Assembly: GCA_963995505.1 (NCBI GenBank)
Contig: OZ023181.1
Span: forward strand, 19,774,221-19,838,220
From: Hypericum androsaemum
Lineage: Eukaryota; Streptophyta; Magnoliopsida; Malpighiales; Hypericaceae
Direction of reading: 5' to 3'
DNA length: 64,000 nt
Shown: positions 1-64,000 of the stretch, one piece after another
Layout: every line of letters starts with the position of its first letter
Numbering within the stretch: position 1 is the stretch's first letter
The notes under the pieces: generated by a model
What the model saw: only the letters and a program-made list of their open reading frames with translations
Told to the model about the DNA's origin: nothing
The model's database searches: none
Position numbers and translations under genes: made by a program

Positions 1-312
1 GACGAGGGTGAGGGAGGCCGTCTCTGAGAGGGTGAGGTCGTTTTTTATTTTTTTTAAGGAAATCAGTTTTGTTGCTTCGAAATTCTGAGAGGGTAAGGTT
101 GTGAGGGTTTTTTTTCCTTATATTTATAATCTGAAAATTTTCTATTTAGTACTTCGGTATTCGGTATATTTTGGTATAATACCGGTATATCCCAAAATTC
201 TACCGAATACCGAAATTCACCGAATTTTCCCAAAAACCACTACCGAATCAAATCCCGAATACCGAAAAAATTCGGGATATCCCGTATCCCGAATCCCATT
301 TGCACACCCCTA
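1..312. mobile_element. Right end of a hAT-type DNA transposon
   Basis: The segment ends in TGCACACCCCTA, the reverse complement of the common hAT terminus TAGGGGTGTGCA, and its last 170 bases are full of the TTCGGTATTCGG / ATACCGAAT short inverted motifs found near ends of such elements (compare 6128-7319 and 1162-1670 here). The left end is outside the window, so the 8-bp target duplication (expected copy: CACCCAGG at 313-320) cannot be tested. The element interrupts the AAA-ATPase reading frame that stops at 313. Confidence 0.7.
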
Positions 313-2372
313 CACCCAGGTATGTCAATGCCAGCTTCTTTAATGCTGCTGGGGTGCAGTACCCCATGTGGATGTGGGCGTCCATTCGCCCGGGCCGCAA
401 CAGTGCAGCGTCCAGCCTGTCCTTGTAGTTTGTGGTGAAGATGATTATCCTTTCATCCCCGCAGCTCGACCACAGCCCATCTATGAAGTTGAGTAGGCCA
501 GATAGTGTAACCTGTGACATTAATCCATACTAACTGTTAGAGCTGAGCTGAGTGCATAAATGATAAAGCGTTGAGCTATTCCTACTGATCCAATTATATT
601 CTTGAATTTCATTTAGCTTTTCTAACAACTAGTACCCTCAATAATACTCTTGCTAAGAAAAACAAGAGAGGCAGGCAAACACACCCCGGTCGCGTTTCTC
701 CTCTTATCGGCACGGGACTTGGGGGGCTTGTTGCTGCAATCAATATCCTCAATCAAAAGAATAGACCTGTTGGTGGTGGAGGTCAAGATCATCCTCAGCT
801 CCATGTCGTTCCTCACGCCCTGAAGCTGGAGGTCATAAATGTGGAACCTCAGATAATTGGCGATCGCCGCGACAAGGGATGACTTGCCGGTCCCGGGTGG
901 CCCGTAGAGGAGGTACCCGCGCTTCCAAGCCCTACCAACGCTCTGGAAGAACTCTTTCCGTTGACCAAACAGGTCAAGATCCCTCTTGATGAAGTCCCTA
1001 AGCTCGGGGTCCATCGCCAAGGTGTCGAAGGTGGCTGGGTGCTTGAACAGCGCAGACTGCCACCTGGCCAAGAAATCCGAGTTACGAAGTGCATCAGTTT
1101 TAAAGTAATACCTTCATTATACAACGAAAAAATGTATGATCCGAACATCCGCACTCGTAAGTAGGGGTGAGCTTGAAACTCGCAAAACCAACCGACCGCG
1201 AAACCGACCGACAAAATCCAAACCATACACTTAAATGGTTTCGTGGTGTGGTTTTAAACTGACATCGAATTGGTGCGGTATGGTTTCGGTTTTGGTCTCA
1301 AACCATACCGACCGACCGCGAAACCGCACATATATAAAACGACGTCGTTTTATATATGTCTACTATGTGAAAAAACGACGTCGTTCTTAATCGCGAAGTA
1401 TCTATAAAGAACGAAAAGAACGGGTGGGCTTGTGAACTTGTAAGGAAATGTGCTTCATTTTTTTACCGTGCAAATTAAAGAAAATAGATTTTTTTTTCCA
1501 AAGTAGGGCCTATTAAATGGGCCTTATGAATTGGGTCCAATTTGCGGTTTCAAACAGCAACATCGCACCATTAAAACGCAAACCGCCATACCGACGGTGT
1601 GAATTTTGGCTATGTTAAAAGTGTGGTTGAATTCACACCAACACCGCAAAACTGCACCGAACTCACCCTACTCGTAAGGGCAGAAATTAAAAAAAAAAGC
1701 GCATCGACTCGCCTGTACTCGTCATGCTCGTAGGTGTAGATATTAAGGGTTTTCCTCTGGTTGAGGATCTCCTCTGCCTGCTTGCATATATATGGCAGAT
1801 AGTTGTCCATGACAAGTTCCCTGTCGCGCTTCTTGCACCTCAGCTCGAAGTACTTCTTGTTCCTCAAGCAGTACTTATTTCCCTGCTTCTCCTCGCGGAG
1901 TGTCCACTCGAGGTGGGCCTCGCGGAATGTGTCGGACACCTTGCCGTCCACGGGGATGTTTGGTTTGGGCGGGGAAGTGATATTGTTGCTGTCGTTGTTG
2001 CCCAGGAGGAGCCGCCTCGTGGTGGGGCCGATCCTGGTGGGGAGGTAGACCTCCACCGCACGGAACACCCCGTTGTTGACCGCCTGCCACCTTCCAGAAA
2101 ACATGCAAGTGTGTATAAATTATATGTTTTAGTATACAACTACGTATCAAAACTAATGGCTGACCTACCTACCTGTCCTCGATGATGAAGGTGAAGTCGG
2201 AGGAGAAGTTGGAGAGGAGGAGGTTCTCGAACATGGAGGAGAGCCAGTCGCGGAGCACGGACGGGATCATCTCGTTTAGGATGGTTCTTACAAGCATGGT
2301 CATGGTCGATATGGAGGCGAACATAGTGAGGAGGGTGGTCGTGGAAGGCATTTCCTTGAAGAGGGTCGCCAT
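313..2372 (-). pseudogene. BCS1-type AAA-ATPase gene, cut by a hAT insertion in exon 4
   Basis: Exons inferred from splice sites and homology: 2372-2173, 2090-1719, 1063-685 and 511-313 (phases agree; about 383 codons before the break). The product resembles the plant AAA-ATPase family related to mitochondrial BCS1, in which an N-terminal membrane segment (about residues 10-35) precedes a family-specific region and one AAA domain. Walker A is GPPGTGKS at about residues 245-252, Walker B is ILLIEDID at about 292-299, and an arginine-finger-like stretch RPGRMD follows in exon 4. ATP hydrolysis by such proteins remodels protein or membrane substrates; the substrate is unknown. The reading frame enters a hAT end at 312, so the C-terminal part of the AAA domain is separated or lost. 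Intron 2 (1064-1718) carries another hAT element. A paralogue elsewhere may supply the function. Confidence 0.82.
1162..1670. mobile_element. Short non-autonomous hAT element in an intron
   Basis: 509 bp bounded by TAGGGGTGAGC and ACTCACCCTA (imperfect terminal inverted repeats) and by a perfect 8-bp target duplication CTCGTAAG at 1154-1161 and 1671-1678. It has no coding capacity. It sits inside intron 2 of the AAA-ATPase gene; without it and one duplication copy the intron would be about 138 bp, a normal plant size. Confidence 0.88.
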
Positions 2373-2469
2373 TTGTTCAAACTTCTTCTCTTCCTTTGGC
2401 TCTTGAGGTTAATGGTTTTGGTTGGTGTTGTTTAGTTTGAGGGTTAAAAGAGAAAAAGTGCAAGATTTT

Positions 2470-2736
2470 GTTTGCTTATATATAATATGAGAAATGTCGA
2501 CACGTATGGGAAATATATTGAAAGATGACGAGTTGATGGTGGAGTATCAATATACAGGTTTGCTTATATATATGTATGAGAAATGTCGACACATATGGGA
2601 ATATGTTGAAAGATGACAGGAGTTGATGGTCGAGTATCAATGTACAGGTATGCTTATATATAATATGAGAAATGTCGACACATATGGGAAATATATTGAA
2701 AGATGACAAGAGTTAAATGGTGTAATATCAATATAC
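2470..2736. repeat. Tandem repeat, about 89-bp unit, three copies
   Basis: Three consecutive copies start at about 2470, 2558 and 2648. Each carries GAGAAATGTCGACAC and ends near GTATCAAT(A/G)TACAG. The array lies about 100-365 bp upstream of the AAA-ATPase start codon, that is, in its promoter. The copies differ at a few positions and small indels. Confidence 0.85.
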
Positions 2737-2866
2737 AATCATTAGGATAAATATTTATGAAATCGAAAGTCAATCAATTAATGTGGCTAGGTCGAAAAGA
2801 AATTGTCATTGATTATATTTTTCCTAAACAGAATCAATTCATTAATGAATGAGGTAGGGCATACTA

Positions 2867-3415
2867 CAGTAAAACTTCCTCTCTCAAGTGGTAAAATCTC
2901 TAAATAGATAAAAGTTCTAGTCTCGAGTCGGAATCAATGTAAATTAAATATCCTCTCTATCATAATAATTAATAATTTTTTAGAAGATGTTCGTGTTAAA
3001 TCTTGGACCTAACTTTCACACAAAGTGATATTTTTAAATAAATACATATATTTTTATATATTTTACGAATGTGAAAACTATTTTAAGATGCGATTTGCGC
3101 TAAAGTTGATTGTTTGATAAATTTTATATCATCTTTCATCTTCTAAATTTGTTTTCAAATGGCCATTGTTATCGTCGTCTTGTTGTAAAAAAATATCGTA
3201 ATCAACTATTGCATTTTAATAACGCTATAAGCCGAAATTTTAGATGACATGAATATAAATAAAGTAATTTTTTGTTATTTAAGTATTTATTGACCAAAAA
3301 GTCAATTTTTTTATAATTTTGAAGTTAAAAAACGTAAACCTCTTTTATGTGATAACCTCTCTAAAATGATATTTTTCTTCTATCCCACCGATGTCACTAT
3401 AGAGAAGTTTTACTG
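2867..3415. mobile_element. pogo/Emigrant-like MITE
   Basis: 549 bp with terminal inverted repeats CAGTAAAACTTCCTCTC and GAGAAGTTTTACTG, flanked on both sides by TA (2865-2866 and 3416-3417). Termini starting CAGTAAAAC and a TA target match the Emigrant/Lemi (pogo, Tc1/mariner) elements of dicots, which are also around 550 bp. The interior is AT-rich and non-coding. Confidence 0.75.
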
Positions 3416-5340
3416 TATTATCAAATCATTTTCTACTAATTAAATTCCGTTAAATAAAACTAAAATAAAAAAATCTGCCATAAAATTAAGTTGGAAAAAG
3501 TTCACTTTACTACCTCGTGGTATCACAGATTTGTACTTAACAATCATGTGGTTTAAAACAGATAGAATATGTCCAACTTATATCAATTTTCATCAAAAAT
3601 AGGTCCCGGGCAGCTATTCGTAATTTTTTCTCTTCCCTATCCTTCTCCTTCATCACTAACCAAAAATTCCCAAATCCAATTAAAGCTCCCCCTTTTTGCA
3701 GACCAAGCACCATCAACAATAATCCCACAACAGCAACACACAACCAACCCATAGGACTACAAATCTTTAATCCGATCGGACGGTTCAATACAATTCTTAG
3801 CACACCAATATGCTCTCTCTCTCTAATTCTTTCCATCTTCTTTTTCAAGTCCTCCTCAGATGGTTGATGGGTGTGTAAATGAAAGGAATGATTTTCACCC
3901 CTCTTGCAATAAAGAGTAACTAAGGGATTGTCGTCCCACAAGAATTAAGTTCTAGGCCACAAACACGACTCGACCACTAGTTTATGACTAATTATTATAG
4001 ATTTGTTGATTCCAAACACGATATGGCTACTTGAATTAAACTACGACTAAACAAGATGATTGTTTTGGCAAATAAGAAAATAGTGGGCTTAGTACCAATG
4101 ACACCTAACTAACCAAATAGTTTATGGAGTTTATTAAGTTCATGTTATAGTCCGGGTATTTCCAAAGTAACTAATCAATGCTCCCGTTACTAATTAGTCT
4201 AAATTGGTCCTTAATTAAGCTTAGTGAACTAATTAGCACTCCTGCAACTAATTACCCCCTAATCTAACTAATTACTGATTATAATTACCACCCATTGGAC
4301 AACTAATCACTTAATGAGATCTCTCATCAAAAGATAACTAATTAACTAGTTAAATAGTTCATTAATCCTAACCCCTCCTGACAATTAGTATTAAACATGT
4401 TCATAATCAAGGTGATCAATCAAAATTATGCATTAAGCTTACTAACTAGTTCACAATCCTAAGTATTTTAACCCCACTAAACTATTAGCTAAGTAGATGC
4501 TATCAAGGCACCAAACCCACTTATCAAACTACTCACACATATCCATCAAACAACTAAACACATCCATTAAACAAAGAAAGTAAAATATGAACATAAAAGA
4601 GAGAGTTAGAGGAAACTCAAAAGTATCTTCAAAGCTTCCAAAAGTACTCCTTCAAGTTCTCTACAAGCTTCAACAATGGTGAGCCAAGTTTTCTTCCAAA
4701 GAGAAAGTTAGTGGAGTTGGTGAGTGATTGTTGCTAAAATATCTAAAGTGTTTAAAAAGTGTCTTGCAAGGAAAGTCAAGAAAGGCTACTTATACAAAAA
4801 TTCCAAACTCAAACTAACTATTCAACTCCTAAAGTTCTAGCCATGTAAAGCATTGGACAAGGCCAAAATGGGCCCAAAATAGTTCACGAAATCTGGCCAA
4901 ATTCGTATAACTAGTTGACAGATTTGATTCTGAATTTTGGACTCGATTTTCCCCCTCTTGGACTCCGATTTGAAGAAGATCATTACAGACAAAGTTGTAG
5001 CCACGTATGTCTTCTTTCCAGACCCATCTCATTTATCTCCATAGAACTTTGTATGCGAAAGTTATCTTCATTTGAATCGCTCGGGGTCAGTCTCGCCCAA
5101 TGTCATCGAGGTCCCAATCACGCCCCATCCTTCTCGACCGATCCAATCACCTTTGACACGATCCAAGGTGCACCAATATCCTCCTCTCATCTCGGCAAAG
5201 TCTCCTAGTAATAAACATGAAAGAAACGCAATCAAAATCACAAGAACTAAGCTAAAACAACAATGCCCGATATATGACACTAGAAATAAAAGAAAATAAA
5301 CTCTAAAACATACATATATGATAAAGTGTTTGCACACTCA
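3416..5340. other. Gene-free repeat-derived tract
   Basis: No gene is supported. Positions 3500-3560 (TACCTCGTGG, ATCATGTGGTTTAAAA) resemble terminal motifs of the long-inverted-repeat element at about 38280-40073, but no partner end is visible. From 3950 to 5340 the sequence is AT-rich non-coding DNA with many TTAATTA-like words. It looks like old retroelement sequence without recognisable protein domains. Confidence 0.4.
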
Positions 5341-7960
5341 TCGGTAAACGCTCACTTATTCGTTATGTGATTCATATGTTTAATCATTATTTCGTTCATT
5401 TTTAGTCTTGTTCCGTTAACTCTTTTGTTGTTTTGATGCATTCGTATTGTGGAGTGGATTTCTACCGTTTGTCATGAATTTTTATAGGTACTTGGAGTGG
5501 TTCGTGGATATTTGGATCAAGGATTGGACGACAAGACGAGTCGAGTACGAGGCTGAAAGGACTTCCTGTCGCAACTTCACTGGCGATCGCTAGGAAGGCC
5601 TCCCCATCGCTAATTCACTAGCAACCGCTTGTGAGGGGATACAAAGATTCGATTGAAGACTCAACTGGCGGCAGTAACTTAACTGGTGACCGTCAGTTCG
5701 CCCGATGCCAGCTTATTTCAGACTTTTTATTTCGTCAGGTCTCGAACCTATTGTGAAAATATTCAACTTTTGGCCAACTATTTCGGCCCTAGGAACCTAG
5801 TTATGTTATTTTCCTTATTCTAAGCATTCTGCGATTAGGAATAACTTCCTCTAGGTTTTCCTATTCTCTAGTTTAGACGTTTGGTTATATATGGGCCATT
5901 AGCTCTTATTTTTACATACTTTTTCCTGCGACTTTGAGACAGCTTCTAGAGATTAATAAAGTCAGAATTCCGCTTAGCCACGTGGAGGAGATTGGCAAGG
6001 TTTGTTCGAACGATTAAGCCTTCTCTTTCCCTATACTTATGATTTTCGTTATGATATCTTTCGTTAATATCCCTTGCTTCGTTACCATGCTTAGCGAGTA
6101 TATTTCTCTAGAGTGCGATGGCCTAATTAGGGTGAGCATTCGGTATATACCGATCAAGAATACCGAATACCAAAAAAATATCGAATACCAAATAACCAAA
6201 AAACTCGATACCGATCCCGAAGTGAAATTATTTTGGTATATACCGAATACTGAATACCGAATTAAAATTTCGGTATTATACCGAAAATATCAAAATTTTC
6301 ATAAAAAATAGAATCCAAGTTCCAACAAACACAAATTCAAGTTCATATCCATTATAATCAAAATAAGTCACAACATTCGAAGTCAATCGAGTTCAAATGA
6401 GAGTTTGGACAACTTGGAAAGAAGAAGGGTCCGCTCGAACTTGCATACGTTATTGTGATTCCTCAAATGAGAGTTTGGACACACTCTAACTTCAGCCTTG
6501 CAAGCCTTGGTGTGTTATCCGCACCTACGAACTTCTCAAACTTAGCCAAATACGGTGACTTCGGCGCCATCTGCTTCCTCTTTTTCTGATTGGAAGCAAC
6601 ATCAACCATACTATCCTCTTCAATCTGAAAAGAACAAGAAAATATGAGGCCTGATACATGAAACACACCCAAATATGCAGCCTTACAACAAGGCTCAGTG
6701 AAAAAGAACATTTCAATGAACAAAGCAAGCGAGAAAGAACAACATGAAACCCATAATCGATCAAGCTCCCATCTATAACCCCAATTAATAATATAATCGA
6801 TCAATTTAATTAATTTAATTCAAAGAAACTCTAATTAAAATTTAAAATCTGAAACCCTAATTAACAATACCTGGAGAGGGGAAGTGGTGGTCTGCCGAAG
6901 AGTCGAAGATGGGTGGTCGCCCGTGGTCGTGGGCTGGTGGCCGCCGGTGGGATCTGTGAGTGTCACCGTCGAATTTAGTTTTTGGTCGAGAGAGAGGGAG
7001 AGAGGGAGGGGAAGAGGGGGGTGTGGAGACGGGGACGGGGGAGTGGAATATGGAAGTAGGTTTAGTTTTTTTTTCATTATATAGTTGCCTACTTGGTACT
7101 TGGTAAACTTACATTTTAGTACTTCAGAATTTTTGGTACTACCAAAATAATATCGGTATATACCAAAATTATACCGAATACCAAAATTCACTGAAATTTC
7201 TCAAAAGTCGATACCGAATAAAATCTCGTAAATCAAAATACCGATCCCGAAATACCGAATACTGAAAAAATACCAAAAATCCCAGATACCAAATACCAAA
7301 TACCAAATGCTCACCCCTATGCCTAATATTTGATTGATTATCTATGTGAGTTTATGGTTCAAATATCTTGCGTATTAGTTGTTAATTGGTGAACTTAATG
7401 CTTAACCTAACTTGATCACTTATGTTATGATTGAAATTAATGAGAGTGGACCGAGAGGCACTCGAATTGATGGATCAACCAATTAGCATGTTCTTAGGTG
7501 TTAATGAGACGTCTTAATATCGTAAGAATAACCCGCTAGGAAGAATCTCCATAATTGAGATTAGTATAGTGCTAAGTCTAACTGATGAGTGAAAGCGTTA
7601 ATTAGTAACTTATGTCTTTGCTATCTTAGTTTTATCTATCTAATGAGCGAAAGCGTTATGGGGTGCATTAGAACACTCCAGGTACTAGTCAGAGCTTCAC
7701 AAGAACTATAATCTCGACATAGGTAGTCAATCCATAGGGTATCGTGCTCGTTTGTCTCCACTGAATTCATAACTCTTTTATTTACGTTCCTGATTTTGCT
7801 TACTTTCTTACAACCTCATTTACATCTTTAATATCTTTAATTCTCTCGCTTCGCATAATTGATTATTTTAATTTCGTGTTCCAACCCTCAATTAAGAACC
7901 TTACTTATTCACTATACTATTTAATTACGTGTTTAATTATTCTCAATTTCTCGTATATCA
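5341..7960. repeat. Non-coding LTR-like sequence split by a hAT insertion
   Basis: Positions 5341-6127 and 7328-7960 appear to be one non-coding unit separated by the hAT element. Positions 5560-5710 hold repeated words such as ACTGGCGATCGC and ACTGGTGACCGTCAG; the same kind of motif fills 49366-49503 inside a Copia LTR. The second half repeats GAGTGAAAGCGTTA / GAGCGAAAGCGTTA (7590-7660). No protein domains are visible. An LTR or untranslated retroelement region is the best guess. Confidence 0.4.
6128..7319. mobile_element. Non-autonomous hAT element, 1.2 kb
   Basis: Starts TAGGGTGAGCATTCGGTAT and ends ATGCTCACCCCTA. The 8-bp flanks are GGCCTAAT (6120-6127) and TGCCTAAT (7320-7327), a 7/8 target duplication. 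Subterminal regions are dense in ATACCGAATACC-type motifs. The minus-strand reading frame at about 6463-6620 has a basic stretch followed by a pattern faintly like the start of a BED zinc finger, so the element may be an internal deletion of an autonomous hAT. A functional transposase is absent. Confidence 0.82.
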
Positions 7961-8208
7961 ATGGTGAACGGTGTCAGCCTGTACTGGGAGACCATTAAGG
8001 TTCGGCTTGGGACGTTGGAGGAGATGATCTCGCTGTGGAGATGGCAGACAACGGTGGACTGGATGAGACTAATCGACTAGTTTGCTTCGATAGCATTCTC
8101 CAAGGACTCATGGCGGCGATCAAACCCCCTTCGATGGCGTTGATTATGTGGGATGAACAAGTTATTGATTCTTGTTTTCCAGAAATTGGTTTGCACAGAG
8201 GGGAGACC

Positions 8209-8249
<41 letters not shown>

Positions 8250-8532
8250 GTTTTTCAAACTTCTGAACAAATTAGGTATTATTTTGATATTTAATTAATG
8301 CCATATTACAATCGAACGATCCTAGTCACTATCGACTGGACAGTCCACTTAACCACCAAAACTACGTCGTTTTGACAAAAAAAAATTCATTGTTTCTCTT
8401 ATTGTTTCTTCTTTCTCCGGAAACCTATTTTCATTCATTGCAAAGGAGAAAGGGAACAGAGGAGATATGAAACATGCAACACCAACAACAACATCCCAGT
8501 TCCCATCTCCTTTCATCTTCTATCTCCTTTCA
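7961..8532. other. Gene-free spacer with a (GA)n microsatellite
   Basis: A perfect GA run of about 36 bp spans 8211-8246. The short reading frames around it (7995-8298, both strands) have no recognisable family and overlap the microsatellite. No gene is supported. Confidence 0.5.
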
Positions 8533-10785
8533 TGTCACGACCCGAATCGGTGGTCGGTGACTGGCGCCAGACCCTAACCCGTTTGTAAAATAAAATGAGT
8601 CTAGCCAGCCACAAATATATCTCAACTTTCTAAATTATTCATGTTTTAAAACACAAAAAGAATATAATTATTCTTTATATTTATCCCAAGATCAAAATGA
8701 ATTGTGTAACTACATAGCTTCTAGATCAAAGAGTAAAATACAAACCAGAGATCTCAAGACCAGTCCCGAAGAACAAAGTGGACTAGACACGATCATAATA
8801 GATTTTCAGACCAACACAACTCGTGTACGAGTTCCTGCAAAACTGGTGAGAGGGAGTAAGTATTTTGGAACACCCCGTAAACAAATAATATATGCATCAC
8901 AATTTATTTAGCTACTCAATGCACAAACATACCTAACACATGTATATGACTAACATGATAATTGAATCATGCGGACATGTACAATATCATAAAGTTATAC
9001 TTACGAGATGACCAAATATTTACATATAATCACAAAGGCACAGAAACATGATCACATACCGTCACGTAATTTGACATATGAACACATAATTCCAAAATCA
9101 AATCACAGCACTGGACAAATATTCGGCAAAATCTAAATCGTGTCGCTCCCTCTCCAACACGAGGATACCATATCTCAAAGGCGCCATCATCAACCAACCT
9201 CATCGGCCAAATAGTTCCGCCAGCCGAAAGACAGCTATATCATATCAGAATCCATTGTATCCTCAGTATATGTGCACATATGCCAACATCCCCGGTTGGT
9301 CACGGGTAGATCTGCCTACTAGTCGTCCATATCACATAACGGAGTCATCCATAACATATAAATTTTTGCATCAAACAAATTCATAGGTTCCAAATGAATC
9401 AAACATATACAATGCCCCATTTGGGCCCAACTAACCAAACTCTTACAAGTCATAATGTCACATCATAATGCTCATATGGAAAATGCACAATATGCACTCA
9501 AAGTACCAAATTCAGATCATGAAAATTAAATAGAGTGCGCCAAAAAAAGCACGAGTCACATATTATTTATTTACCGATTTCGGCTTGATGACCATTTGAA
9601 TCAGTGGTTCTCTTTCCAAAAGACAATTCCTTCATTTGGAAATTTAACTTGTTCAAATTTGATATCCACGTATTCCTTCCCAAATATTTCTCAAAATATT
9701 TTCCATGGCCTGTAACATTAAGATGGTTCCCAAAATTTCATCGAACCATAAATCACTATAAATAAATTACCAATTTTTAATCCAATATTCTAAATCTTTC
9801 ATATTTATTTCTCGTGCTCCTTTATTATCCTATTCGAACTAAGCCAAATAGTTGCTAAATCTTCTTACAAATTCGTTTCATTTAAATTCATTAATCCTTC
9901 AAAATATCTCTAACTCACCGAAGACATCAACTCCCAACAAAATTTATCCTATTGTGGTACCAGAAAAATAAAATTTCTTAGGTAATTGCTTACCGTAACT
10001 TTTCCTTTTTATTTCTTTGGTTTAGTCGAACTTACGGAAAGTACTATTTAATGCCAACTTCTCCACTCATAAGAAAATTGTATTTCCTTAACCAATTGAA
10101 CATGATCAAACCATGATTCCTAATTAATTTGTAATTTCAGTCCTAACACAAAGCCATCAACCCCACTTAATCCTACCAATTGATTTCATCTAATAGTTAT
10201 TGCCATAATTAATTACTAATTCTATTACGAGAATAAACATTAGAAGAATTAAAGATTAGCTTACCAAGTGATTTCCCATATCTTCCTAAACAAGGTGCAC
10301 TTGTTATCTCTTCCACCTTTTCTCTCTCTCTTATTTTCTTTTCTTCTCTTCCTTCCTTTGGTTTCTTCTTCGGCCCCTTTTCCTTTCCTGGCCCATTTTC
10401 TTTCTTTGGTTCGGTGGAAATTATTGATCCATTTCTATTTCACCAGCTTTTCTGTTTTATAGGGGTTTGAGTTTGGGTGGCAAATTCACATGTTGCCACG
10501 TTTTCTTTACCTTTTGACTCTCCCCTTTCTTTTTACCTTATGATTATCTTAATTCTTTTTTTTCTAGTTCCATAATTTATTCCGTAAAAAAATTCTAGTT
10601 TCTCCAACAATAAATTCTTTGATGTCTTACTGCTTTATCTAGTATTATTATTTTTTATTTAGTTGTTAATTAAGTTCACAAATTAAATATTATCTAATAC
10701 CTCAATTTATTATTAACAATATTTTACCAAATGACATACATGATTAAACCCAACTAATTTTTAACTGATATACTCGGATATTACA
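8533..10785. mobile_element. Solo LTR of a Gypsy-type retrotransposon
   Basis: 2253 bp starting TGTCACGACCCGAATC and ending CGGATATTACA, with TG...CA borders. It is flanked by a perfect 5-bp target duplication TTTCA at 8528-8532 and 10786-10790. The TGTCACGACCC...ATATTACA frame is familiar from long LTRs of plant chromovirus-type Gypsy elements. There is no internal region, so this is a solo LTR left by recombination between two LTRs. Short reading frames inside (8702-8911, 10268-10462) are not genes. Confidence 0.85.
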
Positions 10786-10790
10786 TTTCA

Positions 10791-11281
10791 CCCGAGAATT
10801 CTATCAAGCTTCTGGCACGTAGAGCCATGTCCAACGCAAGGGGTATGCCAATGTCCAATGAATAATGTGCCTGCCTGTGTTCAATGCACGGTATACTCGT
10901 ATTCACCGCATGGTGTGCTCTATTTCTGGTCACCACCATCTAATGCATGATGATAACGGCTAGTCCCGACTGTGGATTGCAAATTTTGCCGGCCCCAATT
11001 CAACTTGAACTCGAAGTTGGTCCAAGTGGTTAAGAGAAAAAAAGTATGTATGGTTGATTCAAATGAATCTGGAGGAGAACTTGGCGTCTTCTTTCTGTGA
11101 ATTTCTTCTTGACTTGTTCCAACATATCAAAAAGGACAGAAAAAGAATGAAAATAAATACAATGAGATGGATCAAAATTTATAAGCCTCGACCTCAAGCA
11201 CCTGTTCTTCGACTGTGAGATGTCAAGCTCACAAAAATGCAGTCATCGGTTGCGATGAATGATCATGTTGTTTACGATCGG
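10791..11281. other. Spacer and 3' flank of PWP1
   Basis: No gene is visible. Words such as TGCACGGTATACT (10890-10905) recur in degenerate form at 51240-51405. The part near 11281 should be the PWP1 3' untranslated region. Confidence 0.4.
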
Positions 11282-14200
11282 TTATGGCTGGGGAGGACGA
11301 GGTACACTTGGCCTGCTATGGCTCCCGAACTTTCTAGAGACCCCAGAATCCGACAATGTATCCCACATCTGCACATGAGCAATGTATATAAATCTCGACG
11401 AAGCGAACCTTCAAACTAGCTAATATAGAAATAGCAGTTGAAGGAGATGATGGAATTGTAGGAGCTCACTTTTAGTTTCCCCTTGGAACCTCCAATAGCC
11501 AGTAGGAAGGGGCTGTCCTCTGAGAAAGATAGAGAAAAGATGGCTCCCTGATACCATTCCGGGTAGAGTGAGTGATCATCCAAACACACAACACTTGGAG
11601 ATGATTTTGACAAATGTTTAAAAGGAAGAGAACAAATTTACTCACTGCTTTAGGATTCATGGATGCGACACATGAGGGCTTGTTGTTTGACAGATCCCAC
11701 AATTTTACCTGTGCAGAATCAGCGAGTAAGGACGACGAATCTGCAGGGAACATAACTAGTGGAACAAAGAAGGGAGGCCGAAGCAAAAGAAATCTTACCA
11801 TTTTGTCTGTGGATCCAGTGGCAAGAAGCTGCAAGTAATTTCCAAGGACAGTATAAATAAGCAACCATCAAGAGCAATCACAACAAAACTGATGCCTATG
11901 GAGGATGTAAACCACATACATTGGGTGCTAATAGGTTGTAGGAGACTGTACAAACAGCTTGGTCGTGCGCGTGAAGAGTAAATGCCGGTCTGCTATTGGA
12001 AGCTGAGTCCGAAGCAGTCCGGACATCAAAACCTTGAATGCTACCATCTTCAAGGCTCACCTGAAAAAAAAATGTATTTGCAAACACTTTCGAATTCATC
12101 CCAAGTTATCAAGTTCAGCACAAACAAATTTCTATCAGGTGTTCTGGAAGATGTCAAGATAGTTCACCAACATTGCAATAGTGCAGCTCAAGACGACAAG
12201 GATAATATTTTCACACAAAAAAAGAGATGACAGTGGAATGAAGCACACACCACAAACGAGTGATTATTGTGTGGATCCCATGCCAAACTTTCAACATCAG
12301 CTGTCACTGACCACCTGAATCCTGGATGTGACGGAACCCTCCCATCCTTCTGTAATCCATGAATAGTAACTCTAGATAAGAGGGTGCTTATTAAGAAAGA
12401 AACAAGTGGATGATCGGACTCATGTATTACAAGGAAAAATGAGGGTTGAATCTGCAGTTACCATAACAACGGCATGATCAAAAGATCCGCTAAGGAGAAC
12501 CCGAGCTTCGTGATGGTTCCATGCAAGTGCTTGAACCTGTCAGAACAGAGCATAAAGAAAGAAAAAGCATCAGACCAGTAAAGTTTCCATTTTGAATTTC
12601 AATGACATAAAGAAAGAAAAAGCATCAGACCAGTAAAGTTTCCATTTTGAATTTCAATGACAAGCATTTATGCAGAGAACCAAAGGCGCAATCAAGCAAT
12701 CACATGTTAAATTGTTTATTTATCTGGTCGACAAGAACATTTTCCACGATAATGCATACACATAACCAGTTAGCAAGTTCCTGGAGGGTAGATGAATATC
12801 AAAATTACTCAACTGCATGTCATTTTGAATAAGATAGTCTACAAGAGCCTGAATTCTTACCTTGTCGGTATGATGCTCCATGGTGATGTCACATTTTTCA
12901 GCAGCCATGTCCCAAATTTTGACTTGCTTGTCAGCACTACCGCTGGCAAGGATATTCCTGCAGTCATTGTGTTTTGATAAGTAACCCGAGTGGCATGAAG
13001 AATAAAAAAGTAAAATTGTAATCCAGAATTTGCAATGACATCAAGACTCAACAAACCTGAACTGCTTGTTCCAAGCAAGACAAAGTACTGAATCTGTGTG
13101 ACTGCCCTTCTTGTACTTTGTTGAGGTCTGAGACAAAAGGAATGTTGTGAATGGTTTAGAAAACATATGAGATAATAAACTAAAATTGAAGGAAACAAGA
13201 AAAAAGCAACACCCTAACTGTGAATTTTCAAACAATCAATAAATATCAGATTGGCCAAATTATTGTCACAGAATGATTCAACCAAAGATGTCCGCAAATT
13301 AAAAAATATCAAGAGGGATAAAGTACATTGCTCCAATCTTGAATGCCAGACTATCTTGTCGATTTCATGTTTCAGAACAGTGATCCTCATAGCAGAATTT
13401 ACTGGAGTCATGCAGAATAACAAGACTTTTGTCCTTTCAGAAAAGCTTAACAAGAAGATTCAGATATTATATTCTGCAAGTTTCAGGACAAGGTTTGAGG
13501 CAGACCTTTCCGGACTTCTTCTTTTTCTTCTCAACTGTGCCACCCAATATCACTGCAGGTTGTACTTCATCAAGCTGATGAAATCAATAAAGCAAGATTA
13601 ACAGTTTGTCATCATGAAGATTTTTATAATTTTCCTATGAGATTCAATCAATGACGTACAATGTCCAGGTCCCATATTTCAATTGCGGGTCCCATTGAGC
13701 CAACAGCTATAAAATTTCCTGCAATCCAAACTTGCCATCAATAAAGAGATCAGAAAACCCCTCTATGCAACAATTTCTCCTCCGCTCCACGTTTTTGCCC
13801 GTTGTAGAGAAGAAAATCTTCCTAAAAAGGGCCGCTTGCCACTAATAAAACTTGCTAGGGTTTCCCCTCATTTAATGGTGTTATATTTACCCTTTTCTCC
13901 TCCTTTGAGAGGGCAATCTAACCATGCCATGCTGAGCGGGAACTCTGAGAGGACAACATCATGGTGAACATACATGTTGGAGTCTCCCCCTTCAGAATCT
14001 TCATGTATCCAAACCTGCCCTCACGTAAACAACAAAGAGGTCAGAGAGAGAGGCATGGGTTAGGGAGAGTGCGGCAGGGAGATAGATACATGCCTCAAGG
14101 TGACTGTAATCATCCTCATTACGAGCACAAACAATAACCCCATCATTTGCTTTAATAGTCATGTCCTCTTGCTCATCAGAATCATCGTCCTCGTCATCCT

Positions 14201-14960
14201 AAAATTCGCACAAAAAGAGGAAGAAGAAGTCACTAAACTGAGAAGCAAAGCTAACACAACCACATACAGAGAAATGCTAGCACCACGAATCTCACATCTT
14301 GCTTCTTCAGAAAAGGATCCAATTCATTGCTCGGGTAGTAGATGTCCCCTAATCCCTTGCTGAAAAGATCAATACCTACGGGCGCCAACCAAAACAAACC
14401 AATTAGTTCTACCATCCCACAAAGCCAAACAAAGCAATCAACTCGACAAATAACATCCCTCATTCCCCCGGGCAGCATTCGTAACATTAAGAAACCATTT
14501 CTTTGACCAACACAAACATAAAACAACACAAAGCACGGGAAGGAAACCAAACCGTCGTCATCCTCATCGTCGTAGTTATCCATATCGAGCTCCTCCAAAG
14601 CATCGCTAATGTCCTTGAACTTGGAACCCGACTTGGGAGCCTTCCCGAGGGCGGCCGCAGCTGCCAGCGCCTGGGCAACACCTTCATCCGCCGCTTCGTC
14701 CTCCGCGGCTTCGAGCTCCATGTCTCCCTCCTCCTCCTCCTCCTCCTCGCCACCTCCTACACTGCAAGAACTCCAATAAGTTGAAAACAGCTTGGAACAA
14801 GAAAAGAAAATACGGTTAATTTTCGAAGAGGAAATAATTACGGAGGTGCGAGGACACCGGTTCTGATCATCTCCTCGATCTCCTCCTTGGAAGGCGGCTC
14901 CGCCGCCGTCGGTACGGGCTTGCAAGCCCCCTTCGGAACCCACGTAACCGCCGCTATCAT
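11282..14960 (-). CDS. PWP1: PWP1-like WD40 ribosome-biogenesis protein
   Basis: Sixteen exons give 501 residues, the length usual for this family: 14960-14842, 14761-14553, 14375-14296, 14198-14094, 14014-13891, 13718-13660, 13574-13506, 13127-13057, 12957-12861, 12536-12462, 12349-12251, 12060-11920, 11828-11799, 11708-11646, 11547-11470, 11368-11282. The start reads MIAAVTWVPKG, the family's typical opening, followed by acidic, low-complexity segments, a lysine-rich stretch (EKKKKKSGK) and WD40 repeats with WD dipeptides in DKQVKIWD, KLWDLSNN and MWDTLS. PWP1 is a nucleolar/chromatin-associated protein involved in pre-rRNA synthesis and ribosome assembly. The intron after 14094 has a GC donor (GAG|GCATGT); all others use GT-AG. 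A telobox lies about 150 bp upstream. Confidence 0.93.
12551..12660. repeat. Perfect 55-bp tandem duplication in a PWP1 intron
   Basis: 12551-12605 and 12606-12660 are identical (both start CATAAAGAAAGAAAAAGC). They lie in the intron between exons 12957-12861 and 12536-12462. Identity suggests a recent duplication. Confidence 0.92.
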
Positions 14961-16364
14961 CTTTTATTATTCTCTTTTATTTATTTATTTATTTCTCGTC
15001 GAAAAATAAACGGAAGCAATAGAGGTACAGCCGTACAGGTAAATCAAAGGAGGACGGAGGAGGAGGAGTGGGGGAGGCACTTGCTGTTTAGCGCCAAAGC
15101 CCGAGGTCTAAAACCCTAACGGCGGGTAACGGGGGAAGGGGTTTTTCGAGAAAGGGAATTGCTTTTAGCCCCTTCAACTTTTCGGAATTATAAGATTAGC
15201 TATAGGATTTAGGATTTTGACATGTCGGGACATTATTAGTGCTATGCTCTTTTCTAAAAAAGTAATTAGAACAATCAAGCACTTTTATCAAGACTATTTT
15301 TCATAAAGTGAAATTAACTGAAGATAATTATCTAATATGTAAAACTAGAAATAAACATAAAATTGGCTAAGATGAATAATAATCAAGCGATCCCTGGATG
15401 GATGGAGGCTACTTTGCGAAAAGGTAACATATATATTAATCGACTACAAAAAACTCTTAATTAAAAAATATATATATATATATATATTATTATTATTATG
15501 GCGCGGACAGGTAACATGAAAATTAAAAATTGTTTCTTGTGTTATATTAAGCCAGAAATATAGATTAATTAGCACGATCGATAAGTTATTCTAACTTAAT
15601 TAAATAGATTTATTTATCAAAAATTAAATAGATTTCAAATTTGAATAGTCGGTATAAAAAAAAACATAAACATCTGAAATTTTTTTCCTCTTTTCAATAA
15701 GTGAGCATCTTTTTCTTTTTGGTAAAATACTCTCTGAATTTTGAACAAATTGATGATTTAAGATAGTGTAGTATTATCTAGCCCCTTATATTTGAGAAAT
15801 TAAATTGATTAGTACTTGGACTCATATTCTGATCATTTTTCCGATTACGAAACTTATCAAATTGGTTTTTTTTAAAGGTAAAGAAATTTTTGATTTAAGA
15901 TAGTGTAGTATTATTTAGTCGCTTATAATGAAGATTGTGAGGGAGAGGCAGAAGCTCAGACCCATATGCAACCATGTCGGCCCCAACAAGCAGTTCCTTT
16001 ACACCACCTGGTTCACACAGTCTCCCCTCCCACCGAAACCCGCGACTGCCGGATCACCACCAACGTCACCCAAGTCGCCATGAAAAAGGCAACAACTGTT
16101 TTCGCAAGTTTTGGGTGCCGCTCTATGCAATAAATTTTTACTACAACCCAGGAATGGTGTGATTTAAGGAAGATTTTCACCCTATAAACAAGCAAACAGG
16201 ATAATTCACCATCCTTGTCTATACAAAATGTACAGCTCTTTGAAATGCATTACCGGAGAAAATTAACGATTCTGATTCTCCTACCAAAAGAAAAAAGGCC
16301 CAACTTTTTTGTTTGTAAACCTTGGATGTATCAGGCGAGGCACACTAGGTGATTGTTCATAATG
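14961..16364. other. Intergenic region between PWP1 and the glycosyltransferase gene
   Basis: Positions 14961-15180 are the PWP1 promoter and leader. From 15180 to about 15940 the DNA is AT-rich, with a (TA)n/(TTA)n microsatellite at about 15468-15500 and a repeated word GATTTAAGATAGTGTAGTATTAT at about 15750 and 15893. Positions 16100-16364 should be the 3' flank of the glycosyltransferase gene. No further gene is seen. Confidence 0.5.
15111..15119 (+). promoter_or_regulatory. Telobox (AAACCCTAA) upstream of PWP1
   Basis: AAACCCTAA lies about 150 bp upstream of the PWP1 start codon. In plants this motif is enriched in promoters of ribosomal-protein and ribosome-biogenesis genes, which fits PWP1. 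Function is inferred from position. Confidence 0.55.
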
Positions 16365-19300
16365 TTATGAAGGGTGGTGGCTCTTCGACTTCCGCAAAAC
16401 TTCCTTAAGAACTACAGCGACCCTCTGGGCCATGTGATGCTCCAGAAACATTTCTCTGACTTTTTCGTAGCCTCTCTTCCCCATTGTTATCCTCCTCTCT
16501 ACATGAGTTGCAAGTTTGACGATGTTTCTAGCCAGCGGAGTGGCCCCGTCTTTTCCAGCTGAATGCAGAAAGCCTGTGGTCCCGTTAACCACAATTTCGG
16601 TGGTGCCTCCAGCTGCTGTACCCTGTTAACAGGGTTTCACGGATACACAATTAGAACCAATTTCAAAGACTTGTAACAGTAACCATAGCTATTCAGATGG
16701 TTTCAGGTTGATAGATGCAAGAATAAGATCACAGGCCTCACCAGAACAGGCAACTGAAAGGCCATGGCTTCAATAGTTATCCTCCCAAAGCATTCTCCTC
16801 GTGCCTAAATGAGTAGACCCAAATTAGCCATTTTTCACGAAATGCCAACTTTTAACCCCTTTTTTTTTTGGGGAAAATATCTGAATAGCATGTGGGATGA
16901 AAAGGAAGAATGAACACCAGGAGACGGTGAATTTTCTAGAATGAGAGATTAAGCTATGTTAAGGTTTTTGTTTTTTTTTGCAATGATTAGGCCATGTTAA
17001 GTTGGCAAGGGTTCTATATAGACACACGAGGAGAGTACCTGTGAATTCTGAACCAGAACATCTATTGCAGCAAGATATGGAGCAACTGTCAGAGTTTTAT
17101 TCACAAAGTGGACACGATCTTGAATCCTCTTCTGGATCACAAAATTGCGCAATTCCGTCTCGAACTTGGTTTGAGCACTCATATCACTTCCCACCACCAC
17201 GGCATGCATTGAAGGCACCTGAAGCTTCTTCTCTTTGATCAGTTGCAAGCTCTCATAGAAAGCATGCAAGAACAAATCCTGACCTTTCCCCCGAGAAACG
17301 CCTGGAAACAGAAGAAATATAACGACCGATTCAGTCAACAAGACACTTTCACATCTTCCTACTGAAACCAGCTTTTAAACTTTTTGAAATCAGCTGTGCA
17401 AAATTGTAAAGGACAGCGTCTAAAGGGCATGGGGGAACCTAATGCTAACCAAGAATAAGTGAAAGTAAAGAGCATATTGAGGTTATTAAGCAACAAATCT
17501 ATCGCACACAAGCCACATAAGTTTTAACCCTATTCCACAACAGAAGTCAAAGGAAATGCCATTGAAATTTGCAAACGCATTGATCAATAAACGCATTGAT
17601 CAATAAACAATAGTGTGAGCTGCCTCAAAAATTATAAATTCCTACTGTTGATTATAGCAAAGAGAATATCCTCATCTCGCACTCCAAGAGATTCTCGAAT
17701 ATGTTCCCTTAAAACTCTTTTTGCGATGCTATCTTCAGCAACTTCCATGAGTTCCTTGCTATTTCCAAGGTGAACAACATAAGTTTCGGGCATCTTAATC
17801 CTGCCAAGTCAAAAATACACCAGTCACTACTTGGTATAGATGCGACCAAAACCAAATGGTGGAAACACAAAACTAAACCAAAACAGAAAACACATCACAA
17901 ATGCCACATAGTTTTGAAGCAAAATGTACAATAGCTACTCATGTCTAATAACAAGCAACTTCAGCAGGAAAACACATCACAAATGCCACATAGTTTTGAA
18001 GCAAAATGTACAATAGCTACTCATGGCTAATAACAAGCAACTTCAGCAGGAAATAGACTTGATAGAAATTGATAAATCAAAATTAATTCAAAGGCATTGT
18101 AAAGAACATAAAAAGACAGAACACGGCCCACAAAGAGAAGCAGAAGCAACCTCCTCCTAATCAACATACAAAAGATAAAGAAATTCCATGCAGGGTTTCG
18201 TGTTACATTTTATTGCATCTTTTTAAACAGAGCACAAAAATTAACTTGCATCAGTGACGAAAATACATTTTTTCCTGTCTCGTGCATCCTTGGGCCACAT
18301 AAAGACGTTATAATTCTCAGGCCCAAATTTGTTATCATAAAAATACGCTACTTTCTGAAGCATGTTTCTTATAAGAAAATTCAACGCATATCATCCAGCA
18401 AGAACATGTGTATGTTGCCACTTGTGAGTAATAGAAAGAAGCACAACAAGCGTATAAGTAGAAAACACAATATTACCTCAAGCGTTCTTGAGTCCTATTC
18501 TTCCAGTATTCTGCTGTAACGTGTGAATCAATCATGGCACCAGCAACTAAAGGAAGATGCTTTACATAATCTAATTTAAAGTAGTGTCCACGCATCTCAT
18601 GAATCCACCACAACACTTTAGGGAGAACCTCAGGCACATGTTCCCTGAGAACTGGATCCAACCACTTCCCAGCAACAGCAGTATTTAAGACAACAAGATC
18701 GGCTTTGAGGGCTCCATTAATTGCTTCTTGACCCTTAGCTGGAAGTACCTATAAGTAAACAAATAGATGACCAAAAGCTTCCAAAGGCAGACATGCATCA
18801 AGCAATTTTCAAACCCAGTCTATAATCAGTCAATTGAATTGAAGTCTCAACAAAGAAGGAAGAATTGAACAGCATCAATAGGGACTATGCACGGCTTCAT
18901 AACAACATCAACATAAAAGACAATGACATAGAACACAAGCAAAGACCTTTGGTATATAAAAATAACTAACATAATGTGAAATCAATGATTACCTGCACGC
19001 CACGGACCAACATCTTCTGCTCCAAACTGTAAATCACCTCCTCGGCTCCTGGTGGTTTCTGGATGGTAATCCAAAAAACTTCAGCACCAACTCCTCTCAA
19101 GAGAAATGCCAGCTCCATCAGTAATAATGGTCCACCTGCAGAAGTCGATTATGCACATGTTTTATCAGTAACTTTAAGACATGAAAGTGCATAAGTTGCA
19201 GATAAGATTTCTTTTTAAAAAAAAAGTTATATACATGAAACGGGAAGGAAATCAACTGAAGCAAATGAAGAAAGCAGCAACAAGTTGCAAAATGAATGCT

Positions 19301-20208
19301 TGCAATCTGGCATGTGACAATCTCGATAATATTTTCCATACAACAAATTCTATAATAGAAAAGATCCTCTATTAGCTACATAATCCTCTATTAAAGGAAG
19401 CCACTTGTGAACTTGATTCACATTAATTGAACGACGACAAAAAGGAAACAACTGATGATACACTGACAGTGTCTCGCAAAAACTATGGATATCATGCCAT
19501 CAGTATGAAAACCTAGATTCTAATTCTTCCAACTCTAGTTATCACAGCATCATATCAACCTCAGACAAGCACTATGTTTTTCCCGTGCTACGACCTAACA
19601 AGATAGGCAGGCTCCATGTTTCAACTCTTCTTTCCCTCCAGACCAAAACTAAATCCAGCGGCTGAAAATCTGCATCGGAAGTGCCACTAACAGTATCCAC
19701 CAACTGCACAAAATAACAATCCTTCCCCGCCACACGAAAATCATAATATAGCCGGACTATCAAGGCATGGTCCGGCTATATTTTGATTTTCAGCCGGACT
19801 CCGACTATTAACACAGCAGAAGTAAGGTCCAGGTTAGCTACTTACTCTCTATCCCATTCTCTAACGAATTCACATCTAACAAGCTGCTAAAAGAGAGAAA
19901 GAAATACCGGAAAGAGAGAGCTCGTGCGAGACCAGGAGCACGCGCTTGGACTTCATAAAGCTGAGAGGACTCGCCGCCAACTTCCCCGCCCTAGCCGACG
20001 GCGCATCCACCGCAGCCGAGCCGCCGCCGCCGCGGTCGTTCCTGACCGCAACCTTACGGGGCGCATCGAGACGGAGATCGCACGTATCGAAACCGGACTT
20101 AATGAAAAAAGCAATAACCGTCGAAATCGAGAGCATCACGAGCAGGGAAAGTATCCACCGCTTCTGGAACGGGGCCCACACAGGCACGGACGAGTGGAGT
20201 TTCGCCAT
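16365..20208 (-). CDS. GT4-family glycosyltransferase, type II membrane protein
   Basis: Seven exons: 20208-19908, 19135-18993, 18748-18477, 17800-17646, 17301-17039, 16804-16742, 16622-16365 (484 residues). A short cytosolic tail is followed by a membrane anchor at about residues 18-36, then a GT-B fold domain. The GT4 catalytic signature EX7E is seen as ECFGRITIE, followed by the nucleotide-sugar-binding stretch TAAGGTTEIVVNGTTG. The arrangement suggests a Golgi or ER lumenal enzyme. It resembles uncharacterised Arabidopsis proteins annotated as UDP-glycosyltransferase superfamily (At1g75420 type, from memory). Donor and acceptor sugars are unknown. A telobox lies in the 5' flank. Confidence 0.9.
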
Positions 20209-20295
20209 TTCACGAATCTTCTCTCGCTTCTCCGTGAAATTAATGACGTAGAAGGATTTACCAGGGGAGGAGGTGGCGGCATCTTAGTGAAGGGG

Positions 20296-20304
20296 TTAGG
20301 GTTT
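20296..20304 (-). promoter_or_regulatory. Telobox in the glycosyltransferase 5' flank
   Basis: TTAGGGTTT on the plus strand reads AAACCCTAA on the gene's strand, about 90 bp upstream of the start codon. It probably falls in the 5' untranslated region or core promoter. Confidence 0.4.
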
Positions 20305-20715
20305 GGGCGGGAGGGGGGAGGGAGGGGGAGCTGATTCCCCTGAACATTTGGCTACGCCTAGCGTGACACTTGTAGTTATGAAGTTTGTTGGTTGGTGGTG
20401 GTGGTCGTTTGCTTCTTCTTCTAATTCTTTTTAACTGTTTTTGGGTGGTTTCGTTGGGTGTTCTCTCTCTGTGGGAGAGTTCAATCCACAGGGGGTGGGT
20501 GGGGCTATTTTTGGATGCGCAAGGGAAGTGAGGTTGAGGTGGAGCCGGAGGAGGGGAAGAAAAGTAAAAGAAAGGAAAGGGCGGTTGATTTGTTTGTTTT
20601 TCCTCCCGTTTGTAAGACGGGATGGGACCCATTTGGCGATAGGTTCCGCCTTGAAAGTACGATTTGCCCACTGCTCGGGGACAAACCAGCGAGGCCGCTG
20701 AACTCAAATTTTTTT

Positions 20716-20960
20716 GGGTAAATTACCCCATTGTCTCTGGTATTTGATCACCTTCCCTCTCGGGTCCCTGGATTTTTAAAAATAATTTTTCAGTCCCCTG
20801 TGTTTGGTTTTATTATATTCTCGGGTCTCTCGCTGATGTCATCCATTTTTTTATTATTAATTTATCTTTGAAATAACTTTTTTACCCCTCTGGTCATCTT
20901 CTCAGTTTAATATTAACTTTTGATCATCTTCTCCGGCGACCAAAATTTGCTCCGGCGAAC
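20716..20960. mobile_element. Single left end of a long-inverted-repeat (Mutator-like) element
   Basis: The stretch beginning GGGTAAATTACCCCATTGTC, continuing through GTGTTTGGTTTTATTATA and TCTCGCTGATGTCATCC, matches the terminal repeat of the complete element at 50085-51071 in wording and order. No matching right end is found before the LINE remnant, so this copy is truncated. It lies about 500 bp upstream of the glycosyltransferase start codon. Confidence 0.6.
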
Positions 20961-21259
20961 TGCTCCGGTGACAAAAATCAAATTTCTCGGAAACAAAATT
21001 TATGTTCATCCCCTCCATTGTTTTCCATGCTCGAATCGAACCATTAAAAAATACAACAATCAAATTCCAGAGTCGCCTTTTATCATTTTCCATGCCTCGA
21101 ATCGAAACAAAATTTTTAGTCATCCCCTCCATTGTTTTCAAGCCACTACCGCGGTCCATCCTCGCCGTTATCGTTCCCTCCGCACACGAATTGGCTTCTC
21201 TATTTATGTGGTCTATTTTCAGTAGTCAATCGTGTCGTAGGAGTTCTCTTTTATCGATA

Positions 21260-21995
21260 TGAACATAAGAGACCGCAGGGGATGGTGGATTGTTGTCGCG
21301 CATAAAGTCCACCATTATTTTGGAGTCAACTTCTAGGCAGATTCTCTGAAGGCTAAGGTTCCACGCAGTCTCCAACCCTTTTAGTGCGGCCTGTAACTCG
21401 GCCGAGACACTTGAGCAGTTTCACTGGTTTGAAGCAAAGCTGCCTATCCATTTTTTTGTGTGGTCCTATGGTACCCTGCCGCTGCCGCGATACGTGTTGA
21501 TGCTCTTTGAGCTCCGTCGGTATTTAGCTTCCACCATGACATTGGTGGTGGTTCTCACCCGATTAGTCTCTCCCATTTTGTAGGTTTGGTGCTAATGGTC
21601 GCTGCTCCTTTCATGCTTTGAAAATCCCAGATACCCTATGACATATGGAAACATAAGCATTAGTAGGACGTCTATAATCATCTCCCCAGACCTCCCTATC
21701 ACGCCTGGTCCAAAATTGGTTAAGGGCAACTACAAAAGTTGTGCCCCATATTCTAGCTTTTCAGCCATCTCGGGAGGTCAAAGGTAAAAAAATTGGACGC
21801 GTTTATGTTAAACTTGGCGAGCAGTTGGCTCCAGCAGTTCCTGAACCACACACAGTCGCGCAGCGCGTATATGACAGTCTCATCATGTTGCTTGCAACAC
21901 AGGCCTAGTGCATCCGTCGTCATGTGTCTATGCTTGCGGATCACATTCGTAAGGAACTTTCTGTGGCCAGATAACCAAGGTATCTTTTTCATCCG
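21260..21995 (-). pseudogene. LINE (non-LTR retrotransposon) 3' remnant
   Basis: The minus strand at 21992-21753 encodes a zf-RVT-like segment (cysteines and WFRNCW), and at about 21440-21283 it encodes an RNase H-like stretch with SAELQAALKGLETAW and LEVDSK. This order (reverse transcriptase, zinc-binding region, RNase H) is typical of the C-terminal end of plant L1-type LINE ORF2. The reverse transcriptase core and 5' part are missing and the frame is broken between the two pieces. Confidence 0.75.
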
Positions 21996-22150
21996 TTACG
22001 GGCCTGGCATTTTCAAATTAAGCTCCAAAGGGAGTATAATTGACTTTTCATTGAGATAACTATAGTGTTTTGGAATACTCGAGATCCACAAGTAGGGTCG
22101 GCAAAAATATGCATACCATACCCCGCGGATCAGACCTTGTCCTAATTAGT

Positions 22151-22369
22151 CAGGGGCGGAGCCACGTTTTGGAGAGTGGGCGCAATTGCCCCGACTTAAT
22201 TTTTTTTTTGCTTGATAACTAGTATATTTTTTAATGTATGTCCCCACTAAAATTAGAAATTGACCCCATAAAAAAATTAATATACCTAAAAATTAAAATC
22301 AGAATACTAATCTGCACCATTATCAAGTTATATTGTCCTCACTCTCAAAATTTTCTGGCTCCGCCCCTG
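22151..22369. mobile_element. hAT-type MITE, 219 bp
   Basis: Terminal inverted repeats CAGGGGCGGAGCCA and TGGCTCCGCCCCTG, flanked by a perfect 8-bp duplication TAATTAGT at 22143-22150 and 22370-22377. The interior is AT-rich and non-coding. Confidence 0.9.
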
Positions 22370-22377
22370 TAATTAGT

Positions 22378-22972
22378 TATCCATTAATTAGGAGGTTACA
22401 TGGCAAAAAATATAGGACATGGCAAGAATTGATTGGGTGGTGACACTGCTAAATTAACATGCATTATTAAATACAACAAAAAAACCAACGTTTTAGTTTT
22501 ATGCCAATTTTAGTTTGGTTGGGGATGATATGAAAAATAATTACTCATTAATTGTTAGATTACATGAAAAAACTGGCTCTCCGACCAAAAGAGGAAACGA
22601 AGTGGTCAGAAAAGTAAAGTAGCAATAAACATCGCTGCTTCGGAGGGTAAAAGGGAAAAGATCAAACTAGTTAATGACATCAGTACAAAAGATGGCGCGG
22701 CGTCTCATGCAAAGACAAAATCGTGCACATAAAAATTCCAATCCACCACAAGGGCATTTCCGTCACAAAATTGTTTCACTTTATCTAATAATCCAGTTGC
22801 CTCTCCGGTCCACGCTAACAGTGATCCCCTTCGCTCTTTGTAGTTCCCACCGGCTTAATTACGGCTTCTCGAATTTTTTTTTTCCTCTCATCTTCTCATT
22901 TTAAAAGTTTTTATTGATTACGTTCGCTAATACGCGGGCGTTTTGTTCCTCCTAGTTCGCGAGCCTGCGCCG
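22378..22972. other. 5' flank of the unnamed membrane-protein gene
   Basis: No gene is seen. The last 200 bases before 22973 become pyrimidine-rich and should contain the promoter and leader. Confidence 0.4.
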
Positions 22973-25900
22973 ATGCAGAGTCCACGTCGTCGTTTCGTCT
23001 ACGCATTCCGCTGCCTATGCGCCGGTAGCTCTGTTCCCGCGGCGGTGGGTGCAGTTGTAATAGTGCAGGCACTCGGTTGCGCCTCGGTGCCGGTCCCGAA
23101 TTCCAACTGCTACGCGTTTGACAATTCTAGCCGCCTAGTTGATTTCGTATCCTTGACATTTACTTTTAATTTTTTATTTTCACTACGCGTTTCGTTGTTC
23201 TGTTGTTGGAAGTTTGTTTAGTCTATTGGATGTCCTTTGAACGATGAAATCAGAGTGGCCTGATCGGGAAGGAATACGAGTTCGCATTGAAGGTAATTGA
23301 GTCAGTCGCGTCGATTTTGCTCCTTTTCTCGCTGTAATTCTGTGTCGGGACGAACTGATTCTGAAATGGATGCCATCGCCTCCGTGTATGGTAATGCAGG
23401 ATAATACTGATCTGGTGGTTCGGTTCTGCAAATCTGTGGAGACACGAGCGCAATCGGTATTCTCTCGTAGCCGTTTTTCAGATTCGGATTATAATTCGTC
23501 GAGGGAAGTTAATGTTATCGATGTTTGCCCCGCATTGTAGTCTAATTGGTGGCCTAGGTTCGGTGTTTATTGAATAAGGAGCACACATCTCTTAAATTAG
23601 GTGCAGTTTTCTGTTTTATGCAGGGAGATGAGAGCTAGTATTGACTTCTACATGCCCGAAAAAAAGTGTACATCTATCTAATTCTAATTAGATAATCACT
23701 TTATTGGATTGTTTCATATAAAATGATGGACCTGGGAATCATCCATGCCACAAATATATGCTCGCCAGTTTCTTCCGGATCTGCAGCACTGTGGGGCCTA
23801 AATGTCATTCTGATCATTCTGAGCTAGTAACGTTATGCATTTTTCTATAATTATGCAGGGATACGTTAGCTATGGCAGATTTGATCAATTTAACTACTTC
23901 GCTTCCGGTTCAGGGCATGTTGATTTTGTCCAAGTAAGTGACGTGAAAGTTCCGGTATGGCATTTCCCTGCATAGCTTTCAAATCATGCTGATTGACACT
24001 AGTTTTGTTGATTTTGATTCTCTTCTGCGAAAATGTTGTGGAGAATGGCATACACAGAGCTCCTGTCACATTCTACACTTCATGTCTATAGTTCAATAAC
24101 TGTTATTTCCTTCTAGAACCAATTAATTAATCTGACTAACGATCATCTTGTAGCTCCTTTTTGAGCGCGATGTCATCATGGTATTCTCTGATTGCCTAAA
24201 TTTATATCATTGATCTGTTTGTCTAGAGATTTTATGGTGGTGACCTCACCGAGTGCGCGCGTAGTTATGACCATCTAGGGCGTACATCACAGGTCAGTTG
24301 AAGATTGAAATGACTAAACACACCCATTCTTTTTCAGTGAAAGATTTGAACCAGTTCTAGGAGAGAAAAACCTTACAGAAGGGAATCCATTTTTGCACTT
24401 TCTTGTCTGGTTTTAATACTTGGTCGTTTGGGTAATCTCAGGTGAATATTGCATGTTGAAGTTGTTTGAATGGTCAATGTAAAGGTTTGTGAATGAATTC
24501 ATGACCTGAACCACTTTATTAATTTGCAACCTTGCTAAGAGCGAGTTACGCAGCTCGCACCATTGCTTCTGTCATGTAATCCTTCATCCAAACATCTAGA
24601 ATTATATTGAGGGAGTTTTTTTTATACGTTATATTGAGGGGAGTTATATGATTGTTTCTTGTGCTTTCAGTTCCCATCATCAGCCATTACTTTCTTTTCG
24701 GTAATTAAGTGACTGCTTTGTAATTTTACAGGCACACCAGGATGCATATGCAATGCAACTTTTTCATACTGCAGGTAGCTCTTGTGTTCCTTGAACTCTA
24801 TTTTGTTGTCATGGTGTTCTTGAAATCATTACACCCTTTACAAGTTCTAAGTCGAATAGTCAGTTTCCAAGAAGTTTTTAACATTGAGTTACCAAGATTT
24901 GGGACATTTTTGTTATTGCTTCTAATACTGCAAAGACCAAGTTGTTTCTTTTCACATCCATCATCCTTGTTTTGACTATTCCAGTTTTATTACATTGACT
25001 GGGTTGTTACTCTATTTGTTCATCTTAAGAGTCTCTATCGACCTGGCAATTTCATGCGATCAAACTGGTCCACGGGTATTTAAGGGGTTCACTGTTGGAT
25101 TTCATCCACGGTCGTGGGAAATAGTAAGAGCTCCTGCCTGTTCCTTGGTTCAAATTGCAGAGGAAAAGAAACAAGTTTTTCATTTTACTAGATTTCCTCA
25201 TCTCGCAGGTGTACAATGGCATGACGCAATTGGGCTTTGAGAAGCCTTACCTAGATTACAGGTTAGAGAATCTGTGCCCAGCATCTCGTTTTTCTACTAT
25301 TTTAATTTAGTGATGACATGACCGCTTCATTCACGCAATTGATTGGTTTGGCAACTGTACTGTGTGATATCATTTTGCAGCTTCAGGACTGAGCAGCCTC
25401 ATGCAACCCTGTACATGACTTCAATAGCTTCCCTGTCTACATTAGTGGGAAAACCTACTGTTGAGGTGCCAACTCATCATCAGCTTCAATAGGCGGAACC
25501 TTCAAGCTGTTGCCACACGTTGCTTCTTCTGAGTTTGTTTTCTCTTCAATCGACTGCCATTTCAGGTGGTTCCCAAAACTGGCCTGGACATTAAGCTCTC
25601 TGGGACAGGGGCAGCTGGGAGTCCTCCCACGACATTATCTCCCACCACTCTGATTTTGGATTGGAGATGTATGCCTATTGATTGTGTTGCCTTTGTCTCC
25701 ATGCCTCCTGCTTAATTAACTTTCTTCTAAAGATTTATTTGGATGTTTTGAAGGTCAGGAAGCCCGTGATGCTCCATATGAAGTTAATGTCACTATCCCA
25801 ATACAGGGCCATGAGCCTGTTCAATTTTTTCTTGCAAAACTTTGTGGTAAGCTTCTTTTGCTGTTCTGGCATGTATTATTGTACAAACTTATCATCAGTC

Positions 25901-27197
25901 TGATACAACCTTGTGAAATTTCGGAGATAACAAACAATTTAACCATGTTTTTGAGAATTGAAAAAGTTCCCTTTCTTCAGTTTAAAGAAGATATTATAAG
26001 TAGCTAGAGTGGGTTACCATTTATATACAGCAGATAACTTTGTTTCTTTGCATTTTTTTCTCTGGTTCCTTGCATCTAAAATATGGTATGCTTTGTTCAT
26101 CTAGAACAAAGGTGGCCTGTTTATTTGATAGGTGCTAGAACTCGGCTTTCCATCTGGGCTTTGTTTTCCTTGTTTTGCATCCTTGAACCTCATTTTGCTC
26201 TGTCTAAAATGCTACAGAATACAGGCAGGCCCAGGAGGAAGAATCTCAACAAGAATGGGCTATTTTTGGAATCATATCTTGCATGTACGGAATTTTATAG
26301 AGATTTCGTGCGCACGTGTCATAATTTCTATCTTTATACAGTAGAACACTTGTTAGTAAAAATTATGATCGGTCAGGGCAAACTCTAACATTGAAGATCG
26401 TTGATTATTGCAAGAACACTCAAAACTCTCCATTCTTGTTTTCGGAGTCGATGTTAGTTACTGTCATAATTAAAGCTTGAACCTGACTCTCGACTTAAAT
26501 CTACTATTCTGAAATGTGAAGTTTTTCTCACAATTGGCATGGACAGATTTATGGTCTCTGCAACACTGTTTTGCTGTGGGGGCTTCATCTACAAGACACG
26601 CATGAAACACCTGGTATGCGTTCTCCTGTTGACTTGGCATGACATCCTCTTGCTTCTCGATCTCTGCTTTACTCCCCTTCAAAGAATACATCTAATTTAG
26701 TTGATATTTTTACGACTGCAGCACGGGGTTGATGGATTGCCAGGAATCACAATTTTGTCTGCATGTTTAGAGACTGTAAGTTTGCTTCCCCATGTCACAA
26801 AATGTTCTAGTCTTAGTCTAAAGGGAAGAAATTGCCTTTTTCGGTTGATTCGGAAGATAAGTGGTTACAGACAGATCATTAGGATCAGTCAGCTATTGTT
26901 CCTGCTCAAACCCTATGGCAATGCTTGTGGTGTTGGTTGTTTAATAGATGCTCAACCATAGCTTCACTCATCAATATTTTTCACATTCAGAAGATCAGAT
27001 TTTACATAAAGGTGTCCGTATGAGAAACTTGGAATCTGATTGTGAAATTGTGAATACAGGCCAGTGGAACAGTGCACGGCTACTCTCGACCAGGAGATCT
27101 TAACAGTGGCTATTCCAGTGAAGCCTCTTGGACATGGCCATCGAATTCAGCCCACGGAGCATCGACCTCTAGTGAAAGAAAATATGGTGCAATTTAA
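22973..27197 (+). CDS. Conserved plant type I membrane protein, function unknown
   Basis: Sixteen inferred exons give about 406 residues: 22973-23146, 23254-23292, 23400-23456, 23859-23933, 24227-24292, 24442-24454, 24732-24774, 25030-25123, 25209-25261, 25381-25465, 25566-25668, 25754-25846, 26218-26284, 26547-26613, 26722-26775, 27060-27197. A hydrophobic N-terminus (about residues 20-40) suggests a signal peptide. A long cysteine-containing region follows, then one membrane helix at about residues 313-336 (around FGIISCIF...) and a roughly 70-residue Ser/Gly-rich tail ending YGAI. The topology is that of a type I endomembrane protein; the C-terminal YGAI fits the tyrosine sorting pattern YxxPhi. 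I do not recognise a named family. The 13-nt exon 24442-24454 and its borders are the least certain part. Confidence 0.8.
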
Positions 27198-29109
<1,912 letters not shown>

Positions 29110-29694
29110 ACTACATATGTTCATCCACTACATGTTCTTTAAAGGGAATTTCAGTTTTCTGTACAATGTTAATGCCGCCACTATCAAGATTATTTCTGCC
29201 CTAAGAGAAATCAAGCATTACATTTTTCTTGCATTTGACAGCTTCTCTGAAGAAGAAAATGAAAAGTAAATTCCCTCTTGTGAGAATTCAGGTCTCTTGC
29301 AAGTCTCTTGGCCTCCGTATAAATACGACCGTTGCTTTAGCTTTACTTGCGTCAATAGCATATTCGATATTTTTCTCTTTGGATAAGATCTCGATGGAAA
29401 TTCTATCGACGGTTTCATTATCTTATAACTAGAATTAGAATCCCTCTTTTTTTCCATACAGTTTCTCCACCATCACGAACCCCAGTAAAATTCCGACATC
29501 ATACACTTTTTAGATTCGGGCCTTCGAGACGTAAAATTCTTTCCCCTTACGAATTAAGGGCTCGATGGGCCTTTCCTTTTCATCCTTTCGGCCTAAATGG
29601 GCAACTCTGGGCCCCCATGAATAAACCCTTCGTCCTTCCTTCCAATAGCAACAAGAAGATGTAGCATCTCCAAAAAAAAAAAAGAAGAAAAGAA
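29110..29694. other. Intergenic region, peroxidase to L12
   Basis: No gene is seen. The region contains the peroxidase 3' flank and the L12 promoter; GGGCCC and GGGCC words occur near 29570-29615 (site II-like), usual for genes of organelle translation. Confidence 0.4.
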
Positions 29695-30279
29695 ATGGGG
29701 CGGTGGCGGTTACTTTCAACGAATTTATCGCGAATCAAAAAAAACCTAAACCCTAATATTAAACCCTCAAATCCCGGCCGCCGGTTTACCGCCGGCGCGG
29801 AACAAGCCACAGCCACCTCTCCTCCTCCTCCTCCGCCGCCACAGCCGCCGGCGTCCGATATGGTTGCCTCGATTGTGGAGGACATGTCGGAGCTGACGCT
29901 TCTCGAAATGTCGGACTTAACGGAGGTGCTGAGGAACAAGCTGGGGGTCAAGGAGATGCCGATAATGGCGGTGATGATGCCGGGGATGGGGTTCAGCAGC
30001 GGGCTCAGGGGCGCCGGCGCCGGGAAGGGAGGGGCGGCCGCGGCAGGGTCCGGGAAGGAGGAGAAGGCGGTGTTCGATGTGAAGCTGGACGGGTTCGACG
30101 CGGCGGCGAAGATCAAGGTGATCAAGGAGGTGAGGGGGTTTACGGATCTGGGGCTGAAGGAGGCCAAGGATTTGGTGGAGAAGGCTCCTACTTTGTTGAA
30201 GAAAGGAGTTTCGAAGGAAGAAGCCGAGAAAATTATCGCTAAGATGAAGGAGATCGGGGCTAAGGTCTCTATGGAGTGA
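29695..30279 (+). CDS. Mitochondrial-type ribosomal protein bL12
   Basis: A single exon of 194 residues. The N-terminal ~50 residues are rich in Arg, Ser and Pro and lack acidic residues at the start, as in an organelle-targeting presequence. The dimerisation part ([19 protein letters not shown]) is followed by an Ala/Gly hinge and the conserved C-terminal domain ([37 protein letters not shown]). bL12 forms the flexible stalk of the large ribosomal subunit and recruits translation GTPases. The hinge and presequence suggest the mitochondrial rather than the plastid form, but this is an inference. The opposite-strand frame at 29580-30167 is a GC-rich shadow. Confidence 0.93.
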
Positions 30280-31823
30280 CCTCTCGTCGAAATGTGAGTC
30301 GCTGCTTCGTGTAATTTTGTTCTCTTTGTTTTACATTTTATGTTGCGGTTTGTTCACTTGGCCAATTCTCTGATGAAAAGTGTGGTGAGGCTGTGTATTT
30401 TTGATAATGATTGTAGTTGAATTGTTGGTACTGCGCACCAGATCATGTCGGTACTAGAACACCTCGACGCAAGAGTGATACTGCGTGATTTCGGAGGGGT
30501 TATTGCCCGGTTTCCTGCGTGGGTTTCCTTAGATTCCGAGTCCAAGTCTGTAGCAGAAGTTGAAGTGGTCCTTGTTCGTACTTATAATGGCAGTCTGGTA
30601 GTAATGTGCAAAGTTGCTGCAAAGTCCGATAAATTGTCAGCATTCGTCTTTGGCTTCCTAGCCTCTCCGGTAGTTTTACGGGTATGGCAGCTTGTCTCTA
30701 AGGCAGGAGCTGCTCTTTTTTGCATCCTAATTAGATGCCAGTAATGTTCACCGCATTGTGCATTTCTTTGTATTAAAGTTTTATCTGCACCCCGTCTTAT
30801 GCCTGTTATTTATTTCGAGTATTGATTTCGGCAATATCTTGCATTCTCATCCCGTCCTATGCCTGTTATCTGTTTCGAGTATTATTGATCTCTCGGCAAT
30901 ATCTTGCCTGCTTATCCTTCTCTCCAGTGGTTCTAGGGAATCATCAGGCACTTTACATTTACAAGTATATGGCTTCCCGGGATGGTGATCAGTTGCTGCC
31001 AATGTTATGGCCACATTTTCTTCTGGTCTTTGGGGGAGGCGACTACGAGTCAGGATCTCAAAGTTCAGACCTTGGTGATTTTGATTGATTTCCCGGTGAT
31101 CAAAACGATTGTTGTAGTCCTAGGATTGGTGTTAATGGTAGTCTAGAAAAATTTAGAAAACTCAATAAACTGATCTTTTAGCACCCCGGCTTTTGGTCTT
31201 GGGGCCAGAGTATCGATTGGAATTCGGGGGTTTTTTTCTTTATTAATAAAAATAACATCTTATGATTTTATGATCCTCCTCAGAATCAGTTGCTGTAAAA
31301 ACCCAGATTTATGATTTATAGTTTAGTTGATTTTTTAGTTTTAGATTTGTGCATGATTTACTTTTTGTCATCTACTACTTTTTAGATATGCAAGGTTTAA
31401 ACTCGATCAAAAGATTGTAAGCCACTTTGTTATTTAAACCAACCATTACATTAGTGGAACTCTTCTTCTACGATAATCTTAACAAATTTTTAAAAATGAT
31501 ATCAAGTAGTAACATTTTGATCTATTAAATTTAATAATGAAATTTGATAAGAGTAGCAGTGAACAACCGCAGAGTTATAAAATAAAACCATATAATTTGG
31601 ACCATGGAATATAAGGTCATGTTAACAAATGCGTAGGAAGGAATCATAAATTGGACATGGGAAGTGGGAACAATTCAATTTATTCTCGACGCATAAAGGG
31701 GTAAAGACAAGTGCCACGTCATCGAATTCATGACGAACTAAACTAAAATGGATCGGTCTAATGGCGGCGGAACGATCAGCGACATAGCCATCCACCCCCA
31801 GCGCGGTGTCCAGGCTCCAGAAA
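30280..31823. other. Intergenic region, L12 to FOLT1
   Basis: A 60-bp imperfect tandem duplication spans about 30791-30912 (each copy starts CCCGTC(T/C)TATGCCTGTTAT). The remainder is AT-rich and non-coding; the reading frame at 30445-30744 has no recognisable family. The 200 bases before 31824 are the FOLT1 promoter and leader. Confidence 0.45.
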
Positions 31824-34800
31824 ATGGGAGGAGAGAAGGAGACGACGGCGTCGAGAAAGTCGAAATGGGAGAACGCCACCGCCGGGGCGGTGGCCGGCTT
31901 CGCCACCGTCGCGGTCATGCACCCGCTCGACGTCGTCCGAACCAGATTCCAAGGTCTCTCTCTCTCTCCCTTCCACCCTCTCTGTCTTTTTCCCTAACCA
32001 ATTCCATAACCGTTTTCTGATCTTACAGTTAACGACGGGAGGGTCGCCAACCTCCCGACTTACAGGAACACCGTCAACGCCCTCCTCACCATTTCCCGAG
32101 CCGAGGTAACCGCCGCCTCTCTTTATACCCTAAGAAAGGCTCTTGTGTGGAGGTCTTGATTTGGCGGTTGGATTCTCGTTTTAGGGTTTGAGAGGGCTTT
32201 ACGCGGGTTTCTCACCTGCTGTCGTTGGATCCACTGTTTCTTGGGGCTTGTATTTTTTCTTGTAAGTTTGACCTTTTAATTTTCTGTCTGAATATTTTGC
32301 GAATGTTGTTGACTGATGCTGTTCCTGCTGACGATGCGAATGCTTCCTGGTTTGCAGTTATGGTAGAGCCAAGGAGAGGTACTCGGAGATGTGGGCTGAC
32401 AAACTGAGCCCCGGTTTGCATCTCGCGTCCGCTGCGGAAGCTGGAGCTTTGGTGAGGATTTTGAACTTGGCCGCAATGGTGTGAACTGTGTAGTGATGAC
32501 TGAGGAGGTGTATCTCAAATCGAATTCAAATCTAGGTTCATTAACTTTGTTAGGGTAGTTGTGTAGGTGATGAGACGGACAATGGGTTAGTGACTTTAGG
32601 TTGTTCTACCTTGAACAAGGAGCAGTGGAAGGTGGTTTCTGCCAATGCTTCTTAGCTACTCTTTCCGGAAAATGCTGTACAATTGAGAATAGACAGCGTG
32701 AATAATCCCGCAGAAAGTGTTTATGGAGTATAAGGGAATTAGGTAAATGAAGACGATGTTGAACTTCCTTATCATGAACAATGGCGACGCCTTCCTCTTT
32801 TCAGGTTTCGTTATGCACAAATCCTATTTGGCTTGTGAAGACAAGACTGCAGCTTCAGACTCCTCTTCATCAACAAAAAGTATATTCGGGGCTCTATGGT
32901 CAGTTCTAGTGCTTCCGTTCACTCATTATCAATGTGTTATTGTTCGTCATCTGAATACCTTTTACTGCAAGTTAGTTCTTGTCATGTCAACTTACTTGTC
33001 CTTTTTTTCTGTCGAACGGTTCATTTTGGCTGTGACAAGGATACCTTTTTTCTTCAGTAGATACCCTTTTCTCTCTTAAGATTTGTTCTTAGCCTTCAGG
33101 ATCACATCCAGGATATGGCTAGAAGAACAAGGAAAAGAAGTTATGTGTTCATCTCACTTAAATGAAAAGCACGTTCCTCCTTTCCCTCTGGAGTGAACTG
33201 TCTATATATAGGCACAAATATCTTCTGAACCATGAGAAATTTTGCTTTTCTCGACAGTCTTGCTAGATGAGCAAGCAATTTGTGATGACACAAAAAAAAA
33301 AGCATACAATTACTGTGTCTGGTACTTCTGCAATTCTGCAACTCGACTGTCAACTTTCATTCACATGCAGATGCATTCAGAACCATCATGAGAGAGGAGG
33401 GATTGCGTGGACTCTATAAAGGGATTGTACCTGGTCTTTTTTTGGTGAGTTAATTGCACTTTCTTACTTGCCTGGTTTTTATTAGTAACAGAGAATTTGC
33501 ACATCTCCTGATTACGAGTAGGAACCACTAAAACCTTAGAAGCTGAGTATACATACTGAATTTATTTGACTCTGAATTTGGTTGTTTCAGCAGGTTTCCC
33601 ATGGTGCCATTCAGTTTACTGCATACGAGGAACTCCGTAAACTGATTGTTGAATATAAGTCTAAAAAAAGAAGAAACAACAGTAAAGATGCCAATGTTGA
33701 CTCTTTGGTATGTAAAACCAGTGGACTTATTGAACCCTCTTCCAGTATGTTAAAAAGGGTTGGATCCAATATTGATATGTTATAGGGCTCAAGACAATCT
33801 CTATGCACAATGCTATTCAGTTCCTGGATGCCTACAAATGCAGCTTACTCACCCTCCTTCAAATTATGTTCTGTAGCTTGAAAAATCCCGCTCTTCTCTG
33901 TAAACATAAGCAAAGCACCCAGTTCACTCAACATATTCAAAGCCTGCCATGCATATCTGAACCATAATCCTTTTGTCTGTGGATGGGGTGCTATATATGT
34001 CATTGTTTGGCGAAGACATAAGGAATAGAAATCGTGTGTTATGCAGCATCTCTGTGGCTTTTGTTCAGCTCCGTGTCTATGAATAGTATGTCTTATAAAC
34101 TAGTGGAATGGAAGTCTTCCGTGATACAGAATTTGTTTTTCCATATTGGTTTCTTGTTGTATCTCTTACTAGGCATCTTTTTCTTGGCACAGTGAATCTG
34201 TCTCAACATATATTATATAAAGAATTTGCTTTTTTCTTTTTCCATTTATAACCTCTCGCCTTTGCATTCCACGCAGAATTCAGTTGATTATGCCGTGCTT
34301 GGGGGCTCATCCAAAGTTGCTGCGATCATGCTGACATATCCAGTTCAGGTATAAACTAATTTGTTATGCTTTAAGCCAGCCATGCTATGCTTGGTACACC
34401 ATCTAAAGCTGTGATACTCCATTTCGCCCAGGTTATTCGAGCTCGATTACAGGTATGTTTTCTGTTCATTGCTATTGCGCAGTCTTGATAGGCTTTTAAA
34501 ATCTCCTGTAAAGAAGACAAGTCTGTCATGCACTTATTCACCAATAGATGCAAATGAACCCTTTTCGCAAGATATTGAATGAGCTACGCTTAGTTCTTGG
34601 AAGTACTAAAAGTTCTTTATTCAGAGGGCCACACCTGCTATTACGTTTCATGACCTTGAGATTTTGCCTTTATTCCATGCAGCAACGACCCAGCGTGGAT
34701 GGTGTTCCCAGATATGTGGATAGTTGGCATGTTGTCAAGGAAGCTCTTCGGTGAGTGATCAATACAAGATCTTTTGTAAGCCAAAATTGGGTTTAGCTGA

Positions 34801-35346
34801 CACCTTCATACGGTGTCAGAGAAAAATACGTCCACAAAAGACATCTCTTTTGTGGGAATAAAATACAGCTGAAAGCATTGCAAAAAAATTTCTCATCCAA
34901 AATAGTTCATCATGCTCAACAACAGAAGTTGCTCTTACCCGGATTATGTCAGACTAAATATCGTAGAAGGGAATAGCTAATCAATTTTATTGACAGGAGG
35001 ATTGTGTGAAGCCAATTAGATGGCCTGTGTAGACCATAGAAGTGAAATCTTAACTTTCGCTTGAAAAAAGAAAATGTTGTTACAGTTTACTGATCCAGAG
35101 CAGGACCTTATGTTTTGGTGCTTAAATTGTTCTTCAATTATGAGCAACTTTTTTTTATCTACATCTGCTAACGAATTCTTTCCTTTTTACTGGAACTTCT
35201 ACTGGTCGTGCAGCTTCGAAGGCGCAAGAGGTTTCTACAAAGGCATCACACCGAGCCTTCTGAAGAATGTCCCAGCTGCATCTGTAACATTTGTTGTGTA
35301 TGAGAATGTGTTAAAATTGCTAAAACTAACTCAAAGGAATACTTGA
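31824..35346 (+). CDS. FOLT1: Folate carrier of the mitochondrial carrier family (FOLT1-like)
   Basis: Eleven exons: 31824-31953, 32029-32105, 32185-32261, 32358-32451, 32805-32898, 33371-33444, 33594-33707, 34277-34348, 34432-34452, 34683-34750, 35214-35346 (317 residues). Three carrier repeats are visible through their signatures [16 protein letters not shown] and PVQVIRAR; the tryptophan in the second and the neutral residues in the third are as in plant FOLT1. The plant protein moves folate across the chloroplast envelope. One exon is only 21 nt (34432-34452, VIRARLQ). The acceptor before exon 7 is a tandem CAGCAG (33588-33593), so one glutamine may be optional. Confidence 0.94.
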
Positions 35347-36039
35347 ACGTTTTTGCCTCTTCAGTTCTCCACTAATTCTCTCTGTAACCCTTGCCCTCCA
35401 TTCTTAGGTATAGAAAAGATTAGGAACCAATAATTTACATGAAGAAGGTTGATTATTTCTAGCCTTAACATTCCTGATGCTGGATAAATTGTATGTTGCT
35501 GCTCTTCTATTTTTGTATGCTAATTCTTTTATTGAACTCCCTTGAATTTCATGGAAACTATCTTGTTTGTATTTTGGATAAAAGCTCCAAATTCTAAATC
35601 TTAAAACCAGAACTGAACCCCTTTGACGATTGTTTAGCTTCCAACTATACACGAAGGTACCACTTTGGTCTGCTTCCAAGCCGACGGGTTCTGATCTCTG
35701 TTACCGAATTTCCCGATATGGAACATTGGGGTTATTAGCAAACCAAAACTGGAAATGAGATTAAGAGAAAGGGTTACGCCTGAAGGTGTTGTTGATTCAT
35801 TTTACTGTCTTATAAAGCAGCAATAATCTAAGCCCTATCATAATGAGTCAAATTTGTCCAACCCCCATATGTCAATGAAAAGCACAGTGTTCTTCCTTTA
35901 CACACCATTCCCATGTACAGGAGATATCCGGCATTGGGATTTCAAAATGCCTTCTCCTTATGTTTAGTTCCCTCGAGAGAATGACGCCGACCGTCAAGCA
36001 ATGTTATTTGGACTACTGCGCATCAAGGAGCTCTCGTCT
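35347..36039. other. Spacer between convergent FOLT1 and E2 genes
   Basis: No gene is seen. It should hold both 3' untranslated regions. Confidence 0.5.
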
Positions 36040-37929
36040 TTACACTTTATCGTCGTGAAACCACCACCTCGTCTCCTTTGGAGACCTGCCATTTTTACAA
36101 TTCCTTACATATCGATCATTGTCTTCGGGACGTTGCTGCAACAAGAGTTTCACAAACCAGTTTAATCATCCAGTACATTATCGACAACTATGTCCTAATT
36201 CTATCAAAGATTTTTAGTAGAACATAGATCAGTATTATACCTTGACAGTTGAGCTTGATAGCATTGAGAGAATGCTGATACAGACGGAACTCACAGTCAT
36301 GGCCGGAGACCATGAATCATATAATATGTCTGCACAAGAGGGCAATCAGAAACCATTCTCCCAATATAAAGTAATAAGAAAATGTAATATGACATTGTCA
36401 CATAGACGTACATAAAACCAGAAACACAAGATGTGCAAGAAGGTAAGCAACGAGTCCGAGTTAATACATTCCATTAGCATGCAAAACTTTGGTTTTATGC
36501 AAAAAGGAGAGAATTGAGTCTAGATTTGAGAACCATATCATAAAGACCTGACGGGAAGTCATACACAAGCAGAATGATAGATTCTGAGCATCAAACAAAT
36601 AACATATTCAAAAGCGCAAAGAACATTTGAAGTGCATAAAGACCCGACGGGAAGTCATACACAAGCAGAATGATAGATTCTGAGCATCAAACAAATAACA
36701 TGTTCAAAAGTGCAAAGAACATTTGAAGTGCATAAAGATTCTGGGAAAATCATCATATCAGTTCCCACCACTACTTTTCGGTCAGGCAATAGTTGTAAAT
36801 GGAAATGGCACATGGTAGTTCTCGTCTCCATTAATATGGTAAACATGCAGATAAGTACAGTGCATAAAGCCATATACAGGAAGAAATGTAAACCAAAGCA
36901 ACCTTGTTCACATCCTCTTTGTTTTACTATCAGTAATAGAAGATTTACTAGCTCAGAGCTTTTCATAAGTTGTAGCAATCTGTGAAACAAAAGTATCTGG
37001 AGGCTACATATTACTATGACATGCATAAATCCCACAATAGTCATGCAACCCAGAAGCCACAGAATGTAAGAATCACACAGACAAGATCAAAAGAAGAATG
37101 GGCCACAACAAGTGAAGATTTGGAAGACAACAAAAACACTGATAGTAAACAACTACCCAAACACAAATTGCAAGCCCGCGAAAAGAAAACGCCAACTCGA
37201 GATATAATTTACCTAAACAGATATGTCCATTGCTGTATATATGAGGATGCAGCGGGGCAGGATGGAGGAATATAACCTACAAGAGAACCACAATCAGTAG
37301 TTCTAAACACGGAAGAAACAACAATTACGAACATAACAAGGGCCAAAGGCCCGGTATCGGAATTAGACACAACCTGAGGTGCTTCCATTGGATAATGCTC
37401 AGGAAAATCAACCTGAAGCTGGAAGACCTCGTTGGAATAAAGAGTCCCAGGAGCCCCATTCACTTCAATCACCCACCTTCAGTTAAAAACCCCCAACACC
37501 AAACATATAACCAAGAAGAGATCAGACAGCCAATTCAAAGACCAAACAGCTTGAAGCTGAAAATTAAGCTCAAACCCAGAAAAACCCAAGAAGCAAAGAA
37601 CCCAAAACGAAACAAAAGACCGCTACTTTAAGAAAGGAAAAGGGTAAAGGAGGAACCTTTACCTCTGAAGATTATCGGTGACTTTGTGCTTGAAGCCGAC
37701 GGGAGGGTTGACCTGCCACTCCATGAGCTCCTTCTGGAGCCGGTTGCACGCGATCTTGCTCAGCGCCTGTAACAGCATTCCATCGTTACTAATCGGAAAA
37801 AACCCCCAAATTTTAACAGCCCATAAAAAAATCCAAACTTTACTTGAAAGGGATAGAGTTAAGGAAGGGCAAAATAGTGAGAAGAAGAGGAAGAGGCACC
37901 TTCCGGGCGGCGGCGGAGGAGCCGGACAT
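36040..37929 (-). CDS. Ubiquitin-conjugating enzyme E2, UBE2W/UBC16 class
   Basis: Six exons: 37929-37900, 37766-37663, 37476-37374, 37276-37213, 36329-36241, 36135-36040 (161 residues, the length of Arabidopsis UBC15-18). The UBC fold is complete: RLQKELMEWQVNPP, the FPEHYPMEAPQV core and the catalytic cysteine in SNGHICL (Cys99), followed by DILYDSWSPAMTV. The tripeptide at the usual HPN position is HPH, as in the animal UBE2W class that prefers protein N-termini. The product ends WWFHDDKV. The fourth intron (36330-37212) is long and contains a 96-bp tandem duplication. Confidence 0.95.
36540..36735. repeat. 96-bp tandem duplication in an E2 intron
   Basis: Two nearly identical copies start at about 36540 and 36636 (ATAAAGACC(T/C)GACGGGAAG). 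They differ at only a few bases. Confidence 0.88.
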
Positions 37930-38279
37930 GCTTGGGAATTGCTCTAATCTGAGAGGGGGAGGGGGAGGGGGAGGGAGAGAGAGAGAGGATTTAATGTGGA
38001 GATGAGAGGGGGGAGATTTCGACGAAAGGGACAAAGAAAACCAGAGCGACTTTTTTTTTTAGGCAATTGTGGGAAATAAATTAATCCGGTTGTAGGAAGG
38101 AATATTAGAAAACCATAGAAAAGGAAATTATAGGTTTCTAAAAAATACAAATAAACTGATTAATAAACCAAATAAAATTATGAAATCAATAAAAAGTAAA
38201 AAATAGTATATAATTCCTAAATAAAAGTATGAATCCTAATTTATATGGATAAGTTCGTATAATATTTTGTACTTTCTTA

Positions 38280-40073
38280 CATTTTTAACTAAATATCATG
38301 TGGTTTAGTTTTTTTATTGTGATGACGGTAATTTCGAAATTTGACACTTTTGTTGATAAAATCTTAATTATGGTTAATTTTTTTAGTTGGCTTTTACATG
38401 GTTATTTATGTCAACAATACGTCATATTTTTTTGGGATAAAGATACTTTAGTACCCTGTGTTATGAGAAATGGACACTTTGTACCTTGTGTTATGTAAAT
38501 ACCTACTTCAGTACTTTGTGTTATGTGAAATGAACATTCAGGATCTTTATCTCATATGAGCTTTGATTTTCGGTAACGTGGCAATGTTGTCATGGCTTCG
38601 ACGTACTGACATGGCACAAATAGATGATGTGTCATTGAAATGACGATAATACCTTTAGACACAAAAAAAATTTCATACTCTTCCTCTCGATCGTCCCCGT
38701 CGACGGCAAACTCACTAATTCCGATGCCGGGTTCGGTAGAGAATTGACACATATCTTCCTCGTCGACGACTCTTCCAAGTCCACCCCACGACGTTTCCGC
38801 TTCTATTTAACATTTTTCGAGGGTTTTGCGTTTTCCCCGATTGAGATGGCGAAGTCAGCGGGGACTACAACGCCGGGAGGTAAGACCAACGTGAGGATTG
38901 CGGTTGCCGAAGACCGCAGGACCTGGAAGTCCAGCCTAATAGTCACCGCCGCCGCCGCCGAAACTTTCCCCGCCAACATTCCGCCGGTCCTCCCTCCCAC
39001 CAGGTTGTCGTTCGATTACTTCCCCGATCGGGTTTCTATCACCATAATCGATACCTCCTCTAGGTTCGCTTTTCCTTGATTCACATATTTCCTTTTGAAG
39101 TTCCTTGTTTTACTGAAAAAAAATATTCTTTTCCTGGAAAGCTCGCTTATCGCCAGTGGAGGGGGAGATGAGGTGGCAGAGGAGAGAGAGGGGAAGGGTA
39201 GAGGGGAGGAGAGAGGAGGAGGGTTTGAAATTTTAGTTCTAGATTTTTTAATGGTAATGTTTAATTTTTTAAAATTTCTAAGGGTATTTTTGTATAAATA
39301 CTTGACAGATCATCTGTTTGTGCCACATCATCAAGTCGAAGTTATGTCATCATTGTCACGTCACCAAAAGTCAAAACTCATATGAGAAAATAATCCTAAA
39401 TGTTAATTTTACATAACACATGATACTAAAGTGGGTATTTTCATAACACAAGGTACAAAGTGTTCATTTCACATAACACAGAGTACTAACGTGTCTTTAT
39501 CCCTATTTTTTTCACCTAAATAGTGTTGACGTGGATAAATTAAAAAATCCATAATTGAAATCCTAATTTCCAAAGTCGAGAAGGAGCGGTGTAGAGCGAG
39601 GCTCTTGCCGGAGAGTGGGCCCACCCCATCTAGCTGGCGGTGAGGAACCATGACGCCATTTTGGTGGAGGGTGGTCTGCCTGAGTGAAAGTAGGAACCGA
39701 GCCGTGTTGGGAGAGGTGAGAAGGAAAAATATGACACGGTGCTATTGTGCATAACCATGTAAAAGCCAACAAGGAATAGTTTAATCATGGTTAAGAGTTT
39801 TGTAAAAAAAATGTCAAATTTGAAAATTTTTAATACTAGATGATATTCTCTACTTTAATTTTACTTTAGCATTTTATTACATTAACTTTGGAAAATAGAG
39901 ATATACGTGGACGTTGCCTTTAACTGTTTACTTTGATATATAGATTATGTTTGTACTAAAATAATAAAAGTAATTGTAAAACAATAATTCAAGCCAAGCA
40001 AAAAGAAACTACAAAACACAAGGTACTTGGTTAAAAATGCAAAAAACCACATGATACTCAGTTAAAATGCCTG
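38280..40073. mobile_element. Long-inverted-repeat DNA element hosting a nested element
   Basis: The left arm (about 38280-38433) and right arm (about 39730-40073) are inverted copies: TTAACTAAATATCATGTGGTTT against the reverse complement of AACCACATGATACTCAGTTAA, and TTGGCTTTTACATGGTTAT against ATAACCATGTAAAAGCCAA. The element resembles non-autonomous Mutator-like or foldback elements. Exact ends and target duplication are not settled. The 1.07-kb element 38434-39503 is inserted in it. Confidence 0.68.
38434..39503. mobile_element. Mutator-like element with 9-bp target duplication
   Basis: It begins GGGATAAAGATAC and ends GTGTCTTTATCCC, with inverted arms of about 200 bp (words TTTAGTACC, ACACTTTGTACCTTGTGTTATG and their complements). 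Both flanks carry the 9-bp duplication TATTTTTTT (38425-38433 and 39504-39512), the size made by Mutator-family transposases. The interior around 38744-39079 is GC-rich and has an open frame, possibly a captured gene piece. Confidence 0.85.
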
Positions 40074-40567
40074 AAATTCAATTTATTATATTTCATATTG
40101 GCTGATACCATGCATCATCATCCTCTTTTGACTTTTCCCAATCCTGGCTTAATGGTTTGCTTTCAATTTCCACTTTCCTTTTCTCATTTCCTTTTTGTTA
40201 TTTTATTTTTTGCTATTATATTCTGTCCTGCATGGGCATTTTATCATGTCTACGAGTGCGGTTCACCGGTCACATTTCTTTTCATTATTTTAGTCTTTTT
40301 CACCTGGGAAAAGCTTCGGTTTTCCACGATAAATTTATCCTTTTGAAGTTCTTTCTTAATATATTTTTTCATACCAAATTTTAATATTACAATATTTGAA
40401 TTTTTCGTCCATGCACGTTAGTTTTTAGTACGAGCCTTGGTGGCTCGTCATAAATCCAACTTGTGATTAGGGTTCCACTAATTAACGGGAGTGGAAGGTT
40501 TGGGAACGTCTAAAGTGGTGTTTTGGTACCTAAATTTAGATCCAATTATTGGATTTCATTTTTTTTT

Positions 40568-41434
40568 GGGAAAAAAAAATCATAAGTTCCTATATTTTAA
40601 TGTATTGTATTAAAAGGTCCGGTGCTCAGTAATTTAGTTCCTAAATTTTAAGAAATTAAACTCATTAGTTCTTTTGAAAAATTTATCTCTTAATTTGTAA
40701 TATGAAATTACTAAAATACCCTTACTTCACATTAAACTACAAAACATTAGTCAACATCGTCGTTGCCTTCTACATTTGTATGGCGCTGAAAGAGCCTTCA
40801 GATAAACATGAGAGGCTTTTAGAATGAATGCCTTTTAGAAAGTAATGCCTTTTGCTTCCTGGAGGAAACTTTACCCTCAACTTTTGCAGCATCGGGTTTC
40901 TAGATACATGACAGATCGAACAATATCAGTTTTAGGGAATTCGGTAAGGAAAGATCGGTGGAAATTACAGCAAGCGAGGTACCTTCAAGGACTTAGAAGA
41001 TTTGCTTTTAAGAACGTTTGATATGGCTTTTGCTTCAGAACTTGAATGGTCAGAACTTCCATCTACAATATCAAGCAATCCAATATTTACGGCAACTTCT
41101 GCTCCCTTGATCCATTCTGTGTATGCTTCATTCGAAGCTTCCTCCGCAACATCCACTTCCTTCAACGCGGGTTCATTCTCGGATTCCATCCCCGAGCTGA
41201 TGCACCTGGACTGGAATTTGCTACAAATTGAGAGCCGCTTTAGCATCTTGAGCTAACCTCATCAATAGGATATTTTAGTAAGGGTATTTTAGTAATTTCA
41301 TATTATAATTTGAGAGATAAATTCATGAAAAGGACTAATGAGTTTAATTTCTTAAAATTCAGGGACTAATTTACTAAGCACTAAACTTCTTAGTACAATA
41401 TATTATAATATAGGGGCTTACAAATTTTTCTTCC
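40568..41434. mobile_element. Third long-inverted-repeat element, possible gene-capturing type
   Basis: The first ~170 bases (starting near GGGAAAAAAAAATC, then CCTATATTTTAATGTATTGTA and AAATTAAACTCATTAGT) are inverted at 41270-41434. The interior has a minus-strand open frame at 41246-40965, Glu/Ser-rich, ending at a possible splice donor (AAG|GTACCT). It may be a captured exon, but I do not recognise it. The target duplication is unclear because the flank is a T run. Confidence 0.62.
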
Positions 41435-43210
41435 TTTTCGTTTTAAATGACCTAATAATCGGATACCAACTATGATGACTAATACAAATTTAAGTTGAAT
41501 TAAAGTAAGGAAAATTTATAATAAATAATAAATATTGTTATATTTTCAATAATTTTCATTCAAAATTTTTAATTAAAATAGAACAAAATTTTGTTAGGGA
41601 ACCTACCAACGAGCAACTATTAGACCGCGCGGAGTTAGTACATGCACCGAATGCTTCCCGAAAATGAACACCACACGAGAAAATTGTATTTGCCTTTAGT
41701 GCCCTTTTTGTAGGCAATAAATTTTTGCTTTAACGAGCCTCAACCGTAATTGGATAATGGATTATTATAATTAATAGAATTTTGAATTCCATATTATTAA
41801 AATTTTATTTAAAAAATAGTTGCCCAATTTAAATTAAATCTAAAATAATTGATCTAGTAAATATCACTAATTTTGACCCAAAAAAATTTTTGCTTTTATT
41901 TTTGGGCCAACCGATTGTGTTTATACCAAAATATTATATGGAAGCAATGAGAGTTATCCAAATACTAAGGTACTTGGATTCACTTCATCATGTCATGTCA
42001 TGGTTTCAAAAATATTATTAAGAAAGTTAAAACCCAAATTAGAAATCGACATCACTCGCTATTAATATGAAAATGTTTAAAAAATATTATATGGAACCGA
42101 CCACGCCGCCCGGCGCTAATTTTCTACACGGGAGCAGATTAAGGTTACTTGTAAAAAAGGAGCAAAATAAGGTTTAGTCTGTTGTTTGATTGTATTTTTT
42201 TCAAAGGCTACTTATAAAAAGACCATCGGAATATCGCTATCTGCATGGGTAAAACATTACATATTTGATGCTTCTTTAGTAGCATATTTTCTGAAGCCAT
42301 TTTATAACCATATTTTATAACTTCCTATATACATTAACATGTTCTATTTTGGAATGAGTTTTTCAACAATAGTTTTTTTTATTCGTAAGTCCAAATATTT
42401 TTCAATAAAATACAATTTCTTATCACTCGAAAAGTCCAATTCGTTAATTACATTGTTCATTTCCACAAGTAGAATATCGCGAATGCAATTGTTCATTCCA
42501 GAACTTCGCAAAAATAGCTATCACTCACCTTTAAAAAAAAAAAAGCTACCACTCGAGACAAAAATAATTGTCTGGACCACAGCCGGTAACTTAGAACAGT
42601 TACAAGATCAAATCAAACCCCAAAAGACACCATGGAAATTGATATCTGCCTTATCAGGGTCAGTTTCCTTGGAGCAACATCCAAATCATTCTTATCCAAG
42701 TCCCCCAGGAAAGTATAAAAAACGTTATTATTATTATTATTCTCGAATTTTAAAAAGCATATATGATATACCCCCTTTTGATATTTCACTTGGCCTCTAA
42801 GTTGAGATTAGCATATTCTAGCTTTCGATTGGGTGGAATCGCCCCTCCGCAATTTGTTCTAAAAAAAGAAGTGTTGCAAGAATAATTCCACTAACAACGT
42901 TTGTTGAATGAATCGACTATTCTATATTGACCCAAACGTCTACTTGATTTCATATCAGAAAATAAAATGGAGTATATTAGAAAAATTCTCAAATTTTGAA
43001 ATTATGGAATGGGTCGTCCACTCGTCATTCGTTTCCTCCGGGTTATATTGGGCCTAATGGGGGCCCAAATTTAAAACCATTTCTTTCGGTTCACGGGCCC
43101 AACCGAAACCTAAATATCATACGGTGCGTTTTGGGGCGCCAAAGTAAAGCAAGGATCTCACTGAACTGAACTGTCCACCACCAATCCCTCTGAATCCAGA
43201 CTGGCCGAGG
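41435..43210. other. AT-rich intergenic region upstream of the methylthiotransferase
   Basis: No gene is supported; the frame at 42339-42800 has no recognisable family. The last 180 bases form the promoter with site II motifs. Confidence 0.45.
43048..43101 (+). promoter_or_regulatory. Cluster of site II-type (GGGCC) motifs
   Basis: TTGGGCC (43048-43054), GGGCCCA (43061-43067) and GGGCCCA (43095-43101) lie 110-165 bp upstream of the start codon. TGGGCC/GGCCCA motifs bound by TCP factors are common in plant promoters of mitochondrial and translation genes, fitting the gene downstream. Confidence 0.5.
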
Positions 43211-45518
43211 ATGACGTCATCGTCTCTGTCGACTTTAACGGCGGCGCTGGTCAACCAGCCGCACCTCCTGCTCGCTAAGCTCCCACGCCGTTGCTGCTGC
43301 CGTTTTCTCTCCACCTCGACCGCCTTGCTCCCGTCAAGTAACCGCCACTCCAAGAGACGCTTCGGTTCCTCCTCCTTCCTCCACCACTCTTCTAGAACCT
43401 TCTCCTCTTCCCCCTCCCTCCGCGAGTTCCTCCCACGCGCCCTCGCCTCCACCTCACCCGCTCCCGAGTACGTCAATTCGTATTTTTCAAACAAAAAAGT
43501 TATGCTGTTATTGAATTTTTTTGTATTCTTTGGTTGTTTGTAGAATTGTGTTAGGGTTTGAGGCTCATCCCGATGGGGAAGCGACGACCCCCCGGGGCCG
43601 AATTTATCACGAGACCTACGGATGCCAGATGAACGTAAACGACATGGAGATTGTGCTCTCTATCATGAAGGATGCAGGGTTTAGTGAGACCGTTGATACC
43701 CCCGAGAGCGCGGAGATCATATTCATCAACACGTGCGCGATAAGGGACAATGCGGAGCAGAAAGTGTGGCAGAGGCTGAATTATTTCTGGTTCTTGAAGA
43801 GGCAATGGAAGAGCAATGTGGCAACTGGGAGGGCGCAGTCGTTTCGGGCTCCTAAGGTGGCGGTGCTGGGGTGTATGGCAGAGCGGTTGAAGGATAAGAT
43901 CCTCGATGCGGATAAGATGGTTGATGTGGTGTGTGGTCCTGATGCGTACAGGGATCTGCCTCGGTTGCTGGACGAGGTGGATGATGGTCATAAGGGGATT
44001 AATACGCTCCTTTCGCTCGAGGAGACTTATGCTGATATTAGTCCGGTCAGGATTGCTGAGAATTCTATTAGCGCTTTTGTGTCGATCATGAGGGGCTGCA
44101 ACAATATGTGCTCGTTTTGCATTGTCCCGTTTACTAGAGGTAGAGAGCGGTCGCGTCCCGTGGATTCAATTGTGAAGGAGGTTGGGGAGCTGTGGGAAGC
44201 GGGTGTCAAGGAGGTGACCCTGCTTGGCCAGAATGTGAATAGCTATAATGATTCGTCTAAGATTGAGGAGGTTGAGCCGGGAAGTAGCTGGGAATACAGT
44301 GAAGGCTTTTCCAGCATATCCAAGGTGAAAAAAATGGGTCTCCGCTTCTCTGACCTGTTGGATCGTCTTGCCACTGAATTTCCTGAGATGCGGTTCAGAT
44401 ACACGTCACCGCACCCCAAGGACTTCCCAGATGATTTATTGTATGTGATGCGGGATAGACATAATGTGTGCAATTATATCCATTTACCTGCACAGAGTGG
44501 GAACAGTGCTGTTCTTGAAAGAATGCGCCGCGGATACACTAGAGAGGCCTACTTGGAACTTGTACAAAAGATTAGGAGGATTGTTCCTGATATCGGGTTC
44601 AGCAGCGATTTTATCTGCGGTAAGACGCAATTCCTTCCTACATGTGTGGTTGTGGGCTTACATGTTGGCATTCAAGTGGATGCCAACCTAGTTTTTAGAC
44701 CGGATGATTTGGTCTGCAGATTTATGCTTACCTTTTCATTTTATTAAATGAAGATTTTACGCGTACCAACATAAGATGTTATGTTTATGAAGTTGGCGTT
44801 TCGGATTACCACGTACTAAGTTCTTATTTTTATGGCATGATGTTGTTGCTTTAGTTACATGTTACATGAAAATAATTTATTTTTAGTTCTTCTGGTTTGA
44901 CTTTGAGCTTCTTGCCTTCATATTGCCTTCATGTTGATATTTTACCTTAAGTCCCCTTAACCCATATGTGATTTGAGGCTTAAGTTCTAATATTTTGTAA
45001 CTATGTTGGCAGGTTTCTGTGGAGAAACGGAGGAGGAGCACCAAGATACACTTTCCCTCATCAGGACTGTCGGCTACGACATGGCGTACTTGTTTGCTTA
45101 TAGCATGAGGGAGAAAACTCATGCACATAGAAAGTATGTTGATGATGTCCCTGAAGAAGTCAAGCAGAGAAGGCTCTCAGAACTCATTGAGGCATTCCGA
45201 GAGAGCACAGGTCGATGTTTTGACTCTCAGATTGGAACCATCCAACTTGTGCTAGTCGAAGGGCCCAACAAGAGAGCTCCAGATGCTGAACTAATTGGCA
45301 AGAGTGATAGAGGACACAGAGTTTCCTTTGCCAAGAGGCCACTTCCTTGTCGGAGCGAGACTTGGGGCCAATCGAGGAGTCCTACGGTTGGTGATTATGT
45401 GGAAGTTCGTATAACGAAATCAACAAGAGCGTCGCTCTCTGGGGAAGCACTTGGTATTACCAAATTGAGCCTGTTTTGCAGCAACGTGGATCAAGAAGTT
45501 GCTGCCTGTGCTAGCTGA
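43211..45518 (+). CDS. CDK5RAP1-like tRNA methylthiotransferase, organelle-targeted
   Basis: Three exons: 43211-43467, 43544-44619, 45013-45518 (612 residues). The N-terminal ~85 residues are Ser/Arg-rich with no domain, consistent with a mitochondrial (or plastid) presequence. The MiaB-family N-terminal domain has its three cluster cysteines in YGCQMN (Cys113), NTCAIRDN (Cys150) and LGCMAER (Cys196). The radical-SAM motif CNNMCSFC is at 271-278, and the C-terminal ~65 residues fit a TRAM RNA-binding domain (VEGPNKR...GDYVEVRI). The family adds a methylthio group to isopentenyl-adenosine 37 of tRNA using two 4Fe-4S clusters. All catalytic cysteines are present. Confidence 0.94.
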
Positions 45519-46421
45519 TCTTGTTACCCACATGGCTAACAGCATTGCTATGCTTTCGTTGGTTCCGTATTCCTGTTCATTGGAAACAAATTGGCTGAGG
45601 CATAAAACCCCACTGCTCAAGCTGCAATACAAGCTTTGAGATCGTCATTGACGTACACTCTTAAGCTTAAAAAGAAGGCACGTTGATGCAACGTCATAAT
45701 TCAATTCAGAGATAGTAACTGTTGAGATATTTTCATGAGAATCAGCAAAATTGGTGAATGTCCAAAACGCCCAACTTAAATCAGATGAAGCAGGTTATAT
45801 CTTATAGGTAGATATGACGGCATGGTGGTACAATTCCTGGTGGTCAACCCCGAAAGGCTATAGTCGCTCCACATAAGGGTAAATAAGACATTGTTGCAAA
45901 TTGAAAGTCTCAAGTTTCAACTTTGCGAATGATCAACAAACAGCAAGATGCTCGACCGATGTTAAGCCAGTAAAAGGATCTGATGGAAATGAACTGATAA
46001 TAATAGATCGAAATGAACCAGTTAAGCCAACATATTGACTTGGCCAAATGCAACTGGTATGAAGGGAAATCCGAAATCCTAAGAAAAGATAATTGCGTTA
46101 TTTAATCTTCTACAGCAACACAAATTCAGCGACATCAACAGCATTTAACCAGAACCCATCAGCCAACCCCAACTTAAATAGATCTCTATTAATGCACTCC
46201 AGGCCACACGAGTAGCAGAAGCAGGCTCAGACAATGGTAACTACCTAACGTGTTTATTTAAAAGATAAGGTCATAATACGAATTGACAAATGTCCAGTTC
46301 CAATTTCAGTTTCTTGCCTGCGAGCGAGGCATCTGATCGACACCAAAAATGTCCTTGATATAATACAAGTTTCGATTTCCATGGTGATACAAGATCTGCA
46401 TTGGTGTTAACTTTGCTGCAA
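45519..46421. other. Spacer between convergent methylthiotransferase and DIM1B genes
   Basis: No gene or repeat structure is recognised; both 3' untranslated regions should be here. Confidence 0.45.
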
Positions 46422-47620
46422 TCATGAGAAAAACACCCCTGCTTGATTGAACAATGATAAGAGCTTTAGCAACTCTTCGATAAACAGCTTCGAAGGTCTT
46501 TTGTCTTCGAAGCTGTGATCGCTCAGAACTTGCACGACTTTCTCCTTGAAAACATTCGCATCCACCTCCGAGCAAGAACATGAACGACTATCATCCATAT
46601 CGTTTTCCATTTCATCATCCTCGGCAGATTCATATTCGTCATTGCCAGCACCGTGCTCGTTTCTAGAACCTGAAAGCTTCGACAATCTCAGTAACTCCAC
46701 CACCTTCTTCTTCTGCTTAAACGTGGCTCCCAGAGTCTTATTCTTATTACTAAAACACGTCCTTGTGAAAGCCCGCCATTCGTCCAGGTTTACGCTGGGG
46801 ATTTCAGCTTTGGGACGGACAATTACCACGGAAGAGTCGACCTTAGGACAAGGTAGAAAGTCTCTTCTGCTCACATCCATGACAAGCTCCACATCCGCCA
46901 CTAGCTTCACATTGACAGCCAGCCTATTAAATTGTGAATCACCAGGCTCAGCTAACAGCCTCCGCGCAAACTCCTTCTGCAACAGGAGCGTCGCACTTCG
47001 AAACGAGCATGATCCATACACCAACTTCGTCACCAGAGGCGACGAGATCTTGTACGGAATATTCGCAACCACAAGATCAAACCGCGGGAGCTCAGCCTTC
47101 AACACATCCCCGCAAATGACCTGCAAGAAAGTCGCGTAAAATATAACAAACTCCTTCTCACTGACGCATTTCGTCGAACAGGTAGACTGCTAAAATTTAC
47201 ACTGAGTTTGTCTTGGAACCCGCGATCCGCCACCCGCCTGCGAAGAACCTCCACCATCCGGCCATCGAGTTCCACGGCGAAGACCTTGCTAGCGGCCTCG
47301 AGAAGCCTCAGGGTCAGGTTGCCGGTGCCCGGGCCGATCTCGAGGACAGTGTCGTCGGGCCTTATATCCGACCTACGAACAATGTTATCGAGGACGCGCG
47401 GGTTGGTGAGGAGGTGCTGGCCCTTGCTCTTGTGTAACCGGAAGTCGAAATCCCTGTCCTGCTGCCCTCCTTCCCTTCGGGTTGGGCTCCTGTCGTCTTG
47501 TCTTCGGTCGTTTCCGTGGCGAGAAGGTTTAGTGCGAAGCTCGCGGAGAATGGTCTGGATGACGCGGAACGGGCTAGGTCTCGGACAGGAACCTAGTCGG
47601 CTTTTCAACGGTATAACCAT
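46422..47620 (-). CDS. DIM1B: Mitochondrial DIM1/KsgA-type rRNA adenine dimethyltransferase
   Basis: Two exons, 47620-47201 and 47120-46422 (372 residues). An Arg-rich N-terminal ~60 residues suggest organelle targeting. The methyltransferase core follows: KGQHLLTNP, SAM-binding motif I LEIGPGTGN (about 93-101), the acidic VFAVELDGRM, and catalytic motif IV NIPY (160-163). The C-terminal domain has an acidic insertion rich in Asp/Glu/Ser and ends in the helical KLFIEELLKLL region. The family dimethylates two adjacent adenines in the 3' hairpin of small-subunit rRNA; the Arabidopsis counterpart (At5g66360) acts in mitochondria. A truncated Copia element begins only about 85 bp upstream of the start codon. 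Confidence 0.93.
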
Positions 47621-47704
47621 GAAACAGTGTTCGAAAAAAGCATGTGAAATCGCCGCCCTGTTTTAACCGGACAGAGTTAACGTTAAGAAAAGAGCTGTTG
47701 TTGT

Positions 47705-48561
47705 CCACTTGGACTCGGCATCTAGCTTCTTCTTCTCATCTGCATCAAACATGAACAAACGACACACAACCAAAACATACGAAGATGAGTTAGATCAATT
47801 TTCTTCTCACTCCAAGCCACCTCCGGTATTTCACTCTCCAAAAAGCTTGATGGTACTCCATTGATCAAACAAGCGGCGGTGTTCGCTGTATTCACCCTCA
47901 ACATCTTCGTTAGCCCACACTTCACTCGCATGGCTCTCACTTGGTTGTCGTGTTCATCTTCTCAACGATGCCACCTTCTTCGGAGTTTCCAGCTACTGTC
48001 GTCACTTCACAGTACTTGAACTCTTGGAGCTTGTACTCTCCACCATTTCCGATCTTAAGCACACCTCAAGATCCTTCTTACCAATGAAGGTCTTGTAGCA
48101 CGAACCACCCAAGGATGCCACCGGTGCCGGTCCTTTTACTTGGACCAATTCAAGCTTCTCTTCTTTTCAGAAACCACTACCTCTCAAAGAGCTCACTCTC
48201 TGCTCTCGAAGACCACAATGCACACAAAAACCCAACTCTACGGTCTTCAAGCTTGGTAGCTTCCCTCTTGAATAAAGCACCCTCATCCTCTTCTCACATA
48301 CATGGCCAAGTCGACATTACTACTCCGCATCTTCTGTCGCATTCACAAGGCCAATACTCTAATGGGCATTCCTCATTGCATACAACGCACCCTCCTTGGT
48401 CATCACACTCCTAGACAAGGATAAGCACACCACACTCATCACTTTCCGGTCTAGGAGCTTTCACTCCTCTTTCTTCATATCATCAAACTTCTCCACGGGC
48501 GATTTCACTTCACCCATCATGGTTGCTCTCACCACGCCCTAATTCGGGCCCTGATACCAGT
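47705..48561 (-). pseudogene. Truncated internal region of a Copia retrotransposon
   Basis: Read on the minus strand from the LTR, a primer-binding site TGGTATCAGGGCCC (about 48547-48560) is followed by a short gag start, then fragments of the integrase region: PVASLGGS near 48120, and 47940-47722 with RAMRVKCGL, NTAACLING and DLTHLRMF, typical of the integrase core's C-terminal side. Most of gag, protease and the middle of integrase are deleted, and RT and RNase H are absent. The fragment stops at about 47705 with no 3' LTR. Confidence 0.75.
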
Positions 48562-49757
48562 TGTTGGAGAAATTACCCACTTCCCGTGGACTCAAGCAAT
48601 GCAAGCGGAAAACACATACGAGCAAACCACGATTACCACGAGAAGTACAACGCACAAAGCACAAAGAAAGCACAAGGAGGGACACAAAAATTTAGTTACC
48701 CGGTTCGATCCACAATGATCTACATCCGGGGGTTTCCAAGCCAGGAGAGATTTCACTATTTTTACGCTCGAGCTTCACTCGCTATCACAACAATGGATGC
48801 CTCGCTCGACTCACTCTCCTCCTCTTCTCACCGTGGCTACCCACACTCTTGGGAGCTCACTCTCTTAGCAAAACCCTAGGCTTGGGCTCTACCCACTCTT
48901 CGGCAACTTTCCTTCACTCGGAGAGCACCACCTCCTTCACTCGGAAGCAACTCTTTACTTGGGTCTTCTTCCTTCTTCTCTCCTTCACTAGGAGAGCACA
49001 CCTCCTTCACTCGGAGGTAACCCTTCTTCTTGGGTCTTCTTCTTCTCCTCCTTCACTTGGAGGTCTTCTTCCTCTTCCCATCTCCTTCACTCAGAGGTAA
49101 TCCTTCACTCAAGTTGGGTACCTTTGGGGCACACTTCTTCTTCTTCTCCTCCTTCACTTGGAGGAGTGGGCACTTGGCCTCTCCACCACTTGGAGAGCCT
49201 TTCTCCTTCTTCCATCTTCTCTCTTTCTCTTTGGAGAAGTGGGCAACTCTTTGCCAACCCTTCTTGGAGGCCATGGAGGGGTATTTATAGTGCCCACAAC
49301 CTAGGCAACTATTTGGGAGTCGGGAGGGGCATTTTGGTCAAGTTATAGTAGTATTTTTGGACCCGACTGGTGACCGCCAATCATCTGGCGATCGCTAGTG
49401 GCCTCGTCCAGAAGTCCCTGCCTTGCCACACTAGCGATCGCTAGTTGGCTGGTGCCCACCAGTGCCACTAGTGCCCGCTAGTTGGCTGGCGCCCGCCAGG
49501 CGCCTTAGCTTCGTCTTCACTCGACGCTTCATCTAGCTTCTTCTTCACTCGATGCTTGACCCGATCGCCCCCGATCATCCCAAGGCTCTTCACTCGACCC
49601 TCGGATGTCCTCAATATTTTTACTCGACTTTTGACTCGATTGATTCTTCGAGCGTCTCCGGACTTCGAACCCAATCGATCAACTCTCGGACCATCCTCGC
49701 GTCTCTTCACTCGAGCCACCCGAATATTTCACTCGTACTAAGGCTCCATACCCAACA
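48562..49757 (-). mobile_element. Copia-type LTR (5' LTR of the truncated element)
   Basis: 1196 bp with exact borders TGTTGG...CCAACA; the primer-binding site lies directly next to it on the minus strand. 48880-49215 is a CT-rich minisatellite built from CTTCACTCGGAG-like units, and 49366-49503 holds repeated palindromic words such as CTGGCGATCGCTAG and AGCGATCGCTAG. The overlapping short open frames are not genes. Confidence 0.8.
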
Positions 49758-50084
49758 GGAATGATTTGAGAATTTCGATAAATACTTTCAAATAAAGTTT
49801 ATCTTGCTAATGTTCCCACATACTTTGACTTTTCCTTACGTCGATAAGAATAAATCGAGAGATTAATATACTTTAATAAGGTAGTAAAATCTTTTTATCC
49901 GATCTAAGTTGTTAGATATTCTGATACTTACGAATTTAGCCGAAGTATAAACCAGCGTGGGAATTTAGTACCACTCTCTTTTGTGGCTTCAACAATATAG
50001 TACAGCTTTTATCAAAAACAAAAGCTACAGGTTAATGCATTAGTTATCGTGGGCCAGTTATAAAAAGCCTATTGGCTTTTTTTT

Positions 50085-51071
50085 AGGGTAAATTATGCTC
50101 AGGCCCCTGGTATTTGGTATATTTCATGCTCGCCCCCCTGTATTCTGGAAATTGATTAAAAACTCCCCGAGGTTTGGTTTTATTATACTCTCAGGCCCCT
50201 CGCTAACGTCAGCGGTCAAGATATTGTTATTTTATTACTGAAATAACTATTATACCCTTGGTCCGGTTAACTATAACCTCCGGTCATCTTTCTGGCAACC
50301 AAAAATCAAAATCAAAATTTCTCCGTTCTTCTGGAAACCGCCTCCGCAATTTTCAAGTCCATAAACAGGACTAGGGCTGGGGAATTGTGAAATTCCCAAT
50401 TCCTAGTGATGAACCCTAAATCTTAATTGCAAAATTTTCTTCTCCCCGTTTGAAAATTGTCTGCCTCTCTCGTTGATAGAGGACGCCAAGAAGAGAGAGA
50501 GCTGATTCCTCGGGTTTGTTCGACAAGGAGGAGATCGACCAGAACTCAAAGGTTGTCGCTCGGTCTGCTGTTCGACTTCACCGTCGAGAACCCTCATCGG
50601 AGAAGGCCCACTCCGATTGGAGAAGAAGGGTCGGAGATGGGTGATGGTGCATTGGTGGACAGAGTGGACGAGGCGCTAGGGAAGGCTGAGCAGGGGGACG
50701 TCGAGCTCGACGGCGAGTAGGGAGACAGAGGATGAGACCGATCGCCTTGGGGATGGTGAAAGTTGATTTAGACGACGATGAAAGTTGGCGATGGTGAAAG
50801 TTGATTTAGACGACGATGGAGGGGTTCGCACAGTTTCGATGTCGATTAGCTCTGCGACGGTGACTGTGATTTGGACAAGGACGGTGATGTTTATTTTATT
50901 GTTTGTAAGGGTATATTTGTCATTTTATAAGAAAAAATGATCGCTGATGTCAGCGAGGGGCCTGAGAGTATAATAAAATCAAACCTTGGAGAGTTTTTAA
51001 TCGATTACCATAATACATGGGGGCGAGTGTAAAATATACCAAACACCGGGGGTCTTAGAGTAATTTGCCCT
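50085..51071. mobile_element. Mutator-like element with ~135-bp inverted ends
   Basis: The left arm starts AGGGTAAATTATGCTCAGG and passes GTTTGGTTTTATTATACTC; the right arm reads the same in reverse (GAGTATAATAAAATCAAAC ... CTTAGAGTAATTTGCCCT). The GC-rich interior at 50457-50900 has open frames of unknown origin, possibly captured gene DNA. Flanks are T-rich (CTTTTTTTT on the left), so the target duplication is not clean. A truncated relative lies at 20716-20960. Confidence 0.78.
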
Positions 51072-51872
51072 TCTTTTTTCCGAATACATTTGGCGGGTCT
51101 GGATTGGGCCCGGAACAATTCCTTTCCTACCACATAGACAAGAGAAATGGCCGCACACGTTAAGTAACAAGTTTAAAATATCGGCCATTTTATATGGGGC
51201 AATTTCGAAAATTTATATTTGTTATAATCTAAATTGTTCAAAGCATGGTGTACTAATATGAGTCGTATGATTATACTAGTGTGCACTGCATGGTATATTA
51301 GTGTACTAGTGTCCATTGCATATTATACCAGTGTCCACTGCATATTATTACTAGTGTCAGTTGCACGGTATACTAATATTTAACGCATGGTATACCTTGT
51401 CTCTAAAACTAACGATTGCAAACCATAATACATAATTAAAAATATAATCATAATTAATTATAGTAACTATCTTTAAGATTAAATAGATTATGGAGAAGTC
51501 TCCTTGATAAAGAACACATTGATAGAATTGATGCCTTCTTCATTATTCTTTATTGGATAAATACATCATTAAGAAAAATAATACGTGCATTGGAGAGATA
51601 TCAATGAAAGCAAACAAAAAAAAATATCCTTGGTCTTCTGCGTGAAAGTTTCTCAGTCATTCGACCCGCACGTGCATCTAGAATCACCAAATTAATGGTC
51701 CTTTGTTTCAACGTGGATGGTGTTGTCCATTCCATTAGACATCAATATGCTTCCGGTTACCAACCAATGAAAGTTGATCCAAATAATAAGAGATTTTGAT
51801 TCATTAAAAAAAGTATTGAGTTCAACTATTACGAATGTAAATGAAGACACCCCTAAATAATAACATAAAGTA
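51072..51872. other. Gene-free stretch with degenerate short repeats
   Basis: Positions 51240-51405 repeat words like ACTAGTGTCCA(C/T)TGCAT and TGCATGGTATA in irregular tandem. The rest is AT-rich with no feature seen. Confidence 0.45.
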
Positions 51873-54364
51873 TGTTATGAATTCGGCAACTAGAGAATAA
51901 AATGCGCAAATAACACAGACACAAGAGATAACGTGGTTCGGCCTAGTGTCTACATCCATGGTGAGAAAGCAGAAATTTTATTGATAGATCCGAGTCACAA
52001 AGCTATACAAAACCTTAGGGTAACATGTCTTTATATAGAGGCAAACCCTTGTACATCAAGTAAGCTATCTATGTCAAATTAGGAGTCCAAAACCTTGTCC
52101 GAATAGAATAGAAAATAAGCCCACAAATCGTTTCCTCTTTAATTTCTCGACATCTCTAACAATCTCCACCTTGGCGAGAAATCATCCTATAGATGAACCA
52201 TGAAGCTCCATCCGAACTTCAACAAACTCCACCTTGATAAAATACCGCCACATGAAGAACCATGAGAACTTGAGAAACTAAACCGACTCTACTAGCTCCA
52301 CCTTGACCATAGATACACCGCCATCAATAATACCATCTCAATTTTCTCACCACCTTTTTCCGTTCAATCACATGGAGTCAGCCCTCAAACTCGAGCTTCT
52401 GAGCTTGCTTGGCCCATTCCCTCCAATCTCCATTGAACCCCAACTAGTAAGTCCACCTGTTGAAGCAACCTTGCGACCAATAGACGCGTCCTCTATTTTT
52501 TGGTCAACCCCATGCTCCACAACCTCGAACTGCTTCTCCGCTGGACCTTCTTGCCTCATACCAATACTACATGCCATAGTATACAAAGGGCAACCTTTGT
52601 TCTACTAAGTAGAACCCTCGACATGCCACGAACTCCACCGTTCGGCCTTGAGTGAGATACCTAATTCGTCCGTGGTGCTACCAATGGCTTCACATTCCCC
52701 ATGCAAAACCTACCCAATATCTTTGGCATGCACGTCTCTTTAGACAACCATAGCGAAAACTTGCTAACTTTATCTCTGCAAATCCCAACTCCACTCAAAC
52801 CATTCATGTCAAGCTTTCGCACCATCACACAAGAACTTTTCTCCCCTCTATCGAAACCCAACGATGTGACTCCACCTACAATCGTGTTCCCTACTAACCT
52901 GTAGGTATTCCTAGCATTCATTTCACCTTTCATCACCACCACAGCATCCTTCTCTACCTCTATTAGCCCGCCTACAATATTATAGTTGTACCTACTATAA
53001 TCCAAGGCTCCTAACGAGATCAAATTTCTCTCCAACTTCGGAACATGCCTAACCCCATATAATTTTCTCTCAACACCATCCCACATCTTGATTTAGATAT
53101 CACCTATGCCAGCAATTCTGTAAGTAGAACCATCACCCATAGTCACCATACCTGAATCAACGAACTTGTAGGTGTCGAACTACCCTCTCTTGGGCGTCAT
53201 GTGAAAAGAGCAAGCGCTATCCAAAATCTAAGAATCAGAATGCTTTGGACTTGACAAAACAGAAAAAAGATCACCATCTGACCCGTCCGAATGTGAGGCC
53301 ACATTCACGGAACCTGATCCTTTTTCCTCGCGATCCCGAGTTCTTTTTGGAGAATCCTTCTTCACGTGCCTTTTTTCTCCGCACTCAAAGCAATTTTCCT
53401 TGAACCTCCTTGACCACGACTTTGATCTCTTCCCGTCTTTTGCCCCACTACGATCACCATGGCTACCCCTCACAACCAACCCTTCCGCTTGTTCATCGCC
53501 AGTTTTCTTTCTTTGATGAAACCCTAGCAGAGCACTTGTGATATCTTCCAACACCAGGGACTTCTTCCCCTAAGTTAGAGTTGTAACCAAATTTTCGTGG
53601 GAGCCAGGTAAAGAATTCAGCAGCAACAATGCCTTGTCTTCTTCCTCGAACTTCACATCAATCTTTCTCAAGTCGCTCATAAGTTGACTGAAACTATTAA
53701 TGTGTTTGCTCAAATCCGAGCCCTCCTTCATCTTGAGCCAGTACAATCTTTGCTTAAGATAAAGCTTGTTTGACAAAGACTTAGACATATACCTTACCTC
53801 CAATTTCTTCCATACCTCAGCTGGTGACTCCTCATCCATGATGGGACACATCACATCATCCGCCAAGCACAAGCAAATTGTCGCCACCGCCTTGGCCGCC
53901 ATCTCCTTCCACTCTTGCTCCTCCATCTTCTCGGGCTTCTTCTCCGAGAGCTCGATGACCATCCCTTGTTGCACGAGGAGATCCTTGACACGCCTTTGCC
54001 ATAACCCAAAATTCGAAGATCCATCGAACTTCACAAGAGCAAACTTCGCACCGTCCGTCATCCTCCAACCCAAGCTCTTGATACCAATTGTTATAAATTC
54101 AGCAACTAGAGAAGAATATGGACACAAGAGATAACATGGTTCGGCCTAGTGCCTACGTACACAGTGAGAAAGGAGAAATTTTATTGATGGATCTGAGTCA
54201 CAAAGCTATACAAAACCTTAGGGTAACATGCCTTTATATAGAGGCAAACCCTTGTACATCAAGTAAGCTATCTAGGTCAAATTAGGAGTCCAAAATCTAG
54301 TCAGAATAGAATAGAAAACAAGCCCACAAATCATTTCCTCTTTAATTTTTTGACATCTCTAACA
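51873..54364 (-). mobile_element. Complete non-autonomous Copia derivative (TR-GAG-like)
   Basis: 2492 bp flanked by a perfect 5-bp duplication AAGTA (51868-51872 and 54365-54369). On its own (minus) strand the 5' LTR is 54364-54089, the primer-binding site TGGTATCAAGAGC is at 54086-54074, the gag/protease region runs to about 52661, degenerate RT-end sequence follows, and the 3' LTR is 52161-51873. The LTRs are near-identical over most of their length but differ by small indels and substitutions. Integrase, most of RT and RNase H are absent, so mobility would depend on a full-length relative. Confidence 0.88.
52661..54061 (-). pseudogene. gag-protease reading frame of the Copia derivative
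   Basis: Read on the minus strand: a Copia gag start (KFALVKFDGSSNFGLWQ), helical gag (YMSKSLSNKLYLKQRLYWL) and an in-frame stop at 53572-53570, then a basic region and a zinc knuckle CFECGEKRHVKKDSPK whose last cysteine is replaced by serine. After another stop come protease-like ILDSACSFHMTP and YGVRHVPKLERNLISLG. Several stops break the frame. The tail at about 52790-52680 (LWLSKETC...KILGRFCMGN) resembles the end of Copia reverse transcriptase, joined directly to the protease side by an internal deletion. Confidence 0.78.
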
Positions 54365-54369
54365 AAGTA

Positions 54370-55670
54370 CTCGAAAGATGTACATAAAAATACAAGTGGC
54401 TACGTCGTTCACGCGATTTCAGATTCAGAGGGGACAACATAAAAAATGTCCATACGGAGGGGACTAAATTTGGGCCATCAGATTTGATTGTCTTTAAATC
54501 TGATGGTCAATAACCTATCAGGTGATATTGGTTTACATGTGATGTGATATTGGTTTGCATGTAAAGTGATATTGGTTTGCACGAGACTGGTTTACATATG
54601 AAGTAATATTGGTTTGCATGTGAAATATTTATTTGTATGTATAATGATATTGGTATGCGTTAGTCCCTATCGGTGGGGACAAGACTTGTCCCCACTGAAT
54701 CCGATCCCGTTCACACATGCTAGCTCGGGTACCGTCTTAGCAAGGGCCAGGTTAGACAAGGAAAAAGGCGAATTATGTGATTTTTGATTGGTCCTCCATT
54801 TTCGTAAACTAAAATCTGAAGTTTGCGTGTGAGAATTTGCGGAAGATTATGGACCTTGGTTTTTAATGATTTCCACAAGCAAGCTTTTTTTACGTGAATA
54901 AGATCAATTAACTCACAAGTTAATTTGTATGATTGGCCTTGAACAAGGGAGTTTGTCAACAGGTACGGATCCAGAAAATTTATACTACGGGATTAAAATG
55001 TTTATGTACTTCATGAAATTGACAACAAAAAAATATTCACGATATTAGAATATAATCTTACGTCAAGTAATTAAATATATCATAATTATTACCGTCTTTT
55101 TTTCATGTTCTAAAATCTCTCAATGATTTTCTCTGTATCATTTTTTTCCCTGTTTGTCAGGCAAACCCTGTGACGTACTAGCTCCGACATTTGGGATGCT
55201 AATCAAGAAGAGCCAAGTCAACCATATGTTTCATTGAAATTTCTGATGTTTTGGCCCAAACAAATCCGACTAATCTCGAATTAGGTCGGCTTACGAAACT
55301 TATACATTATGCTTTTTATCTACTCTAAAGGAAAATGAAAAATTAAATTTCCAGATGTCTCCGGTCTCAGTCAACCTCGAGCATGGCTGCGTGGAACCGG
55401 TAAATTTTTTAAAGAGATTTGGATGCAATTAAAAATATTTGGATTAAAATCGTACGAGTGTAAAAAAATATTATTAGACAAATTCCTCTTAAATAGGATA
55501 TGACAGTATAAAATTTAATAAACATGACTTAAACTCGAGATTTTTTTTTGTTAAAAAGGTATATATGACTATATGTTACATACGGCTTCCGTATAAACGT
55601 ACATCTCTTTGCATTACACAACAAATTCTTAAATTACAAGAGTTTTAAAAACATGGTCAAGTGCCAAAAT
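54370..55670. other. Gene-free stretch with short tandem motif
   Basis: At about 54519-54660 the word GATATTGGTTTGCATGT recurs roughly every 22-25 bp with substitutions. Positions 55190-55410 resemble 57306-57455 (see findings). No gene is supported. Confidence 0.45.
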
Positions 55671-55679
55671 AAAAAAATG

Positions 55680-56640
55680 AAAATGAAGTGCACCCAAGAA
55701 GGTTCTTGGAATTGGGATTTGCAAGGATAAGATTAGCAAGAAGTTATGGTTATCTCGAAGAAGCATGGGTTGCAAGAAGTTATGGTTGTCCAAAGGCACG
55801 TGCAAAGCAAAGGTGTTGGGTAGGTTTGGCATTGGGAATGCGAATAAGATTTTATCTCACTCAAGGGCGAGCAGTAGAGCTCATGCCATGTCAAGGGTTC
55901 TACTATGTGGAACAAAAGGCTGCCTAGTGTATGCCATGGCTTGTAGCATTGGTTCGAGGCAAAAGAAACAAGATCTAACGAGAAAGCAGTTCGAAGTTGC
56001 GAAGTATAAGGGTGATCAGAAAAATAGAGGAGTGTCTATTGGTCATGAGGTTACTTCAGCAGGTGAACCAGCATGTTGGGTTTCAACAAAGGTTGTAGGG
56101 AATGCATCGGGCAAGCTCGGGAGGTGTTCGAGTTAGGGAGATGTCTCCAAGTGATTGAACAAAAGGTGGAGAGAAGTGAGGACGACATTGATGAGGACGG
56201 AAGAGTCCAAGGTCCAAGGTGGAGTCAGTATAGTTGGTTTAATTTCGTAAAACTCCGTGGTTCTTCAAAGGACGATGTCTCATCAAGGTAGAGATTGTTG
56301 AAGTTCGGGTAGAGTTTCATGGTTCTTCTAAGGGATGATTTCTCGCCAAGATAGAGATTGTTGGGTTTGGCGAGAAGAAGACATTGGTGCAAGCCAATAC
56401 CTTGGCTGCAGCCAATAGTCTTACAGCATCCAAAGGTCTGGCGCTAGCCAGGTCGTGCGGCAAAAAAATTTATGTTTTGTTTGGACTCTTGTTTTGGACT
56501 CCTAATGACATAGATAGGTTCTGTCTATATATACGAGGGCATGTTACTATAGTTTGTATAGCTTTGTGGCTCTGTACTCAGCAATAAAAAGAGATCTCCT
56601 TCTTTACGTGGACGTAGACGGTTGGCCGAACCACATTATC
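55680..56640 (+). mobile_element. Truncated sister copy of the Copia derivative
   Basis: The plus strand carries, in the same order as the 51873-54364 element, the degenerate RT-end (KLWLSKGTC...KVLGRFGIGN), a MSRVLL...YAMACSIG stretch, the RKQFEV...DQKNRGVSIG region, a polypurine-like tract GGTAGAGATTGTTG and an LTR-like segment beginning TGTTGGGTTTGGCGAG at about 56359. The 5' half (gag, protease, 5' LTR) is missing, and the right end is not defined. Confidence 0.68.
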
Positions 56641-56749
56641 TGTTGCGTCCGTTATTATTTTCCTGGTGGAGCTGCTTGCGGAGAGGTGATAAAGTTTTCG
56701 ACCATCTGTGAATCAACCTCGAGGGAGACTTTCTCGAGTTTTTTTTCCT

Positions 56750-57165
56750 AAAGGGTGTTAAAAAAAAATTCTTTCATCAATCTGGTGTCCTCGTAAAAAG
56801 TTTTACCAATCTGGTGTTGGTCAGAAACTGCCAAATTTTCCCATTTTATATGAGGCCAGAAAACAGTCATTTTTGGCCATTTTTCATGGAATGGCAATTT
56901 TTGGATTTTTTCGGTGCTACAAAATGGCCAAAAATGGCAGTTTTCTAGATAACGGTAATTTTTGGCCATTTTTCGGTGATACAAAATGGCCGTTTTCCGG
57001 AGAACGGCCATTTTTTTGCCATTTTCATGTATAGAAACAGCAGAATGCTGCCGTTTTCTGGTGACACGAAACGGCAAAATTTGGTCATTCCTAAACCAAT
57101 ACTAGATTGGTAAAATAAATTTCGAGGACACCAAACTGGTCAATATTTTTTTTAAAACACCTTTT
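56750..57165. mobile_element. Small inverted-repeat element
   Basis: The ends are inverted copies: AAAGGGTGTTAAAAAAAAAT ... ATCTGGTGTCCTCG on the left and CGAGGACACCAAACTGG ... AACACCTTTT on the right, about 75 bp each. The interior repeats TTTTTGGCCATTTTTC and GGCCGTTTTCCGG-like words. No target duplication is clear and no coding capacity is present. Confidence 0.68.
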
Positions 57166-57513
57166 ATGAAAAAAAGCCCTTTCTCGATCCCTAGCTGCCA
57201 AGCTAGTAGCAGGCCGTGCAGCGTAGCCCACAAATTAATTTGTCCTTGCACCGAAGAGTTCGCCATGCAGCCAAAGCCTGCGACACTGACATTTTAGTGC
57301 TGCTAGTCTAGAATAGCCGAGTCAGTCATGTGTTTCATTGAAATTTCTAATGTTATCGGTGGAGTAAAATTGACTAATTTGAATTTAAATTGGATACACA
57401 AATTTATACAAAGCGTAGTCAGTCTCAGTCAACCACAAATATGGCGGCGTGGATGAAGTGACCTTGGTCTTTTGATGAAAGTAATCTTTGCCTTCATAAA
57501 TAGCAGTACGAAT

Positions 57514-57515
<2 letters not shown>

Positions 57516-57574
<59 letters not shown>
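57516..57574. repeat. (TA)n microsatellite at the pararetrovirus junction
   Basis: A 59-bp uninterrupted TA/AT run. Viral leader-like sequence starts immediately after it. Several endogenous Caulimoviridae in plants are known to sit in TA dinucleotide repeats. Confidence 0.9.
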
Positions 57575-57579
<5 letters not shown>

Positions 57580-57692
57580 GTCAGAGTCAGTCGAACCGGC
57601 GATTGCACATAGTAGAGCCCGTCGGCACGCACCCCCTACCACTGTAAGCTCTCTCTATCCTCACCCTCTCTTACCGGCCTCTCACCCCCTAT

Positions 57693-57704
57693 TGGTATCA
57701 GAGC
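57693..57704 (+). other. tRNA-Met primer-binding site of the pararetrovirus
   Basis: TGGTATCAGAGC, followed by CA, is complementary to the 3' end of plant initiator tRNA-Met. It is the minus-strand DNA primer site in Caulimoviridae and lies 118 bp after the (TA)n junction and 270 bp before ORF1. Confidence 0.85.
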
Positions 57705-57756
57705 CAGTAACGATTTTCGAGGTTAAAAAAACAAGACAGGCTCGGTTAAGGTAGCC

Positions 57757-57801
57757 ATGCTAGGCATAAATCCTCATTACACTGAGAACCCGCTTGTGTG
57801 A
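57757..57801 (+). other. Small upstream ORF in the viral leader
   Basis: ATG at 57757 followed by a stop at 57799-57801 gives 14 codons. A second minimal ATG-TTC-TAA lies at 57888-57896. Short leader ORFs before an ATG-poor region are typical of pararetroviruses that use ribosome shunting. No peptide function is claimed. Confidence 0.45.
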
Positions 57802-57973
57802 AACCAAGATTATCTGTATCGGTTGTGATTCTAATTTGGGATTAGCTGTTTATTAGTACTGTTTGTGTACTTTGTCTATTTACTTTTATGTTCTAAATTA
57901 TCTTTACAAATAAGGCTTGTTATTCCTAAGGGGAAGCTAGAACTGGACTAACTGGGAAAACTATTCACCATAA

Positions 57974-58573
57974 TTGACATCACCTCTACCCTTGAGCACA
58001 ATTTACAAAATTGCGACGAGTAAAAAATATCTGGCCTACTTAGATTTAGAACTTGGCTCCAGAGAAAAATCAAAAATAATATTAGAAGGACACGAGTTAA
58101 TTTGTCGTCTTGATAGAACTTTTGAACACAAGTTACACAGTAATAATAATCATCTCAATAGTTTAACAGATCTAATAATTAGTCTAGGAAGTCACTTAGA
58201 AGTCGAAAGGAAACTAACTATTAAAAATCATCATAACTTGACAGAAGCACTTACGGGAGTAGAAGGATTGTTAAAAGTCTCGGTAGAAAATCAAAATTAT
58301 ATTAAAAATCAGAACGAACAGATTATCTTAGAAATTAAAAAATTAAGTACACTTATAGAAAGGCCTAAAAGAAACGAGGTAGAACTAAAACCAGTCTTAG
58401 GCGAATTAGAAAAGCTAGCAGAAAATATCAAAAGACTAAAAGAAGAAAATCACGCTAAGGTAGAAATCAACGGTCTAACAAAAGCCTTAGAAAAACTAAG
58501 CTTAGGACAGGGTGAAAGACCCAGAAAAGAGATCCTTCCTCCAAAGTATATTCATTGGTTACCTAAAAAATGA
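57974..58573 (+). CDS. Pararetrovirus ORF1, ATG-free, coiled-coil protein
   Basis: The frame opens after a TAA at 57971-57973 and runs 200 codons including the stop, with no ATG in frame; the first codon available is TTG (57974). It must use a non-AUG start, as reported for ORF1 of rice tungro bacilliform virus (AUU). The length is close to that virus's P1. The middle is rich in Leu, Ile, Lys, Glu and Asn in helix- and coiled-coil-like spacing (about residues 60-175), and the C-terminus is basic and proline-containing. Badna/tungro P1 proteins are thought to be virion-associated; the function here is inferred only from position. The TGA stop overlaps the polyprotein's ATG as ATGA. Confidence 0.8.
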   Translation: MTSPLPLSTIYKIATSKKYLAYLDLELGSREKSKIILEGHELICRLDRTFEHKLHSNNNHLNSLTDLIISLGSHLEVERKLTIKNHHNLTEALTGVEGLLKVSVENQNYIKNQNEQIILEIKKLSTLIERPKRNEVELKPVLGELEKLAENIKRLKEENHAKVEINGLTKALEKLSLGQGERPRKEILPPKYIHWLPKK

Positions 58574-61500
58574 CAACGCCATTCCCTGGAAGACCTTATA
58601 GAACTGGGACTATAACAGAACCAGCTAGAAATAGTGTAAGTGATAATATCTCAACAGATTCATTTTTGGGAAGACTGCTTAGAGGATCAGGAAGTAATAG
58701 TACACAGGATGTAGTTCAGTTAGAAGAAGAAATAGATGTCGAACGAAACCTGGAACTATATAATAATGCCCAGGTAGATGCTTTAAATCCTAGAATTTTA
58801 TATCAGACAGGACTCCTTAATGTGCGAACGGTACTAGTAAGAAGTAATAGAGAAGAAAGCCTAAGAATTGTGGATAATACAGAAGAAATAGAACTATTTA
58901 CACCAGAAACTCTAAAACGTTTAAAATAGTCAGGAAAACGCTTTGTACACATAGGGTTAATTGTCATAGGTATTAAAGGGTTAGGAAGAAAAGAATTAGG
59001 AACGAAAGCTTTAGTGTTAATTCTAGATAAATCTTGGCAGACCGATTTAAAAAAAGCAATAATAGCAGGAATGGAAGTAGATATGAGTAAAAATAGTGCT
59101 CTGTTTTACTGTTCACCTGCAGTATTAAAAGATATTAAAGATTTAAAAAATTTAAAAATAGGACTGAAAACAAGAGGGTATGAAAATTTTATAGGTAATA
59201 ACCTTGTAATAAGCATAGGAATACTAGGAAAAGCAAGTAATAGGTCCGGAATGAAATTCAAAGTAAACATAGAAGGTATAGTACAGAATCTAGCAAGTAA
59301 AGGGGTTAAAATGATAGATCCCGTTAAAATTGATCCAGAAGAATTAGCCGGATTAGAATGGTCTTTAAATGAATTTTCAGGACCAGGAAATAGAATTATG
59401 GTTCCCGAAAGAAGTATATTGTATGAAAATACAGATGGATCCTATGGTTTAAGATTTAATAATTACAAGGGAAAAGAAGTAAAAGAAGATCATGAGAATA
59501 TAGACAGTGATGAAGAAACAAATTTAATGAATTTCGAATTTATAAACGAAGACGAACCATTAGGAGACCCTATCTATGATACAGAAAACGAACAAGAAAT
59601 ACTAGATCTAGAAGAAACAATAGGTTATAGCTATTACGAAGAAGATGATGACTTAGATGATAACTCAGAAGGAATAAACCTAGAAGAAACTGCAGGATTT
59701 AAAACAGAGGAGGTATGTATAGACATAAATCAAATAATAAATAGAAAATTTACTGAACTAAACATACAAGATCAAGTAGATGATATGTTAATAGAATGTA
59801 TGACAGGATTAGGAATGAGCTATGAAGACGCTTATAACAAGCTAAGCGAATATTTTAATTTACCACTTGTCACAGATATTATAAATGGTAAAAGCTTGCT
59901 TAGTGATTTTTATAAACCAGAAGCAAACTATATGGACCAAACAATGGTGCCAGTTGATAGAGGCACTAAGAGACCAAAACCAGAATTTATAACTCCAGGA
60001 ACATCTGGAACAGAAAGATCAGGAAGAGAACCCTGGCTTCCACCATCTATTACATATCAAGGAGAATCTAATCTTAGAGGTCGAGGATCTAGAATGCCAA
60101 TTGGACGATTATATAGTTCTGACATGTTACTAGTAGAACAGCAACATCCACAGTTATGGCCAGACGAAGTCCTGGTATGGGAACAAACAGTAGTCAGAAA
60201 TTGGGAAACTAATAAACGATCAGATATAGATATGTTCTCTTATTTAGAAACAACCTTAGGACCAACAGCGTTAGGATTTTGGCAAAGCAAAAAGGCTAAA
60301 AATCCAGAAAAAATTAATACATTAAAATCATTAGGAGATAATCCTTATAACTTTACGAGTCAGATCAGGATTTTATTATTAGGAGTTGACCCGGCAAAAG
60401 AAAATACATTTATACAAGATACGTCAGTTAGGAACTTAGAACAATTAAGTATAACAGACTTTAAGTATATCAAAGAATTTAGCTCCGACTTTGCTAGATT
60501 ACTAGCACAAACTGGACGAGCTATGGATGATAATTTGTGTAATAGATATTTTGTAAAATTACCAGGAGACTTAGGAAGATCTATACATGAAGATTGGGTA
60601 GCTGACTATGGCTTAACAGAAGGATTAGGTGTAGGACCACGAATAACCTACGTATTCAATAAATTAGAGGAAAAGTGTAAAGAAGCAACTATGCAAGAAC
60701 AAATTCGAAGGCAAGCTTGGGCTTTCTGTAAAACAGCAGTTTATACGCCACAAGCATACGGATATTATGATAGAGCTAAAAGTAAGAAAAAATATCTTAG
60801 GAAAAGTACGTCATATAGAAAAGATAAACCATGGAAAAATAAAGAAAAGTACGTAAAGAAAAAACCCAAGACTAGGAAGTGTACCTATTTTATTTGCGGA
60901 GATCCAGATCACCTAGCAAATAAATGCCCTAACAAGGCAAAAAATGCGGAAAGATCTAACTTAGTAGAACAGTTAGACGAATATGAAATACAAAGTATTA
61001 AAACCAACGATTCTGATAACTCTGTTTATAGTATAACCAGTGAGTCAGACAAAGAAAACCCTCCTAAAATAACATATACGTATATGAATACAGAGGAAAA
61101 TGAATGTCCCCACGAATGGATTAGAAATAGAGGAAATAATCATATAAGCTGCTATATCTGTAAATTATATCCGGCAATAGATAGACGTTATCAATGTAAT
61201 TACTGCTTTAAAGAAATCTGCTTTCTATGCATAAAAAAGATCTATAAAATAGAAACAGATTTAACAGGACGAATAAAAGAATTAACCAAAGATAACAACT
61301 TTAACTTTTATACTGAAAGAATTGAAAAACATGAATTAGAAATTGAACTCATTAAACAGAGATTAAGAAAACTAGAAATAGAAAGGGATATGGGGAAACA
61401 TAAAGAAGGTATTAACGAAATTATTGAAGAAAATCACATGGCCGAACAGGTAGCAGAAGAAGAAGCATTTATAATCGGTGACTGTATAGCTAGTCTAATA

Positions 61501-63492
61501 ACCTTGAAATGTAGAGTGTGGTTATAAGATAATAAATTCCTCGATTTAACAGCCATTTTAGATACAGGAAGTACGAAGAGTTTAATAGGATACAGTATGG
61601 TTCCTAAGCAATACCATACACCACTAAAATACAATATCACCACTCGAACAGTAGAAAATAGATTACTAACGTTAACCCATTGTTTAGAATCCACTGGCAT
61701 TCAATTTTTAGATTTTGCAGGTAATTATAGTACTAAATATGACCTTCCACAGGTAAATATTGCCCCTGAAGGCACTCGTAGTAAAGAGTTTTTACTAGGC
61801 ATTAACTTTCTTTGTAGCCTCAATGGAAGTCTTACTATAGCTCGTAACTGCATTACCATTAGTAAACATGTTTATACCTTTCCAACTAATAAATATATTC
61901 AAACATCAGAGTTCGCGCGCAAGCGTGGTGGACATTCCCACTTAGATTTTTTAACAACAAAAACAAATGTACAGTCAAGTAATATAGAAAATGAAGCTTA
62001 TCAGATGTTAGGAAAAATGTTGTCACAAGATTTAGAAAAAGGACCAGATATAAAGAGTAGCATAAACTACCCTAAAATTCAGAAATTAGAAAAATTAGGA
62101 TTAATAGGGGATGATATAACAAAATCTAGAGTAAAATTTTTAGCAAAAATGAAAATCAAAAACCCTGATATCCGAATAGTAACTGCAAATATCGATTATA
62201 ACCCCCTAGATAGGGACGAATTTAGGAATCAAATCCCCGAAATGCTTAGACAAAATTTAATTCGAAGGTCAGAAAGTCCACATAGAACAGCGGCTTTCAT
62301 AGTCAGAAACCATAGTGAAATCAAACGAGGGAAGGCTAGAATAGTATATAATTATAAAAGGTTAAACGATAATACGATAGATGATGCGTATAATATTCCA
62401 AACAAAGATAATCTTATAGGATTAATTCAGAATAAAAAGATATTTAGTAAATTCGATCTAAAATCAGGATACAATCAGCTACAATTAGAAGAATGGTTTA
62501 AACCATGGACAGCTTTCACATGTCCAGAAGGACATTTTGAATGGAATGTCCTTAGTTTTGGCTTAAAAAATGCACCCGCAGTTTTTCAAAGGTTTATGGA
62601 TAGTATTTTTCTAAAATACGCCTTTTGCCTAGTATATATTGACGATATCCTCATAGCCAGTAACTCGGTTACTGAACATGAACAACATTTAGCTATAATT
62701 TTTGAAGAAGTAGTAAAACAAGGGATAGTATTAAGTAAGAAGAAAATGGAATTATTTAAAAGAAAAATCTCCTTTTTGGGCTTAGAAATAGGAAACGGTA
62801 AAATAGAATTACAACAACATATAGCCGAAAAAATTCTTAGTTTTCCGGATAAATTAGAAGGTCTGAAACAAATACAAGCTTTCTTAGGAATCATGAATTA
62901 TGCAAGAAAATTTATTCCAAATCTTAGTAAATTAACAGGGCCTTTATACAGTAAAACGTCCAAAAATGGTCAAAGAAATTTCAATAAAGAGGACATAGAA
63001 TTAGTTAAGAAAATCAAACAAGAGGTTCGAAAGATAAAACCCTTAGAATTACCTCTTACCACGGATTATATTATTATAGAATGTGATGGAAGTAAAGAAG
63101 GATGGGGAGCAGTAATGATCTGCAAACCACATAAATATGCAGACAAAGATACGGAAAGAATAGCAGCATACGCTAGTGGTAATTTTAATAAAGCCGGTAT
63201 GAACTGGACCAGCCTAGATTTTGAGATACAGGCATTAATAAACGCATTAGACAAGTTCAAATTATATATAAATAAGGAATTTACAGTAAGAACGGATTGC
63301 GAAGCTATAGTTAAGTTTTTAAAAAATGAAAATAGCAAAAAGATAAATCGAACTAGATGGATTAACTTACAAAACTTAATACAAGGCAGTGGTTATTCCA
63401 TAGAATTTGAGCATATTAAAGGGAAAAATAATAGTCTCGCAGATTTATTATCCAGAAGCATTAATAAATTTTTTAATAATGCAGGAAAATAA
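58570..63492 (+). pseudogene. Pararetrovirus polyprotein (movement, coat, protease, RT, RNase H), two in-frame stops
   Basis: One reading frame of about 1640 codons with stops at 58927-58929 (TAG) and 61525-61527 (TAA). In order: an N-terminal arm; a 30K-type movement region starting near 58939 (VHIGLIVIGIKG; IAGMEVDMS; LKTRGYENF); an acidic linker; the coat region (WPDEVLVWEQ near 60155; AFCKTAVYTPQAY near 60720); a CCHC finger at 60880-60927 with Tyr at an expected Cys (60886-60888); the second cysteine motif at 61150-61230; an aspartic protease with DTGS at 61561-61572; RT with YIDD at 62635-62646; and RNase H starting ECDGS near 63080 and ending DLLSR. Both stops precede the protease and RT, so a full-length product is not expected from this copy. 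Confidence 0.9.
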
Positions 63493-63493
63493 G

Positions 63494-64000
63494 ATGAAGA
63501 AACGAGTTATTAAGCCTAAGGGTAAAGAGAAAATGGAAGGCGAAGGGCCAAGTACCCAAAGCCCCATTACTCCACAGACTCCACAGAAAAAAGAAGAGCC
63601 AAGTATACAGACCATACAAACAGAAGCAGCTGGTCCCCCAGCTAACATTATATACAGAAACAATTTGGCAATGCCAGTTTATATAGAAGGAAATGCAAGT
63701 GGTGCTTCAGCGCCCTCTGCGAATCCAACCTTTTCACAGCATAAACAGATTAAATTCGGAACAATTTCCTTTGCCGAATTCCAAGATATAGGGAATAAAA
63801 AATTTAGACCCTTCCCAGGGTTATCTATAGACAGGTCACAACAATGTCTTCTCGACAACCTGTGGCATATACAGACAGCAGGAGCTGCTACTAACTTTAA
63901 AGTACAGTGCTTAAATGCCCTTAGTATGTATTTTTCAGAAAATACTCCTAAGACCTATAAAAAGAAGTTTACTCATTATGTAATATATAGAGGTCTAAAA
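63494..64000 (+). CDS. Pararetrovirus downstream ORF (ORF4 position), partial
   Basis: The ATG begins one base after the polyprotein stop (TAA G ATG), and 169 codons stay open to the window edge. The N-terminal ~55 residues are basic then Pro/Thr/Gln-rich; the rest looks like a folded domain (IKFGTISFAEF; FRPFPGLSIDRSQQ; AATNFKVQCLNALSMYF). I do not recognise the family. Among well-known relatives, rice tungro bacilliform virus has a fourth ORF in this position, expressed from a spliced RNA; whether the two proteins are related cannot be judged here. Codon and base use match the polyprotein, so it belongs to the virus. Confidence 0.75.
   Translation, partial: MKKRVIKPKGKEKMEGEGPSTQSPITPQTPQKKEEPSIQTIQTEAAGPPANIIYRNNLAMPVYIEGNASGASAPSANPTFSQHKQIKFGTISFAEFQDIGNKKFRPFPGLSIDRSQQCLLDNLWHIQTAGAATNFKVQCLNALSMYFSENTPKTYKKKFTHYVIYRGLK

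What the first reader, a model, noticed from the sequence alone, without database searches (positions are those of the whole stretch)
57575..64000. Nearly intact endogenous pararetrovirus with an unusual gene layout
The sequence shows ORF1 directly joined to the polyprotein (ATGA overlap) and a further ORF one base after it. Typical badnaviruses have two small ORFs before the polyprotein and none in this downstream position; rice tungro bacilliform virus has both a second small ORF and a fourth ORF. This copy has neither arrangement, while its CX2CX11CX2CX4CX2C motif is badna/tungro-like. It may represent an undescribed or purely endogenous lineage.
Basis: partly seen in the sequence, partly recalled or inferred. 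Interest (0 to 1): 0.88.

Follow-up and report, generated by a model that had tools for sequence, protein, structure and literature searches.

The report
Endogenous tungrovirus-sister virus with transactivator
A plant chromosome carries a decayed but complete-length copy of an unnamed DNA virus related to rice tungro virus, and its last gene looks like a translation helper that rice tungro virus was thought not to have.

Summary
The observation largely holds. At 57574 a caulimovirid genome begins inside a (TA)n tract. It runs past the window to 65767 (read from the same chromosome): 8,078 bp plus a 116/117-bp terminal repeat ending beside the Met-tRNA primer site. Order: ORF1 (no ATG), ATGA overlap, MP-CP-AP-RT-RH polyprotein, then, one base on, ORF4. 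This copy is dead: two stops in the polyprotein, one in ORF4. Other copies share the layout; 10 of 10 readable ones have no extra ORF. The three-gene order without ORF2 is not new: it was described for Orendovirus (Kunii 2004), and the one-base gap to a transactivator ORF for Dioscovirus. The RT-RNase H, with one sunflower and two unnamed database relatives, forms a clade sister to Tungrovirus and outside it, Orendovirus and Dioscovirus (AU tests). RT identity is 81-82% inside the clade and at most 62% to the 24 other proteins compared. ORF4 carries a TAV (Cauli_VI) domain. Fold searches, from low-confidence models, group it with TAVs and, more weakly, tungrovirus P46. The leader shows a ribosome-shunt stem and ORF1 is ATG-free, so RTBV-type leaky scanning coexists with a TAV. 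Probably a new genus-level lineage of a known kind.

The parts
57516..57573 (.). (TA)n tract at the left junction of the insertion (a second (TA)n tract follows the right end at window-equivalent 65768)
   Evidence: sequence
57574..57690 (+). 5' copy (117 bp) of the terminal direct repeat; 3' copy (116 bp) at L009:2753-2868 (window-equivalent 65652-65767); 115 of 117 alignment columns identical (1 substitution, 1 indel)
57693..57705 (+). Met-tRNA primer binding site TGGTATCAGAGCC, 2 nt after the terminal repeat
   Evidence: site identity by comparison with literature
57757..57801 (+). upstream short ORF in the leader (14 codons)
57888..57896 (+). upstream short ORF in the leader (2 codons)
57930..57961 (+). 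3' arm of the predicted shunt stem; 5' arm pairs from L009:2689, 8 nt after the stop of the first uORF (L009:2669-2680)
   Evidence: duplex -35.0 kcal/mol against a mean of -19.0 in 500 mononucleotide shuffles, 0 of 500 as low; arm found in 7 of 20 fetched pieces, 5 identical and 2 with one change
57974..58573 (+). ORF1, 199 codons, no ATG in any frame from 57889 to 58569; probable non-AUG start; only chance-level Pfam matches (best E 0.067)
58570..63492 (+). polyprotein frame (about 1,640 codons) opening at ATGA; two in-frame stops in this copy, ending at 58929 and 61527
58939..59178 (+). movement protein region (weak, PF01107 E 0.0041, below cut-off)
60412..60753 (+). coat protein conserved domain PF22909 (E 3.4e-28)
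61150..61230 (+). CX2CX11CX2CX4CX2C motif
61549..61836 (+). aspartic protease PF21024 (E 6e-29)
62326..62790 (+). reverse transcriptase PF00078 (E 4.2e-34)
63064..63354 (+). RNase H PF17917 (E 5e-16)
63494..64000 (+). ORF4, 5' part (an ATG in the same frame also at 63479); continues to window-equivalent 65311 with one in-frame stop near 64514; Cauli_VI (TAV) domain 22.8 bits, cut-off 21

Best explanation
This is a complete-length, inactivated insertion of a caulimovirid from an unnamed, probably genus-level lineage that is sister to Tungrovirus. Shown: the anatomy, the phylogenetic place among the proteins at hand, the shared layout in other copies, the terminal repeat, the (TA)n junctions and the TAV-type domain of ORF4. 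Inferred: the free virus made a terminally redundant pregenomic RNA from the TATA box downstream of ORF4. Ribosomes translated the first short uORF, shunted over the leader stem, started some ORF1 at a non-AUG codon, and otherwise scanned through the ATG-free ORF1 to the polyprotein ATG. ORF4 acted as a TAV/viroplasmin-like factor, translated by reinitiation, from its own RNA or from a spliced RNA. The copy entered the chromosome by repair of a break in a (TA)n tract, from DNA with an end at the Met-tRNA gap. The repeat at its 5' end does not include the TATA region, so this copy should not make a pregenomic RNA from its own promoter.
For: Domains: (Cauli_VI matched by 8 of 8 aligned ORF4 proteins, the window's and 7 relatives, at E up to 1; P0191 is below the cut-off). 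Tree and AU tests. RT-only identity 81-82% to the three clade members and at most 61.5% to the other 24 proteins compared. Layout in other copies. Leader stem with a uORF ending 8 nt before it; a review gives 7 and 8 nt for the RTBV/RTSV case (PMC5902531, passages). ATG depletion of ORF1: 0 seen; 3.7 expected by dinucleotide shuffle (P 0.013) and 5.9 by codon shuffle (P 0.0012); each of 44 overlapping polyprotein windows of that size holds at least 7. Terminal repeat and period 8,078; same-strand C1 copies 8,017, 8,075 and 8,074 apart and one head-to-tail junction read there. 6 of 30 leader loci end at the primer site and pass into (TA)n. Purifying selection among 9 RT stretches, dN/dS about 0.25 by simple counting.
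Against: Host and virus have no names here, so identity with a published RT cluster such as 'Tungrovirus-01' of PMC9794742 cannot be excluded. Both ORF4 models are of low confidence (mean pLDDT 48.6 and 49.1), and neither tungrovirus P46 hit recurs in the other model's listed 50. The movement-protein match is below its cut-off. ORF1 homology to tungrovirus P24 was not tested. One readable copy has an ATG in ORF1, and three carry a stop or frameshift in it, as decaying copies would. No expression data. The uORF-stem pairing was computed from two separate pieces, not on one RNA.
Confidence: 0.85

Rival explanations
1. A divergent member of Tungrovirus itself, or of the 'Tungrovirus-like' dicot RT clusters already listed in print, not a separate genus-level lineage.
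For: Sister to RTBV + Agapanthus tungrovirus at 100/100. PMC9794742 lists five Tungrovirus RT clusters, among them Prunus-Vitis, Malus, Citrus, Lindenbergia and Cinnamomum (passages).
Against: Nesting with RTBV to the exclusion of Agapanthus tungrovirus is rejected (AU p 9e-5). RT-only identity 55-60% to the four tungrovirus proteins, below the 62% clustering threshold of PMC13308828. No ORF2, and ORF4 has a Cauli_VI domain.
Confidence: 0.3
2. An Orendovirus (endogenous RTBV-like virus), since it has the same three-gene order.
For: Kunii 2004: region x without ATG, ORF y, ORF z, no ORF2, AT-repeat flanks (PMC526188, passages).
Against: RT outside the Orendovirus-like clade, AU p 0.0018. ORF z is 819-822 bp, ORF4 here about 1.8 kb. 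Orendovirus is reported as monocot-only (PMC5766536) and without a TAV recognisable by BLAST (PMC5902531).
Confidence: 0.05
3. A copy that lost ORF2 by deletion, or an LTR retrotransposon misread as a virus.
For: The terminal repeats beside a Met-tRNA site look like short LTRs.
Against: 10 of 10 readable copies and an uninterrupted relative lack an ORF between ORF1 and the polyprotein or start the polyprotein at the same place. The element carries a caulimovirid coat domain and a TAV-type domain, and no integrase family was among the Pfam matches. Head-to-tail copies share the unit length.
Confidence: 0.02

Closest known systems
Tungrovirus (RTBV, Agapanthus tungrovirus)
   Same: RT-RH sister clade; MP-CP-AP-RT-RH polyprotein whose N-terminus aligns; Cys motif; RTBV has an ORF4 downstream, an ORF1 without AUG, and leaky scanning was shown for it (PMC5902531, passages)
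   Different: no ORF2 here; ORF4 has a Cauli_VI domain and is about 600 aa; RT-only identity 55-60%
Orendovirus (endogenous RTBV-like, Kunii 2004)
   Same: gene order ORF1-like region without ATG, polyprotein, third ORF; no ORF2; AT-repeat flanks, junctions concentrated in the intergenic region
   Different: RT in a separate clade (59% RT identity); third ORF about 0.82 kb; no TAV recognised in print
Dioscovirus (DNUaV)
   Same: polyprotein followed after one nucleotide by a TAV-domain ORF4; ATGA at the end of ORF1; BFVD fold search ranks DNUaV ORF4 first for one ORF4 relative
   Different: has ORF2; RT-RH 51% identical and placed next to badnaviruses; shared clade rejected
Badnavirus
   Same: polyprotein domains and Cys motif; leaky scanning predicted in print
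   Different: has ORF2, no TAV (literature); RT-only identity 46-47% for the three compared
Caulimovirus/Soymovirus TAV (P6)
   Same: Cauli_VI domain in ORF4
   Different: in print those viruses lack an MP-CP-RT polyprotein ORF (PMC5902531)

Membership tests
Caulimoviridae | caulimovirid RT-RNase H, protease and coat domains, no integrase | tested here: met
Caulimoviridae | 30K movement protein | tested here: inconclusive
   PF01107 E 0.0041, below cut-off; collinear with a relative for which PF01107 is precomputed (P0136)
Caulimoviridae | genome 7.1-9.8 kb with Met-tRNA primer site | tested here: met
   period 8,078 bp, primer site at 57693; range
Tungrovirus | RT inside the RTBV/Agapanthus clade | tested here: not met
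   sister, not inside; AU p 9e-5 for nesting with RTBV
Tungrovirus | four ORFs including ORF2 | tested here: not met
   no ORF2 in the window or in 10 of 10 readable copies
Tungrovirus | P46-type ORF4 | tested here: inconclusive
   each of two fold searches lists one tungrovirus P46 among TAV-type hits, a different one each time; low-confidence models; no P46 sequence at hand
Orendovirus | three-ORF order without ORF2 | tested here: met
Orendovirus | RT inside the Orendovirus clade | tested here: not met
   AU p 0.0018; clade named by inference from rice and Triticum entries
Dioscovirus | TAV-domain ORF one nucleotide after the polyprotein | tested here: met
Dioscovirus | RT with DNUaV | tested here: not met
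   AU p 0.00015
Dioscovirus | ORF2 present | tested here: not met
Badnavirus | three ORFs with ORF2 and no TAV | tested here: not met
Yendovirus and other endogenous OTUs | RT clusters with their named sequences | not testable with these tools
   no sequences under those names were among the proteins returned; supplements have a cap of zero
TAV/viroplasmin | Cauli_VI domain over cut-off | tested here: met
   22.8 bits against 21
TAV/viroplasmin | transactivation of reinitiation | not testable with these tools
   needs an assay

The most novel reading that the evidence does not exclude
Tungrovirus P46, called unique in print, is a diverged TAV/viroplasmin, and this lineage is the intermediate: same place after the polyprotein, sister RT, but with the Cauli_VI domain still recognisable. 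TAV would then be ancestral to the tungro/badna/diosco/orendo group, lost in badnaviruses and altered in tungroviruses, and leaky scanning and TAV would once have worked together.
Probability: 0.5. Interest if true: 0.65.

Novelty: new variant of a known kind. Interest (0 to 1): 0.5.

Why it matters
A 2018 review splits plant pararetroviruses into two groups: those with a TAV and no MP-CP-RT polyprotein, and those with such a polyprotein and no TAV; for Tungrovirus, Orendovirus, Badnavirus and one more it draws leaky scanning (PMC5902531, passages). Dioscovirus already blurred that line; this lineage does so beside Tungrovirus itself and suggests where the tungrovirus protein P46 came from. 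It also adds to the tungrovirus side a lineage with a relative in sunflower, and shows viral ends at the Met-tRNA gap joined to (TA)n tracts.

Tried and rejected
Three viral-contig scans with P0004, P0136 and P0191 found no relative. The first tree used a bad Ty3 outgroup (a 115-residue piece) and was rebuilt without it. The AU test left the window's own kin out of the held group and is uninformative; one search replaces it. The two ORF4 structure models are of low confidence, and the TM-scores of their caulimovirid hits (at most 0.29) mean little; only the ranking of hits is used. The idea that 58570-58929 is ORF2 was rejected. The Cys motif was rejected as a marker of badna/tungro. LTR retrotransposon rejected. 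The terminal-repeat age (one substitution in about 117 sites: 0.3 to 0.6 My at the recalled rates 1.3e-8 and 7e-9) is too imprecise to lean on. In one search a length filter hid two pieces that span the ORF1/polyprotein junction (L041, L042) and one inverted piece (L029); one search read them, so 10 of 20 pieces span it; the other 10 do not align across it. In one search, 8 of 19 RT pieces aligned over nearly their whole length and in the expected orientation; only these were counted. The 57 tree rows were picked by hand from the 183 proteins listed.

Full report
1. What is there. The window lies at C2:19774221-19838220 of an unnamed 385-Mb genome in 29 contigs. At 57574, directly after a (TA)n tract, a stretch begins that recurs 8,078 bp later: 57574-57690 (117 bp) and L009:2753-2868 (116 bp; window-equivalent 65652-65767) agree in 115 of 117 alignment columns, and the second copy runs straight into another (TA)n tract. 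Two bases after the first copy stands the Met-tRNA site TGGTATCAGAGCC (57693). The insertion is therefore one viral genome length plus a terminal redundancy.

2. Genes. ORF1 (57974-58573, 199 codons) has only chance-level Pfam matches (best E 0.067) and no ATG. At 58570, ATGA opens the polyprotein frame, which ends at 63492 and has two in-frame stops in this copy. Coat, protease, RT and RNase H domains are clear; the movement protein match is weak. One base on, ATG 63494 opens ORF4 (an ATG of the same frame also at 63479). Beyond the window ORF4 continues, with one in-frame stop, to window-equivalent 65311. The two parts align in order with an uninterrupted 600-aa relative (P0191), at 53% and 59%. 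Its Cauli_VI match exceeds the curated cut-off, 22.8 bits against 21. All 8 aligned ORF4 proteins (this one and the 7 relatives) match that model at E up to 1; P0191 itself, 16.2 bits, is below cut-off. A TATA box lies at L009:2601.

3. Is 58570-58929 an ORF2? No. It aligns at 61% with residues 8-119 of P0136, an uninterrupted 1,624-aa protein of a JGI metagenome contig, whose next residues continue with the following piece of the window. It also aligns with the N-termini of RTBV P194 (E 4e-7), Agapanthus tungrovirus P194 (E 3e-10) and, weakly, DNUaV ORF3 (E 3e-5) in pairwise BLAST; the two Orendovirus-like proteins tried gave no such match. The stop at 58929 is absent from 9 of 9 other copies readable there and the one at 61527 from 8 of 8. 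In the 1.5-kb RT stretch, 4 of those 8 copies have a stop of their own elsewhere and 4 have none.

4. Other copies. An ORF4 piece finds 108 matches in the genome (lower bound); 53, the window's own included, cover all 112 residues at 95% identity or more, and 15 of these lie in open frames of 570-635 aa (counted by hand; one 1,072-aa frame and one 635-aa frame with an inside stop left out). On C1, same-strand copies lie 8,017, 8,075 and 8,074 bp apart, and one head-to-tail junction there was read. Of 20 fetched ORF1 pieces, 10 can be read across the ORF1/polyprotein junction and all 10 keep ATGA without an inserted ORF; the other 10 do not align across it. Eight of the ten hold the whole of ORF1; it has no ATG in 7 of these 8, but two are frameshifted, one has a stop and one has a small deletion at its start. 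Of 15 ORF4 loci, 12 (the window's own among them) hold the polyprotein/ORF4 junction and all 12 keep stop, one base, ATG. dN/dS over 9 RT stretches is about 0.25 by simple counting over all pairs: the copies descend mostly from replicating virus, not from drift of one dead copy.

5. Place in the family. RT-RH identities: 76-78% to P0008 (Helianthus annuus), P0136 and P0137; 57% to RTBV, 55% to Agapanthus tungrovirus, 51% to DNUaV, about 42-46% to the named badnaviruses, 45% to CaMV. RT alone: 81-82% to the first three and at most 61.5% to the other 24 compared; the 2026 survey clusters genera at 62% (PMC13308828, outline and half of the results). In a 57-row tree the window and its three relatives form a clade (100/96) sister to Tungrovirus (100/100). 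Forcing them together with Dioscovirus-like, Orendovirus-like or RTBV rows is rejected (p 0.00015, 0.0018, 9e-5). 'Orendovirus-like' is my label for the rice/Triticum group. Sequences named Yendovirus or Tungrovirus-01 to -05 were not among the hits, so the lineage may already exist in print as an RT cluster.

6. How it probably worked. The first uORF (ATG, two codons, stop) ends 8 nt before a stem arm that pairs with 57930-57961, just upstream of ORF1 (-35.0 kcal/mol; 500 mononucleotide shuffles average -19.0, none as low). The downstream arm was found in 7 of 20 fetched pieces, identical in 5 and with one change in 2. ORF1 lacks ATG in all frames (0 seen; 3.7 expected by dinucleotide shuffle, P 0.013; 5.9 by codon shuffle, P 0.0012). 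This is the shunt plus leaky-scanning arrangement shown experimentally for RTBV (PMC5902531, passages), and shunt leaders are found in nearly all genera, so the leader does not place the virus. ORF4 adds a TAV-type protein. How it was translated (own RNA, splicing as for RTBV P4, or reinitiation) is open.

7. ORF4 and P46. Two AlphaFold models, of the ORF4 relatives P0191 and P0195, are poor (mean pLDDT 48.6 and 49.1). Yet in BFVD the first nine hits of the first are eight caulimovirid TAV, ORF VI, inclusion-body or P46 proteins and one unnamed entry, with RTBV P46 fifth (E 5.8e-3, prob 0.51). For the second, DNUaV ORF4 is first (E 4.4e-10), TAVs follow, and Agapanthus tungrovirus p46 is twelfth (E 1.6e-3, prob 0.95), above the first entry with prob under 0.1 (rank 14). 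Against: neither P46 appears among the 50 hits listed for the other model, nor DNUaV ORF4 among those of the first. The review says P4 is unique to Tungrovirus, perhaps with Orendovirus. I read this as a lead that P46 is a diverged TAV, not as proof.

8. Integration. The leader query gave 40 matches (40 of 111 candidates scored) and 30 loci. Of these 30, 6 end at the primer site (query positions 117-127) and continue in (TA)n runs: L066, L067, L073, L077, L078 (this copy's right end) and L093; three others break at 114-116 and do not pass directly into (TA)n. The query was chosen at that place, so the frequency of breaks elsewhere was not compared. AT-repeat flanks are already known for florendoviruses (PMC4241990, passages) and for endogenous RTBV-like elements, whose junctions also cluster in the intergenic region and at a discontinuity (PMC526188, passages). 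The model of linear DNA opened at the tRNA gap and captured in break repair is in line with print, and inferred here.

9. Layout in print. Orendovirus: ORF1-like region without ATG, polyprotein, third ORF, no ORF2. DNUaV: ORF4 with TAV one nucleotide after ORF3, but with ORF2 (PMC6135502, first two of four parts). ICTV profile (PMC7660458, whole text): dioscoviruses and tungroviruses four ORFs. PMC5766536 was seen in parts 1-3 of 5; PMC9794742 and PMC2714080 in passages. So the order itself is not new; the combination of that order, a TAV-type ORF4 and a tungrovirus-sister RT did not appear in the listings or in the passages read. That library holds open-licence papers only, and supplements were not readable.

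Noticed in passing
proteins P0128, P0129, P0146, P0177: Caulimovirid RT proteins whose precomputed Pfam domains include a dUTPase (PF00692); P0128 also has Cauli_VI and sits in the clade next to the Orendovirus-like rows.
   Followed up: partly
G000:C1:22284916-22301525 and 22362541-22379149: Two blocks of ORF4 copies offset by about 77,624 bp with matching spacing: looks like a segmental duplication that carries tandem viral copies.
   Followed up: no
G000:C2:21908982-21972864: 13 ORF4 matches within 64 kb: a dense cluster of copies on the window's own chromosome.
   Followed up: no
G000:C8:8336184-8336519: One ORF4 copy lies in a 1,072-aa open frame, longer than ORF4; not examined.
   Followed up: no
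window 51909-52162 and 54112-54365: 254-bp direct repeat, 91% alike, flanking an ORF (53570-54127, minus strand) that looks by eye like a Copia gag: perhaps a truncated LTR element.
   Followed up: no
window 29695-30279; 43521-45518; 46422-47620: By eye, host genes: ribosomal protein L12-like, a MiaB-like methylthiotransferase, and an rRNA adenine dimethyltransferase (minus strand). No database search was made.
   Followed up: no
window 17886-18049 and 36539-36730: Two short tandem duplications, 82 bp (99%) and 96 bp (97%).
   Followed up: no
window about 60889-60933: The CCHC zinc knuckle kept in the relatives P0136 and P0137 does not match the CX2CX4HX4C pattern in this copy.
   Followed up: partly
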